The notes under the pieces were generated by a model. It was given only the letters and a program-made list of their open reading frames with translations. It was not told the DNA's origin and did not search any database. A stretch of 64,000 bases of DNA from Limnohabitans sp. (lineage in GTDB: Bacteria > Pseudomonadota > Gammaproteobacteria > Burkholderiales > Burkholderiaceae_C): positions 91,667-155,666 of the forward strand of contig NZ_JAOASQ010000038.1 in assembly GCF_030158565.1 (NCBI RefSeq), in the 5' to 3' direction. Made by a program: the position numbers and the translations under genes. Below, one piece after another: positions 1-64,000 of the stretch (position 1 is its first letter; every line of letters begins with the position of its first letter).

Positions 1-1095
1 GACGAATGGGAAGCGGCCGAGATTTTTCCGGCGCACGAGGTCTTCAAGAAGATGGGCAATTTGGGCCTGCTGGGCCTGACCAAGCCCGAAGCTTTTGGCG
101 GTGCGGGGCTGGACTATTCCTACAGCATGGCCATGGCCGAGGCGCTGGGGCACATTGACTGCGGCGGCATCCCCATGGCGATTGGCGTGCAAACCGACAT
201 GGCCACGCCCGCTTTGGCGCGCTTTGGCAGCGATGAATTGCGTGCGCAGTTTTTGGCCCCGGCCATTGCAGGCGACATGGTGGGCTGCATCGGCGTGAGC
301 GAGCCGGGTGCGGGCAGCGATGTGGCGGGCATCAAGACCGTGGCGCGCAAGGACGGTGACGACTATGTGATCAGCGGCCAGAAGATGTGGATCACCAACA
401 GCTTGCAAGCCGACTGGATGTGCATGCTGGTCAACACGGGTGAAGGACCCATCCATAAAAACAAAAGCCTGGTCATGGTGCCCATGCGCGAAAACGGCAA
501 ACTGCTGCCCGGCATCGAGGTAGGCAAAAAGATCAAGAAGATCGGCATGAACAGCAGCGACACCGGCCTGATTTATTTTGACGAGGTGCGGGTGCCGCAA
601 CGCTACCGCATCGGCGCCGAAGGCCAGGGCTTCATCTACCAGATGCAGCAGTTCCAGGAAGAGCGCCTGTGGTGCGCGGCCAGCACGCTGCAGTCGCTGA
701 CCAACTGCATCCAGTGGACGGTGGAATGGGCGCAAGAGCGCAAGCTGTTTGGCAGCACACTGGCCGACCAGCAGTGGGTGCAGTTCAAGCTGGCCGAACT
801 CAAGGCCGATGTGGAAAGCCTGCGCGCCCTGACCTACCAAGCCTGCGAGCATTACATCGCGGGCGAAGACGTGACCGAATGGGCCACCATGGCCAAACTC
901 AAGGCCGGGCGCCTCAACCGCACGGTGCCCGACACCTGCTTGCAGTTTTGGGGCGGCATGGGCTTCACCTGGGAAAACAAGGTCTCGCGCATGTACCGCG
1001 ACGGCCGTCTGGCCTCGATTGGCGGCGGGGCTGACGAGGTCATGCTGGGCATCCTGTCCAAGATGATGGGCATTGCCAAGCGGCCGCAAAAATGA
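1..1095 (+). CDS. Acyl-CoA dehydrogenase, 5' truncated by window edge
   Basis: Frame open from base 1; ACAD motifs GCIGVSEPGAGSD, WITNS, FGSTLADQQ, WGGMGFTWENKVSRMYRDGR. Confidence 0.93.
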   Translation, partial: DEWEAAEIFPAHEVFKKMGNLGLLGLTKPEAFGGAGLDYSYSMAMAEALGHIDCGGIPMAIGVQTDMATPALARFGSDELRAQFLAPAIAGDMVGCIGVSEPGAGSDVAGIKTVARKDGDDYVISGQKMWITNSLQADWMCMLVNTGEGPIHKNKSLVMVPMRENGKLLPGIEVGKKIKKIGMNSSDTGLIYFDEVRVPQRYRIGAEGQGFIYQMQQFQEERLWCAASTLQSLTNCIQWTVEWAQERKLFGSTLADQQWVQFKLAELKADVESLRALTYQACEHYIAGEDVTEWATMAKLKAGRLNRTVPDTCLQFWGGMGFTWENKVSRMYRDGRLASIGGGADEVMLGILSKMMGIAKRPQK

Positions 1096-1898
1096 GCAGC
1101 GCTTTGTTGATCGAACGTCAGGGCGCGGTCGAGACCTGGACGATGAACGACCCGGCCACGCGCAACGCCCTGAGCGATGCGGTGGTGGCCGGCTTGCTGC
1201 AAGCCTGTGCGCGTGCAGCGCAAGACGCCACACTGCGCATCGTGGTGCTGACCGGTGCTGGCGGTGCCTTTTGCGCGGGGGGCAGCTTGGGCGGCTTTGC
1301 CAGCCTGATCGGCCAGCCCTTGCAAGCGGGCCAAACCGACCCGCTGGTGGCCATGAACCGTGGCTTTGGCGACCTGCTGCACGCCCTCTCTGCCCTGCCT
1401 CAGCTGCTGGTGTGCCGGGTCGATGGCGCAGCCATGGGCGGCGGATTTGGCCTGGTGTGTTGCGCCGACCATGTGGTGGCCACAGCACGATCGGTGCTGG
1501 GCACGCCCGAGGTCACGCTGGGCCTGCCGCCTGCGCAGATTGCGCCGTTTGTGTGGCAACGCTTGGGGGAGAGCGCGGCACGCCAATGCCTGCTGCAAGG
1601 GCTGAGCTACACCGCAGCGCAAGCGCTGCAAGTGGGCTTGGTGAACGAGGTGATCGAACAGGGCAGCGATGAAGCTTGGCAACAAACACTGACGCGCCTC
1701 ATGCGCGCTGCACCCGGCGCAGTGGCCAGCACCAAGCAACTGCTCAGGCAGCTGCGCGGGTCGGTGCCTGATTTGCGCAATGCCGCAGCCCAAGCTTTTG
1801 CACAAGGCCTGCGCAGCGCCGAAGCGGCGCAAGGTTTGGCCGCGTTTGCGCGCAAACAGCCTGCACCTTGGACACTTTCTGGCAAGGACGCCACATGA
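1092..1898 (+). CDS. Enoyl-CoA hydratase/isomerase family protein
   Basis: Crotonase signatures GAGGAFCAGGSLGGF, GAAMGGGFGLVCCADHVVA, LGLPPAQIAPFV; overlaps upstream CDS by 4 bp. Confidence 0.9.
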   Translation: MSSALLIERQGAVETWTMNDPATRNALSDAVVAGLLQACARAAQDATLRIVVLTGAGGAFCAGGSLGGFASLIGQPLQAGQTDPLVAMNRGFGDLLHALSALPQLLVCRVDGAAMGGGFGLVCCADHVVATARSVLGTPEVTLGLPPAQIAPFVWQRLGESAARQCLLQGLSYTAAQALQVGLVNEVIEQGSDEAWQQTLTRLMRAAPGAVASTKQLLRQLRGSVPDLRNAAAQAFAQGLRSAEAAQGLAAFARKQPAPWTLSGKDAT

Positions 1899-3877
1899 CA
1901 TCTACCTTGTCCACAAAAGTCACCCGCCTGTTGATCGCCAACCGGGGCGAAATCGCCCGCCGCGTGATCCGCACCGCCCGCCACATGGGCATTCAGACGG
2001 TGGCTGTTTATTCAGATGCCGACCGCAACGCCTTGCATGTGCACGAAGCCGACACCGCCGTCGCTTTGGGCGGCACGCTGTCCGCTGACTCGTATTTGCG
2101 CATCGACAAACTGCTGGCGGCCGCACAGGCCACCGGTGCCAATGCGGTGCACCCGGGTTATGGTTTTTTGAGCGAGAACGCCGAGTTTGCGCAAGCGGTG
2201 ATCGACGCGGGCCTGACCTGGGTTGGGCCACCGCCTGCGGCCATTCGCGCACTGGGCAGCAAATCAGCCGCCAAAGCGCTGGCCTTGAAACACGGTGTGC
2301 CCTGCCTGCCGGGCTACTTTGGCGCGGACCAAAGCGATGCCACTTTCACTGCACAAGCGCAGCAGCTGGGCTTGCCGCTCATGGTCAAAGCCGTGGCTGG
2401 AGGAGGCGGGCGCGGTATGCGCTTGGTGACCGACATGGCGCAACTGCTGCCCGCGCTGCACAGCGCCCGCTCCGAAGCGCTGGCCGGGTTTGGCAACGGC
2501 GACTTGCTGATGGAGCGCGCTTTGCTGCGCCCCCGCCACATCGAGGTGCAGATCATGACCGACGCGCACGGCCACTGCATCCACCTGGGCGAGCGCGACT
2601 GCTCGGTGCAGCGGCGGCATCAAAAGATCATCGAAGAATCGCCCAGCCCCGCAGTGACGCCTGCGCTGCGCGAACAACTCGGCAAAGCAGCCATTGCGCT
2701 GGCGCAATCGGCAGGCTATGTGGGTGCAGGCACGGTGGAGTTTTTGCTGGACGAGGCCCAAAACGACAAGCCCTTCTATTTGATGGAAATGAACACCCGC
2801 TTGCAGGTGGAACACCCCGTCACCGAAATGCTGACGGGGCTGGACTTGGTCGAGTGGCAACTGCGCATTGCACGCGGCGAGCCGCTGCCACTGGAGCAAG
2901 CCGATGTGCAGCTGCACGGCCACGCGATCGAAGTGCGCCTGTGCGCCGAAGACGAACACTTCACACCGCAGACCGGCACGGTGCAAGCCTTTGCAGCGCC
3001 TGGGGGTTTGCGCTTTGACCATGCCTTGCAGGTGGGCAGCGTGGTCACACCGCACTACGACGCGATGCTGGGCAAGCTGATCGCCCACGCGCCCACACGC
3101 GCAGAAGCCATCGACCGGCTTTGCAGCGGTCTGGATCAGACGGCCGTGCTGGGCCTGCCCACCAACCGCGCCTTTCTGGCCGCGTGCTTGCAGCACCCGG
3201 TGTTCCATGCTGGTGAGGCCTTGATCCCCTTCCTGGCTGAAGAAGCCGATGCGGTGCGCCAAAGCCTGCAAGCCACGAGCGAAGCACGCACCGCGGCCGC
3301 GCTGGCCGTGCTCTATGCCAGCCAAGCGCCCGCCGCCGCGATGCCCAGCCCATTCATGCGGCCAGTGCGCATGCGCCTGGGTTCAGAAATTTTTTCGCTG
3401 AGCGTGCAAGAACTGGGGCAGGGCCAAGTGCGCATCCAAACAGGTGATGTCACACACCAGGCCCGTGTGGAGCGCAACGGCGAATGGCTGCACATCGACT
3501 TGAATGGCCAGCGCTGGCAAGCGCGTGCCGCGGCATGCCGGGATGCGGGCACCGCCATGCGTTGGCATGTGCAACTGCAAGGCCCAACGTGCTTTGAGCT
3601 GTGGCTCAGCGACCAAAGCCACAACGCACCCAGCACAGGCGCCAGCGCGCAAGCTGTGCAGTCTTTGCGCGCGCCCTTCAACGGCAAGCTCATCGCGCTG
3701 CATGTGCAAGAGGGCCAAGCGGTCAAACAGGGCGATGCCGTGCTGGTGATCGAATCCATGAAGCTCGAACACATCTTGTGTGCCCCACGCGATGCGGTGG
3801 TGCACAGCCTCTCGGCCAGTGTGGGCCAGCAAGTGGGCCCCGGCCAGGTGCTGGTGCAATGGAAAGACGCCGCATGA
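1895..3877 (+). CDS. Acyl-CoA carboxylase biotin-containing (alpha) subunit
   Basis: Biotin carboxylase domain (LIANRGEIARRVIRTA, AVHPGYGFLSENAEFA, MNTRLQVEHPVTE) plus C-terminal biotinyl domain with VIESMKLEH; ATGA overlap with upstream gene, internal start chosen over 1868. Confidence 0.92.
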   Translation: MTSTLSTKVTRLLIANRGEIARRVIRTARHMGIQTVAVYSDADRNALHVHEADTAVALGGTLSADSYLRIDKLLAAAQATGANAVHPGYGFLSENAEFAQAVIDAGLTWVGPPPAAIRALGSKSAAKALALKHGVPCLPGYFGADQSDATFTAQAQQLGLPLMVKAVAGGGGRGMRLVTDMAQLLPALHSARSEALAGFGNGDLLMERALLRPRHIEVQIMTDAHGHCIHLGERDCSVQRRHQKIIEESPSPAVTPALREQLGKAAIALAQSAGYVGAGTVEFLLDEAQNDKPFYLMEMNTRLQVEHPVTEMLTGLDLVEWQLRIARGEPLPLEQADVQLHGHAIEVRLCAEDEHFTPQTGTVQAFAAPGGLRFDHALQVGSVVTPHYDAMLGKLIAHAPTRAEAIDRLCSGLDQTAVLGLPTNRAFLAACLQHPVFHAGEALIPFLAEEADAVRQSLQATSEARTAAALAVLYASQAPAAAMPSPFMRPVRMRLGSEIFSLSVQELGQGQVRIQTGDVTHQARVERNGEWLHIDLNGQRWQARAAACRDAGTAMRWHVQLQGPTCFELWLSDQSHNAPSTGASAQAVQSLRAPFNGKLIALHVQEGQAVKQGDAVLVIESMKLEHILCAPRDAVVHSLSASVGQQVGPGQVLVQWKDAA

Positions 3878-5043
3878 ACACCGCTGAATTCACACCCGAT
3901 TTCACAACAGAAGACCTGCAAAGCCTGCAGACCACGGTGGAGCGCTTTGCCCGCCAGGCCATCGCCCCGCATGTCCCCGCCTGGGAAGAAGCGGGTCAAT
4001 TCGACCGCAGTCTCTACACGCAAGCTGCCGAGCTAGGCCTGTTGGGCTTGGGCTACCCAGAACATTTGGGCGGCACACCCGCGCCCTGGCGCGCACGCAA
4101 CGTCCTATCGAAAACCCTGGCCCGCTACGGTGGCAGCGGTGGCGTGATGGCCAGCTTGTTCTCGCTCAACATCGGCCTGCCGCCGGTCATGGCGCATGGC
4201 AGCGCCGAGCTGCAAGCCGAAGTGGTGCCCCCTGTGCTGCGCGGCGAACGCATCGCGGCCTTGGCCATCACCGAGCCCGGCGGCGGCTCGGACGTGGCCA
4301 GCCTGCGTACCACCGCCCGTGCTGACGGCGCGGACTATGTGATCGACGGCGAAAAAGTCTTCATCACCTCGGGCCTGCGCGCCGACTGGATCACCCTGGC
4401 CGTGCGCACCGACCCGGCCAGCAAAGGGGCCAGCGGCATCTCGATGGTGGTGGTGCCGGGCGACACGCCGGGCATCACGCGCACGCGATTGCACAAGATG
4501 GGCTGGCACAGCTCGGACACCGCTCAGCTGCACTTTGACAGCGTGCGGGTGCCCCAGCGTTATCGGCTGGGTGAAGAAGGCGCAGGTTTCAAGATGATCA
4601 TGGGCAACTTCAATGGCGAGCGCCTGGCCATGTCGGCCATGGCACTGGGCTTTGCCCAGGCTTGTTTTGACGAAGCGCTGGACTGGGCACGCCAGCGCCA
4701 GACCTTTGGCGCGGCCCTGATCGAGCGGCAGGCGATCCGGCACAAGTTGATGGACATGCAAATGCGCATCTCGTCCACGCAAGCTTGGGTGGATACCGTG
4801 ACGCAGCAAGCCGATGCAAGCCAGACCGGTGCCGAGTGGGTGGCCCAGGTGTGCCTGCTCAAAAACCACGCCACCCAGACCATGCAGTTTTGCGCCGATG
4901 CCGCCGTGCAACTGCTGGGCGGCATGGGCTTCATGCGCGGCACCGTGAGCGAACGGGTTTACCGCGAAGTCAAGGTGATGATGATCGGCGGGGGGGCCGA
5001 AGAGATCATGAAAGAGCTGGCCGCCAAGCAGTTGGGCATTTGA
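3874..5043 (+). CDS. Acyl-CoA dehydrogenase
   Basis: ITEPGGGSDVASLRTTARADG, VFITSGLRADW, LGGMGFMRGTVSERVYREVKVMMIGGGAEEIM; start MNTAEF with ATGA overlap. Confidence 0.92.
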   Translation: MNTAEFTPDFTTEDLQSLQTTVERFARQAIAPHVPAWEEAGQFDRSLYTQAAELGLLGLGYPEHLGGTPAPWRARNVLSKTLARYGGSGGVMASLFSLNIGLPPVMAHGSAELQAEVVPPVLRGERIAALAITEPGGGSDVASLRTTARADGADYVIDGEKVFITSGLRADWITLAVRTDPASKGASGISMVVVPGDTPGITRTRLHKMGWHSSDTAQLHFDSVRVPQRYRLGEEGAGFKMIMGNFNGERLAMSAMALGFAQACFDEALDWARQRQTFGAALIERQAIRHKLMDMQMRISSTQAWVDTVTQQADASQTGAEWVAQVCLLKNHATQTMQFCADAAVQLLGGMGFMRGTVSERVYREVKVMMIGGGAEEIMKELAAKQLGI

Positions 5044-5050
5044 ATGCTTC

Positions 5051-5098
5051 CATGAAAAAACCGCCAGGCCCTTGCGGGCGCTGGCGGTTTTTTTCATG
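5051..5098. terminator. Bidirectional intrinsic terminator between convergent genes
   Basis: catgaaaaaaccgccag...ctggcggtttttttcatg inverted repeat with A/T tracts on both sides. Confidence 0.85.
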
Positions 5099-5116
5099 CA
5101 GCTTGCGCTGCAATGA

Positions 5117-6283
5117 TCACTTGGCCTTGGGGTAGTCAGCCACAACTTTCCAGCGACCTTCCTGGATCTGCGACATGCGCGAGATGTTGTTGCCCAAACG
5201 CTTGGTGGGGCTGAACGTCATCTCGGGGCTGCCGAAGATGTCCGAAGGAATCTTCATGGTGTCCATGGCTTTGATGAAGGTTTCGGTGGTCAGGTTGGCA
5301 CCGGCTTTTTCAACCGCACGCAGGTACGAATCCACGGCGCCGTAGCCATAGGCCGAGAAGACGGTGGGGTCTTCGTTGAACATGGTTTTGTACTTGTTGG
5401 CCCAGAAGCGGATGGGCTGCGAGGCCTCGTCCAGATAGGGGTGCTGTGAGGTCATGGTGGCATAGAAACCATTCATGGCGGGGCCACCCAACTTGTGGAT
5501 CAAGTCGGTGTATGCCGCGCTCGAACCGACGAAAGTGGGGTTGAATCCCAGACGACGTGCGGTGGCGATGCCGCCGATCGTTTCACGGATGATGGTGCCC
5601 ATGACCACGAAGTCGCACTTGGCGGAGGCCAGCTTTTGCATCTGCGATGCAAAGTCGGTCGCGCCGCGCTTGTAGGTGGTGACTTCAGCGAACTGCAAGC
5701 CGGCTTCCTTCAAGCCGGCTTCCGCACCGCGGAAGACTTCCAGACCGAATTCATCGTCCTGGTACATCGCACAAATTTGCTTGGCGCCTTTTTCCTTGAT
5801 CAGGGTTGGCACGGCCTGGCGCATCTGGTCGTAATACGTGGCGGCGAACGAGTACTTGAGCTTGTGGAAGGGCTCGTACATTTCACGCGCTGCGGTCACA
5901 GGGAAGAAGTTGACCACGTTCTTCTGGAACTGCACAGGCATGGCGGCCATGTTCTGCGCGGCGCCAATGTGGGCCACCATGGCAAAGATCTTGTCTTGGT
6001 TGACCAGTTTTTGTGCAGCCAGCACAGCGCGACGCGGGTCATAACCCGAGTCTTCGACCAAGAGCTTGATCTTGCGACCATTGACGCCGCCTTGCTCGTT
6101 GACTTCGTCCACACGCAGCATCATGCCCAGGCGCACCTGCTTGCCAAAACCTGCCAAGGGTCCGGACAAGTCCTGGATGGAGCCAATGACGATTTCGTTT
6201 TTGCTCACGCCCTGCGTTTGGGCCGAGGCGCTGCCTGCGGCCAGTGCCATCGCTGCGGCGATCAGACTGAGTTGGATTTTCAT
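5117..6283 (-). CDS. Branched-chain amino acid-type ABC transporter substrate-binding protein
   Basis: Signal peptide MKIQLSLIAAAMALAAGSASAQ then EIVIGSIQDLSGPLAGFGKQVRLGMMLRVDEVNEQGGVNGRKI; Peripla_BP_6-like. Confidence 0.9.
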   Translation of the reverse strand: MKIQLSLIAAAMALAAGSASAQTQGVSKNEIVIGSIQDLSGPLAGFGKQVRLGMMLRVDEVNEQGGVNGRKIKLLVEDSGYDPRRAVLAAQKLVNQDKIFAMVAHIGAAQNMAAMPVQFQKNVVNFFPVTAAREMYEPFHKLKYSFAATYYDQMRQAVPTLIKEKGAKQICAMYQDDEFGLEVFRGAEAGLKEAGLQFAEVTTYKRGATDFASQMQKLASAKCDFVVMGTIIRETIGGIATARRLGFNPTFVGSSAAYTDLIHKLGGPAMNGFYATMTSQHPYLDEASQPIRFWANKYKTMFNEDPTVFSAYGYGAVDSYLRAVEKAGANLTTETFIKAMDTMKIPSDIFGSPEMTFSPTKRLGNNISRMSQIQEGRWKVVADYPKAK

Positions 6284-6320
6284 GGGGCTTGTCTCCTGTT
6301 GTAAGTGAAAGGTGAATCGG

Positions 6321-8177
6321 TCAGCGGTACATCGCTTCAATTTGTGGCGCGTACTTTTGTTGAACCAGTTTGCGCTTGAGCTTCATGGTGGGCGTCAGCT
6401 CTTCGTCTTCGGCCGTGAGTTGCGTCTCCAGCAGCCAGAATTTCTTGATTTGTTCGACGCGTGCGAATTTCTTGTTCACGCGCTCGAGCTCGTTTTGGAT
6501 CAGGTCTTGCACCTCGGCAGCGCGGGTCAGGCTGGCGTAGTTGGAGAAAGGCACATCGTTGTCCTGTGCGTATTTCTCCACGTTTTCCTGATCGATCATG
6601 ATGATCACTGTGAGGTAAGCCCGTTTGTCGCCAATGACCACCGCGTCGGTGATGTAGGGCGAGAATTTCAGTTCGTTTTCCAGTTCGCTCGGGGTGATGT
6701 TCTTGCCCCCAGCCGTGATGATGATGTCTTTCATCCGATCGGTGATGCGGAAAAACCCTTCCTCATCGACCACACCCACGTCGCCGGTGTGCAGCCAGCC
6801 GTCCGCGTCAATGGTCTCGGCTGTTTTCTCGGGCAGGTTCAGGTAGCCCATGAAGACGTTGATGCCGCGCACCAGGATCTCACCGGTCACCGGGTCCAGA
6901 CGCACTTCGTTGAAGTCGGCGGCAGGGCCAATGGAGCCGGGCTTGATGTGGTCGGCTGGCACGCCGGTGGCCGCGCCACAGGTTTCGGTCATGCCCCAGA
7001 CTTCCAGCATGGGCAGGCCCAAAGCCAGATACCAGCGCACCAGATCGGGCGAAATAGGCGCTGCACCGGTGACCAGAAAGCGGGCGCGGTGGATGCCGAT
7101 CATCTTGCGCACATTGTTCAGTGCCAGCCAGCGCGCCACATGAAAGCGCAGCTTCAAATGCGCTGGCACGGGCTTGCGCGCCAGCACCAAGACGGCCACC
7201 TGCTGGCCCACGCCGATGGCCCAGCCATACACAGCTTGCTGGAAGCCACCAGCCTCTTTCAGCGCGATCATCACGCCTGAATAAAACTTCTCCCACACGC
7301 GCGGCACACCGGTGAACACGGTGGGCGCGATCTCGCGCACGTTCTCGGGCACGGTTTCGGGGTTCTCAACAAAGTTCAACTTGGCGCCGGTGTAGAGCGA
7401 GAAATACTCGCCGCCCATGCGTTCGGCGATGTGGCACAGGGGCAAGAAGCACATGCACTCGTCGGTCTCGTCACGCGCGATCAGCGTGTTGTAGCCGCGC
7501 ACGCTGTGCACCAGGCCCCGGTGGTTGTGCATGGCGCCCTTGGGCTTGCCGGTGGTGCCCGAGGTGTAGACCAAAATGGCCAGGTCTTCGGCGCGGCAGG
7601 CCTGGGTGCGCTGCGCCAGCATGTCGGGCTGGGCCTTCAGGTGCTCACGGCCCAAGGCGCGCAAGTCATCCAGGCTGATCACCTGCGGGTCGTGGAACTC
7701 GCGCAGACCGTCCATGTCGAACACGACGATTTTTTTGAGCAGCGGCAATTTATCGCGCACGGCCAAAGCTTTGTCGAGTTGCTCATCGTCTTCGACAAAC
7801 AACACGGATGTGCCCGAATCTTCACTCAGGTAATGCACTTGTTCGGCCGCATCGGTGGGGTAAATGCCGTTGGCCACGCCGCCGGCACTCAGCACCGCCA
7901 AGTCGCACAAGACCCATTCGATGTTGGTGTTGGACAAAATGGACGCGGTGTGGTGGGCCTCAAAGCCCAAGGACATCAATCCGTGGCCGATCTCGCGCAC
8001 GGCCTGAGCGGTTTCGTTCCAGGTCCAGCTGCGCCAGATGCCCAGTTCTTTTTGGCGCATCCACACCTTGGGGCCTCGGGCGGCTACTGCGTTCCAGAAA
8101 ATCGCGGGAATGGTTTCGCCCGCCATGACGATGTTTTTGTTGGGCGCAATGCCCGAGACGTCCCAGAGGTTGCTCAT
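6321..8177 (-). CDS. AMP-dependent synthetase/ligase (long-chain acyl-CoA synthetase-like)
   Basis: ILVYTSGTTGKPKGAMHNH, WGMTETCGA, DGWLHTGDVGVVDEEGFFRITDRMKDIIITAGGKNITPSELE. Confidence 0.92.
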   Translation of the reverse strand: MSNLWDVSGIAPNKNIVMAGETIPAIFWNAVAARGPKVWMRQKELGIWRSWTWNETAQAVREIGHGLMSLGFEAHHTASILSNTNIEWVLCDLAVLSAGGVANGIYPTDAAEQVHYLSEDSGTSVLFVEDDEQLDKALAVRDKLPLLKKIVVFDMDGLREFHDPQVISLDDLRALGREHLKAQPDMLAQRTQACRAEDLAILVYTSGTTGKPKGAMHNHRGLVHSVRGYNTLIARDETDECMCFLPLCHIAERMGGEYFSLYTGAKLNFVENPETVPENVREIAPTVFTGVPRVWEKFYSGVMIALKEAGGFQQAVYGWAIGVGQQVAVLVLARKPVPAHLKLRFHVARWLALNNVRKMIGIHRARFLVTGAAPISPDLVRWYLALGLPMLEVWGMTETCGAATGVPADHIKPGSIGPAADFNEVRLDPVTGEILVRGINVFMGYLNLPEKTAETIDADGWLHTGDVGVVDEEGFFRITDRMKDIIITAGGKNITPSELENELKFSPYITDAVVIGDKRAYLTVIIMIDQENVEKYAQDNDVPFSNYASLTRAAEVQDLIQNELERVNKKFARVEQIKKFWLLETQLTAEDEELTPTMKLKRKLVQQKYAPQIEAMYR

Positions 8178-8180
8178 CTC

Positions 8181-8972
8181 TTATCTCCAGGTTTTCTTCT
8201 TTTTCCAGCGGCGGTCGGCGCGCACGCCTTCTTCCTTCATGCCCAGGTAGAACTCCTTGATGTCGTCCTTTTCGCGCAAGCGGGCACAGCTGTCTTCCAT
8301 CACGATGCGGCCGTTTTCCAGCACATAACCGTAGTCCGAGGCATTGAGCGCCATGTTGGCGTTTTGCTCGACCAGCAAAATGGTGGTGCCGCGCTCGCGG
8401 TTGATGCGCACCACGATCTCGAAAATCTCTTTGGTCAGCTTCGGGCTCAGACCCAAGCTGGGTTCATCCAGCAAGATCAGAACGGGGTTGGCCATGAGGG
8501 CCCGGCTGATCGCCAGCATCTGCTGCTGACCGCCCGATAGCAGACCAGCGTCTTGCGCTGCACGCTCGCGCAAAATGGGAAAGTAGTTGAACACCGCTTC
8601 CATGTCGCGGGCCACGCCATCGCGGTCGTTGCGGGTGAAAGCACCCATCAGCAAGTTGTCGCGGATCGACAGCAGCGGGAACACCTCACGGCCTTCAGGC
8701 ACATGCATCAGACCGCGTTGCACGATGTGCGCCGGGTCCATGGCGGTGATGTTCTGGCCTTTGAATTCGACCGAGCCTTTACGCGGATCGATGATGCCGC
8801 TGATGGTTTTGAGGATGGTGGTTTTGCCCGCGCCATTGGAGCCGAGCACGGTGGCGATTTCGCCCTTTTTGACCTCCAGACTCACGCCCCGGATGGCCTT
8901 GATCGGGCCATAGGCGCTTTCCACGTTGAGCAGTTTGAGGACGATGTTGTCTTCGTTCGCAACGGTGTTCAT
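8181..8972 (-). CDS. livF: ABC transporter ATP-binding protein, LivF-type
   Basis: Walker A GSNGAGKTT, LSGGQQQMLAISRALMANPVLILLDEPSLGLSP. Confidence 0.9.
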   Translation of the reverse strand: MNTVANEDNIVLKLLNVESAYGPIKAIRGVSLEVKKGEIATVLGSNGAGKTTILKTISGIIDPRKGSVEFKGQNITAMDPAHIVQRGLMHVPEGREVFPLLSIRDNLLMGAFTRNDRDGVARDMEAVFNYFPILRERAAQDAGLLSGGQQQMLAISRALMANPVLILLDEPSLGLSPKLTKEIFEIVVRINRERGTTILLVEQNANMALNASDYGYVLENGRIVMEDSCARLREKDDIKEFYLGMKEEGVRADRRWKKKKTWR

Positions 8973-9799
8973 GCGGCCTCCGCTGTGTGGTTTTCGCGGC
9001 GCAGCGCAGACACATCGTCCACCGAACCCAGATAGGCCTCGATGACGCCGGGATCGCTTTGCACCTGGCTGGGCGTGCCGGTGGCCAGCTCCTGGCCCTG
9101 GCTCATGGCCAGCACGCGGTCAGACACTTTGGACACCAGGCCCATGTCGTGTTCGACCATCAGGACCGAAATGCCCAACTCGTGTTGGATGTCGGAAATC
9201 CAGAAGGCCATGTCTTCGGTTTCTTCAACGTTCAGGCCCGAAGAAGGCTCGTCCAGCAAAAGCAGCTTGGGCTCGGTGCACAGGGCACGGGCCAGCTCCA
9301 CCACTTTGCGCACGCCGTAAGGCAAGCCTGCAACCATGGAATCGCGGTGGTGTTGCAGGTCCAGGAAGTCGATGACTTCTTCGACCTTTTCACGCGCTTC
9401 GATTTCGGCCGCACGGGTTTTGGTGCTGAAAAACATTTCGCTCCACAAACCGGTTTTGCGGTGCGTGTGGCGGCCGATCAACAGGTTTTGCAACACGGTG
9501 GCGTGCTCGAACAACTCGATGTTCTGGAAGGTGCGCGCAATGCCCAGCCCGGCAATGTTGTGCGCTGGCTGGTCCGTCAGGCGCAGCGTACCCTCGGGGC
9601 CTGCGTAGTCGATCGTGCCCGTGGTGGGCGTGTAGATGCGGCTGATCAGGTTGAACACCGTGGTTTTGCCCGCGCCGTTGGGGCCGATCAGGGTGAACAC
9701 TTCGCCTCGCTTGACGTCGAAGCTGACGTTGTTGACGGCCAGCACTCCGCCAAAGCGGACGCTCAGGTTCTGAGCAGAAAGGAGGATGTCGTCGTTCAT
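8969..9799 (-). CDS. livG: ABC transporter ATP-binding protein, LivG-type
   Basis: Walker A GPNGAGKTTVFN, LGIARTFQNIELFEHATVLQNLL, ELARALCTEPKLLLLDEPSSGLN; 4-bp overlap with livF. Confidence 0.9.
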   Translation of the reverse strand: MNDDILLSAQNLSVRFGGVLAVNNVSFDVKRGEVFTLIGPNGAGKTTVFNLISRIYTPTTGTIDYAGPEGTLRLTDQPAHNIAGLGIARTFQNIELFEHATVLQNLLIGRHTHRKTGLWSEMFFSTKTRAAEIEAREKVEEVIDFLDLQHHRDSMVAGLPYGVRKVVELARALCTEPKLLLLDEPSSGLNVEETEDMAFWISDIQHELGISVLMVEHDMGLVSKVSDRVLAMSQGQELATGTPSQVQSDPGVIEAYLGSVDDVSALRRENHTAEAA

Positions 9800-10872
9800 T
9801 TGAGGCGGTCCGACTTCTGGAAGGATTTCTGGCGTTTGAACATGCCACGGCGGTAGAACGGGAACAGCTGGAACCAGGTGCGCACCTTGAGCCAGCGACC
9901 GTACAGGCCCATGGGTTCAAACAACACAAAGGCGATCAGCACGATGCCGTAGACCGTGCCTTGCAGGCCGGTGGCACCGCCAATGGCAGCAGGCAAAAAG
10001 TCTTTGCCCATGGCAATCAGCTGCGGCATGACGATCAAAAAGATCGCGCCCAAAAACGCACCGTGCACCGAGCCCAGACCACCGATCACCACCATCAAGA
10101 GCAAGTCGATCGACTGAATGATGTTGAACTGATCGGGCGAGAGGAACTGGATTTTGTGCGCGTACAGAGCGCCGCCAATGCCCGCCAGCGCGGCCGACAA
10201 AGCGAACGACAAGGTCTTGTAACGGGCCAGGTGGATGCCCATGCTTTGAGCCGAGATCTCGGAATCGCGGATGGCCACAAAAGCCCGACCGGTGGACGAT
10301 CGCAGCAAGTTGAGGATGGCCAGCGTGGCGCCTACTGTCACCACCAAGCAGAGGTAATAGAAAGACTCGGTGCTGTCCAGTGTCCAGCCCATCATGGCCG
10401 GTGGATTGACACTCAGGCCAGCGTTGCCGCCGGTCATGTGTTCCCAACGCGCAATGCCTTCTTCGACGATGAAGCCAAAGGACAAAGTGGCCATGCCCAG
10501 GTAAATGCCTTTGACGCGCAGCGCAGGCAAGCCCACGATGACACCCGCGATGGCCGAGAACAAACCGGCACAAATCAAGGCCAAGGGAAAGGGCACCCCG
10601 GCATTGACCATCACCGCTTCGGTGTAGGCGCCCACGCCCAAAAAGGCCGCATGCCCCATGGAGAACAAACCGGTGAAACCGGCCAGCAGCATCAGGCCCA
10701 AGCCCACCACCGCGTAGATCAACACAAAGGTCAATTGCGCCAGCCAGTATTCAGCCACCACCCAGGGGGCGGCGATCAGGAACAGCGCCAGCAAGCTGTA
10801 CCAAAAGACATGGCCGCCGTGCTTGGCCAGCGTGATGTCCTGGTTGTATTGGGTTTTGAAAATGAATCGCAT
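9796..10872 (-). CDS. livM: Branched-chain amino acid-type ABC permease, LivM-type
   Basis: Polytopic membrane protein; VVGLGLMLLAGFTGLFSMGHAAFLGVGAYTEAV, GGALYAHKIQFLSPDQF; operon context. Confidence 0.9.
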   Translation of the reverse strand: MRFIFKTQYNQDITLAKHGGHVFWYSLLALFLIAAPWVVAEYWLAQLTFVLIYAVVGLGLMLLAGFTGLFSMGHAAFLGVGAYTEAVMVNAGVPFPLALICAGLFSAIAGVIVGLPALRVKGIYLGMATLSFGFIVEEGIARWEHMTGGNAGLSVNPPAMMGWTLDSTESFYYLCLVVTVGATLAILNLLRSSTGRAFVAIRDSEISAQSMGIHLARYKTLSFALSAALAGIGGALYAHKIQFLSPDQFNIIQSIDLLLMVVIGGLGSVHGAFLGAIFLIVMPQLIAMGKDFLPAAIGGATGLQGTVYGIVLIAFVLFEPMGLYGRWLKVRTWFQLFPFYRRGMFKRQKSFQKSDRLK

Positions 10873-10881
10873 GCTAAGGCC

Positions 10882-11757
10882 TCAGACTTTCTTGCGCAGT
10901 TTTTCGCCAAACAAGCCGTTGGGCTTGAGCACCAGCATGAGCAAGACCACGATGTAAGGCGCAATGTCTTTCACACCTTCAGGCAAATAGAAACCGGCCA
11001 TGGACTCCACGATGCCGATCACCAGACCGCCAACGATGGCGCCCGGCAAACTGCCAAAGCCCCCGACCACCGCGGCCGGAAAAGCCTTCAGGCCAATGAA
11101 GCCCATGTTCGCGTGCACAAAGGTGATGGGCGCCAACAGCAAACCCGCCACCGCCGCCACACCTGCGGCCAGGCCCCACACCAGGCCGTTGAGGCTTTGC
11201 ACCGGGATGCCCATGTAATAGGCGGCCAACTGGTTTTGCGAGGACGCCTGCATGGCGATGCCCAGCTTGCTGTACTTGAACATGGCAAACAAGCCCAGAC
11301 AGAGCACCGTGGTGAAGGCGATCACCACCAGCTGCTCAGCCGCCACCACCAGCGCGCCCATCTGCAAGACCTGCCCGGCGTAGGGCACGGGCATGGTGTG
11401 GGTGTCGGTGCCCACATCGGGGATCATGGTGATCAGGCCGCGCAGCACATAGCCCACACCGATGGTCAGCATGACGATGGAGAAAGCGGGTTGCCCCAGG
11501 ATCGGGCGGATGACCAGGCGTTCGAGCAAAGCGCCAAACACGCCCATGGCGATGATGGCGGCGGGCACCGACAGCCAAAAGGGCATACCCAGCCAGGTCA
11601 TGGCGGCCAGGCCCGCAAAGGCGCCGACCATCATCAGGTCGCCTTGGGCAAAGCTCACCGTTTCGGTGGCCTTGTAAATCAGCACGAAACCCAGGGCAAT
11701 GAGTCCATAGATACAGCCCTGAGCCACACCGCTGATCAGCAGTTGCAGCACTTGCAC
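10882..11757 (-). CDS. livH: Branched-chain amino acid-type ABC permease, LivH-type
   Basis: LLISGVAQGCIYGLIALGFVLIYKATETVSFAQGDLMMVGAF, operon context. Confidence 0.9.
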   Translation of the reverse strand: MQVLQLLISGVAQGCIYGLIALGFVLIYKATETVSFAQGDLMMVGAFAGLAAMTWLGMPFWLSVPAAIIAMGVFGALLERLVIRPILGQPAFSIVMLTIGVGYVLRGLITMIPDVGTDTHTMPVPYAGQVLQMGALVVAAEQLVVIAFTTVLCLGLFAMFKYSKLGIAMQASSQNQLAAYYMGIPVQSLNGLVWGLAAGVAAVAGLLLAPITFVHANMGFIGLKAFPAAVVGGFGSLPGAIVGGLVIGIVESMAGFYLPEGVKDIAPYIVVLLMLVLKPNGLFGEKLRKKV

Positions 11758-11925
11758 GCTTGTCTCCTTGTTGTACTTCTGTCGTCCTGCGCCAGTCCGG
11801 ATGGAACCTGTGGTTCATGCCCAGACCATTTGCGAACGGTCGTGCGATTGTGTATGTCTTTCACGAGACTGACCCTAGGGGTTGTCCCCCATCCACAGTC
11901 ACGTGCGGCGCAGCAAGATGGGCCC

Positions 11926-13317
11926 ATGACGCAATCCATACGCATTGGCTCAGGGCTTGGTTTTTATGGTGACAACTGGGAGCCCGTGGCCGCCAGCATT
12001 GAGCGCGGCGATGTGCAGTACATCGCCAGCGACCACCTGGCCGAACTGACCCTGGCCATCTTGCAAAAAGACCGGCAACGCGATCCCTCGCTGGGCTATG
12101 CCCGCGATGTGGTGCCCATGCTCATGCGCCTGTGGCCCTTGATGCAAGCGCGTGGCGTGAAGTTCGTGTGCAATGCGGGCGGCCTGAACCCCATGGGGGC
12201 GGCACAAGCTGTACAAACGGCGCTGGCCGCCAAAGGCTGGCACCCGCGCATCGCCGTGGTGTCGGGCGACGATGTGCTCGACCTCTTGCAGGACGAACAC
12301 ACACGCTTTGACCACCTGATGAACGGCGGCGATGTGGGCACGGTGCGTGAGCGCCTGGTGTTTGGCAATGCCTACCTCGGTGCGCAGCCCATCGTGGATG
12401 CACTGTCGCAAGGCGCGGACATCGTCATCACCGGACGCGTGGCCGATGCGGCCTTGTTTCTGGGCCCCTTGGTGCACGGCCTGGGCTGGAAGCTCTCGGA
12501 TGCCCAAACGCCCGAAGACTTCAACCGCCTGGCCCAGGGCCTGACGGTGGGGCATTTGCTGGAATGTTCGGGCCAAGGCAGCGGCGGCAATTTTGGGGAC
12601 CAGGGTCACTGGCAAAACATTCCGGATCTGGGCCACATCGGCTACCCGATCGCCGAGGTGCATGCCGACGGCACCGCCATCATCACCAAAGCACCCGGCA
12701 CAGGCGGGCTGGTGAACTTTGACACCGTGCGCCAGCAACTGCTGTACGAGGTGCACAACCCGCACGCGTATTTTTCACCCGATGTGGTGCTCGACATGGG
12801 TCAGATCCAGTTGCACGACGAAGGCCAGCACCGTGTGCGTCTGACCGGGGCACAAGGCACGCCACCCACCGAGCAGCTCAAGGTGGTGGCGGGCTTCAGG
12901 GACGGCTTCAAGGCCGACATCACCTGGGGCTTTTCATGGCCCGACGCTTGGGACAAGGTTCAAGCGGCCGAACGCATCGTGCGCGAACAATTGTGCGAGC
13001 GAAAAATTCCTTTCGACGAATTGTTTGTGGAATACCCCGGCCTGAACTCGGCACACGGGGCCTTGGCCCCCTTGCCTGCCGCCGCCGAGCTCAATCAACG
13101 CAACGAGATCTGGGTGCGCATGGTGCTGCGCACGCCGAGCAAAGCCGCAGCCGATAGCTTTGGCCGGCTGTTCCCCTGGATGGCCTTGAGCGGCCCCGCT
13201 TACACCTGTGGATTTCAGGGCCTGAACAACACCAGCGAGCTGCTGGGCATCTGGCCGACCTTGATTGCGCGTGAGCAGGTACACGCGCGCGTTGACATGC
13301 TGGAGGTGCAGCCATGA
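11926..13317 (+). CDS. AtuA/DUF1446 family protein, copy 1
   Basis: MTQSIRIGSGLGFYGDNWEP, VVSGDDVLDLL, IVITGRVADAALFLGPLVHGLGW, VGHLLECSGQGSGG; internal start chosen, ORF from 9961 is antisense to liv genes. Confidence 0.88.
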   Translation: MTQSIRIGSGLGFYGDNWEPVAASIERGDVQYIASDHLAELTLAILQKDRQRDPSLGYARDVVPMLMRLWPLMQARGVKFVCNAGGLNPMGAAQAVQTALAAKGWHPRIAVVSGDDVLDLLQDEHTRFDHLMNGGDVGTVRERLVFGNAYLGAQPIVDALSQGADIVITGRVADAALFLGPLVHGLGWKLSDAQTPEDFNRLAQGLTVGHLLECSGQGSGGNFGDQGHWQNIPDLGHIGYPIAEVHADGTAIITKAPGTGGLVNFDTVRQQLLYEVHNPHAYFSPDVVLDMGQIQLHDEGQHRVRLTGAQGTPPTEQLKVVAGFRDGFKADITWGFSWPDAWDKVQAAERIVREQLCERKIPFDELFVEYPGLNSAHGALAPLPAAAELNQRNEIWVRMVLRTPSKAAADSFGRLFPWMALSGPAYTCGFQGLNNTSELLGIWPTLIAREQVHARVDMLEVQP

Positions 13318-13697
13318 GCTCAACACTGCGTATCCCCTTGGTGCAACTGGCCCACGCCCGCAGCGGCGACAAAGCCGACTGGGTGGACTTCGGCCTGTTC
13401 GCCTGGAACGAAGCGGGCTACCGCATCCTCGAACGCGAGGTGACGGCCTCCAAAGTGCAAGCGCACTTTGCGCCCTGGTTGCCCGGCCATGTCGATGTCT
13501 GGCCGCTGCCCAACATCCTGGCCATCAAGCTGGTGCTGCATGGTGCCCTGCAAGGCGGCGGTGCGCGCAACCTGCGGCTGGACAACCTGGGCAAAGCCAT
13601 GGGCGCAGCGCTTTTGCGCATGGAGATCGAGCTCAGCGCCGAAGAATTCGAGCAGGCGCAAAAAAGCCCCCGAAGGGGCTGGTGGCCTGACGCTTAA
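13314..13697 (+). CDS. AtuA-associated small protein (C-terminal/ferredoxin-fold-like domain), copy 1
   Basis: LVQLAHARSGDKADW and LPNILAIKLVLHGALQGGGARNLRLDNLGK, shared with the partner of the second AtuA gene at 63726; 4-bp overlap with upstream atuA-like CDS. Confidence 0.75.
   Translation: MSSTLRIPLVQLAHARSGDKADWVDFGLFAWNEAGYRILEREVTASKVQAHFAPWLPGHVDVWPLPNILAIKLVLHGALQGGGARNLRLDNLGKAMGAALLRMEIELSAEEFEQAQKSPRRGWWPDA
13659..13681 (-). terminator. Intrinsic terminator for the minus-strand CoA-transferase genes, embedded in the 3' end of the convergent CDS
   Basis: Minus strand reads AGCCCCTTCGGGGGCTTTTTTGC: GC stem, TTCG loop, T6 tract. Confidence 0.8.
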
Positions 13698-13740
13698 AAC
13701 GTGTCGATCTTCAGCGCACTGCCAAACGCGCCAGACTGCC

Positions 13741-14394
13741 TCATTCAGAAATGGGCAGTCCCACCAATTGCTGCAACTGGGCCAAATCCAGGCCATCCAC
13801 CTTGTCCACAAGTTTCAAGCCTTGTGGGGTGCATGCCAGTGTTGCCAAGTCGGTGTAAATGCGTTTGACGCAGCCAATCGCGGTCAGGGGGTAAGTACAG
13901 GTCTGCACCAACTTGCTCTCGCCTGCCTTCGTCAGCAGGTCCATCATCACCCAGGTTTGCTTGGCCCCAACCGCCAGGTCCATCGCGCCGCCGACAGCCG
14001 GAATGGCCCCGGCCTCGCCCGTGCTCCAGTTGGCCAAATCGCCTGTGGCCGAGACCTGAAAAGCGCCCAGCACGCAAATGTCGAGATGCCCGCCGCGCAT
14101 CATGGCAAAGCTGTCGGCATGGTGAAAAAATGCCCCACCCGGCAACAAGGTCACGGGCTGTTTACCAGCATTGATGAGGTCGTAATCATCCTCGCCATCG
14201 GCGGGTGCCGGGCCCATGCCCAGAATGCCGTTTTCGCTGTGCAAGATGACCTCACGCCCCGCCGGGATGTGGTTGGCCACCAGCGTGGGCATGCCGATGC
14301 CCAGGTTCACACAAGCGCCATCGTGGATGTCTTGCGCCACGCGCCGGGCCAGTTCATCCTTGCTGCGGCGTTGGTAAGAAGTGTTCATGTTCAT
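13741..14394 (-). CDS. pcaJ: 3-oxoacid (3-oxoadipate-like) CoA-transferase subunit B
   Basis: VNLGIGMPTLVANHIP, LHSENGILGMGP, GGHLDICVLGAFQVSATGDLANW. Confidence 0.8.
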   Translation of the reverse strand: MNMNTSYQRRSKDELARRVAQDIHDGACVNLGIGMPTLVANHIPAGREVILHSENGILGMGPAPADGEDDYDLINAGKQPVTLLPGGAFFHHADSFAMMRGGHLDICVLGAFQVSATGDLANWSTGEAGAIPAVGGAMDLAVGAKQTWVMMDLLTKAGESKLVQTCTYPLTAIGCVKRIYTDLATLACTPQGLKLVDKVDGLDLAQLQQLVGLPISE

Positions 14395-15095
14395 CAGGCC
14401 GCTTTCTTGAATCCGCCACCCTGGGTGGCCACACGGTCGATATGCAACACACGGCTCACATGGATGCCCGGCGTCACGATGGTTTCAGGGTCCAGCGCGC
14501 CCAGCGGCACCACCTCGTGCACCGTGGCCACCGTGTGCTTGGCCGCTGTGGCCATCACAGGTCCGAAATTGCGCGCCGCCTTGCGGTAAGTCAGGTTGCC
14601 CCAACGGTCACCACGCTCTGCCTTGATCAGTGCCAGATCACCGTAGATCGGATATTCGAGCACATACTGGCGTCCTTGGATTTCACGGGTTTCCTTGCCA
14701 CGTGCCAGCTCGGTGCCAAAACCGGTGGGGGTGAAGAAAGCGCCAATGCCCGCGCCCGCAGCGCGCAGGCGCTCGGCCAAATTGCCCTGCGGCACGAGTT
14801 CCAGCTCGATCTGACCACTGCGGTACAAACTGTCGAAGACATGCGAATCGGTCTGCCTCGGAAAACTGCAGATGATCTTGCGCACGCGCCCGGCCTTGAG
14901 CAAAGCGGCCAGACCAGTGTCGCCATTGCCAGCGTTGTTGTTGACCACGGTGAGGTCCTTGGCGCCTTGCGCAATCAAGCCGTCGATCAATTCATTGGGA
15001 ATACCTGCGGTGCCAAATCCACCAATGAGCACCGTCGAGCCATCGGCCACCGGCCCCAGTGCATCGGCCATGCTTAAAGCTATCTTGTCGATCAT
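14394..15095 (-). CDS. pcaI: 3-oxoacid (3-oxoadipate-like) CoA-transferase subunit A
   Basis: GSTVLIGGFGTAGIPNELIDGL, VVNNNAGNGDTGLAALLKAGRVRKIICSFPRQ, FFTPTGFGTELARGKETREI. Confidence 0.8.
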   Translation of the reverse strand: MIDKIALSMADALGPVADGSTVLIGGFGTAGIPNELIDGLIAQGAKDLTVVNNNAGNGDTGLAALLKAGRVRKIICSFPRQTDSHVFDSLYRSGQIELELVPQGNLAERLRAAGAGIGAFFTPTGFGTELARGKETREIQGRQYVLEYPIYGDLALIKAERGDRWGNLTYRKAARNFGPVMATAAKHTVATVHEVVPLGALDPETIVTPGIHVSRVLHIDRVATQGGGFKKAA

Positions 15096-15187
15096 GTTTG
15101 CACTTCAAAAGCGTTGAGGGTCATGCACGCAAGTATCTACCAAGCAGGCATGTCCGCAGAAATGAATGGGAGATTTGCCGATACCGA

Positions 15188-15562
15188 TCAAACGGGACAA
15201 GGCGTGCCTTGGTGTGCCAGCATTCGCAGGCCTTGCGGCCCCTCTGCTCCAGACTCGGGCATCCACACCGTCATGAACAAGCTGCGCACCGCCTTGGACT
15301 GACCGTCTTTGCTGACCTCGGCCGACATGCGCCCGGTCACCACATGGCCCGAGCCTGCCGCATGCACTTGCAAGTCTTCAAAAGACAAGCTCAGGTACTT
15401 CAAGCTGCCACTGGCCAATTTGGCCAGATAGGTGGTCTTGCTATCGCGCGCCCCCGTGGAATGCACGTAGACCAAACCATCGGACAGCAGCCCATCCAGG
15501 GCCGCGACGTCACCGTTCAGCATGGCTTGGCGGCGTTGCTCTTCAGCGATCAATGCGCTCAT
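15188..15562 (-). CDS. Nuclear transport factor 2-like (DUF4440-type) protein
   Basis: RRQAMLNGDVAALDGLLSDGLVYVHSTGARDSK pattern typical of SnoaL/NTF2-like small proteins. Confidence 0.7.
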   Translation of the reverse strand: MSALIAEEQRRQAMLNGDVAALDGLLSDGLVYVHSTGARDSKTTYLAKLASGSLKYLSLSFEDLQVHAAGSGHVVTGRMSAEVSKDGQSKAVRSLFMTVWMPESGAEGPQGLRMLAHQGTPCPV

Positions 15563-15835
15563 TTGCTTGATTCCATTTTGATGTTCGAGCGGGGCACCTC
15601 AGCATGAAATCGCTCTACTTGCGCTGACAGCCATGCCGCAGGCCACCACAGACCCTCACTGTCCCGGGCATCCAACAGCAGATCCAGCCTGTGCAAAAGC
15701 CATCGAAGCGATCACATCACGCACAGGCATGTTGCGCAGCAACGGTTTGACAGGCCAGGGCACCCGACAACCGTCAGGGCCCTTAGACTCACCGCCCCGA
15801 TCGTCTGGATGAGACGCCGCCGGGTCTTCTTGCGC

Positions 15836-16816
15836 TCAGTCCAGCTTCACGCCGGCCTTGCGAATGGCCGGGCCCCACAGGGCATCGTCTTGTTTGAGAA
15901 AGGCTGCAAATTCGGCCGAAGTCTGCCCCTTCAAGTCACCGCCGTAAGAACGCCACTTGGCGATCAACTCGGGATTCTGCGCGGTGGCTTTTTGCATGGC
16001 CTCGCCCAGTTTGGCCACCGCGGCTGCAGGTGTGCCTGCAGGCGCAAACAAACCGATCCAGGCAGTAGGGCTGTAGTCAGGCAAACCCGCCTCGGCAAAG
16101 GTGGGCACATCCGGGAAGTTGGGGTGACGCGTCTTGCCCGTCAGCGCCAAAATTTTGAGCTTGCCCGCCTTGACGTTGCCAATGGCAGCGGGCAAGGCGT
16201 CAAAAATCACGTTGACCTGACCGGCCACCAGATCCGCATAAGGGCTTGAGGTGTTGTAAGGCACAAAATCGATCTTGACCCCGGCGTTCGAGGCGAACCA
16301 CTCACCGGCCAGATGGGAGTAGCTGCCCACACCCGATGTGGCCGCTGTCAACGAGCCTGGCTGTCTTTTCAAACGCTCGATCAGCTCCTTCGCATTTTTC
16401 TCGGGCACGCTCGGATGGGCCGTCAGGGCCGTGTTCAACAGCCCGACAACGCTGATGGGCACAAAGTCGCGCTCCACTTTGTAAGGCACCTTGGCACCAT
16501 AGGTATAGGGCAACACCGACATCGAGGTGGTCGAACCCATCACCAAGGTGTAGCCGTCGGGTGCGGCTTTGGCACCGGCCTCCATGCCAATCATGGTGGA
16601 CGCGCCCGGACGGTTTTCCACCACCACCGATTGCCCCAGGGCTTTGGACAACTCCAGCGCAATTTCGCGGGTGTTGGCGTCCGGGCCTGTGCCCACGGGG
16701 AAAGGGGCAATGATCTTGATCGGTTTGTTCGGATAGTCCTGCGCCATGGCGGGCAAGGCACTGAACAAAGCCAAGGCCAAAGTGGCCAGGCCCATGCGGC
16801 GGGTGGTGCGATTCAT
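15836..16816 (-). CDS. Tripartite tricarboxylate transporter substrate-binding protein (Bug/TctC family)
   Basis: Signal peptide then YPNKPIKIIAPFPVGTGPDANTREIA, VVENRPGASTMIGMEAGAKAAPDGYTLVMG. Confidence 0.92.
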   Translation of the reverse strand: MNRTTRRMGLATLALALFSALPAMAQDYPNKPIKIIAPFPVGTGPDANTREIALELSKALGQSVVVENRPGASTMIGMEAGAKAAPDGYTLVMGSTTSMSVLPYTYGAKVPYKVERDFVPISVVGLLNTALTAHPSVPEKNAKELIERLKRQPGSLTAATSGVGSYSHLAGEWFASNAGVKIDFVPYNTSSPYADLVAGQVNVIFDALPAAIGNVKAGKLKILALTGKTRHPNFPDVPTFAEAGLPDYSPTAWIGLFAPAGTPAAAVAKLGEAMQKATAQNPELIAKWRSYGGDLKGQTSAEFAAFLKQDDALWGPAIRKAGVKLD

Positions 16817-16964
16817 GCGAGTGTCTCCTGTTTGTGGATGTTCAAGACCATGGGGTCTGACAGCATTCTTTCAAATCAAATAAATTCTCACTATGGGATA
16901 AACCATTAGTTTTTTATTCATCAATCAAAATAGAATCAATGAAGTTTTCGCAAACGGAGTGAGC

Positions 16965-17525
16965 ATGTCGAACCCTCTTGGTCAGAAAAATTCCCTGTCT
17001 TTCAGCCACATGGGCTTCTATGTGCGTGACCTCGAACGCATGGCCCGCTTTTACAAAGAGGTGATGTGCTTCTTCGAAACCGATCGCGGCGACTTAGGGC
17101 CCGTGCAACTGGTGTTCCTCAGCCGGGACCCTTGCGAACACCACCAGATCGTGCTGGCCACGGGCCGTCCTACAGACCTGTCGTTCAGCGTGATCAACCA
17201 GATTTCGCTGCGCGTACCCGACCTGGCCACACTGCGCACGGTGCGTGACCGGGTGACCGCCGACCCCGATGTGAGCGATCTGGTCTGCGCCACCCATGGC
17301 AATGCGGTGTCGATCTACTTTCGCGACCCCGAAGGCAATCGACTGGAGGTATTTCTGGACATGCCCTGGTACTGCGAGCAACCTCTGCGCGAGCCGATCG
17401 ATCTGGACCAAAGCGATGAAGCCGTCATGGCTGTCGCCGAAGCCCTGGCACGCAGCCGCCCCAAATTCCGCAGCCGCACTCAGTGGATCACGGAAATGCA
17501 AGTGCTCATGGGGTACAAGGCATGA
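16965..17525 (+). CDS. VOC family (type I extradiol dioxygenase-like) protein
   Basis: LSFSHMGFYVRDLERMARFY, CEHHQIVL, DPEGNRLEVFLDMPWY: candidate H-H-E metal triad. Confidence 0.82.
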   Translation: MSNPLGQKNSLSFSHMGFYVRDLERMARFYKEVMCFFETDRGDLGPVQLVFLSRDPCEHHQIVLATGRPTDLSFSVINQISLRVPDLATLRTVRDRVTADPDVSDLVCATHGNAVSIYFRDPEGNRLEVFLDMPWYCEQPLREPIDLDQSDEAVMAVAEALARSRPKFRSRTQWITEMQVLMGYKA

Positions 17526-19027
17526 ACCAGACGGTGTTTGACGTCGCCATCATCGGCTATGGCCCGGCGGGTGCCACGCTGGCCAACTTGCTGGGGCAAT
17601 ACGGCCTGTCGGTGTTGGTGCTCGAGCGCGAGGCCGAGATCTACCCTCTGCCCCGCGCCATCCATTTCGACGGTGAAACCATGCGCGTGTTCGAGACCGC
17701 TGGTTTGCGCCCACAGGTCGAGACCATCTCGCGCCCGGGCCTCAAGGGCATGTACTTCAACAACGCCGCGGGCGAGACCTTGCTGATCCGCGCGGGCACC
17801 CAAGAACGCGGCCCCCACGGCTGCGCCACCAACCACTACTTTCACCAACCCGAGCTCGAAGCCGTGTTGCGGTCTGGCTTGCAGCGCTACCCACACGTGC
17901 AAGTGCGCACCCGCCACGAAGTCACCGCCATCCAAGACGACACTGACGTCGCCACACTGCAAGTCACCGACCTGCAAACACAGGAAAGTCATACCGTGCA
18001 GGCCCGCTATGTGGTCGGCTGCGACGGCGCACGGTCCATGGTGCGCAAAGTGCTGGGCACCCGCATGCGCGATCTGGGCCTGCACCAGCCCTGGCTGGTG
18101 TTCGATGTGCGGCTCAAAACCGATGTCCCCGGTCTGCCCGACCACACGGTGCAGCACTGCGATCCGGCCCGCCCCATGACGTATTGCAACGTGACCGGCA
18201 ACCGCCGCCGCTGGGAAATCATGCTCATGCCCGGCGACGATCCGGCGCAACTGGTCCAGCCCGAAACACTGTGGAAGCTGGTGCGTAAATGGGTCACGCC
18301 AAGCCAAGCCGACATCGAACGCGCCGTGATCTACACCTTCCACTCGGTGATCGCCGAGGGCTGGCGCCAAGGCCGCTTGATGCTGGCCGGTGACGCGGCG
18401 CACCAGACACCACCCTTCTTGGGCCAAGGCATGTGCGCGGCCATTCGCGATGCGTCCAACCTGGCCTGGAAGCTCAACGCCGTGCTGCGTGGCCGCGCAG
18501 ACGATGCGCTGCTGGACACCTACGAAAGCGAACGCTCCCCGCATGTGCAGGCCTTCATCGACCTGGCCGTCAAGTTGGGCGACATCATCCAGACCACCGA
18601 TCCGCAGGCGGCTCTCGAACGCGATGCCAAGTTCAAAGCCGGTCAGCCCGAGATCTTCCAGTTCCCGGCGCCGCGCCTGGGCCCTGGCGTCTGGCAAGGC
18701 GAGCAGGCAGCTGTGGCCCAGGTGTTCCCGCAACCCACGCTGGCCGATGGCCGCCTGCTCGACGCCGTACTGGGCCTGCAGTTTGCCGTGATCGGTGACG
18801 AAACAGTGCTGAACGCCACCAGCGATGACACCCGCGCCCACTGGCAGGCACAAGGCGTGGTCGTATTGCCCGCACGCGACCCCGAGCTGCAGACTTGGCT
18901 CACGCAACAAGGCGTACGCGCCGTGCTGTTGCGCCCGGACCGCTACATCCTGGGCGTGGCGCAAACAGGCGCCGAGCTCGACAGCATCAGTGCTTTGTTG
19001 CCCGCTGCGGCAGCCCTGACCCCCTGA
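17522..19027 (+). CDS. FAD-dependent aromatic monooxygenase, MhpA-like (3-(3-hydroxyphenyl)propionate hydroxylase family)
   Basis: VAIIGYGPAGATLANLLGQYGLSVLVLERE, VGCDGARSMVRKVLG, LMLAGDAAHQTPPFLGQGMCAAIRDASNLAWKL. Confidence 0.9.
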   Translation: MNQTVFDVAIIGYGPAGATLANLLGQYGLSVLVLEREAEIYPLPRAIHFDGETMRVFETAGLRPQVETISRPGLKGMYFNNAAGETLLIRAGTQERGPHGCATNHYFHQPELEAVLRSGLQRYPHVQVRTRHEVTAIQDDTDVATLQVTDLQTQESHTVQARYVVGCDGARSMVRKVLGTRMRDLGLHQPWLVFDVRLKTDVPGLPDHTVQHCDPARPMTYCNVTGNRRRWEIMLMPGDDPAQLVQPETLWKLVRKWVTPSQADIERAVIYTFHSVIAEGWRQGRLMLAGDAAHQTPPFLGQGMCAAIRDASNLAWKLNAVLRGRADDALLDTYESERSPHVQAFIDLAVKLGDIIQTTDPQAALERDAKFKAGQPEIFQFPAPRLGPGVWQGEQAAVAQVFPQPTLADGRLLDAVLGLQFAVIGDETVLNATSDDTRAHWQAQGVVVLPARDPELQTWLTQQGVRAVLLRPDRYILGVAQTGAELDSISALLPAAAALTP

Positions 19028-19043
19028 TGTTTTTGAATTGCCC

Positions 19044-19796
19044 ATGACCGACAAAACCGACACCAGCCTCGCCCGCATGCTCAGCGTGCTCGACCTGTTC
19101 TCCGACCAGCGCCTGCACTGGAGCGCCGAAGACATCAGCGAGACGCTGGGCGTGTCCCTGCCCACCAGCTACCGCTACCTCAAGACCCTCAGCGATGCGG
19201 GCCTGCTGCGGCGTGGCAGCGATGCCCAATTTGCGCTCGGGCCTCGCATCGTCGTGCTGGACCACTTGATACGTCAGGCCGACCCGGTGCTGCAATGCGG
19301 CATCCCGTTCATGAAAGAGCTGGTGGCCCAGACCGGTTTTGACTGTGTGGTCTCCAGCTTGCATGGCGACCAGTTGCTCGATACGCACCGCGAACTGGGC
19401 TCCATGCCGGCCAGTCTGAGTTATGGCCGTGGACGCCCGCGCCCCTTGTTTCAAGGGGCTGCGCCCAAAGTCATCCTGGCGGGCTGGACGCCTCCGGCTT
19501 TGCACAAATTGTTCGACAGCCACACCGAAGACATTGCCGCCGCAGGCTTGCCCAGCGATTGGTCGGCGTTTCGCCGCTACTTCAGTCAAATCCGCAAAAA
19601 CGGCCACTACTTCTCCGATGGCGAACTCGAATCCAATCTGGCCGCTGTGGCCGTGCCGTTGCACCAGGCCGATGGCAGCGTGATCGCCGCCCTCTCGCTC
19701 GTGACCAGCGTGCAACGCATGGCCGTGATCGACCGCAGCAAACTCACCCCCCTCATCCAGCGGGCCGCGCAAGAAATTTCCGCGCGGCTGAGCTGA
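19044..19796 (+). CDS. IclR family transcriptional regulator
   Basis: N-terminal wHTH (WSAEDISETLGVSLPTSYRYLKTLSDAGLL) and C-terminal effector domain; ATG at 19044 preferred over TTG 19038. Confidence 0.88.
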   Translation: MTDKTDTSLARMLSVLDLFSDQRLHWSAEDISETLGVSLPTSYRYLKTLSDAGLLRRGSDAQFALGPRIVVLDHLIRQADPVLQCGIPFMKELVAQTGFDCVVSSLHGDQLLDTHRELGSMPASLSYGRGRPRPLFQGAAPKVILAGWTPPALHKLFDSHTEDIAAAGLPSDWSAFRRYFSQIRKNGHYFSDGELESNLAAVAVPLHQADGSVIAALSLVTSVQRMAVIDRSKLTPLIQRAAQEISARLS

Positions 19797-19832
19797 TCCT
19801 TTCCTTTTGTTGACCCACCTGAAAGCCAGACC

Positions 19833-20684
19833 ATGAAACTCATCAGCTTCCTGAACCAGGGCGTGCCCTCCTACGGCGTCGTGAACGGCGACGACGTGCT
19901 CGACCTGACCCCCATCCTGGGTGCACAAGCGCCCGACCTGAAAACCCTGATCGCCAAAAACCTGTTGGGCGCGGCGGCCGATGCGGCCAAGGCGCACAAG
20001 CCCACACTCCAGTTCTCGCAACTGCAGCTCTTGCCCGTGATCCCCAACCCGGGCCAGATTTTTTGCATCGGCTTGAACTACGGCGAGCACGTGCGCGAAA
20101 CCGGCCGCGAGGTGACCGAGGTCCCAACGATCTTCATCCGCTTAGCCGACTCGCAGGTGGCGCATGGCCAGGACATCGTGCGCCCACCCGAGTCGCACCG
20201 CCTGGACTACGAAGCCGAGATCGCCGTGATCATCGGCAAGGGCGGCCGCCGCATCCAAGAGGGAGACGCCTGGGACCACATTGCGGGCTACAGCTGCTAC
20301 AACGACGGCTCGGTGCGCGACTGGCAAATCGCCACCTCGCAGTGGACACCCGGCAAGAACTTCTACAAGACCGGCGGCTTCGGCCCCTGGATGGTCACCA
20401 GCGACGAGATCGCGCCTGCGCAAGTGATGCGCCTGCAAACCGTGCTCAACGGCCAGGTGCTGCAAGACACCACCACCGACAAGATGATCCACAGCATCCC
20501 GCGCCAGATCGCCTACATTTCCACCTTCATCCCGCTGTCGCCCGGCGACGTGATCGTGACGGGCACCCCCGGTGGCGTGGGCAACAAGCGCACGCCGCAG
20601 ATCTTCATGAAACCCGGTGATGTGTGCGAGATCGTGGTGGACGCGATCGGCACGCTGCGCAACGGCATCCGCGACGACGCATGA
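19833..20684 (+). CDS. Fumarylacetoacetate hydrolase family protein
   Basis: IFCIGLNYGEHVRETGREV, LDYEAEIAVIIGKGGRRI, GDVIVTGTPGGVGNKRTPQIFMKPGD. Confidence 0.92.
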   Translation: MKLISFLNQGVPSYGVVNGDDVLDLTPILGAQAPDLKTLIAKNLLGAAADAAKAHKPTLQFSQLQLLPVIPNPGQIFCIGLNYGEHVRETGREVTEVPTIFIRLADSQVAHGQDIVRPPESHRLDYEAEIAVIIGKGGRRIQEGDAWDHIAGYSCYNDGSVRDWQIATSQWTPGKNFYKTGGFGPWMVTSDEIAPAQVMRLQTVLNGQVLQDTTTDKMIHSIPRQIAYISTFIPLSPGDVIVTGTPGGVGNKRTPQIFMKPGDVCEIVVDAIGTLRNGIRDDA

Positions 20685-21130
20685 GCCAAGAGGCGTTTTC
20701 AACGGCCGATGCCCAAGGCTATTTCAGCCGCATGTTGCGCGGCGAAACGCCCCCTGCGCCGGTGCTCACGCTGCTGGGCAGCCGGATCATTGCGGTGGAC
20801 GCGGCCGCAGGCAGCCTGAGTGCCCGCTACGAAGCGCAGGCCAATTTCCGCAACCCGGCGGGCACCGTGCAAGGCGGCATGCTGAGCGCCATGCTCGACG
20901 ACCTCACGGCCAGCTTGGTGGATGCCACCCTGGCTGCAGGGCAAGGCGTGGCCACACTCAACCTGAACGTGTCCTTCCTGCGCCCGGCGCAGGTGGGCAC
21001 GCTGCAGGGCGAAGCGCGCATGCTGCGCCGTGGCCGCGATGTCTGCCATGCGATGGGCACATTGCTGCAGGACGGCAAGGAAGTGGCCACCGCGGTGGCG
21101 GTGTGCAAGATTGTCTCGGTGCCCTCGTAA
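20681..21130 (+). CDS. PaaI-family hotdog thioesterase
   Basis: NPAGTVQGGMLSAMLDDLTASL, TLNLNVSFLRPAQVGTLQGEARMLRRGRDV; ATGA overlap with upstream gene. Confidence 0.85.
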   Translation: MSQEAFSTADAQGYFSRMLRGETPPAPVLTLLGSRIIAVDAAAGSLSARYEAQANFRNPAGTVQGGMLSAMLDDLTASLVDATLAAGQGVATLNLNVSFLRPAQVGTLQGEARMLRRGRDVCHAMGTLLQDGKEVATAVAVCKIVSVPS

Positions 21131-21208
21131 GACCACGATCCTCATCACCATGACCCGTCACATGTTCTCGTCCTATCAGACCCACATCCCTTTTCAGGAG
21201 AACGCCCG

Positions 21209-22216
21209 ATGAACAGTTCCACGATTCATTCCCCTCTCAACCGCCTTGGCCACACGCTGGGCCGCTCATGGGTTCTGGCCCTGGGCCTGATGGCCAGCTT
21301 GGGCGCAGCACACGCGCAGGACGCTTGGCCCACGCGGCCCATCAAGCTGCTGGTGGGCTTTGCGCCAGGCGGCAGCAGCGACATGGTGGCGCGCTTGATC
21401 GCCACGCCGCTGGGCGAACGGCTGGGCCAGCCCGTGGTGGTAGAGAACCGGGCGGGTGCAGGCGGCAACATCGCCGCCGATGCGGTGGCCAAAGCCACGC
21501 CCGACGGCTACACGCTGGTGCTGCTGCCCAGCGGGCATTCGAGCAATGCCGCGATGAAAAAGAACCTGCCCTTCGACCCGGTCAATGACTTCGCCTGGGT
21601 CTCCACCGTCACCACCTACCCGCTGACGCTGTCGGTCAAACCGAACTCGCCGATCACCTCGTTCCGTGATTTCATCCAGCGCGTGAAAAGCGAACCCAAC
21701 CGCTACACCTACACCTCGGTGGGCGTGGGCACGGCCATGCATTTGTTTGGCGAATGGCTGATGGCGGAAAGCGGTGGTGTGGCCACGCATGTGCCCTTCA
21801 AAGGCGGCACGGCCCCGATGATGGAACTGCTGGCCGGTCGTGTGGATGTGATGATCGACACCATGACCACCACGGCACCACTGTTCAAGGAAAACCGGGT
21901 GCGGGTGCTCGCCACCACCGCACCTGCGGGCCAAAACGCCTTGCCTGGCGTGCCCTCGGTGGCCGACAGTTTTCCGGGCGTGGTGTTCGATTCATGGCTG
22001 GGCATTGCGGGCACCAAAGGCACGCCGCCAGCGGTCGTCGATCGGCTCAACCGCGAACTGCGCGCCGTGCTGGAGCTGCCTGCGGTCAAGCAACGCCTGA
22101 CCGACTGGGGCGGCCACCCGCAGGCCAGCAAGCCTGCAGAATTTCGCAGCCGGGTGGACGGCGAGATCCGTCAGCTCAGCCGCATCGTGACCGAGCGAAA
22201 GATCGAAGCGCAGTGA
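21209..22216 (+). CDS. Tripartite tricarboxylate transporter substrate-binding protein (Bug/TctC family)
   Basis: WPTRPIKLLVGFAPGGSSDMVARLIATPLGERLGQPVVVENRAGAGGNIAADAVAKATPDGYTLVL. Confidence 0.92.
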   Translation: MNSSTIHSPLNRLGHTLGRSWVLALGLMASLGAAHAQDAWPTRPIKLLVGFAPGGSSDMVARLIATPLGERLGQPVVVENRAGAGGNIAADAVAKATPDGYTLVLLPSGHSSNAAMKKNLPFDPVNDFAWVSTVTTYPLTLSVKPNSPITSFRDFIQRVKSEPNRYTYTSVGVGTAMHLFGEWLMAESGGVATHVPFKGGTAPMMELLAGRVDVMIDTMTTTAPLFKENRVRVLATTAPAGQNALPGVPSVADSFPGVVFDSWLGIAGTKGTPPAVVDRLNRELRAVLELPAVKQRLTDWGGHPQASKPAEFRSRVDGEIRQLSRIVTERKIEAQ

Positions 22217-22222
22217 CCAGCG

Positions 22223-22266
22223 GCGGTGCAGTGCTGTTGCCAGCTTGACCCGCAACAGTGCACCGC
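22223..22266. terminator. Hairpin between convergent genes (possible terminator, no T tract)
   Basis: gcggtgca(gtg)ctgttgc ... gcaacagtgcaccgc, 15-bp stem with 3-nt bulge. Confidence 0.4.
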
Positions 22267-22281
22267 CCACTGCACAAAGGA

Positions 22282-23484
22282 TCAAACCCGCTCGATGATC
22301 AGCGCAATGCCCTGACCCACACCGATGCACATGGTGCACAGCGCGTAGCGGCCGCCCGTGCTGTGCAGGCGGTTGATGGCGGTGGTGGCCAAACGGGCAC
22401 CGGAGGCACCCAGCGGGTGACCCAGCGCGATCGCACCGCCCCAGGCGTTGACACGGGCGTCGTCGTCTTTCAGGCCCAGCATGCGCAGCACGGCCAGGCC
22501 TTGTGCGGCAAAGGCTTCGTTCAGTTCGATCACATCGATCTGGTCCAGCGTCAGGCCAGTCTGGGCCAGCACCTTGAGGGTGGCAGGCGCGGGGCCAATG
22601 CCCATGATGCGCGGGGCCACGCCAGCAGTGGCCATGCCGACCACGCGCGCTTTGGGGGTCAGGCCGTTCTTGGCCGCGGTGGCCTCATCGGCCAGCAGCA
22701 AGGCGCATGCGCCGTCGTTCACGCCCGAGGCGTTGCCTGCGGTCACGGTGCCGTCTGGGCGCACCACACCTTTGAGCTTGGCCAACGCTTCAAGGCTGGT
22801 TTCGCGGGGGTGTTCGTCGGTGTCAACGATGATGGCGTCGCCCTTTTTCTGGGGGATGCTGACGCCCACGATTTCACGGGCCAGGTGACCGGCCTTGATG
22901 GCCGCCACCGCACGCAGCTGGCTGTTGTAAGCCATCAGGTCTTGCGCTTCGCGCTCGATCTTGAAGTCGGTCGCCACGTTCTCGGCCGTCTCGGGCATGG
23001 AGTCCACGCCGTACTGGGCCTTCATCAGCTTGTTCACAAAGCGCCAGCCAATGGTGGTGTCGTACACCGCATTGGCGCGGCTGAAGGCGCTTTCGGCCTT
23101 GGGCATGACAAACGGGGCGCGGCTCATGCTCTCCACACCACCGGCGATCATCAGGCTGGCTTCACCGGCCTTGATGGCACGCGCTGCGGTGCCCACAGCA
23201 TCCAGGCCCGAGCCGCACAGGCGGTTGAGGGTAGCGCCCGGGACATCGATCGGCAAACCGGCCAGCAAGCTGCTCATGTGGGCCACGTTGCGGTTGTCTT
23301 CACCGGCCTGGTTGGCGTTGCCGTACAGCACGTCGGTCACCGAAGCCCAGTCCACGTTGGGGTTGCGGGCCATCAGGGCGCGCAGGGGCACAGCGCCCAG
23401 GTCGTCGGTGCGCACGCTGCTCAAAGCGCCACCGTAACGGCCGAAGGGGGTGCGGATGGCGTCGCAAATGTAGGCTTGGTTCAT
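22282..23484 (-). CDS. pcaF: Acetyl-CoA acyltransferase / 3-oxoadipyl-CoA thiolase
   Basis: MNQAYICDAIRTPFGRYGGALSSVRTDDLGAVPL, TLNRLCGSGLDAV, NEAFAAQGLAVLR, GGAIALGHPLGASGARL, CIGVGQGIA. Confidence 0.88.
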   Translation of the reverse strand: MNQAYICDAIRTPFGRYGGALSSVRTDDLGAVPLRALMARNPNVDWASVTDVLYGNANQAGEDNRNVAHMSSLLAGLPIDVPGATLNRLCGSGLDAVGTAARAIKAGEASLMIAGGVESMSRAPFVMPKAESAFSRANAVYDTTIGWRFVNKLMKAQYGVDSMPETAENVATDFKIEREAQDLMAYNSQLRAVAAIKAGHLAREIVGVSIPQKKGDAIIVDTDEHPRETSLEALAKLKGVVRPDGTVTAGNASGVNDGACALLLADEATAAKNGLTPKARVVGMATAGVAPRIMGIGPAPATLKVLAQTGLTLDQIDVIELNEAFAAQGLAVLRMLGLKDDDARVNAWGGAIALGHPLGASGARLATTAINRLHSTGGRYALCTMCIGVGQGIALIIERV

Positions 23485-23566
23485 GTTTTCAGTCTCCAGG
23501 TTAAGGGTGTATGCATTTTATTGCATGTTTGATGTATATACTGAAGTCATTCTAGGGCTTGAATCC

Positions 23567-23766
23567 GCAAGGGGCCTGTGCGGCGCTGCCCGGGCTCAGA
23601 GGCGCTTCGCTTTGCCACATCGCCCGAACAGCGCCGCACAGGCCCCTTGCTCGATTACAGGCTTGATTTGCCCCTTGCCCACGCTGGTGGGTTGGGGTCA
23701 GGGGCTGGGGTGATGTGGCAAAGCGAAGCGCCTCTGAACCCCAGCCCCTGACCCCAACCCACCAGC
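23567..23766. repeat. Compound inverted-repeat element: two hairpins with mutually complementary 26-nt loops (A-B-A'-C-B'-C')
   Basis: A 23567-23588 / A' 23629-23650 (22 bp perfect); B 23596-23621 / B' 23712-23737 (26 bp perfect); C 23683-23711 / C' 23738-23766 (29 bp perfect). Confidence 0.95.
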
Positions 23767-23799
23767 CCACAAAGGGCAACATGAAGGACAATCCACCCC

Positions 23800-24237
23800 A
23801 TGCTGATTCAACCTTCACAAGCCGATGTGCGGCGATTTTTTTGTGGCGTTTACGCCAAGGCCAAAACAGCGGCTCCGCTGGAGCCGATGGAAATGCTGGT
23901 GAGCCAATGGATCGACGAGCACCCGGAATACCACGCTGAACTGGCGGATGTGGACGCGGCGCTGGCCAGCATGCTCAAAGCAGACCCCAACAAGGAAAAC
24001 CCGTTTTTGCATTTGTCCATGCACCTGTCGATCAGCGAGCAATGCAGCATCGATCAGCCACGAGGCATTCGCCAGGCGGTGGAGTTGCTGACGCACAAAC
24101 TCAACTCACTGCACGACGCGCACCACCAAGCCATGGAGTGCCTGGGCCGCATGGTCTATGAAAGCCAACGCGCCGGCCGCATGCCCGACGGCGCGGCCTA
24201 CATCGACTGCGTGCAAAGGCACGCGACCAAGGACTGA
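23800..24237 (+). CDS. DUF1841 family protein
   Basis: VRRFFCGVYAKAKTAAPLEPMEMLVSQWIDEHPEYHAEL, NPFLHLSMHLSISEQCSIDQPRGIRQ. Confidence 0.85.
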   Translation: MLIQPSQADVRRFFCGVYAKAKTAAPLEPMEMLVSQWIDEHPEYHAELADVDAALASMLKADPNKENPFLHLSMHLSISEQCSIDQPRGIRQAVELLTHKLNSLHDAHHQAMECLGRMVYESQRAGRMPDGAAYIDCVQRHATKD

Positions 24238-24241
24238 TGTT

Positions 24242-24709
24242 TCAACGGTGCGTGGCGCCGCTGAACTGGCGCTCTTCGGCCAACCAGGTCAAGACAGGTA
24301 TGGTGCCGGGCAATACCGGTACCACGTCCACTGGCAGTTGCTGCCAAGCGTGCGTTTGCGCTTCGCGCATTTGCAAGTCACCCTGCCAGTCCCACACTTT
24401 GCAAAAGTGCAGCCGCACCAAGGCGTGCGGGTAGTCCACCATCTGGGTTTTCCAGATCGCGGCTTGGCCAATCACGATGCCCAGCTCTTCCTGCAGCTCA
24501 CGGCGCAAGGCCTCTTCGACCGTTTCACCGGCCTCGAGCTTGCCACCCGGAAACTCCCAATAGCCCGCATAGACCTTGCCCTCGGGGCGCGAGGTCAACA
24601 AAAACTGGCCATCGGCTTGCATGAGCACGCCCACCGCAACATCCACCACGGGGCGGTCGCTGCCGCCTTCGCGCTGGCGCTCGCCGTCGGCCACCAACAA
24701 GCTGCTCAT
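24242..24709 (-). CDS. NUDIX hydrolase (MutT-like)
   Basis: Nudix box GGKLEAGETVEEALRRELQEELGI. Confidence 0.9.
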   Translation of the reverse strand: MSSLLVADGERQREGGSDRPVVDVAVGVLMQADGQFLLTSRPEGKVYAGYWEFPGGKLEAGETVEEALRRELQEELGIVIGQAAIWKTQMVDYPHALVRLHFCKVWDWQGDLQMREAQTHAWQQLPVDVVPVLPGTIPVLTWLAEERQFSGATHR

Positions 24710-25581
24710 GCGCTGACCTGACGGCCCATGTAGTCACGAGCAAACTGATACGCCACACGGCCGCTGCGTGAGCCGCGCTCCAGCGCCCACAGCAAGGCAT
24801 CGGCACGGGCTGCTTCGATTTGGGCAGCAGTGGCACCCAAGCTGCCCAGCCATTGCGCGGCGATGTGCAGGTACTCGTCTTGCGAGAAGGGGTAGAAACT
24901 GATCCACAAACCAAAGCGTTCGGACAGGGAAATTTTTTCTTCCACGCCTTCACCGGGATGCACTTCACCGTCATCGGTGTGTTTGTAGGTGAGGTTCTCG
25001 CTCATGTACTCGGGCAGCAAGTGGCGGCGGTTGCTGGTGGCGCAGATCAGCACATTGGGGGTGGACGCTGCCACCGTGCCGTCGAGGATGGACTTGAGCG
25101 CCTTGTAGCCAGGTTCGCCATCTTCAAAGCTCAAGTCATCGCAATAGACCATGAACTTTTCAGGACGCGAAGCAACCACTTCGATGATGTCGGGCAAGTC
25201 GGTCAGGTCGGCCTTGTCCACCTCGATCAGGCGCAAGCCTTGCGCTGCATACGAATTCAAACAAGCCTTGATGAGCGAGGATTTGCCGGTGCCACGCGCC
25301 CCGGTCAGCAGCACGTTGTTGGCCGGGCGGCCGTTGACGAACTGCTCGGTGTTGCGTTGCAGTTTTTCTTTTTGCTGGTCGATTTCCTTCAGGTCATCGA
25401 GCGTCATGGCCGCCACGTGGCGCACCGGCTCCAGCACGCCGTGACCGGACGAGCGCTTGCGGTAACGCCAGGCGATCGCTTGCGACCAGTCGGGTGCGGA
25501 CAAGGGTTGGGGCAAGACCGATTCGATGCGGTCCACCAGTTGGCTGACTTTGGCCAGCAGTTGTTCCAGCGTTTGGCTCAT
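24706..25581 (-). CDS. DUF815 family ATP-binding protein
   Basis: [21 protein letters not shown] (Walker A), [41 protein letters not shown]; start MSQTLEQLL. Confidence 0.88.
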
Positions 25582-26807
25582 GAACGGTAATCCGCGTTGA
25601 TGGTGACGTACTCGTGGCTCAAATCGCAGGTCCAGACGGTGTCGGTGGCGGTGCCGCGGCCCAGGCCCACACGCACGGTGATCTCGCTGCCCTTCATGAC
25701 GCGCTGGCCGTCTTCCTCGCGGTACTCGGGGCGGCGACCGCCTTGCGAGACCACGTGCACATCGTCCAGGTGCAGCTCGATCAGGCCCTGGTCCAGATCG
25801 GTGATGCCGGCATAACCCACTGCCGCCAGAATGCGGCCCAGGTTGGGGTCGCTGGCAAAGAAGGCGGTTTTGACCAGGGGCGAATGCGCGATGGCATAGG
25901 CCACCAAACGGCACTCTTCGGCAGTGCGGCCGCCTTCGACCTGCACGGTGATGAATTTGGTGGCACCTTCGCCATCGCGCACGATGGCGTGGGCCAGTTG
26001 GCGTGCGACCTGCATCAGGCCCTTGAACAAAGCTTGACCGTCGGCGCTGTCCAGCGAAGTGATCTGCGCGTGAGCAGCCTGGTGGGTGGCGATCAGCATG
26101 AAGGAGTCGTTGGTCGAGGTGTCACCGTCGATGGTGATGCGGTTGAAAGACCCATCGGCCAAGGTCTTGACCAAAGCGGGCAGCAAGGCCGGATCGATGT
26201 TCGCATCGGTGGCCACAAAGCCCAGCATGGTCGCCATATTGGGGCGGATCATGCCCGCGCCTTTGCTGATGCCGGTGATGTTCACCGCCTTGCCACCGAT
26301 GTTGACCTGCACGCTGGCCGCTTTGGGCTGGGTGTCGGTGGTCATGATGCCTTCGGCGGCTTGCGCCCAGTGGGCCGCTTGGGCGTTGGCCAATGCAGCT
26401 GGCAAACCGGCGACGATGCGGTCCACCGGCAGCGGCTCCATGATCACGCCGGTCGAAAACGGCAAGATCTGCGCAGGCGCGCATTGCAGCAAGCTGGCCA
26501 AAGCCTCGCAGGTCTGGCGCGCATGGGCCAGGCCCGGGGCACCCGTGCCCGCATTGGCGTTGCCGGTGTTGATCACCAAGGCGCGCACCGCACTGCCTTG
26601 CGCCAGATGCTCACGGCATACCTGCACGGGTGCTGCGCAATAGCGGTTGCTGGTGAACACCCCCGCCACACTGGCGCCTGCGTCCAGCAGCATGACGCTC
26701 AGGTCTTTGCGGTTGGCTTTGCGCACGCCGGCTTCGGCAATGCCCCAACGCACACCGGCAACGGCGTGCAATTGGGCGGGATCGATCTGGGGCAGATTCA
26801 CGGGCAT
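25578..26807 (-). CDS. argJ: Bifunctional glutamate N-acetyltransferase/amino-acid acetyltransferase
   Basis: [52 protein letters not shown]. Confidence 0.95.
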
Positions 26808-26849
26808 GGTGATCTTTCAAAAATGGAGATGAATTCAAAGTCCACAAAC

Positions 26850-26871
26850 AAAACGGGCCGAAGCCCGTTTT
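26850..26871 (-). terminator. Intrinsic terminator downstream of secA
   Basis: aaaacgggc-cgaa-gcccgtttt hairpin with T run, 17 bp past secA stop. Confidence 0.8.
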
Positions 26872-26887
26872 ATCCGCTGAGACATGC

Positions 26888-29626
26888 TCAAGCCAACTTG
26901 CCGTGGCATTGCTTGTATTTTTTGCCACTGCCGCAAGGGCAAGGATCGTTGCGGCCCACCAGGCCCCAGTCCTGCTGACCGCCAGCGGCGACGGTTTGCG
27001 GCTCGCCCGACTCGTCGGGTGCGCTGTAGGTCACGTTGCTGATGTGCTCGGCACGCTCTTCGATGTCGTGCGCAGCTTGCTCGATCTGCGCTTCGGACTC
27101 GATGCGCACCAACATCAAGGTGCGGGTGACTTCGTTTTTGACCGAGTCCAGCAATTGACCGAACAGCTCGAAGGCTTCGCGCTTGTATTCCTGCTTGGGT
27201 TGCTTTTGGGCATAGCCGCGCAGGTGGATGCCTTGGCGCAGGTAGTCCAGCGCACTCAGGTGTTCGCGCCAGTGGGTGTCGATGCTTTGCAGCAAGACCA
27301 TGCGTTCAAACGGCGTGAAATTGACTGCGCCCACTTGGTCGAGCTTGGCCTGGAACTGGGCATGGGCCGCAGCCACCACGGTCTCCAGAATCTCTTCGTC
27401 GGTGATGGCGTTGGAGGCCTGCACTTTTTCACGCAGGTTCAAAGGCAGTTGCCATTCATCGGCCAGTACTTTTTCAAGGGCTGCCAGGTCCCACTGCTCT
27501 TCCACCGTTTCGGCAGGCACGAATTGACGCACCAAGTCGGTGAAGCAGCCTTCACGCAGCGATGCGATCTGGCTTTCCATGTCTTGCGCATCCAGGATGT
27601 CGTTGCGCTGCTGATAGATCACCTTGCGCTGGTCGTTCGAGACATCGTCGTATTCGAGCAATTGCTTGCGGATGTCGAAGTTGCGCGACTCCACTTTGCG
27701 CTGGGCGCTTTCGATGCTGCGGGTCACGATGCCCGCCTCGATGGCTTCGCCCTCGGGCATCTTCAAGCGGTCCATGATGGCGCGCACGCGGTCGCCCGCA
27801 AAGATGCGCATCAGCGGATCGTCCAGACTCAAATAAAAGCGCGATGAACCGGGGTCACCCTGGCGGCCCGAACGGCCACGCAGCTGGTTGTCAATGCGGC
27901 GTGACTCGTGGCGCTCGGTGGCGATGATGCGCAAGCCGCCGTTGGCTTTGACCTGCTCGTGGGTTTGTTTCCATTGTTCGCGCAAGGCGGCGACTTTGGC
28001 TTGGCGATCGGCTTCAGACAAGGACTCGTCGGCTTCGATGGCCTGCACGTCTTTTTCGATGTTGCCGCCCAGCACGATGTCTGTGCCGCGACCAGCCATG
28101 TTGGTGGCAATGGTGATCATGGCCGGACGACCGGCCTGCGCCACGATGTCGGCTTCACGGGCATGCTGCTTGGCGTTGAGCACCTGGTGCGGCAAGTTCG
28201 CTTGCGTGAGCAATTGCGAAATCAGCTCGGAGTTCTCGATCGAGGTGGTGCCTACCAGCACGGGCTGGCCGCGCTCATGGCATTCACGGATGTCGGCAAT
28301 CGCAGCGGTGTAACGCTCTTCGGAAGTCTTGTAAACGCGGTCGAGTTGGTCTTCGCGCTGGCTCTTGCGGTGGGGCGGGATCACCACGGTCTCCAGACCA
28401 TATATTTCCTGGAACTCATAGGCCTCGGTGTCGGCCGTACCGGTCATGCCACCGATCTTGTTGTACAGGCGGAAGTAGTTCTGGAAGGTGATCGAGGCCA
28501 TGGTCTGGTTCTCGGCCTGGATCTGCACGCCTTCCTTGGCTTCCACCGCCTGGTGCAGGCCATCGCTCCAGCGGCGGCCGCTCATCAGGCGACCCGTGAA
28601 CTCGTCCACGATCACCACTTCGCCGTCTTGCACCACATAGTGCTGGTCGCGGTGGTACAGGTGCTGCGCGCGCAGCGCGGCATTCAGGTGGTGCATCAAG
28701 GTGATGTTGGCCGGGTCGTACAGGCTCGCGCCTTCCGGGATCAAGCCCAGTTGGGCCAGCACGGCTTCGGCTTTTTCATGACCGTCTTCGGTCAAAAACA
28801 CCTGATGTGATTTTTCGTCCACGGTGAAGTCGCCGGGTGTGATGATGCCCTCACCCGTGCGGGGATCGGCTTCGCCTTCCTGGCGCGTCAGCAGGGGGAT
28901 GACCTGCTTCATCGCCAAATAGGTGGCGGTGTGGTCTTCGGCTTGCCCGCTGATGATCAGTGGCGTGCGGGCTTCGTCGATCAGGATCGAGTCCACCTCA
29001 TCGATGATGGCGTAGTTCAGCGTGCGCTGCACACGGTCTTGTGCTTCATAGACCATGTTGTCGCGCAGGTAATCGAAGCCGTATTCGTTGTTGGTGCCGT
29101 AGGTGATGTCCGAGTTGTAAGCGGCCTGCTTTTCCTCACGGGACATCTGAGCCAAGTTGATACCGACCGACAGCCCCAGAAAGTTGAACAGCTTGCCCAT
29201 CCACTGCGCATCGCGGCTGGCCAGGTAATCGTTCACCGTGACCACGTGCACGCCGCGGCCTGCCAAGGCGTTCAAATACGCAGGCAATGTCGATGTGAGC
29301 GTCTTGCCTTCACCGGTGCGCATCTCGGCGACCTTGCCGTTGTGCAAGGCGATACCGCCGACCAGTTGCACATCGAAATGCCGCATCTTCATGACGCGCT
29401 TGGAGCCTTCACGCACCACGGCGAAGGCTTCTGGCAGCAAAGCATCGAGCGTCTCGCCTGAGGCCACGCGCTGCTTGAAGCTTTCGGTCTTGGCGCGCAA
29501 TGCGTCGTCGCTCAAGCCTTCCAGACCGGCTTCCAGGGCATTGATGCGCTCCACCGTTTTGCGGTATTGCTTGAGCAGACGATCGTTGCGGCTGCCGAAA
29601 ATTTTGGTGAGGAATGGGATGGCCAT
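26888..29626 (-). CDS. secA: Preprotein translocase subunit SecA
   Basis: [48 protein letters not shown]-terminal zinc motif [14 protein letters not shown]. Confidence 0.97.
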
Positions 29627-29849
29627 GTTTGCGAGATCCACCTACAGCCATAAGCCGAGGAACAGACCGTCTATCCTGTCAAGTTAAAAGGTTCATTTGA
29701 AGCCGGGGCCACAGAAAACAAGTCCTGCACGACCCCGACCTGGCCCTGTCAGACCAAAGGATCATTTTAGCCTCTGACGGTGACCGTTCTGGGCTGGATC
29801 CATGCCTGCGCGGTGATGCTGCGTGATAATGCTTTGGCCTCGGTTCAAC

Positions 29850-30158
29850 ATGCAAAGACGCCACCACCCCATCCCCCTGCAACAAGCCGTGCAAGAGTCA
29901 CCCACTTTTGCACTGCTGGCCAGCCGCGTGCGCGAATCATCCGAGCGCCTTCAGGCCATTCGCAGCCTGCTGCCTGCCCCTTTGCGCGCCAGTATTCAAG
30001 CCGGGCCGATCGAAGAGGGCTCCTGGTGCTTGCTGGTCAGCTCCAACGCCGTTGCGGCCAAATTGCGTCAGATGACCCCCGCACTGCAAGCTCATCTGAA
30101 CCAAAAAGGTCTGCAAGTGACGGCCATCCGCATCAAGGTTCAAAACCAGCGTCTTTGA
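29850..30158 (+). CDS. DciA/DUF721 family protein
   Basis: Short basic protein LLPAPLRASIQAGPIEEGSWCLLVSSNAVAAKLRQMTPAL, divergent from secA. Confidence 0.7.
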   Translation: MQRRHHPIPLQQAVQESPTFALLASRVRESSERLQAIRSLLPAPLRASIQAGPIEEGSWCLLVSSNAVAAKLRQMTPALQAHLNQKGLQVTAIRIKVQNQRL

Positions 30159-30174
30159 GGGTCGAGACCCAAGA

Positions 30175-30208
30175 AAAAAGCCCCTGATCTTGCGATCAGG
30201 GGCTTTTT
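30175..30208. terminator. Bidirectional intrinsic terminator
   Basis: aaaaagcccctgatc-ttgc-gatcaggggcttttt. Confidence 0.9.
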
Positions 30209-30213
30209 AATTT

Positions 30214-30289
30214 TGGTGCCGCTTGTCGGATTCGAACTGACGACCTACCGCTTACAAGGCGGGTGCTCTACCAACTGAGCTAAAGCGGC
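30214..30289 (-). tRNA. tRNA-Thr(TGT) with encoded CCA
   Basis: Reverse complement GCCGCTTTAGCTCAGTTGGTAGAGCACCCGCCTTGTAAGCGGTAGGTCGTCAGTTCGAATCCGACAAGCGGCACCA; anticodon loop CTTGTAA. Confidence 0.97.
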
Positions 30290-30345
30290 ACGGGCTAGAT
30301 TTTAACGCGCTAAGCACAGCACTTTGGCCGAGCACGCGTAATTTT

Positions 30346-30804
30346 TTACTTTATTCGCGTCAACGCGGGACGCCCCGAAACCGGCGGCGGCGTGGGTTCA
30401 CCATCGCCCTCATCGGCGCTTGATTTGTCCACGGCCGCTAAGTTGGCCGGCACCGACTCTTCGTCGCTGACCGGAAACGCCATGCCTTGACCGTTCTCGC
30501 GGGCATAGATGGCCATGACACGGTGGATGGGCACCATGATGTCGCGCGGCTTGCCGCCAAAGCGGGCCTTGAATTCAATGAACTCATTGCCCAGCTTGAG
30601 CGAACTGGTGGCGTCCATGCTCACATTCAGGACGATCTCGCCGCCTTGCACATATTCACGCGGCACCTGCACCGAGCCATCGACCTTGACCGCCACATAG
30701 GGCGTGAAGCCGTTCTCGGTACACCACTCATACAAGGCCCGAATCAGGTACGGGCGGGTCGATGGCAGTTCGGTGTCGCTGAACATGTCGGTCCTCACAG
30801 GCAA
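30346..30804 (-). CDS. sspB: ClpXP protease specificity-enhancing factor SspB
   Basis: TRPYLIRALYEWCTENGFTPYVAVKVDGSVQVPREYVQGGEIVLNVSMDAT. Confidence 0.93.
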   Translation of the reverse strand: MPVRTDMFSDTELPSTRPYLIRALYEWCTENGFTPYVAVKVDGSVQVPREYVQGGEIVLNVSMDATSSLKLGNEFIEFKARFGGKPRDIMVPIHRVMAIYARENGQGMAFPVSDEESVPANLAAVDKSSADEGDGEPTPPPVSGRPALTRIK

Positions 30805-31416
30805 TTACTTGCGCATGACTTTCTCGGAAGGGGTCAATGCTTCGATGTAGGCAGGGCGCGAGAAGATGCGCTCGGCGTACTTGAGCAAAGGTGCGGCATT
30901 CTTGCTCAGCTCGATGCCGTAGTAGTCCAGACGCCAGAGCAGCGGCGCGATCGCCACGTCCAGCATCGAGAAGTTGTCACCCAGCATGAACTTATTCTTC
31001 AGGAACACGGGAGCCAACTGGGTCAGGCGGTCACGGATGTGGGCGCGTGCCTTCTCCAGTGCCTTGTCGTTGCCCTTGAGGGTGCGGTTTTCCAGCGTGA
31101 CGACGTGGGCAAACAGTTCTTTCTCAAAGTTGAGCAGGAACAAGCGCACGCGTGCACGGTCGACTGGGTCACCGGGCATCAACTGAGGGTGTGGAAAACG
31201 CTCGTCGATGTACTCGTTGATGATGTTCGATTCGTACAGAATCAGATCGCGCTCGACCAGGATGGGCACCTGACCGTAGGGGTTCATCACATTGATGTCT
31301 TCGGGCTTGTTGTAGAGGTCCACATCACGGATCTCGAAGTCCATCCCTTTTTCAAACAACACAAAGCGGCAGCGGTGTGAAAAAGGGCAAGTGGTTCCGG
31401 AATAAAGCACCATCAT
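30805..31416 (-). CDS. sspA: Stringent starvation protein A (GST-fold)
   Basis: MVLYSGTTCPFSHRCRFVLFEKGMDFEIRDVDLYNKPEDI, adjacent to sspB. Confidence 0.92.
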   Translation of the reverse strand: MMVLYSGTTCPFSHRCRFVLFEKGMDFEIRDVDLYNKPEDINVMNPYGQVPILVERDLILYESNIINEYIDERFPHPQLMPGDPVDRARVRLFLLNFEKELFAHVVTLENRTLKGNDKALEKARAHIRDRLTQLAPVFLKNKFMLGDNFSMLDVAIAPLLWRLDYYGIELSKNAAPLLKYAERIFSRPAYIEALTPSEKVMRK

Positions 31417-31435
31417 GGCGGGAGGCTCCTCAAAA

Positions 31436-31473
31436 AATCAAAAAGAGTGGGAGGCCACAAAGGCCCACCACTC
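31436..31473 (-). terminator. Probable terminator between petC and sspA
   Basis: Minus strand GAGTGGTGGGCC..GGCCTCCCACTCTTTTTGATTTTTT. Confidence 0.65.
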
Positions 31474-31509
31474 CACAAGACCCGGCTCAAAGACCGGGTG
31501 GAAGATCAA

Positions 31510-32277
31510 TTACTTGATGTCTTTCCAATAAGCGGCATTCAAGCGCCAGGCGATGAATGTGAAACATGCCAGGAACAGCAAGACCCACACGCCAATGCGC
31601 ACGCGGCTGTTTTGTGCAGGCTCGGCCATCCACTGCATGTAGCTGACCAGGTCACCCACGGCAGTATCGTACTGCTGAGGTGTCATGGTGCCGGGCTTGA
31701 CTTGTTTCCAGCCTTTGAAGATTTGCACGGCATGGCCATGTTCTTCACGCTCTTCGTAGACGGGCTGGCGCTCGCCTTGCAGTTCCCACAAAACGTTGGG
31801 CATGCCCACGTTCGGGAAGGCCAGGTTGTTCCAGCCGGTGGGCTTGCTTGCATCGCGGTGGTAGCTGCGCAGGTAGGTGTAGAGGTAATCTGCACCGGTG
31901 CCGCCATGACCGGAACGCGAACGTGCCATCAAGGTCAAGTCAGGTGGATTCTTGCCGAACCACTCCTTGGCTTGCAGCGGATCGATCGCTGCCTTCATGG
32001 TGTCGCCCACCTTGGTGGAAGCGAACAAGAAGTTGTCCTTGATCTGCTGCTCGGTCAAACCGATGTCTTTCAAGCGGTTGTAACGCATGAAAGCAGCTGA
32101 GTGGCAGTTCAGGCAATAGTTGACGAACAACTTGGCGCCGTTTTGCAAAGCAGCCAGGTCATTGGTCTTGGAGGGGGCCTTGTCCCAGGCGATGGTGTCG
32201 CCACCGGAAGCCTGTGCGCCTGTCACCAATCCGAGGGCCATCACAAAGCCCAACGCGAGTTTCTTGAGGTTTTTCAT
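31510..32277 (-). CDS. petC: Ubiquinol-cytochrome c reductase cytochrome c1
   Basis: Heme motif CLNCHSAAFMRYNRL, C-terminal TM anchor. Confidence 0.95.
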   Translation of the reverse strand: MKNLKKLALGFVMALGLVTGAQASGGDTIAWDKAPSKTNDLAALQNGAKLFVNYCLNCHSAAFMRYNRLKDIGLTEQQIKDNFLFASTKVGDTMKAAIDPLQAKEWFGKNPPDLTLMARSRSGHGGTGADYLYTYLRSYHRDASKPTGWNNLAFPNVGMPNVLWELQGERQPVYEEREEHGHAVQIFKGWKQVKPGTMTPQQYDTAVGDLVSYMQWMAEPAQNSRVRIGVWVLLFLACFTFIAWRLNAAYWKDIK

Positions 32278-32297
32278 GTTCTTGAATCTCCGTGATC

Positions 32298-33707
32298 TCA
32301 GTGAGGCGTGAAGGTCACGCGGTCAGGAACGGGCTTGGGCGTACCCAGCTTGCTCCACCAAGGCATCAACAGGAAGAAGCCGAAATAAAACAAGGAACCG
32401 ACTTGAGAGACACGCTCACCAATAGGCGATGGAGGCTGCACACCCAAGTAGCCCAGGATCAGGAAGTTGACCACGAACACGGCATACAGGTATTTGTGCC
32501 AGTCAGGACGGTAGCGGATCGACTTGACGGGGCTGTTGTCCAGCCATGGCAAGAAGAACAGGATGACAACAGCGCCACCCATGACGACCACACCCCAGAA
32601 CTTGGCATCGATGGCCAGCATCATGGCGGAAACCACCACAGCAGCACCGATCACAGCGCCCTTGAGCAACTGAGGCAGTTTGCCTTTGGCCACAGCCAGG
32701 ACAGCACCGATGACCACGCAAGCGATCAAGGCATACATCATCTCGCTGGTGATGGCACGCAGCATGGAGTAGAACGGCGTGAAGTACCACACAGGTGCAA
32801 TGTGCAAAGGCGTGGTCAGTGGATCGGCCGGGATGAAGTTGTTGTACTCAAGGAAGTAACCACCGAACTCAGGCGCGAAAAACACAATCGCGGTGAACAC
32901 CATCAGGAACAGGCTCACTGCAAAGATATCGTGCACTGTGTAGTAAGGATGGAAAGGGATGCCGTCCAGTGGGTGACCTTGGGCATCTTTGGGGGCGTTG
33001 GGGCCCTTGATTTCAACGCCGTCCGGGTTGTTGGAGCCGACTTCGTGCAGCGCAATGATGTGCGCCACCACCAGACCCAGCAAGACCAAAGGCACAGCGA
33101 TCACGTGGAAGCTGAAGAAGCGGTTCAAGGTGGCGTCGCCCACCACGAAGTCACCACGGATCAGCAAAGCCAGATCAGGACCGATGAAAGGAATGGCCGA
33201 GAACAGGTTCACGATCACCTGGGCGCCCCAGTAGGACATCTGGCCCCATGGCAGCAGGTAGCCCATGAAGGCTTCGGCCATCAGGCACAGGAAAATCGCA
33301 CAACCGAAGATCCAGACCAGCTCGCGCGGCTTGCGGTAGCTGCCGTACATCAGGCCACGGAACATGTGCAGGTACACCACCACAAAGAAAGCTGAAGCGC
33401 CTGTGGAGTGCATGTAGCGGATCAACCAGCCCCAAGGCACATCGCGCATGATGTATTCGACAGAGGCAAAAGCCACAGCCGCATCAGGCTTGTAATGCAT
33501 GACCAGGAAAATCCCGGTGACGATCTGGATGACCAACACCAACAAGGACAAAGAGCCAAACATGTACCAGAAGTTGAAGTTCTTCGGTGCGTAATATTCG
33601 CTCAAATGCTCTTTGTAGAGCTTGGAAGCGGGGAAGCGGTTGTCCACCCAGTTCAGCAGTTTTTCGCCAGCAGGCGCGTTGGGGGAAATTTCTTTGAATT
33701 CAGCCAT
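32298..33707 (-). CDS. petB: Ubiquinol-cytochrome c reductase cytochrome b
   Basis: WGWLIRYMHSTGASAFFVVVYLHMFRGLMYGSY, LPWGQMSYWGAQVI, PPSPIGERVSQ. Confidence 0.97.
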   Translation of the reverse strand: MAEFKEISPNAPAGEKLLNWVDNRFPASKLYKEHLSEYYAPKNFNFWYMFGSLSLLVLVIQIVTGIFLVMHYKPDAAVAFASVEYIMRDVPWGWLIRYMHSTGASAFFVVVYLHMFRGLMYGSYRKPRELVWIFGCAIFLCLMAEAFMGYLLPWGQMSYWGAQVIVNLFSAIPFIGPDLALLIRGDFVVGDATLNRFFSFHVIAVPLVLLGLVVAHIIALHEVGSNNPDGVEIKGPNAPKDAQGHPLDGIPFHPYYTVHDIFAVSLFLMVFTAIVFFAPEFGGYFLEYNNFIPADPLTTPLHIAPVWYFTPFYSMLRAITSEMMYALIACVVIGAVLAVAKGKLPQLLKGAVIGAAVVVSAMMLAIDAKFWGVVVMGGAVVILFFLPWLDNSPVKSIRYRPDWHKYLYAVFVVNFLILGYLGVQPPSPIGERVSQVGSLFYFGFFLLMPWWSKLGTPKPVPDRVTFTPH

Positions 33708-33718
33708 GTCGTTCTCCA

Positions 33719-34315
33719 TCAGGCCTTCTTGTCTTCACCAATGAGCAACTTGGTGTCAGACAGGTACATGTGCGGAGGCACTTCGAGGTTGTCAGGCGCA
33801 GGCTTGTTCTTGAAAACGCGACCAGCGAGGTCGAACGTCGAACCATGGCATGCGCAGAGGAAACCACCCTGCCAGTCATCCGGCAGCGAGGGCTGGGCAC
33901 CGGTTGCAAATTTTTCTCCAGGCGAGCAGCCCAAGTGGGTACAAATACCCACAGCCACCATGATTTCAGGCTTGATCGAACGGTGACCGTTCTTGGCGTA
34001 TTCAGGCGTGGGGTAAGCATTGCGACTGGATGTCGGGTCGGCCAGACTGCCCTCGACCTTTTTCAAGGATTCGAGCTGCTCAGGCGAGCGCTTCATGATC
34101 CAAACTGGTTTGCCGCGCCACTCGACAGTGAGCTTCTCACCCGTTTTGAGGGCGGAAATGTCCACTTCGACGGCTGCGCCAGCGGCTTTAGCACGTTCGG
34201 AGGGTTGGAAGCTGCTGACGAAGGGGGTGGCCACAAAGCCAGCGCCTACGGCGCCTGCGCAAGTGGAGGCAATCAGCCACGTCCGCTTGCTGCTGTCGAC
34301 TGGGGTGTCACTCAT
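33719..34315 (-). CDS. petA: Ubiquinol-cytochrome c reductase Rieske iron-sulfur subunit
   Basis: CTHLGCSPG and [16 protein letters not shown]. Confidence 0.97.
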
Positions 34316-34461
34316 GGGATTCCTCTAGCGAGTCGTTATCGGGGTCAACCGAGGATTGTAGCGGAGTGAAACAGGCAACCGACTTACAAAGCTTGAGGAC
34401 AGTTGATTTGCCCCCAACAAAAAATAAACTTTATGATTCACATTTTTCGAAGAGGATTCCC

Positions 34462-34890
34462 ATGTCATTTTTTCAAGAATTCAAATCTTTCGCGGTTAAA
34501 GGCAACGTGATGGACTTGGCTGTGGGCGTGATCATTGGTGGCGCCTTCGGCAAAATTGTCGATTCCGCCGTTGGCGACTTGATCATGCCGCTCATCAGCA
34601 AGGCATTCGGAGGCTTGGACTTTTCCAGCTATTACATTGGCTTGGCAGGGCAAGCAGCAGGCCTGTCCCTGCTTGAGGCCAAAAAGATCGGCGCTGTGTT
34701 CGCCTACGGCAGCTTCATCACCGTGGCGTTGAATTTCATCATCCTGGCCTTCATCATCTTTGTGATGATCCGTCAGATGAACAAAATGGTGGCATCCCAA
34801 CCAGTGGACGCTGCACCCACCGAAGCCATCACCCCTGAGGACGTTTTGTTGTTGCGCGAAATCCGCGACAGCCTCAAAAACAAGGGTTGA
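34462..34890 (+). CDS. mscL: Large-conductance mechanosensitive channel
   Basis: [43 protein letters not shown]. Confidence 0.97.
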
Positions 34891-34902
34891 CGCACCGCGC
34901 AG

Positions 34903-35949
34903 TCAGCGCCCACCACTGACCAGCTGCCAGGCCATGCGGATGGCCTGGACCATGCTGCTGGCATCGGCCACGCCGCGACCCGCCAGATCCATGGCGGTGC
35001 CGTGGTCAGGACTGGTCCTGACCAGTGGCAAGCCCAAGGTCACGTTCACACCCTGCTCCACCCCCAAATACTTGACCGGGATCAAGCCCTGGTCGTGGTA
35101 CATCGCGATCACCACATCGAACTCGCGGCGGCCATCGGCTTGCCGCCGTGCCCGCATGAAGACGGTGTCTGGGGCATAGGGCCCATGCACATCCAGGCCT
35201 TCGGCGCGAGCTTGTTCCAGGGCCGGGTGCAACACTTCAATTTCTTCGCGGCCAAACAAGCCGCCCTCCCCTGCATGGGGGTTCACGCCCGCCACCGCCA
35301 TGCGTGGTGCGCGTCCCAACACCCTCGACAGCGACAAATGGGTGATGCGCAAAGTCTGCAAGACGCGGTCCACTGTGATGGCGTCCAATGCTTCGCGCAA
35401 GGACACATGGATGCTGACCAGGACCGTGCGCAACTCCTCATTGGCCAGCATCATGCGCACCGGCATCTGCGCCAGCGATACGCCCGCATGCCGAGCGGCT
35501 TCGGCCTGCAGCAATTCGGTGTGCCCCGGATACTGGTCATAAGGGGCACCTGCGGCATGCAAGGCCTCCTTGTGCAAGGGCGCAGTCACCAGCCCCGCCA
35601 CCTCGCCACGCAAGGCAGCACGCGTGGCCCACAAGACGGCCTCGCCAGCCAACTGACCCGCACGCGCATCCACCTGTCCCCAAGGCAGGGCAGGCGCTGT
35701 GGGCACCACTTGCAGCACCGGCAAGCAACGGGGCGGCACGGTCAAGGCTTGTGCCGGGCTGTCGATTTCGCACACCGCGAAAGCCGGTGCCGCTTGCACC
35801 AAAGCCATGGCTCGGCGCATCACGCCCACATCACCCGCCACAAAACAGTGGCGCGTTGCCGAGGGTGCATCACGCCATGCGCGGGCGATGATTTCAGGGC
35901 CGATCCCACACGGATCACCCGGGGTGATGGCCAAAGGCAGTTGTGTCAT
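34903..35949 (-). CDS. pdxA: 4-hydroxythreonine-4-phosphate dehydrogenase
   Basis: LAITPGDPCGIGPEIIARAW, YPGHTELLQ, DTVFMRARRQADGRREFDVVIAMYHDQGLIPVK. Confidence 0.95.
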   Translation of the reverse strand: MTQLPLAITPGDPCGIGPEIIARAWRDAPSATRHCFVAGDVGVMRRAMALVQAAPAFAVCEIDSPAQALTVPPRCLPVLQVVPTAPALPWGQVDARAGQLAGEAVLWATRAALRGEVAGLVTAPLHKEALHAAGAPYDQYPGHTELLQAEAARHAGVSLAQMPVRMMLANEELRTVLVSIHVSLREALDAITVDRVLQTLRITHLSLSRVLGRAPRMAVAGVNPHAGEGGLFGREEIEVLHPALEQARAEGLDVHGPYAPDTVFMRARRQADGRREFDVVIAMYHDQGLIPVKYLGVEQGVNVTLGLPLVRTSPDHGTAMDLAGRGVADASSMVQAIRMAWQLVSGGR

Positions 35950-35961
35950 GTCGGGCCCCCA

Positions 35962-36714
35962 TCAAGCGGGGTTATCGATTTCGATGAAGCGGTGCGCCAA
36001 CCCCAGGTCCTGGGCGATGCGCGCGCCCACGGCTGACGCACCATACCGTTCGCTGGCGTGGTGCCCGCAGGCCAAAAAGGCCACGCCGGACTCTCGCGCC
36101 AAATGGGCTTGCGGCTCGGAGATTTCGCCGGTGATGAATGCATCGGCCCCCGCCGCCATGGCCGATTCAAAGTAGCCTTGCGCGCCACCGGTGCACCAAG
36201 CGATTCTGCGAATTGGACGCTCGGAGCCAGAGACACAAGTCACCTGCCGCCCCAACACCCGCGCCACGTGATCGGCCAGGCTCTGGGCTGTGTCCCACAT
36301 TTGATCGCCCTGGCCGATGAATCCAAGATTTTGCTCACCAAAGCGTCCATCTGACTGCAAGCCCAACAGGCGCCCCAATTGTGCGTTGTTGCCCAACTCG
36401 GCATGGGCATCCAAAGGCAAGTGGTACGCGAAAAGATGGATGCCATGTGCCAGCAGCAAGCGCAGTCGCTCCCGCATCCAGCCCGTCACTCGGCCATCCT
36501 GCCCACGCCAGAACAAACCATGGTGGACCAAAATGGCATCGGCGTTCGCCGCTATGGCGGCCTCGATCAGGGCGCGGCTGGCGGTCACACCACTGACCAG
36601 CAAGCGCACCTCGCGGTCGCCCTCGACCTGAAGGCCATTGGGGCCGTAATCTTTGAACTTGTCCGGCTCCAGCAGCGCATCCAGCGCCAGGCCCAGGGTT
36701 TTGGCATCGGTCAT
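35962..36714 (-). CDS. Nif3-like dinuclear metal center hexameric protein
   Basis: YGPNGLQVEGDREV, AILVHHGLFWRGQ, FAYHLPLDAHAELGNNAQLG, VAFLACGHHASERYG. Confidence 0.92.
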   Translation of the reverse strand: MTDAKTLGLALDALLEPDKFKDYGPNGLQVEGDREVRLLVSGVTASRALIEAAIAANADAILVHHGLFWRGQDGRVTGWMRERLRLLLAHGIHLFAYHLPLDAHAELGNNAQLGRLLGLQSDGRFGEQNLGFIGQGDQMWDTAQSLADHVARVLGRQVTCVSGSERPIRRIAWCTGGAQGYFESAMAAGADAFITGEISEPQAHLARESGVAFLACGHHASERYGASAVGARIAQDLGLAHRFIEIDNPA

Positions 36715-36813
36715 GTGAGCATCTCTTGGCAATGGCTTCTATTGTGGCCCAAGGCGGTCTGGACCTGACACCTTCTGAACACGCACAGGAAAAGATCAAG
36801 GACAATCGCTTGC

Positions 36814-37965
36814 ATGAAACGCTATTGGCTCTTTTTCTCTCAGTGGGTCACCGTCTTGTTGGCCGCCTGGTTTGTGGTGGCCAGCCTCAAACCTGAATGG
36901 CTGCGCAGCACGCAACGCTCGGCCGACGGCATGACGCTGTTGCAAGCGCCCGCTGGCTCGCCCTTGAACCGTCCCGCCGGCAGCCTGAGTGCTCCAGCCC
37001 AAAAAGCATCACCCGCAGTGGTCAGCATCAGCACCAGCAAAAACCGCACATCGCGCAACACCGATCCATGGTCGCGCTTTTTCGAGGGTGACCCGGAAGA
37101 GAACACAGGCGGTCTGGGCAGCGGCGTGATCGTCAGCCCCGAAGGCCACATCCTGACCAACAACCATGTGGTCGAAGACGCTGACGACATCGAGGTGATT
37201 TTGGCGGACGGCCGACGTGCAGCGGCCAAAGTGATCGGCACCGACCCGGACACCGATTTGGCGCTGCTGAAAATCCAGCTCGACAAATTGCCGGTCATCG
37301 TGCTGGGGCAACCCCAGGATTTGCAAGTCGGCGACGTGGTGCTGGCCATTGGCAACCCTTTTGGCGTGGGCCAGACCGTGACATCGGGCATCGTCAGCGC
37401 ACTGGGACGCAGTCAACTGGGCATCAACACTTTCGAGAACTTCATCCAGACCGATGCGGCCATCAACCCCGGCAATTCAGGTGGCGCATTGGTCGATGTG
37501 CATGGCCATCTGATGGGCATCAACACCGCGATTTATTCGCGCTCTGGCGGCAACATGGGCATTGGCTTTGCCATTCCCGTGTCCACTGCAAAGCAAGTCA
37601 TGCAAGACCTGCTCAAAAACGGCAAAGTCTCACGCGGCTGGATCGGCGTGGAGCCCCAGGACCTGACGCCCGAATTGGCCGAGAGCTTTCAGCTGCCCGC
37701 TGCTGGCAAGCAAGCCTTGCCGCAAGGCGTGGTCATCACTGGCGTGTTGCAAAACGGTCCTGCGGCCAAAGCTGGCATCCGCCCTGGTGACGTGATCGTT
37801 CAAGTTGGAGGCCAGAACGTGGGCAATGTGTCGGAGCTGCTGACGCAAGTGGCCAGCTTGCAACCGGGCAGCGCCACCGATGTGAAGGTCTGGCGCCGGC
37901 ATGGTGAACTGGTCTTGCGCCTGACGCCCACCGAGCGCCCCACACAACGCAAACCCAACCGCTGA
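36814..37965 (+). CDS. DegS/AlgW-like membrane-anchored serine endoprotease, single PDZ
   Basis: N-terminal TM; catalytic H (ILTNNHVVED), D (DPDTDLALLKI), S (NPGNSGGALVD); one C-terminal PDZ. Confidence 0.92.
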   Translation: MKRYWLFFSQWVTVLLAAWFVVASLKPEWLRSTQRSADGMTLLQAPAGSPLNRPAGSLSAPAQKASPAVVSISTSKNRTSRNTDPWSRFFEGDPEENTGGLGSGVIVSPEGHILTNNHVVEDADDIEVILADGRRAAAKVIGTDPDTDLALLKIQLDKLPVIVLGQPQDLQVGDVVLAIGNPFGVGQTVTSGIVSALGRSQLGINTFENFIQTDAAINPGNSGGALVDVHGHLMGINTAIYSRSGGNMGIGFAIPVSTAKQVMQDLLKNGKVSRGWIGVEPQDLTPELAESFQLPAAGKQALPQGVVITGVLQNGPAAKAGIRPGDVIVQVGGQNVGNVSELLTQVASLQPGSATDVKVWRRHGELVLRLTPTERPTQRKPNR

Positions 37966-37985
37966 CATCGGACCCCAACAGGCGC

Positions 37986-38013
37986 AAAAAAGGGAGCTTA
38001 CGCTCCCTTTTTT
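37986..38013. terminator. Bidirectional intrinsic terminator
   Basis: aaaaaagggagc-ttac-gctcccttttttc. Confidence 0.9.
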
Positions 38014-38031
38014 CATGATCCGTCGCTCAAA

Positions 38032-38817
38032 TCAAGCTTTTGCTTCTTCAGCCTCTTCGGGCGCCTGGGTGTGCTTGATGAAAATCTGCGCCGCCCAAAT
38101 GCCCAGTTCATACAGCAAGCACATGGGAATGGCCAAGGCCAGTTGGGACACCACATCGGGCGGCGTGACCACGGCAGCGATCACAAAAGCCAGCACCACG
38201 AAATAGCCCCGAAAGTCCTTGAGTTTTTGCACAGTCACCACGCCCATGCGGGCCAGAACCACCACGGCCACAGGCACTTCAAAAGCCAGACCAAAGGCCA
38301 AGAACATGGTGAGCACAAAACTCAGATAAGCCTCAATGTCAGGCGCGGCGGTGATGCTCTTCGGTGCAAAGCCCTGGATGAACGCAAAGACCTGTCCAAA
38401 GACGAAGAAATAGCAAAACGCAACACCGATCAAGAACAAGAGCGTGCTGGAAACTACCAAAGGGAGAACCAACTTTTTTTCATGGGCATACAGGCCAGGC
38501 GCCACAAACGCCCACACTTGGTAAAGCACCATCGGCAAAGCGATCAGGAAAGCCGCCATCAACAAGATCTTCAAGGGCACCATGAAAGGTGAAATCACCG
38601 AAGTGGCGATCAAGGTGGCCCCTTTGGGCAAGTGCGCCACCAGGGGTTGGGCCAAAATATCGTACAACTCACCCGGGCCGGGGAAAATGGCCAACACCGC
38701 AGCCGCCACAGCTATCGCAGCGACCGCACGAACCAGTCGATCCCGAAGTTCAATGAGATGGGCAACGAAGGGCTGTTCAGAACCAGTGAGTTCGTCTTGA
38801 GGGTTGGTGTCGGACAT
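38032..38817 (-). CDS. tatC: Sec-independent translocase TatC
   Basis: FVAHLIELRDRLVRAVAAI, FEVPVAVVVLARMGVV, AVVTPPDVVSQLALAIPMCLLYELGIW. Confidence 0.96.
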   Translation of the reverse strand: MSDTNPQDELTGSEQPFVAHLIELRDRLVRAVAAIAVAAAVLAIFPGPGELYDILAQPLVAHLPKGATLIATSVISPFMVPLKILLMAAFLIALPMVLYQVWAFVAPGLYAHEKKLVLPLVVSSTLLFLIGVAFCYFFVFGQVFAFIQGFAPKSITAAPDIEAYLSFVLTMFLAFGLAFEVPVAVVVLARMGVVTVQKLKDFRGYFVVLAFVIAAVVTPPDVVSQLALAIPMCLLYELGIWAAQIFIKHTQAPEEAEEAKA

Positions 38818-38859
38818 AGGGCAATGGATTGGACGGCCTGCCCCAAAGGGGCGCACCCG

Positions 38860-39327
38860 TCACAAAGTGTTGAGAGACTTTGGCCTGTAGCGCGCCACGC
38901 GGGCCGCACCAGAGAGCGCCTTGGTGCGCACACCCGAGCGCGCCTTGTACCACTGAGGTACGGCGCCACGCTTGAGACGCCAATTTTTGTCCGGATGTTT
39001 GTAACTGGGTGGCGGCGACTCCAGTTCAGGCAATTCACTGGCCAAGCCGGCCGTGGTTTCTGCCCAATCTTTTTCAAATTCAGAAGCGGTGGTCTGAACC
39101 GACTGCTCGACATCACGGGCGGCGGTCTCCATCGTCTCCTTCATTTTTTTGAGCTCTTCAAGGTCCATGGACCGATTGACCTCGGCTTTCACGTCAGACA
39201 CATACCGCTGGGCTTTGCCGATCAAGGCCCCCAGAGTACGCGCGACCTTGGGCAGCTTTTCGGGGCCGATGACGATCAACGCCACCACCCCGATCAGCGC
39301 CATTTTGGAGATGCCTAAGTCAAGCAC
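38860..39327 (-). CDS. tatB: Sec-independent translocase TatB
   Basis: [49 protein letters not shown]. Confidence 0.95.
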
Positions 39328-39353
39328 AGCAGCGCATTCGTTGTTTCAAGCGA

Positions 39354-39581
39354 TCAAGACTTGGTCTTGGCTTCAACGTCAATGGTGGCTTTTTCAGCCA
39401 CTGCCGGTGCGGCCACCGACTTGTCGTCTGCAGCAGATGCACCACCATCTTTCATGCCATCCTTGAAGCCTTTGACGGCACCGCCCAAGTCTGAGCCCAT
39501 GTTCTTGAGCTTTTTAGTGCCAAAGACCATGACCACGATGAGCAAGACGATCAACCAATGCCAAATGGAAAAAGAACCCAT
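39354..39581 (-). CDS. tatA: Sec-independent translocase TatA
   Basis: [44 protein letters not shown]. Confidence 0.96.
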
Positions 39582-39677
39582 GGAAAACTCCTAATGTTTG
39601 TTGAATTCTAAGGGGATACACCCCACGAATCTGAACGACCTTGATCAAGTCAGGAATTGAATAGGGAAACCGGGGCC

Positions 39678-40034
39678 TCAGCCCTTGAGCCAAGGGCGAG
39701 GCCCGCCCATCACATGCATGTGCAAGTGATGAACTTCCTGACCACCTTCAGCACCGGTATTGAGCACAATTCGGTATCCGCCCTCCGGGTAAGGTTTGCA
39801 GCCTTCTTGCAAAGCCAGCTTGGGCGCCAGCGTCATCATGTGGCCCATCAGACCCTCATGGGCAGGCGTCAGGTGCGCCATCGATGGCACATGCAGCTTC
39901 GGGATGATCAGGAAGTGCACAGGCGCCCAAGGGGAAATGTCATGAAAAGCAAACACATGCTCGTCTTCATGCACTTTGCGAGAGGGGATCTGACCCGCGA
40001 TGATTTTGCAAAAAATACAGTTGGAATCGCTCAT
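39678..40034 (-). CDS. HIT family protein (HinT-like)
   Basis: CIFCKIIAGQIPSRKVHEDEHVFAFHDI, HLHMHVMGGPR. Confidence 0.95.
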   Translation of the reverse strand: MSDSNCIFCKIIAGQIPSRKVHEDEHVFAFHDISPWAPVHFLIIPKLHVPSMAHLTPAHEGLMGHMMTLAPKLALQEGCKPYPEGGYRIVLNTGAEGGQEVHHLHMHVMGGPRPWLKG

Positions 40035-40053
40035 CGTTCACACACTTTCAGGA

Positions 40054-40416
40054 TCAGTCACTCACCGGGCGCTGCGCATTCAGGCGCACCATGCCCAAGA
40101 CGATCCGGTACAAAAACCAGATGGAAATCAGCCCCCAAGCCACCCAGCCAGGGAACAAAAAGAAAAACCACAAAGGCACCGTGACAAGGTACAACACCGC
40201 CGCCCAAAGCACGGTGCGGATGCGGAAGCTGAAATGGCTAGCCTCCCAACCCGTGACATCGCCCTTTTTGACCAGATCGATGACCAAGGCGACCACCAAC
40301 AAAGCCGGGCCCATTTGCCCACCCGGGGTCACCACACTGACCGCCACGATCAGGTGCAGGATGTAGCTGACCCAGCTGACCGTGAGGTTGCTGTCGTCGT
40401 TGGCAGGTGCGTTCAT
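40054..40416 (-). CDS. DUF4870-like small membrane protein
   Basis: ~120 aa polytopic membrane protein, conserved-looking gene slot. Confidence 0.65.
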   Translation of the reverse strand: MNAPANDDSNLTVSWVSYILHLIVAVSVVTPGGQMGPALLVVALVIDLVKKGDVTGWEASHFSFRIRTVLWAAVLYLVTVPLWFFFLFPGWVAWGLISIWFLYRIVLGMVRLNAQRPVSD

Positions 40417-40423
40417 GGGGGGC

Positions 40424-40801
40424 TTACTCGCCTGCGGCTTCGCGTGCTTGCGCTTTGCGCAGGGCTTTTTCTTCCAGTCCGCTCAAGCCTTCACGGCGAG
40501 CCAACTCGTTGACCACATCGGCAGGCGTCAGGCCGTAATGCGCCAGCGCAATCATGCTGTGAAACCACAAATCAGCCACCTCATAAACCAGCTTGGACGC
40601 ATCGCCCCCGTGGTCCACATCTTTGGCGGCCATCACGGTCTCGGTGGCTTCTTCGCCAATCTTCTTCAAAAAGGCGTCTGGGCCTTTGTGCAGCAGGCGG
40701 GCCACATAGCTTTTTTCGGGGTCGCCGCCGTTGGCCGCTTTGCGGCTTTCGATGATGGCCGCCAAACGCGCCAGCGTGTCGTTTGAGTTGAGGTCGCTCA
40801 T
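40424..40801 (-). CDS. hisE: Phosphoribosyl-ATP diphosphatase
   Basis: [52 protein letters not shown]. Confidence 0.95.
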
Positions 40802-40805
40802 GGGC

Positions 40806-41195
40806 TTATTTGTATATGGTTTCAGGGTCTTTGAGCACGGGATCGGCCGCAACCCAATCTTCGCCTTGCAGGCTTTGGAAAAAACAGCTGTGACGTCCCG
40901 TGTGACAAGCGATGCCGGGCTCATGCCCCAGCTGGGTCACTTTGAGCAAGACCACATCGCTGTCGCAATCGAGGCGAATGTCGTGCACAGTCTGCACATG
41001 GCCGGACTCCTCGCCTTTAAACCACAGCTTCTTGCGTGAGCGGCTGAAATAAACAGCGCGCTTGAGCTCGGCTGTTTTTTGCAGGGCTTCGCGGTTCATC
41101 CAGGCGAACATGAGCACATCGCCCGTCGATGCTTCTTGGGCAATGGCCGGAACCAGCCCGTGTTCATCCCATTTGATTTGATTGAGCCAATTCAT
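40806..41195 (-). CDS. hisI: Phosphoribosyl-AMP cyclohydrolase
   Basis: [51 protein letters not shown]. Confidence 0.96.
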
Positions 41196-41204
41196 GGTGT
41201 GCGA

Positions 41205-42005
41205 TCAAAGACGGACAGAAATACCACGCTCGCGCATGCGCTGCTTGGCTTGTTGCACAGTGTATTCACCGTAATGAAAGATGCTGGCCGCCAGCACGGC
41301 GTCGGCGCCGCCAATGCTCACGCCGTCGGCCAAGTGGTCGAGGTTGCCCACGCCGCCAGACGCGATCACGGGCACGCTGACGGCGTCGCTCACGGCGCGG
41401 GTCAGTTGCAGGTCAAAGCCGCTTTTGGTGCCGTCACGGTCCATGCTGGTGAGCAAGATTTCGCCTGCGCCGTACTCGGCCATTTGCGTGGCCCAGGCCA
41501 CGGCGTCCAGGCCCACGTTTTTTCGGCCGCCGTGGCTGTAGACGTCCCAACCGGGGCCCATGGGCAAGCCATGGATGCCGATGCGCTGTTCGTCGTCAGG
41601 CGTGCGTCGCTTGGCGTCGATAGCGACGACGATGCACTGCGCGCCGTATTTGGCCGATGCGTCACGGATGACTTGCGGGTTGGCAATCGCAGCCGAGTTG
41701 AAGCTGGTTTTGTCGGCACCGGCATTCAGCAAGCGGCGCACGTCTTCGACGGTACGCACACCCCCACCCACGGTGAGCGGGATGAAGACTTGGCTGGCCA
41801 CGGCTTCGATGATGTGCAGGATCACGTCGCGCCCGTCGCTGGTGGCGGTGATGTCCAGGAAGGTGAGTTCGTCGGCGCCCTGCTCGTTGTAGCGGGCGGC
41901 GATTTCGACCGGGTCTCCGGCATCGCGCAGTTCGACGAAATTGACGCCCTTGACCACACGACCACCGGTCACGTCAAGGCAGGGAATGATGCGTTTGGCC
42001 AGCAT
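41205..42005 (-). CDS. hisF: Imidazole glycerol phosphate synthase subunit HisF
   Basis: [36 protein letters not shown]. Confidence 0.97.
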
Positions 42006-42027
42006 GGAAAGCTATCTTTTCAAAAAA

Positions 42028-42876
42028 TCAGAGCACGCGCAGACGCTGTGCGCCCTGCCAGAAATCACCCGGCGCAATGCCAACCGGTTCGTACACCTGT
42101 GCCGCCTCCACACACAGCATGTGCTGCCAACCGTCAGCTGGCATGTCGGCCAGGGCTGCGCATTTGGCTGCACCCGGGTTCCAGACCACGGTCTGGGCCC
42201 AATCCATGTCTTGCTCAATCGACAGGGTGTGTGGGCCGTCTTGCAGCTCATAGCCTTGCGGAGCCGCGGAGTAGACGCGGTCAAACTCGCCCAAAAAGCG
42301 CAGTTCAGGCGCTGCGGTGGCGTGACGGTCTTTGACCGCATCCCATTCGGCCTGACCACCCAGGCCAAACAATCGGGCCTGCGCCACATCGCTGACCGCG
42401 AAATAGGTGTGCAGCGCCCCGGTGAAACTCAGTGGCTTGCTGTCGGTGTTGCGCACCGCCAAGTCCACCTGCAGTGCGCCGGGCGTCAATTCGATCAGCA
42501 ACAGCGCTTCAAAGGCCTGGTCCCACCACTGGCGTGTGGCGGCGCTGTCGTTCAACGTCAGCACCAGATGGGCTTGGTCATCTTCTAGGCGCGCGGGTTT
42601 GACCGTCCACGATTGGTTGCGTGCAAAACCATGCTTGGGCAAATCACCCCGCTGGTTGAACTGGGGAAAACACACCGGAATGCCACCGCGAATGGCCGCC
42701 TGGCCATCCATCACGCTTTGAGGACTCAGGTACAGACGCTCACGGCCACCGGCCACCCAGGACAACACATGGGCACCGTGGTGCGCCACGACCACCCGGT
42801 CACCATTGGGCAATTGCAACTCGGTGGCAGGCAGTCCCGCGAACAGCACCTCGCGGCTGGTGGCGCCAGTGCTCAT
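42028..42876 (-). CDS. D-hexose-6-phosphate mutarotase (aldose 1-epimerase family)
   Basis: GAHVLSWVAGGRERLYLSPQSVMDGQAAIRGGIPVCFPQFNQRGDLPKHGFAR, LHTYFAVSDVAQARLFGLGG. Confidence 0.9.
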   Translation of the reverse strand: MSTGATSREVLFAGLPATELQLPNGDRVVVAHHGAHVLSWVAGGRERLYLSPQSVMDGQAAIRGGIPVCFPQFNQRGDLPKHGFARNQSWTVKPARLEDDQAHLVLTLNDSAATRQWWDQAFEALLLIELTPGALQVDLAVRNTDSKPLSFTGALHTYFAVSDVAQARLFGLGGQAEWDAVKDRHATAAPELRFLGEFDRVYSAAPQGYELQDGPHTLSIEQDMDWAQTVVWNPGAAKCAALADMPADGWQHMLCVEAAQVYEPVGIAPGDFWQGAQRLRVL

Positions 42877-42878
42877 GT

Positions 42879-43619
42879 TCAGCCGTTCAGCTCATCGGCG
42901 CGTTGCTGGGCCAGCGCAAAGTCCAGGTCACCGGAATACACCGCACGGCCACAGATCACGCCTTCGACGCCTTCGTCTTCTACCGCGCACAGCTGTTCGA
43001 TGTCGGCCATGTTGGACAAACCGCCCGAGGCGATCACCGGAATGGTGAGCGCCTGCGCCAGCTTGACGGTGGCGTCGATGTTGATGCCGCTGAGCATGCC
43101 GTCGCGGCCGATGTCGGTGTAGATGATGGACTCGACGCCCCAGTCTTCGTACTTCTTGGCCAGGTCCACCACTTCGTGGCCGGTGAGCTTGCTCCAGCCG
43201 TCGGTGGCCACTTTGCCGTCCTTGGCGTCCAGGCCCACGATGATGTGGCCGCCAAACGCGGTGCAGGCGTCTTTCAAGAAGCCGGGGTTCTTCACGGCGG
43301 CGGTGCCGATGATGACGTAGCGCAGGCCGCTGTCGATGTATTTTTCGATCGTGTCCAGATCGCGGATGCCGCCACCCAGCTGAACCGGGATGTCGTCGCC
43401 CACGGCCTTGAGGATGGATTTGATGGCGCCGAAGTTTTGCGGCTTGCCCGCGAACGCGCCGTTCAGATCCACCAGGTGCAGGCGGCGTGCGCCTTTTTCC
43501 AGCCAGGTGCGGGCCATGGCGGCAGGGTCTTCGCCAAAAGTCGTGGCTTGGTCCATATCGCCCTGCTTGAGGCGAACGCAGTGGCCGTCTTTGAGGTCAA
43601 TGGCGGGGATCAGAATCAT
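42879..43619 (-). CDS. hisA: ProFAR isomerase HisA
   Basis: [50 protein letters not shown]. Confidence 0.97.
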
Positions 43620-43668
43620 GGCGAATTAAAAAAAGACTGAGGGGCTGAAAAACGGCAGTGAAAACTTC

Positions 43669-44325
43669 TCAAGGCTGCCAGTGGAGGAAATTGCGGAACA
43701 AGGCCAGGCCTTGGGCCGCGCTTTTTTCGGGGTGAAACTGGGTGGCAAAAATATTGTCACGGGCAATCGCACAGGCAAAGCGACCACCGTAATCGGTCTC
43801 CGCCGCAGCGTGCGCTGGGTTGGCGACCTTGGCATAGAAGCTGTGCACAAAATAATACCAGCTGCCATCGTCAATGCCGCTCCACAAAGGGTGGGCTGGC
43901 GAGGCTTGCCAAACCTGATTCCAGCCCATTTGCGGCACTTTGTAGCGGGTACCGTCGGGCTGAATTTGCCCTGCCAGCTCAAACTTGACGACACGGCCGG
44001 GGATCAAGCCGAGGCCCGGCGTGTTGCCCTCGTCGCTGTGGTCCAGCAGCATTTGCATGCCCACACACACGCCAAACAGCGGTTTGCTGGCGGCGGCTTC
44101 GAGCACGGCGTCCAGCAAGCCCGACTCGCGCAGCTCGCGCATGCAGTCGGGCATGGCGCCCTGCCCTGGCAAGACCACGCGGTGGGCGTTGCGCACGACT
44201 TGCGGGTCAGAAGTCACGGTGACCTCGGCATGGTCCACGCTGGAGGCCGCATGGATCACCGCCTGCGCCACACTGCGCAGGTTGCCCATGCCGTAGTCCA
44301 CCACTGCAACGCGATTGACGCTCAT
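43669..44325 (-). CDS. hisH: Imidazole glycerol phosphate synthase subunit HisH
   Basis: [43 protein letters not shown]. Confidence 0.97.
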
Positions 44326-44326
44326 G

Positions 44327-44917
44327 TCAGAGGCTGCCTTTGGTGGAAGGGATCACACCCGCCGAGCGGGGATCCAGCTCGAGCGCCGCGCGAATAGCCC
44401 GAGCAAAGGCCTTGAAGATGGTCTCGCACTGGTGGTGCGCGTTGACACCCTTGAGGTTGTCGATGTGCAGTGTGCACAGCGCGTGGTTCACAAAGCCCTG
44501 GAAGAACTCGTACACCAGCTGGGTGTCGAGCGTGCCCAAAGAACCCGAGGTGAAGTTCACGTCCATGTACAGGCCAGGGCGACCCGAAAAGTCCACCACC
44601 ACGCGGCTCAAGGCTTCGTCGAGCGGTACATAGGCGTGGCCATAACGGCGGATGCCTTTTTTGTCGCCAATGGCCTGCGCAAACGCCTGACCCAGCGTGA
44701 TGCCAATGTCTTCGACCGTGTGGTGACCGTCGATGTGCAGGTCGCCTTCGCAAGCGATGTCCAGATCGATCAGGCCGTGGCGCGCGATCTGGTCGAGCAT
44801 GTGGTCCAGAAAACCGATGCCGCTGGCCAGTTTGGCTTGGCCCGTGCCGTCCAGGTTGATGGCGACGCGGATGTTCGTCTCGGCCGTCTTGCGGGTGACG
44901 TTTGCTGAGCGGTTCAT
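44327..44917 (-). CDS. hisB: Imidazoleglycerol-phosphate dehydratase
   Basis: [55 protein letters not shown]. Confidence 0.97.
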
Positions 44918-45999
44918 AAGGAGACTTTCAAAGCGGCAAGGAGTTGGTCGTTTTCTGCGGCGGTGCCCACCGTCATGCGCAAGCAGTTGGCCAGCAATGG
45001 GTGCATTTTAGAAACGTTCTTGATCAGCACACCGTGTGCTTTCATACCTTCAAAGGCTTTGGCCGCATCGGGCACGCGGGCCAGGATCATGTTGGCTTCG
45101 CTGGGGAAAGGCTGCACGCCGGGCAAGGCGGCCAACTCTTTCAGAAGGCGGGCACGTTGCTCGCGCAGGTCTTTGGCTTGCGCGGCAAACACCTCGGCAT
45201 GCTCCAGCGCGAACAGGGCGCACTCGTAATTGAGCACGCTGATGTTGTAAGGCGGGCGCACCTTGTCGATCTCGGCGACCAAGGCCTTGGGGCCCACCAT
45301 GTAGCCCAGGCGCACCCCAGCCAGGCCAAACTTGCTGAGCGTGCGCATCAGCAAAACGTGCGCATGGCGCGTGATGCGGTCCATGTAGCTCTTGCTGGCA
45401 AAGGGCTGGTAAGCCTCGTCCATGACCACCAATCCGCCTTGCGCGCCCTGGGCGAGCACGATCTTCTCGATCGTCTCGTCGTTCCAGAGGTTGCCGGTGG
45501 GGTTGTTGGGGTAAGCCAAGTAGACGATGGACGGCTTGTGCTCGGCAATGGCTGCCAGCATGGCGGCTTCGTCGAGTTCAAAGTCGGCCGTGAGCGGCAC
45601 ACCGTGGAAGGCCAAGCCTTGCAGTTGGGCGCTCATGGCGTACATCACAAAGCCGGGCAGCGGGGCCAGAATGCTGGCTCCGGGCACATCGCAGGCCATG
45701 GCCAACAGCGAGATCAACTCGTCCGAGCCATTGCCCAGCATGATGTCGAAGCCTTCGGGCATGCCAGCATAGCTGGCCAATGCTTGGCGCAAGTCGTCAA
45801 CACGGCCATTGGGATAACGGTTCAGGGCCAAAGCGCCCAAGCGCTCGCCCAAGGCCTTTTGCAGCTCAGGCGGCAGACTGTGCGGATTCTCCATCGCGTC
45901 GAGCTTGACCATGCCCACCGAATCCTGGATGGCGTAGGCGTGCATGGACTGCACGTCTTGGCGGATGCGTTGCATGAGTTGGGGACTGACGTTGCTCAT
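44914..45999 (-). CDS. hisC: Histidinol-phosphate aminotransferase
   Basis: [39 protein letters not shown]. Confidence 0.95.
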
Positions 46000-47339
46000 T
46001 TCGGGTCTCGCATCGGGGGCACAGGGTTCAAACGGAGTTCGGCGGCACGGGCGTGGGCTTGCAGGCCTTCGCCATAAGCCAGCTCGGCGGCAATGCGGCC
46101 CAGTGGCTGTGCACCCGCTTCGCTCACCTCAATCAGGCTGCTGCGCTTTTGAAAGTCGTACACGCCCAGCGGCGAAGAGAAGCGTGCCGTGCCGCTGGTC
46201 GGCAGAACGTGGTTAGGGCCAGCGCAATAGTCGCCCAGCGATTCGCTGGTGAACGCGCCCAAAAAGATGGCCCCCGCGTGGCGCAGCAGCGGCTCCCAGC
46301 GGTGCGGTTCATTGCTCGACACCTCCAGGTGCTCGGGCGCGATGCGGTTGCTGATGGCGCAGGCTTCTTCCATGTTGCGCGTGAGGATCAGCGCACCCCG
46401 GTCGTTCAGGCTCTTGGCAATGATCTCGCGACGGGGCATTTCGGGCAGCAGTCGGTCAATGGCGGCTTGCACCTCGGCGATGTAAGCCGCATCGGGGCAC
46501 AGCAAAATGCTTTGCGCCAACTCGTCGTGCTCGGCCTGGCTGAACAGATCCATCGCCACCCATTCGGCGGGCGTGGTGCCGTCGGCCAGCACCAAAATTT
46601 CTGAGGGGCCCGCAATCATGTCGATGCCCACGGTGCCGAACACGCGCTTTTTGGCGCTGGCCACATAGGCGTTGCCCGGGCCGGTGATCTTGTCCACCTT
46701 GGGGATGGTGGCCGTGCCGTAGGCCAGCGCCGCCACGGCCTGCGCACCGCCCACGGTGAAGGCGCGGCTCACACCGGCCACACAGGCGGCGGCCAGCACC
46801 AGGGGGTTGCGCACACCTTGAGGCGTGGGCACCACCATGATGATCTCCTGCACCCCGGCCACATGGGCGGGGATGGCGTTCATCAACACCGACGAGGGGT
46901 AAGCCGCTTTGCCACCGGGGACGTAAATGCCCACGCGGTCCAGCGGCGTGACTTTTTGCCCCAGCAGCGTACCGTCTTCGTCATGGTAAGACCAGCTTTC
47001 ACCAGACGCCTTTTTTTGCGCTTCGTGGTACTTGCGCACACGGGCGGCAGCGGCTTGCAGGGCTTCGCGCTGTACGGCAGGCAGGCTGTCCAGCGCGGCT
47101 TGCAGCTCGGCCTGGGTGATCTCCAGCGCCTTCACATCGGCCGCTTGCAGGCCGTCAAAACGCTGGGTGTACTCGAGCACGGCCGCATCGCCGCGCTGTT
47201 GCACATCGGCCAGGATGTCGGCCACGCGCTGCTCGATGGCGGCGTCGGTGTCGGCAGACCAATGCAGGCGGGCCGCGAAGGCCGCTTCAAAACCGGCGTC
47301 CGCCGTGTTCAGTTGCAATGGTTTGGCTTGCAGACCCAT
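45996..47339 (-). CDS. hisD: Histidinol dehydrogenase
   Basis: [62 protein letters not shown] extension to 47708 overlaps hisG and is rejected. Confidence 0.95.
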
Positions 47340-47341
47340 GT

Positions 47342-47983
47342 TCAGTCTTTCTTCACGGCGCCCGCAAAGGCGTCGATGATGGCGCGGATCGGCGCCTGTT
47401 TGAGCTTGAGCGCGGCCTGGTTCACGACCAGACGCGAGCTGATGTCCATGATGCGCTCGACCTCGACCAAATGGTTGGCCTTGAGCGTGTTGCCGGTGGA
47501 CACCAGATCGACAATCGCATCGGCCAGCCCCGTCAGCGGGGCCAGTTCCATGCTGCCGTAGAGCTTGATCAGGTCGACGTGCACACCCTTGGTCGCGAAA
47601 AAGTCGCGCGCAATGGCGGTGTATTTGGTCGCCACCTTCAGGCGCGAGCCTGTGCGCACGGCACTGGCGTAGTCGTAATCGGCACGCACCGCCACACTCA
47701 TGCGGCATTTGGCGATGTTCAGATCCAGCGGCTGGTACAGACCCTGGCCACCATGTTCAATCAAGGTGTCCAAACCGGTCACGCCCAGATCGGCGCCGCC
47801 GTATTCCACATAGGTGGGCACGTCGCTGGCACGCACCAAGACCACGCGCACATTGGGCTGGTTGGTGGGCAGGATCAACTTGCGGGATTTTTCGGGGTCT
47901 TCGAGCACCTCGATGCCTGCGGCCAGCAGCAGCGGCAGGGTTTCGTCAAAGATGCGTCCTTTGGACAGGGCCAGCGTGATCAT
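47342..47983 (-). CDS. hisG: ATP phosphoribosyltransferase (short form)
   Basis: [64 protein letters not shown]. Confidence 0.95.
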
Positions 47984-49245
47984 TTCACTCTTTCGATGTC
48001 GGCGCCCACGGCGCGGAGTTTGGCTTCCATGCGGTCATAGCCGCGGTCCAGGTGGTAAATGCGGTCCACGATGGTTTCGCCTTCGGCCACCAGACCGGCG
48101 ATCACCAGACTGGCTGAGGCGCGCAGATCGGTCGCCATCACGGTGGCGCCCGAGAGCTTTTCCACACCTTCAATCACCGAGACCTTGCCGTCGATCTGGA
48201 TGTGCGCGCCCAGGCGCACCAGTTCGTTGACGTGCATGAAACGGTTTTCAAAAATCGTTTCGGTCACCTTGCTGGCACCTTGCGAGATGCAATTGAGCGC
48301 CATGAACTGGGCCTGCATGTCGGTCGGAAAACCTGGGTATTCGGTGGTGCGAAAGCTCTGGGCTTTCAGGCGACCTTCGGACTTCACGCGGATGAAATCA
48401 GCCCCCGCTTCAATCGTGGCGCCAGCATCACGCAGCTTGTCGATGACCGCATCCAGATGGTCGGCGCGGCCATGGCGCAACACCACATCACCGCCGGTGG
48501 CGGCCACAGCGCACAAGAAAGTGCCTGCCTCAATGCGGTCGGCCACCACCTGGTGCTCGGCACCATGCAAACGCTCTACACCCTGGATGCGGATCTTGCT
48601 GGTGCCGTGGCCTTCGATCTTCGCGCCCATCTTGATGAGCATCTCGGCCAAGTCGGTGATCTCGGGCTCTTGTGCAGCGTTTTCGAGCACAGTCTCGCCT
48701 TCGGCCAAAGCGGCGGCCATCATGAAGTTTTCAGTGCCGGTCACCGTCACCATGTCGGTGGTGATGTGCGCGCCCTTCAATCGGGTGCGGCCTGCGGGCA
48801 GGCTGGCCAGCATGTAACCGTGCTCGACCGTGATCTCGGCGCCCATGGCCTGCAGGCCTTTGAGGTGCTGGTCCACTGGGCGTGAACCGATGGCGCAGCC
48901 GCCGGGCAAGGACACCTTGGCCTTGCCAAAACGGGCAAGCAAGGGCCCCAGGGCCAGCACCGAAGCACGCATGGTTTTCACCAGTTCATAGGGCGCCTCG
49001 GGGTTGTTCAAGCCGCCTGCGTCCAGGGTCACGCGACCGTCTTCATGGTGCTCGGCCGTGACCCCCATGTTCCGAATCAGCTTGAGCATGGTGGCCACGT
49101 CCTGCAAGCGCGGCACATTCACCAAAGTGACCGGCTCAGCGCTCAGCAAGGCGGCGCACAACTCGGGCAATGCGGCATTTTTGGCGCCAGCGACGTCCAG
49201 CACGCCATGGAGGCGCTTGCCACCGCGAATTTTCAGTTTGTCCAT
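47980..49245 (-). CDS. murA: UDP-N-acetylglucosamine 1-carboxyvinyltransferase
   Basis: [60 protein letters not shown]. Confidence 0.97.
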
Positions 49246-49258
49246 GTTTTCAAATCAC

Positions 49259-49501
49259 TCAGCGAGGCAAAGCCGCCCATTCGGCAGGGGTGTAGGTTTT
49301 CATCGACAAGGCATGCACCTCGTCGGTCTGGATTTTTTGTCCCAAGGTGGCATACACCTTTTGATGGCGTGCAATCAGACGCAAACCGGTGAACGATTCG
49401 GACACGACCACCGCACTCCAATGGCGACCATCCCCATCGACCTCCAGGTGTGTGCACGCCAGACCGGCCGCGATGATGGAACGAAGTTGCTCTGCATTCA
49501 T
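49259..49501 (-). CDS. BolA/IbaG family protein
   Basis: 80 aa; HWSAVVVSESFTGLRLIARHQKVYATLGQKIQTDEVHALSMKTYTP. Confidence 0.88.
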   Translation of the reverse strand: MNAEQLRSIIAAGLACTHLEVDGDGRHWSAVVVSESFTGLRLIARHQKVYATLGQKIQTDEVHALSMKTYTPAEWAALPR

Positions 49502-49506
49502 GGTGT

Positions 49507-50262
49507 TCAGCTCCGGATCTTGTAGCCGGTGCGCAAAAGGTGAAGGGTCACGCCACTGACCAGGGCCAGGGCCGTGGCCACCACACCCAAGCTGGTCCAG
49601 GGCGACACATCGCTCTGTCCAAAAAAGCCGTAACGAAAACCGTCGATCATGTAGAAAAACGGGTTGAGGTGGCTCAGCTGCTGCCAGAAAGCGGGCAGCG
49701 AATGGATGGAATAAAACACGCCCGACAAAAAGGTCATGGGCATGATGATGAAGTTCTGGAAAGCGGCCATCTGATCGAACTTCTCGGCCCAAAGACCGGC
49801 GATGACACCCAAAGCCCCCATCATGGCCGCGCCCATGATGGCAAAGGCCAAAATCCACAAGGGGTAGACGAACTGGATGTTGACCATCCACCCGGTGATG
49901 ACGAACACACCCAGGCCCACAGCCAAGCCACGCACCACCGAAGAGCCCACATAGGCCACAAACCAGCTGCGGTGCGACAGGGGGGTGAGCAACAAAAACA
50001 CGAGGTTGCCCATGATCTTGCTTTGCACCAGGCTTGATGAGCTGTTGGCAAAAGCGTTTTGCAACACACCCATCATGATGAGACCCGGCAGCAAGAACGA
50101 GGTGTAGGCCACCTGGTCGTAGACCTTGACATGGTCTTCGAGCACATGGCCGAAGATCAGCATGTAGAGCACCGAGGTGAGTACGGGCGCTGCGATGGTC
50201 TGAAAAGCGACTTTCCAAAAGCGCAGGACTTCTTTGTACAGCAGGGTTTGCCAGCCGGTCAT
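49507..50262 (-). CDS. ABC-2 type transporter permease
   Basis: MTGWQTLLYKEVLRFWKVAFQTIAAPVLTSVLYMLIFG, six-TM ABC2 pattern. Confidence 0.9.
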   Translation of the reverse strand: MTGWQTLLYKEVLRFWKVAFQTIAAPVLTSVLYMLIFGHVLEDHVKVYDQVAYTSFLLPGLIMMGVLQNAFANSSSSLVQSKIMGNLVFLLLTPLSHRSWFVAYVGSSVVRGLAVGLGVFVITGWMVNIQFVYPLWILAFAIMGAAMMGALGVIAGLWAEKFDQMAAFQNFIIMPMTFLSGVFYSIHSLPAFWQQLSHLNPFFYMIDGFRYGFFGQSDVSPWTSLGVVATALALVSGVTLHLLRTGYKIRS

Positions 50263-51188
50263 TTCATGGCTCCAGACTGGTTGCGGTTCATCACTTCGAG
50301 GAACACGTCTTCCAGATCGGCCTGGCGAATCTCGACGTCTTCGGCCACCAGACCCGCTGATCGCACCGTGTTCAGGCACGTCTCAATGTCCAGCGCGTTG
50401 TTGACAGGCACCTGCACGATGCGGCCTGTGACACGCGCCAGAGCAGCCACCGAAGTGGGCAACTCACCATCGAGCTTGAAGCGCAGCACCTGGCTGGTGG
50501 CGGACTTGAGCAAGACCGATGTTTTCTCCAGCGCCACCATCTCGCCGCGCTTGAGCATGGCAATGCGGCCGCACAAGGCCTCGGCCTCTTCGAGGTAGTG
50601 GGTGGTCAACAAGACGGTGTGGCCTTGTTTGTTGAGTTTGGCAATGAACTGCCAAAGTGTTTGACGCAGTTCAACGTCCACGCCCGCCGTGGGCTCGTCC
50701 AGAACAATCACACGCGGCTTGTGCACCAAGGCCTGCGCCACCAGCACACGCCTCTTCATGCCGCCCGAGAGCTGGCGCATGTTGGCATGGGCTTTGTCGG
50801 TCAAGCCCAGGCTGTCGAGCAGCTCGTCAATCCAAGCGTCGTTCTTCTTGACGCCGAAATAACCCGACTGGATTTTCAGGGATTCACGGACGGTGAAAAA
50901 AGGGTCAAACACCAGCTCTTGCGGGACCACACCCAACAAGCGGCGTGCTGCTGCGTAATCGCTCTGAACATTGTGGCCATGCACCAGAACCTGCCCTTGG
51001 CTGGCACGGGTCAAGCCCGCCAGGATGCTGATCAAGGTGGTCTTGCCAGCGCCATTGGGGCCCAGCAAACCAAAGAACTCGCCCTCCTCCACTTCGAAGC
51101 TGACCTGATCGAGCGCACGGAATGCGGCGGCGCCTGCCTGTTTGGCAGGGTAGATTTTCGAGACGGTTTGAAATGAGAGCGCAGACAT
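50259..51188 (-). CDS. ABC transporter ATP-binding protein
   Basis: GLLGPNGAGKTTLISILAGLTRASQG, LSGGMKRRVLVAQALVHKPRVIVLDEPTAGVD. Confidence 0.93.
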   Translation of the reverse strand: MSALSFQTVSKIYPAKQAGAAAFRALDQVSFEVEEGEFFGLLGPNGAGKTTLISILAGLTRASQGQVLVHGHNVQSDYAAARRLLGVVPQELVFDPFFTVRESLKIQSGYFGVKKNDAWIDELLDSLGLTDKAHANMRQLSGGMKRRVLVAQALVHKPRVIVLDEPTAGVDVELRQTLWQFIAKLNKQGHTVLLTTHYLEEAEALCGRIAMLKRGEMVALEKTSVLLKSATSQVLRFKLDGELPTSVAALARVTGRIVQVPVNNALDIETCLNTVRSAGLVAEDVEIRQADLEDVFLEVMNRNQSGAMK

Positions 51189-51281
51189 GGGAGGGGCTTA
51201 TTTTAAGTGCTGACCCACGTGAAGGCGGCTCAATGGCCTGGAACAAGGCAAAAAGAGAGGGGATTTGCCCCCGAAACAAGC

Positions 51282-51563
51282 TCAGGCGGGCTGCAAAAGG
51301 TCGAGCACGCCGTACAAAGCGGCCAATTCGCTCAAACGGGCCGACATGCCCTCCACCAGGACCGAACGCCCCTGCGCCTTGGCCACACGACGCAAACCCA
51401 ACAAAACAGCCAAGGCCGAAGAGTCAAAGTCGCTGAGCGCGGAGGCATCGACCAACACGGGCTCCGGCTGAGGCGCTTGCGATTGAAGCTGACGGATCCA
51501 CTGCGACAAGCACGCATCGGCCTGCTCATGCATCAAACTGGGTGGCAACTTCAAAGCATTCAT
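51282..51563 (-). CDS. mlaB: STAS-domain protein (MlaB-like)
   Basis: VLVDASALSDFDSSALAVLLGLRRVAKAQG, downstream of mlaC. Confidence 0.8.
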   Translation of the reverse strand: MNALKLPPSLMHEQADACLSQWIRQLQSQAPQPEPVLVDASALSDFDSSALAVLLGLRRVAKAQGRSVLVEGMSARLSELAALYGVLDLLQPA

Positions 51564-51583
51564 GGTCTCGACTCCAGCGTGGA

Positions 51584-52240
51584 TCAAGAATTGCGGGCGT
51601 TGGATTTGTTGCGCGCCGCCAAACTGGCGATCAACGCATCAATGCCGCCTGCATTGATTTCCTTGGTGAATTGGGTGCGGTAGTTCTCGATCAACCAAAC
51701 GCCGAGCACATTCAGGTCAAAAATCATCCAACCAGCACCTTCGCCTGGTGTTTTTTCCAGACGGTAATCGAGCTGGATCGGATCGCCTTTGCCGCGCACT
51801 TCGGTGTTAACCACCAAGTTCTTGTCTTCCTGTCCACCACGCAAGGGCTTGACCACCACCACCTGGTCGCTGACCTGACTGAGTGCGCCGGCATAGGTGC
51901 GGACCAACAAAATCTTGAATTCGTCTTGCAAGCGTTTTTGCTGCTCGGGCGTGGCTTTGCGCCAAGCAGGGCCAGTCGCCAAAGCCGTCATGCGGCGGAA
52001 GTTCACATGCGGCATGAGCTTGTCATCGACCAGTTGCGTCAATTTGTTCACATCGCCATTGCGCAGGGCTTTGTCGGCTTTGATGATGTCCAGCGTTTCA
52101 TTGGTAATGCGCTTGATGAAAACTTCAGCGGCCTCATCGGCGGCCCAAGCGGCACCGGTCGATGACACCACGGCAGCTGCGAAGGCCGCACCCAAAATCT
52201 GGCGGCGGCTCAATGAAAAGAGGGCAATTGGATTCTTCAT
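51584..52240 (-). CDS. mlaC: Phospholipid-binding protein MlaC (Ttg2-like)
   Basis: Signal peptide; NKLTQLVDDKLMPHVNFRRMTALATGPAWRKATPEQQKRLQDEFKILLVRTYAGAL. Confidence 0.92.
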   Translation of the reverse strand: MKNPIALFSLSRRQILGAAFAAAVVSSTGAAWAADEAAEVFIKRITNETLDIIKADKALRNGDVNKLTQLVDDKLMPHVNFRRMTALATGPAWRKATPEQQKRLQDEFKILLVRTYAGALSQVSDQVVVVKPLRGGQEDKNLVVNTEVRGKGDPIQLDYRLEKTPGEGAGWMIFDLNVLGVWLIENYRTQFTKEINAGGIDALIASLAARNKSNARNS

Positions 52241-52302
52241 GCGGAAACTATAAAGGCGATTGAACAAGCGCTTGTGAGCAACTGTAACGAGGCCAAATGC
52301 AC

Positions 52303-53034
52303 TCACTGGGCATCGACATCGCTGTAATCAAAACTGGACGGCGGGTTTCCATCATGGACATCGTTTTCCCGCTTTTGCAGATAGGCATCGCGAACAAACG
52401 AATAAGGATCGAGTGAGGCTTCTTTGACCGTGTCCACGGTTTTGAGCAAACTGGCGCGCACATCCACGATGCGCACGGCGGTCAGGCTGTTGCGCGTGGC
52501 TTGATCGCTGAACTGACGCGTTGCATCGCCTTGGTAATCCACAGGCAAGGTCAGTCCGTCACGCAAGGTCGAAGGCCCCAAGATGGGCAGCACCACATAA
52601 GGCCCCGGCTTCACACCCCAATGGCCCAAAGTTTGTCCAAAATCTTCCTTGTGCCGCTCCAGACGCATTTCTGTCGCAATGTCGAGCAAGCCACCCAAGC
52701 CAAACACGGTGTTCACCGTCACACGCATGAAGCTCTCTGCCGCATGCTGGCCTTTCAACTGCATGGCACTGTTGGCCATGGACCAGACATCGCCCAAATT
52801 CCTCACGACATTGTGCAAACCGGTTCGGACAAAACTGGGAACCACATTCACGTAAATTTGTGCGGCAGGCTTGATGGCCACTGTGTCAACGGCATCGTTG
52901 AAGTTGTAAACGCTGCGGTTCATCGACTCCCACGGATCGCGTGCATCTGCGCTCTTGACACTGGCACAACCTTGCAAGGACAACAACGCGACAGCAGCCA
53001 ACCCTGCAAGCCAGCGCTTCATCTCTGAACTCAT
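52303..53034 (-). CDS. mlaA: MlaA/VacJ lipoprotein
   Basis: Lipobox LSLQGCAS; DPWESMNRSVYNFNDAVDTVAIKP, GLGGLLDIATEM, LGHWGVKPGPYVVLPILGPS. Confidence 0.95.
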   Translation of the reverse strand: MSSEMKRWLAGLAAVALLSLQGCASVKSADARDPWESMNRSVYNFNDAVDTVAIKPAAQIYVNVVPSFVRTGLHNVVRNLGDVWSMANSAMQLKGQHAAESFMRVTVNTVFGLGGLLDIATEMRLERHKEDFGQTLGHWGVKPGPYVVLPILGPSTLRDGLTLPVDYQGDATRQFSDQATRNSLTAVRIVDVRASLLKTVDTVKEASLDPYSFVRDAYLQKRENDVHDGNPPSSFDYSDVDAQ

Positions 53035-53510
53035 GGCTTGCTGCCTTCCGCCTTGGGTTTTTCGGCTTGGCTGTAAAGAAACTGGCTGATCAGGTTTTCC
53101 AGGATCACCGCGGACTGTGTAGAGCCGATCTTGTCGCCTGCGGCCAGGTTCTTTTCATCGGCGCCGGGCGCAATGTCGAGGTACTGCTCACCCAACAGGC
53201 CGCTGGTGAGGATCTTGAGCGAGCTGTCTTGAGGAAATTGGTTTTCCGATTGCAAAGCCAAAATGACTTTGGCCTGGAAAGACTCACCATCGAAAGCAAT
53301 GGTCTTGACGCGACCCACCACCACGCCAGCGCTCTTGACGGCAGCACCCGGCTTGAGGCCACCGATGTTGTCGAATTTGGCGCTGACTTCGTAGTCCGAA
53401 CGGAAATTCAAGGTCAGCAAATTGGCCGATTTGAGCGCCAGAAACAGCACGGCCACCGCGCCCAACAAGACAAACAAACCCACCCAGATATCATTTTTTG
53501 AACGCTGCAT
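53031..53510 (-). CDS. mlaD: MlaD, MCE-domain protein
   Basis: N-terminal TM, YEVSAKFDNIGGLKPGAAVKSAGVVVGRV, LTSGLLGEQYLDI. Confidence 0.94.
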   Translation of the reverse strand: MQRSKNDIWVGLFVLLGAVAVLFLALKSANLLTLNFRSDYEVSAKFDNIGGLKPGAAVKSAGVVVGRVKTIAFDGESFQAKVILALQSENQFPQDSSLKILTSGLLGEQYLDIAPGADEKNLAAGDKIGSTQSAVILENLISQFLYSQAEKPKAEGSKP

Positions 53511-53520
53511 CTCGTCCTCC

Positions 53521-54306
53521 TCAAATGCTGAACATCATCGCTGTGAGGATGAAGTCCAGGCCCAAAACCGACAAAGAAGAAACCACCACACTGCGGGTGG
53601 TGGCACTGGCCACGCCCTCGGGGGTGGGCTTGGCCACGTAACCTTGCAACAAGGCAATGAAGGTCACGGCCACACCGAACACAATGCTCTTGACGATGCC
53701 GTTGCCCACATCCTTGAACACATCCACGCCACCTTGCATCTGGCTCCAGAACGAGCCCGCATCGACACCGATGAGCAGCACCCCCACCACATAGCCACCG
53801 AAAATACCGACGGCGCTGAACACAGCCGTGAGCAAAGGCAAAGCAATCACGCCGCCCATGAAGCGGGGCGCCAAAATGCGTTGCACTGGGTCAACGGCCA
53901 TCATCTCCAGTGCGGTGAGCTGCTCACCCGCGCGCATCAAACCGATCTCGGCCGTGAGCGACGCACCGGCGCGACCTGCATACAAGAGGGCCGCCACAAC
54001 GGGGCCCAACTCGCGCACCAGACTGAGCGCCACCAGCAAACCCAAGGCCTCGGCCGAGCCATAGCGCTGCAAGGTGTAGTAACCCTGCAAACCGAGCACG
54101 AAACCCACAAACAGCCCCGACACCGTGATGATGGCCAGAGAATAATTGCCCAGGAAATGCACCTGGTCGCGCACCAAGCCAAAACGCTTGAGCGCCGCGC
54201 CCGACATCTTGAGCAGTTTGAAAAACAAACGGGCGCCAAAGCCCCAATCGGCCAAGGCCTCGCGGGTGGCCGCGCCCAATGCACCCAGCATCTGGATCAC
54301 ATTCAT
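53521..54306 (-). CDS. mlaE: MlaE permease
   Basis: ELGPVVAALLYAGRAGASLTAEIGLMRAGEQLTALEMMAVDPVQRILAPRF. Confidence 0.95.
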   Translation of the reverse strand: MNVIQMLGALGAATREALADWGFGARLFFKLLKMSGAALKRFGLVRDQVHFLGNYSLAIITVSGLFVGFVLGLQGYYTLQRYGSAEALGLLVALSLVRELGPVVAALLYAGRAGASLTAEIGLMRAGEQLTALEMMAVDPVQRILAPRFMGGVIALPLLTAVFSAVGIFGGYVVGVLLIGVDAGSFWSQMQGGVDVFKDVGNGIVKSIVFGVAVTFIALLQGYVAKPTPEGVASATTRSVVVSSLSVLGLDFILTAMMFSI

Positions 54307-55118
54307 GCAGACCTCCGGTCGTAATCTTCGGCAGCGGTCGGTGCGGGGTAGTGGAAAGGCACTGGCCCATCGCTGAGCGCATGCACAAACTGGTGGATCA
54401 GAGGGTCGGTGCTGGCGCGCAACTCGGCAGGCGTGCCTTGTGCGGCCAGACCGCCATTGGCCAGGATCACCACATGGTCGGCGATCTCGAAGGTTTCGGT
54501 CACATCGTGCGAGACGATCACGCTGGTGATGCCCAAGCTGTCGTTCAGGCGGCGAATCAAACGCGCCGCTGTGCCCAAGGAAATGGGATCCAGGCCCGCA
54601 AAGGGCTCGTCGTACATGATCAGGTCGGGATCGAGCGCAATGGCGCGTGCCAAGGCCACACGGCGGCTCATGCCACCGGAAATTTCGGACGGCTTCAAGT
54701 CCCGTGCACCACGCAAACCCACCGCATCGAGCTTCATGAGCACGATGTCGCGGATCAGGTCTTCCGACAAGGCCGTGTGCTCACGCAAAGGGAAAGCCAC
54801 GTTGTCGAACACGCTCATGTCGGTGAACAAGGCACCAAACTGAAACAACATGCCCATGCGACGTCGTGCGGCGTACAGCTCGGTTTGCTGCATGCGGCCC
54901 ACATCCTGGCCATCCAACAGCATTTGTCCCTGCTGCGCCCGGATTTGCCCACCGATGAGCCGAAGCACGGTGGTCTTGCCACCACCCGAGACGCCCATCA
55001 GGGCCGTGACTTGACCACGCGGGATTTTGAAACTCAGATTTTTCAAAATCAAACGCTCACCGTAGCCAAAGCTCAGGTCACGCAGTTCAACGAGGGTGGA
55101 TGGATTGGGCGTATTCAT
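54303..55118 (-). CDS. mlaF: MlaF ATP-binding protein
   Basis: LMGVSGGGKTTVLRLIGGQIRAQQG, LKPSEISGGMSRRVALARAIALDPDLIMYDEPFAGLDPIS; start uncertain (55118 or 55178). Confidence 0.93.
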   Translation of the reverse strand: MNTPNPSTLVELRDLSFGYGERLILKNLSFKIPRGQVTALMGVSGGGKTTVLRLIGGQIRAQQGQMLLDGQDVGRMQQTELYAARRRMGMLFQFGALFTDMSVFDNVAFPLREHTALSEDLIRDIVLMKLDAVGLRGARDLKPSEISGGMSRRVALARAIALDPDLIMYDEPFAGLDPISLGTAARLIRRLNDSLGITSVIVSHDVTETFEIADHVVILANGGLAAQGTPAELRASTDPLIHQFVHALSDGPVPFHYPAPTAAEDYDRRSA

Positions 55119-55125
55119 GAAAAAG

Positions 55126-55150
55126 CAAGAGCCGGGAAAACCGGCTCTTG
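55126..55150 (-). terminator. Hairpin plus T5 immediately upstream of mlaF ATG (gltD terminator or leader attenuator)
   Basis: Minus strand CAAGAGCCGG-TTTTC-CCGGCTCTTG-CTTTTT-CATG. Confidence 0.7.
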
Positions 55151-55223
55151 TGATCTTAGCGAACCAAAGTGAACACAATGTAAACCTTGGTGTTCTAGGG
55201 ATTGTACCTAGAACGAAATGACC

Positions 55224-56705
55224 TCAACGGGGCAAGTCGCTTTGCCCCATCAGGAACTCGTCCACCGCGCGTGCGGCTTGACGGCCTTCACGGATGGCCC
55301 ACACGACCAAAGACTGGCCACGGCGCATGTCACCCGCTGCAAACACCTTGTCCACGTTGGTGGCGTAGCCGCCCGTGAAGTCGGTGCTCGCCTTGGCGTT
55401 GCCACGGGCGTCTTTGTCGATGCCAAAGGCGTCGAGCACGGTGGCGACCGGGTTGGTGAAGCCCATGGCCAGCAGGACCAGGTCGGCTTTGTATTCCTTT
55501 TCGGTGCCGGGCACTTCGACCATCTTGCCGTCTTTGAACTCGACGTGCACGGTCTTGAGGCCTGTGAGCTTGCCTTTTTCGCCAATGAATTCCTTGGTGG
55601 AAATGGCGAATTCGCGTTGCAGCAGACCTTTTTCGGCGCTCTCGTCGTGGCTGGAGCTGGTGCGCAGCTTCATGGGCCAGTAAGGCCAGACCATCAGCTT
55701 GTTTTCTTTTTCGGGTGGCTCGGGCATCACCTCGAACTGGGTCACGCTGACAGCGCCGTGGCGTGTGCTGGTGCCCACGCAGTCGCTGCCGGTGTCACCG
55801 CCACCGATCACGATGACGTGCTTGCCGTCAGCGCGCAATTGACCTTTGAGCTTGTCACCTGCATTGACCTTGTTTTGCTGGGGCAGGAATTCCATCGCGA
55901 AATGGATGCCGTCCAGGTCGCGGCCGGGCACGGGCAGGTCGCGCGACTGCTCGGAGCCGCCGGTCAGCAGCACAGCGTCAAAGTCTTTCTTGAGCTGCTC
56001 GGCGCTGATGGTTTCCTTGGCCCAGTTGGTGACCTTGGAGTCCTTGGGCCACTCGCCCACCAGCACGCTGGTGCGAATCTTCACGCCTTCGGCTTCGAGC
56101 TGCTTGACGCGGCGGTCGATGTGCGTCTTTTCCATCTTGAAGTCAGGGATGCCGTAGCGCAGCAAACCACCGACGCGGTCGTTCTTCTCGAACAGGGTCA
56201 CGTCGTGGCCTGCACGCGCCAGCTGCTGCGATGCGGCCAAGCCCGCAGGGCCTGCACCGATCACGGCGACTTTCTTGCCGGTCTTGACCTTGGCAGGACG
56301 GGGTGTGACCCAGCCCTCGGCCCAGGCGCGGTCGATGATGGCGTGCTCGATCGACTTGATGCCCACGGCGTCGCCGTTGAAGTTCACCACGCAAGCGGCC
56401 TCGCAAGGTGCGGGGCAGATGCGGCCGGTGAACTCGGGGAAGTTGTTGGTGCTGTGCAGCACCTCGATCGCGTTCTTCCAGTCGCCGTGGTACACCAGGT
56501 CGTTGAAGTCCGGGATGATGTTGTTGACCGGGCAGCCGTTGTTGCAAAACGGTGTGCCGCAGTCCATGCAACGTGCGCCTTGGGTTTTGGCTTGCTCATC
56601 GGTCAGACCGATCACGAACTCGCCGTAGTTTTTCAAGCGCTCTGCGACGGGCTTGTAGCCTTCTTCGATGCGCTCAAATTCCATGAAGCCTGTGACTTTT
56701 CCCAT
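55224..56705 (-). CDS. gltD: Glutamate synthase small subunit
   Basis: [85 protein letters not shown]. Confidence 0.97.
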
Positions 56706-56734
56706 GATGTTTCCTTCGATTCTTGACGTGGGGC

Positions 56735-61429
<4,695 letters not shown>

Positions 61430-61462
61430 GGCGCACTCCTAGGGTTTTTACGCAGGGGGATG

Positions 61463-61491
61463 AGTTTACTGCACTGCAGCAACCATGCCAA
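61463..61491 (-). promoter_or_regulatory. Predicted sigma70-like promoter of gltBD
   Basis: Minus strand TTGGCA-N17-TAAACT, followed by AGGAG RBS before gltB ATG. Confidence 0.55.
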
Positions 61492-61494
61492 GAC

Positions 61495-62313
61495 AATTAA
61501 TTGGGGTCAGATCCCAATTAATTTGAATTTCTTTTTCGGCTGAGATTAATTGGGGACAGATTCATCACTCTGTCTTTTTGAAAGGCCTTCCCGCCTTGGC
61601 TGGCAAGAGCCTGCGCGGCGTGGACTGCTGCAACTCTTGCACAAACTGGGGGGAACCCATGGCCCATCCCGACAAGGCACTTTTGGTGAGTTGGTCTTTT
61701 TCCGATGCTGCCAATCCTGCGTGAACCAGTTCGAGGTAGGCCGCTTCACGCGCAAATGGCGTATTGCCCAGGCCCCAAAACAGGGCGTGTGGCGTCACCA
61801 ATTTGTCGCTCACCTGCCCAATACAGTGCCTGTGGCTGGACCATTTGAAGTCGGCCGCCTGCGCGACTATGCCGGCACGCACCGGGTTCAGATCGATGTA
61901 GACCATGCAAGCCAAAAGATAGCGCTCACTCTCAATCAAATTGCTGCGGTAACGGCCTTCCCACAAGGTGCCGGTCCGCTGATGGCGCAAATTGAAGTAA
62001 CGCACATAGCTGCGCCCCACGGCTTGCATGAGTTTGGGCACACCTTCATCCGTTTCAGGCGTGGCCAGCAAATGAAAATGGTTGTCCATGATCATGTACG
62101 CATGAATGGCCACTTTGAAAATCGCCGCTTGCTCACCCAGCAGCGTCAGCATTTTTTCCCGGTCAGCGTCATCCCGCACGATGGCCTGGCGGTCATTGCC
62201 GCGCTGGATGACGTGGTGCGGATAAGCGGCGACGGTGAGACGGGGTTGGCGGGCCATGGGTTGCGAGGAACAATCAAAAGAAACAGTTTAATTGGAATCT
62301 GACCCCAATTAAA
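61495..62313. mobile_element. RAYT-type element with palindromic inverted ends
   Basis: Left end 61497-61521 TTAATTGGGGTCAGATCCCAATTAA and inverted right end 62288-62312 match at 24/25; encloses tyrosine transposase. Confidence 0.8.
61565..62257 (-). CDS. REP-associated tyrosine transposase (Y1_Tnp/IS200-like)
   Basis: YPHHVIQRGNDRQAIVRDDADREKMLTLL, HUH motif MIMDNHFHLLATP, QAVGRSYVRYFNLRHQRTGTLWEGRYRS. Confidence 0.93.
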   Translation of the reverse strand: MARQPRLTVAAYPHHVIQRGNDRQAIVRDDADREKMLTLLGEQAAIFKVAIHAYMIMDNHFHLLATPETDEGVPKLMQAVGRSYVRYFNLRHQRTGTLWEGRYRSNLIESERYLLACMVYIDLNPVRAGIVAQAADFKWSSHRHCIGQVSDKLVTPHALFWGLGNTPFAREAAYLELVHAGLAASEKDQLTKSALSGWAMGSPQFVQELQQSTPRRLLPAKAGRPFKKTE

Positions 62314-62368
62314 TCAAGATGCCATGCTCGTGACTGACAGTGGCGGGATTTGCCTTTAGGCTCGGCGC

Positions 62369-63724
62369 ATGGACACAACAACTTTGCGCATCGGCACGGG
62401 AGCGGGCTACGCGGGCGACCGCATCCCGCCTGCGGTGGAGCTGGCCGAGAAGGGGCGACTGGACTATCTGGTTTTTGAATGCTTGGCTGAGCGCACGATT
62501 GCGCTGGCTCAGCTCGAACGCAGCCAGCATCCCGATCGCGGCTTTGACCCCATGTTGGCCGATCGCATGCGGGCAGTGCTCAAACCCTGTATGGACAACG
62601 GCACCCGCATCATCAGCAACATGGGCGCGGCCAACCCTTTGCAAGCTGGTCACGCCGTCCTGGCCATCGCACGTGAACTGGGTCTGCCCCAGGTCAAGGT
62701 CGCCGTGGTGCTGGGCGACGATGTGCTGACCACGCTGACGGCAGACCACCTGTCGCTGCCTGTGATCGAATCCAACCAGACCCTGGCCGACCTGCAGCCG
62801 CAGCTGATCTCGGCCAACGCCTATCTGGGCGCCGAGGCCTTGCTGCCCGCCTTGCAGACCGACGCCCACGTCATCATCACCGGCCGCGTGGCCGACCCTG
62901 CCCTGTTCCTCGCACCCTTGATCCACCACTTTGGCTGGGCGCTGGACGACTGGGCGCGCCTGGGCAAAGGCGTGCTGGTCGGGCATTTGCTCGAATGCGC
63001 GGCGCAGATCACCGGGGGCTACTTTGCCGACCCGGGTTTCAAGGACGTACCCCACATGGCCCGGCTGGGCTTTCCGCTGGCCGAGGTCAGCGCCTCGGGC
63101 GATGCCGTCATCACCAAGGTGGCGGACTCGGGCGGTTGCGTCACGGTGGCCACGTGCACCGAACAATTGCTCTACGAAATCGAAAACCCCGCACGCTATC
63201 TGCAGCCCGATGTGGTGGCCGATTTCTCGCAGGTGCAGCTCACGCAGATCGGCCCTGACCGCGTGCAGGTCACGGGCGGCAACGGCAGCCCACGCACCGA
63301 CACGCTGAAAGTCACCCTGGGTTACCGCGATGGCTTCATCGGCGAAGGACAAATCTCTTACGCAGGCCCGGGCGCACAGGCACGTGGGCAACTCGCGCTC
63401 GATCTGGTGCGCGCACGGCTGGCCGATGCAGGCTACGCACAGCACGAAGGCCGCTATGACCTGATCGGCGTCAACGCCATCCCGGGCGAACCGATCACAC
63501 CCACAGAACCGGCCGAAGTGCGCGCCCGCGTGGCGCTGCGCGTACCCACACAGCGTGAGGCTCAGCACGTGGCACACGAAGTCGAAGCGCTTTACCTCAA
63601 CGGCCCGGCAGGCGGCGGTGGCGCCACGCGCTCGGTGCGAGAAGTCATCGCCGCTGCGGCGGTGCTGATGCCACGTGACGCGGTGCACACCAGCACCGTT
63701 CTGCTCAACACCGAAGGACTCTGA
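62369..63724 (+). CDS. AtuA/DUF1446 family protein, copy 2
   Basis: LRIGTGAGYAGDRIPP, VVLGDDVLTTL, IITGRVADPALFLAPLIHHFGW, VGHLLECAAQITGG; paralogous to 11926-13317. Confidence 0.88.
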   Translation: MDTTTLRIGTGAGYAGDRIPPAVELAEKGRLDYLVFECLAERTIALAQLERSQHPDRGFDPMLADRMRAVLKPCMDNGTRIISNMGAANPLQAGHAVLAIARELGLPQVKVAVVLGDDVLTTLTADHLSLPVIESNQTLADLQPQLISANAYLGAEALLPALQTDAHVIITGRVADPALFLAPLIHHFGWALDDWARLGKGVLVGHLLECAAQITGGYFADPGFKDVPHMARLGFPLAEVSASGDAVITKVADSGGCVTVATCTEQLLYEIENPARYLQPDVVADFSQVQLTQIGPDRVQVTGGNGSPRTDTLKVTLGYRDGFIGEGQISYAGPGAQARGQLALDLVRARLADAGYAQHEGRYDLIGVNAIPGEPITPTEPAEVRARVALRVPTQREAQHVAHEVEALYLNGPAGGGGATRSVREVIAAAAVLMPRDAVHTSTVLLNTEGL

Positions 63725-63725
63725 C

Positions 63726-64000
63726 ATGCTGCTGCGCGACATCGCCCACACCCGCACCGGAGACAAGGGCAACCGCTCCACCCTGTCGGTGATTGCCTAC
63801 GACCTCAAAGACTTTGCCCTGCTCGAAAAAGCGCTCACGCCTGAGCGGGTGCGCCAGCACTATGCAGGCATCGTGCACGGCCCGGTCGAACGCTACAGCC
63901 TGCCCCAGTTGGGCGCGCTCAACTTCGTCATGCACCAGGCCCTGGGCGGTGGCGTGACCCGCTCGCTGGCACTGGACGCCCACGGGAAATGCCTGAGTGC
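63726..64000 (+). CDS. AtuA-associated small protein, copy 2, truncated by window end
   Basis: MLLRDIAHTRTGDKGNRSTLSVIAYD, LPQLGALNFVMHQALGGGVTRSLALDAHGK; no stop before window end. Confidence 0.75.
   Translation, partial: MLLRDIAHTRTGDKGNRSTLSVIAYDLKDFALLEKALTPERVRQHYAGIVHGPVERYSLPQLGALNFVMHQALGGGVTRSLALDAHGKCLS

Follow-up and report, generated by a model that had tools for sequence, protein, structure and literature searches.

Two inverted hairpins between pcaF and a DUF1841 gene

The 64,000-nucleotide stretch of Limnohabitans DNA analysed here (the window) carries two long hairpins between pcaF, which encodes a 3-oxoadipyl-CoA thiolase (22282..23484, minus strand; TIGR02430, 690 bits), and a gene for a DUF1841 protein (23800..24237, plus strand; PF08897, E 4e-51), both flanking genes lying outside the element. 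Hairpin 1 (23567..23650, 84 nt) is built of two 29-nt arms (23567-23595 and 23622-23650) around a 26-nt loop, or core (23596..23621, minus strand), that reads TCAGAGGCGCTTCGCTTTGCCACATC on the plus strand and is near-invariant across loci and species. Its wobble-tolerant folding strand is the minus strand, on which 5' arm, loop GATGTGGCAAAGCGAAGCGCCTCTGA and 3' arm follow each other and the covariance model matches with 97 bits. Beyond a strandless spacer of 32 bp (23651..23682), whose sequence and length vary among orthologs, hairpin 2 (23683..23766, 84 nt) is inverted relative to hairpin 1 and has the plus strand as its folding strand (covariance model 101 bits on plus, 52 on minus); its arms (23683-23711 and 23738-23766) are complementary at 29/29 positions and its loop (23712..23737, plus strand) reads GATGTGGCAAAGCGAAGCGCCTCTGA, the exact reverse complement of loop 1. 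In both, the apex read from the sequence is GCGAAGC, a C-G closed GNA triloop (23604..23610 on the minus strand in hairpin 1, 23723..23729 on the plus strand in hairpin 2), and 33 nt separate the end of hairpin 2 from the DUF1841 ATG at 23800.

Recomputation confirms two hairpins with mutually reverse-complementary 26-nt loops, as a preliminary description of the locus had it. The 2x2 internal loop which that description placed in hairpin 1 exists on the plus strand only, where CC faces AA; the minus strand has UU facing GG instead and therefore folds without interruption. Compared with shuffled sequences, the hairpins fold with z-scores of -8 to -12, as DNA or as RNA (0/200 shuffles are as good), their RNA folding energies reach -74 to -76 kcal/mol, and the computed fold of the whole region is two separate hairpins. 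Because cultured isolates such as Limnohabitans sp. MMS-10A-192 (L138) and T6-20 (L135) carry the same pair at the same site, an assembly error, which the preliminary description had kept in mind, is ruled out. The sole Rfam match of the window is a tRNA gene (30217-30289, minus strand).

The hairpins belong to a family with recurrent loci in Limnohabitans

The core occurs in 50 of 90 Limnohabitans species (0 for a reversed control pattern), and five times in the window's own genome, at three loci of which the pcaF/DUF1841 pair is one. Elsewhere in that genome, outside the window, other tips such as GATTTGCTGGCGCGAAGCGACTGATGA coexist with the main type (L323, L324, L325, L338), and two contig ends (C13 and C16; L001, L002) share one hairpin, the assembly having broken inside the palindrome. 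Since assemblies break in this way, copy counts from draft genomes are underestimates. The 210 distinct core matches collected resolve into nine recurrent loci (about nine in the genus) and some rarer ones. The recurrent loci adjoin pcaF/DUF1841, polA and a thrB-like kinase gene, a PPIase and a U32 peptidase gene, the hpc hydratase/aldolase pair, trxB/rpmB, an amino-acid decarboxylase gene, an ATP-dependent DNA ligase gene, gap, and etfA with an acyl-CoA dehydrogenase gene; these names were read from translated sequences by inspection, those of pcaF and DUF1841 alone resulting from searches. Copies are mostly intergenic, with every gene orientation represented. A spacing of ~7 kb between some copies was considered as a sign of a gene-bearing unit and rejected, as it reflects two fixed loci.

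All close pairs are inverted (42/42), with core-to-core distances of 97-209 bp and a constant order at any given pair locus; many loci carry a single hairpin. When orthologs of the DUF1841 locus were gathered through the neighbouring gene, independently of the core (n=70), 19 had the pair, 9 a single hairpin and 42 neither; the exact loop is present in 40 of the 47 hairpins at this locus, and the cores of its pairs lie 109-182 bp apart. A DUF1841 leader, as once suggested, or a riboswitch-like element is not supported: copies of the element occur at numerous unrelated loci whatever the orientation of the genes, and close relatives show clean losses.

Near-invariant loops on rewritten stems

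Across this family the loop hardly changes, and the stem has repeatedly been rewritten without loss of pairing. At the DUF1841 locus the stems form at least three very different sets with little shared sequence, and between Limnohabitans loci the outer 22 nt of the arms differ about as much as shuffled sequence does, except for CL0/CL6. A gapless alignment of 68 diverse elements nevertheless shows two-sided changes at 29/29 stem pairs, most of which display four Watson-Crick types; 95% of cells are paired, and the covariation score is 0.81 against 0.17 for shuffled and at most 0.15 for slid alignments (0/500 shuffles reach the score). Homologs thus bear out the earlier idea of two inverted members of a repeat family whose core is fixed and whose stems have diverged yet remain paired: the arrangement recurs, and its pairing is kept.

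Covariation extends into the loop, with a change from G-C to T-A at loop positions 4-23 and from G-C to C-G at 6-21. Because these two pairs covary, we model the apical part on the GATGTGGC strand as tandem G.A, U.U, a pair, U.U, three pairs, AAA and GC(GAA)GC. A fixed loop on a rewritten but paired stem suggests that one particular strand must fold. In one genome (G061, L229), the two loops at pcaF/DUF1841 share a compensated variant, TCATAGG...CCAAATC, that 12 of the 13 other copies there lack, which suggests exchange within the pair or loop complementarity.

The mismatches left in the stems are unequally distributed between the strands. At stem positions 8-25, read on the TCAGAGG strand, 101 A.C mismatch events stand against 30 G.T when copies are split by orientation, and 87:30 (p 1e-7) when they are grouped by locus alone; these A.C mismatches are G.T(U) wobbles on the opposite strand, the one that reads GATGTGGCAAAGCGAAGCGCCTCTGA. 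The bias is found in both orientations of the copies relative to genes and is consistent across loci, and therefore follows the loop, independently of genomic strand and of the direction of transcription. For the other genera the G.T excess amounts to 96:2, a figure inflated by the use of a model of that strand to collect the copies. Selection cannot be separated completely from biased mutation.

Loops flip in place and copies are lost

At trxB/rpmB, two sets of orthologs (L038/L039 and L089/L041) have matching flanks and stems and opposite loops, and in the hpc operon two groups include both loop orientations between matching flanks. Several such flips occur at single loci and none was seen in pairs. 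Template switching between the arms of an inverted repeat homogenises the arms and inverts the spacer (PMC8604942), and loop inversions have been described as its footprint (PMC8794818); by analogy, the in-place flips between orthologs correspond to a known trace of this process. In two copies (L230, L027), the arms to the left and right of a single loop differ in origin.

Losses are seen as well. One relative whose DUF1841 protein is 98% identical (L217) lacks both hairpins with clean outer ends; we considered it as an uninserted empty site and rejected this, a residual GCCAGC suggesting a deletion instead. Another (L234) lacks the loop and the second arm of hairpin 1.

The wider family has been mobile

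A search with the covariance model (R2) in 141 sampled genera of the family Comamonadaceae found the architecture in 14, Limnohabitans and 13 others, and none outside the Comamonadaceae-type family among 300 genomes drawn across the order. The other genera have related tips, such as GATTTGGCGAGCGCAGCGAGTATGA and GATTTCAAAAAGCGAAGCGTATGA, and of 34 hairpins across the wider family, 31 retain the C(GNA)G apex. In several species of one genus, and in others, a hairpin is inserted in frame inside valS, one species having an uninterrupted gene; a DNA methyltransferase gene likewise contains a hairpin in frame, in both orientations. Copies at unrelated sites are alike over 72-92 bp only, arms included. 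Near-identical units at unrelated sites and in-frame copies within genes indicate that the unit has been mobile, in agreement with the non-autonomous mobile repeat envisaged in the preliminary description, and the extent of the similarity makes the whole hairpin the most likely mobile unit. The search for a recent insertion with a close empty site returned none, the valS insert sitting in a divergent linker.

Several other leads were followed and dropped. Matches to a loose consensus across the order, GATTT..GCGNAGC..ATGAG, are mostly chance occurrences in coding sequence without stems, and two near-core matches outside the genus (L079, L080) are likewise stemless and due to chance. Hairpin pairs 0.9-1.4 kb apart in other genera are not gene-bearing units: ordinary genes lie inside them, or the pair lies within one gene. 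In a trmJ-like gene of another genus (L299, L301), an element copy is immediately preceded by a 'SVRPELVEG'-type repeat that is translated in frame, so that two unrelated repeats are adjacent in one protein.

The searches identified no transposase or binding protein for the family. The window does contain a RAYT-like gene (61565-62257, minus strand; Y1_Tnp, with NF047646 below cut-off), which shows no sign of mobilising the hairpins: it is flanked by palindromes of the AATTGGGGTC type (61495-61523 and about 62289-62314), unrelated to the hairpin family, and 28/28 genomes tested, including genomes without the core, carry a single Y1_Tnp gene or a few of them. For a phage or plasmid origin there was no trace, the exact or variant core being absent from the viral contigs searched and the core having no plasmid match.

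Comparison with known repeat families

A limited search of the literature on Limnohabitans and Comamonadaceae repeats returned no description of the family, which is apparently an undescribed ~84-base palindromic repeat family of Limnohabitans and related freshwater bacteria. The closest parallels are REP, BIME and REPIN elements (GTAG and CGTC classes), which are also small extragenic palindromes, often inverted dimers and sometimes inside genes, with G.T wobbles in the stem and several stem variants that retain complementarity (PMC3733652). Known REPs, however, have short loops on stems of 5-13 bp, with GTAG or CGTC conserved at the foot (PMC3733652), whereas here the stem measures ~29 bp, conservation resides in the apical 26 nt and no tetranucleotide is conserved at columns 1-4 or 81-84 of the 68-element alignment. 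Given the lack of a foot tag, the length of the stem and the lack of a RAYT linked with the same repeat, assignment to the GTAG/CGTC class was rejected.

The Rickettsia palindromic elements (RPE) resemble the family in that they are palindromes, with a length of about 100-150 bp, and occupy intergenic sites as well as in-frame positions inside conserved protein genes (PMC2229807); compared by description, not sequence, they differ in their unrelated host, and RPE descriptions are without the invariant loop and free arms (PMC2229807). The in-frame insertions in valS and the methyltransferase gene make the family RPE-like by type, not descent. Beta-proteobacterial repeat elements (BRE) are 75-91 bp, GC-rich, lie between and within genes with an orientation not tied to replication, and have been reported from Comamonadaceae (Polaromonas, Delftia, Rhodoferax, Acidovorax) and Bordetella; they are described as tandem and alignable over their full length, not as hairpins (PMC3110155). 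Set beside this published description only, the hairpins are alike in size, GC content and host range (PMC3110155), and a relation is possible; in the 300 genomes drawn across the order, our model found nothing outside the Comamonadaceae-type family.

Like MITEs (Correia/NEMIS, RUP, ERIC), the elements are short non-autonomous repeats with inverted repeats, and some MITEs affect neighbouring transcripts; in MITEs, however, the terminal repeats are conserved between copies, whereas here the arms vary and the centre is conserved, so that a MITE defined by conserved ends was rejected on the divergence of the outer 22 nt. The attC sites of integrons are strand-specific imperfect hairpins with conserved unpaired or mismatched features and otherwise variable sequence. 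Their conserved boxes lie at the base of the stem and their tip varies; here this is reversed, the foot columns being among the most variable, and an attC site was rejected.

Discussion

The reading that we favour, with a probability of about one half, is that the pcaF/DUF1841 hairpins represent, in inverted arrangement, two members of a REP/RPE-like family of palindromic elements that is mobile in relatives, fixed in Limnohabitans and kept foldable on one strand. The unit would be the whole hairpin, about 82-84 bp, in which a conserved apical part joins two ~29-nt arms whose sequence is free, and may have spread as such via a folded single-strand intermediate. The Limnohabitans copies would now be fixed and would remain under selection for folding of the GATGTGGC strand, regardless of gene direction; template switching during replication would generate the paired changes in the stem and the flips of the loop, which selection on that one strand would filter. 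One-strand folding fits a DNA hairpin (single-stranded or extruded) bound by a putative protein slightly better than an mRNA element: C(GNA)G hairpins are exceptionally stable in DNA, and this tip together with independence of orientation favours DNA, while the frequency of wobbles and the operon positions are compatible with RNA.

A transcribed structured RNA is accordingly the competitor that fares best, possible if clearly less probable than the favoured reading: the GATGTGGC strand would act within mRNAs or short RNAs, its apical part bound by a protein or RNase that would, for example, stabilise or cleave transcripts, a role suggested for NEMIS and REPs. Stem covariation together with one-stranded G.U-type wobbles is a classic mark of RNA, the computed RNA folds reach -74 to -76 kcal/mol, and several copies lie in probable operons or just past stop codons (hpc operon, etfA/acyl-CoA dehydrogenase, gap, decarboxylase). 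Against RNA, orientation is free with respect to genes (both ways at the same locus and flanks, in inverted pairs, inside ORFs), the wobble bias tracks the loop and not the gene, and no match at the Rfam 15 gathering score was obtained for the element in the window or in 20 loci of relatives; weak miRNA-precursor scores reflect the long hairpin only.

More speculatively, the ~10 folded-hairpin sites per chromosome, one-stranded and independent of gene orientation, might constitute a recognition system that serves the host, for a putative protein binding extruded or single-stranded DNA. The loop would then be the address and the stem mere support, drifting without limit through template switching and selection. 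We regard this extension as rather unlikely.

Purely mutational upkeep, in which template switching maintains the palindromes and flips the loops, nothing selects for stem or strand and gene conversion between copies keeps the loops alike, appears less probable still. The loop flips and multi-base compensatory changes are its published footprint (PMC8794818, PMC8604942), and the variant shared by the two loops in L229, absent from most other copies of that genome, would also fit. But it predicts equal numbers of A.C and G.T mismatches instead of the consistent excess observed, and leaves unexplained both a fixed loop amid changing spacers and stems and the compensatory pairs inside that loop. 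That the pair is one device, its loops B and B' pairing (kissing or as an alternative duplex) to switch between two states, is improbable: although close pairs are always inverted, hold a single order per locus and are free of the flips seen at single loci, many loci have one hairpin, the core-to-core distance varies (97-209 bp), the region folds in silico as two separate hairpins and ordinary REPs are commonly inverted dimers too (PMC3733652). Loop-loop pairing, which the preliminary description saw as one form that the design allows, is thus not supported as its essence, but the uniform inversion of close pairs leaves room for the arrangement to matter.

Conserved ends are what usually identifies a palindromic repeat in bacteria; in this family it is the tip that stays constant, and the arms vary freely. 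One genus thereby offers many natural experiments at the same loci, in which stems have been replaced, loops flipped and copies deleted. The family could be used to ask how compensatory changes arise, by template switching or by mutation in steps that pass through wobbles, and whether selection acts, in some bacterial repeats, on the folding of one DNA strand instead of RNA.
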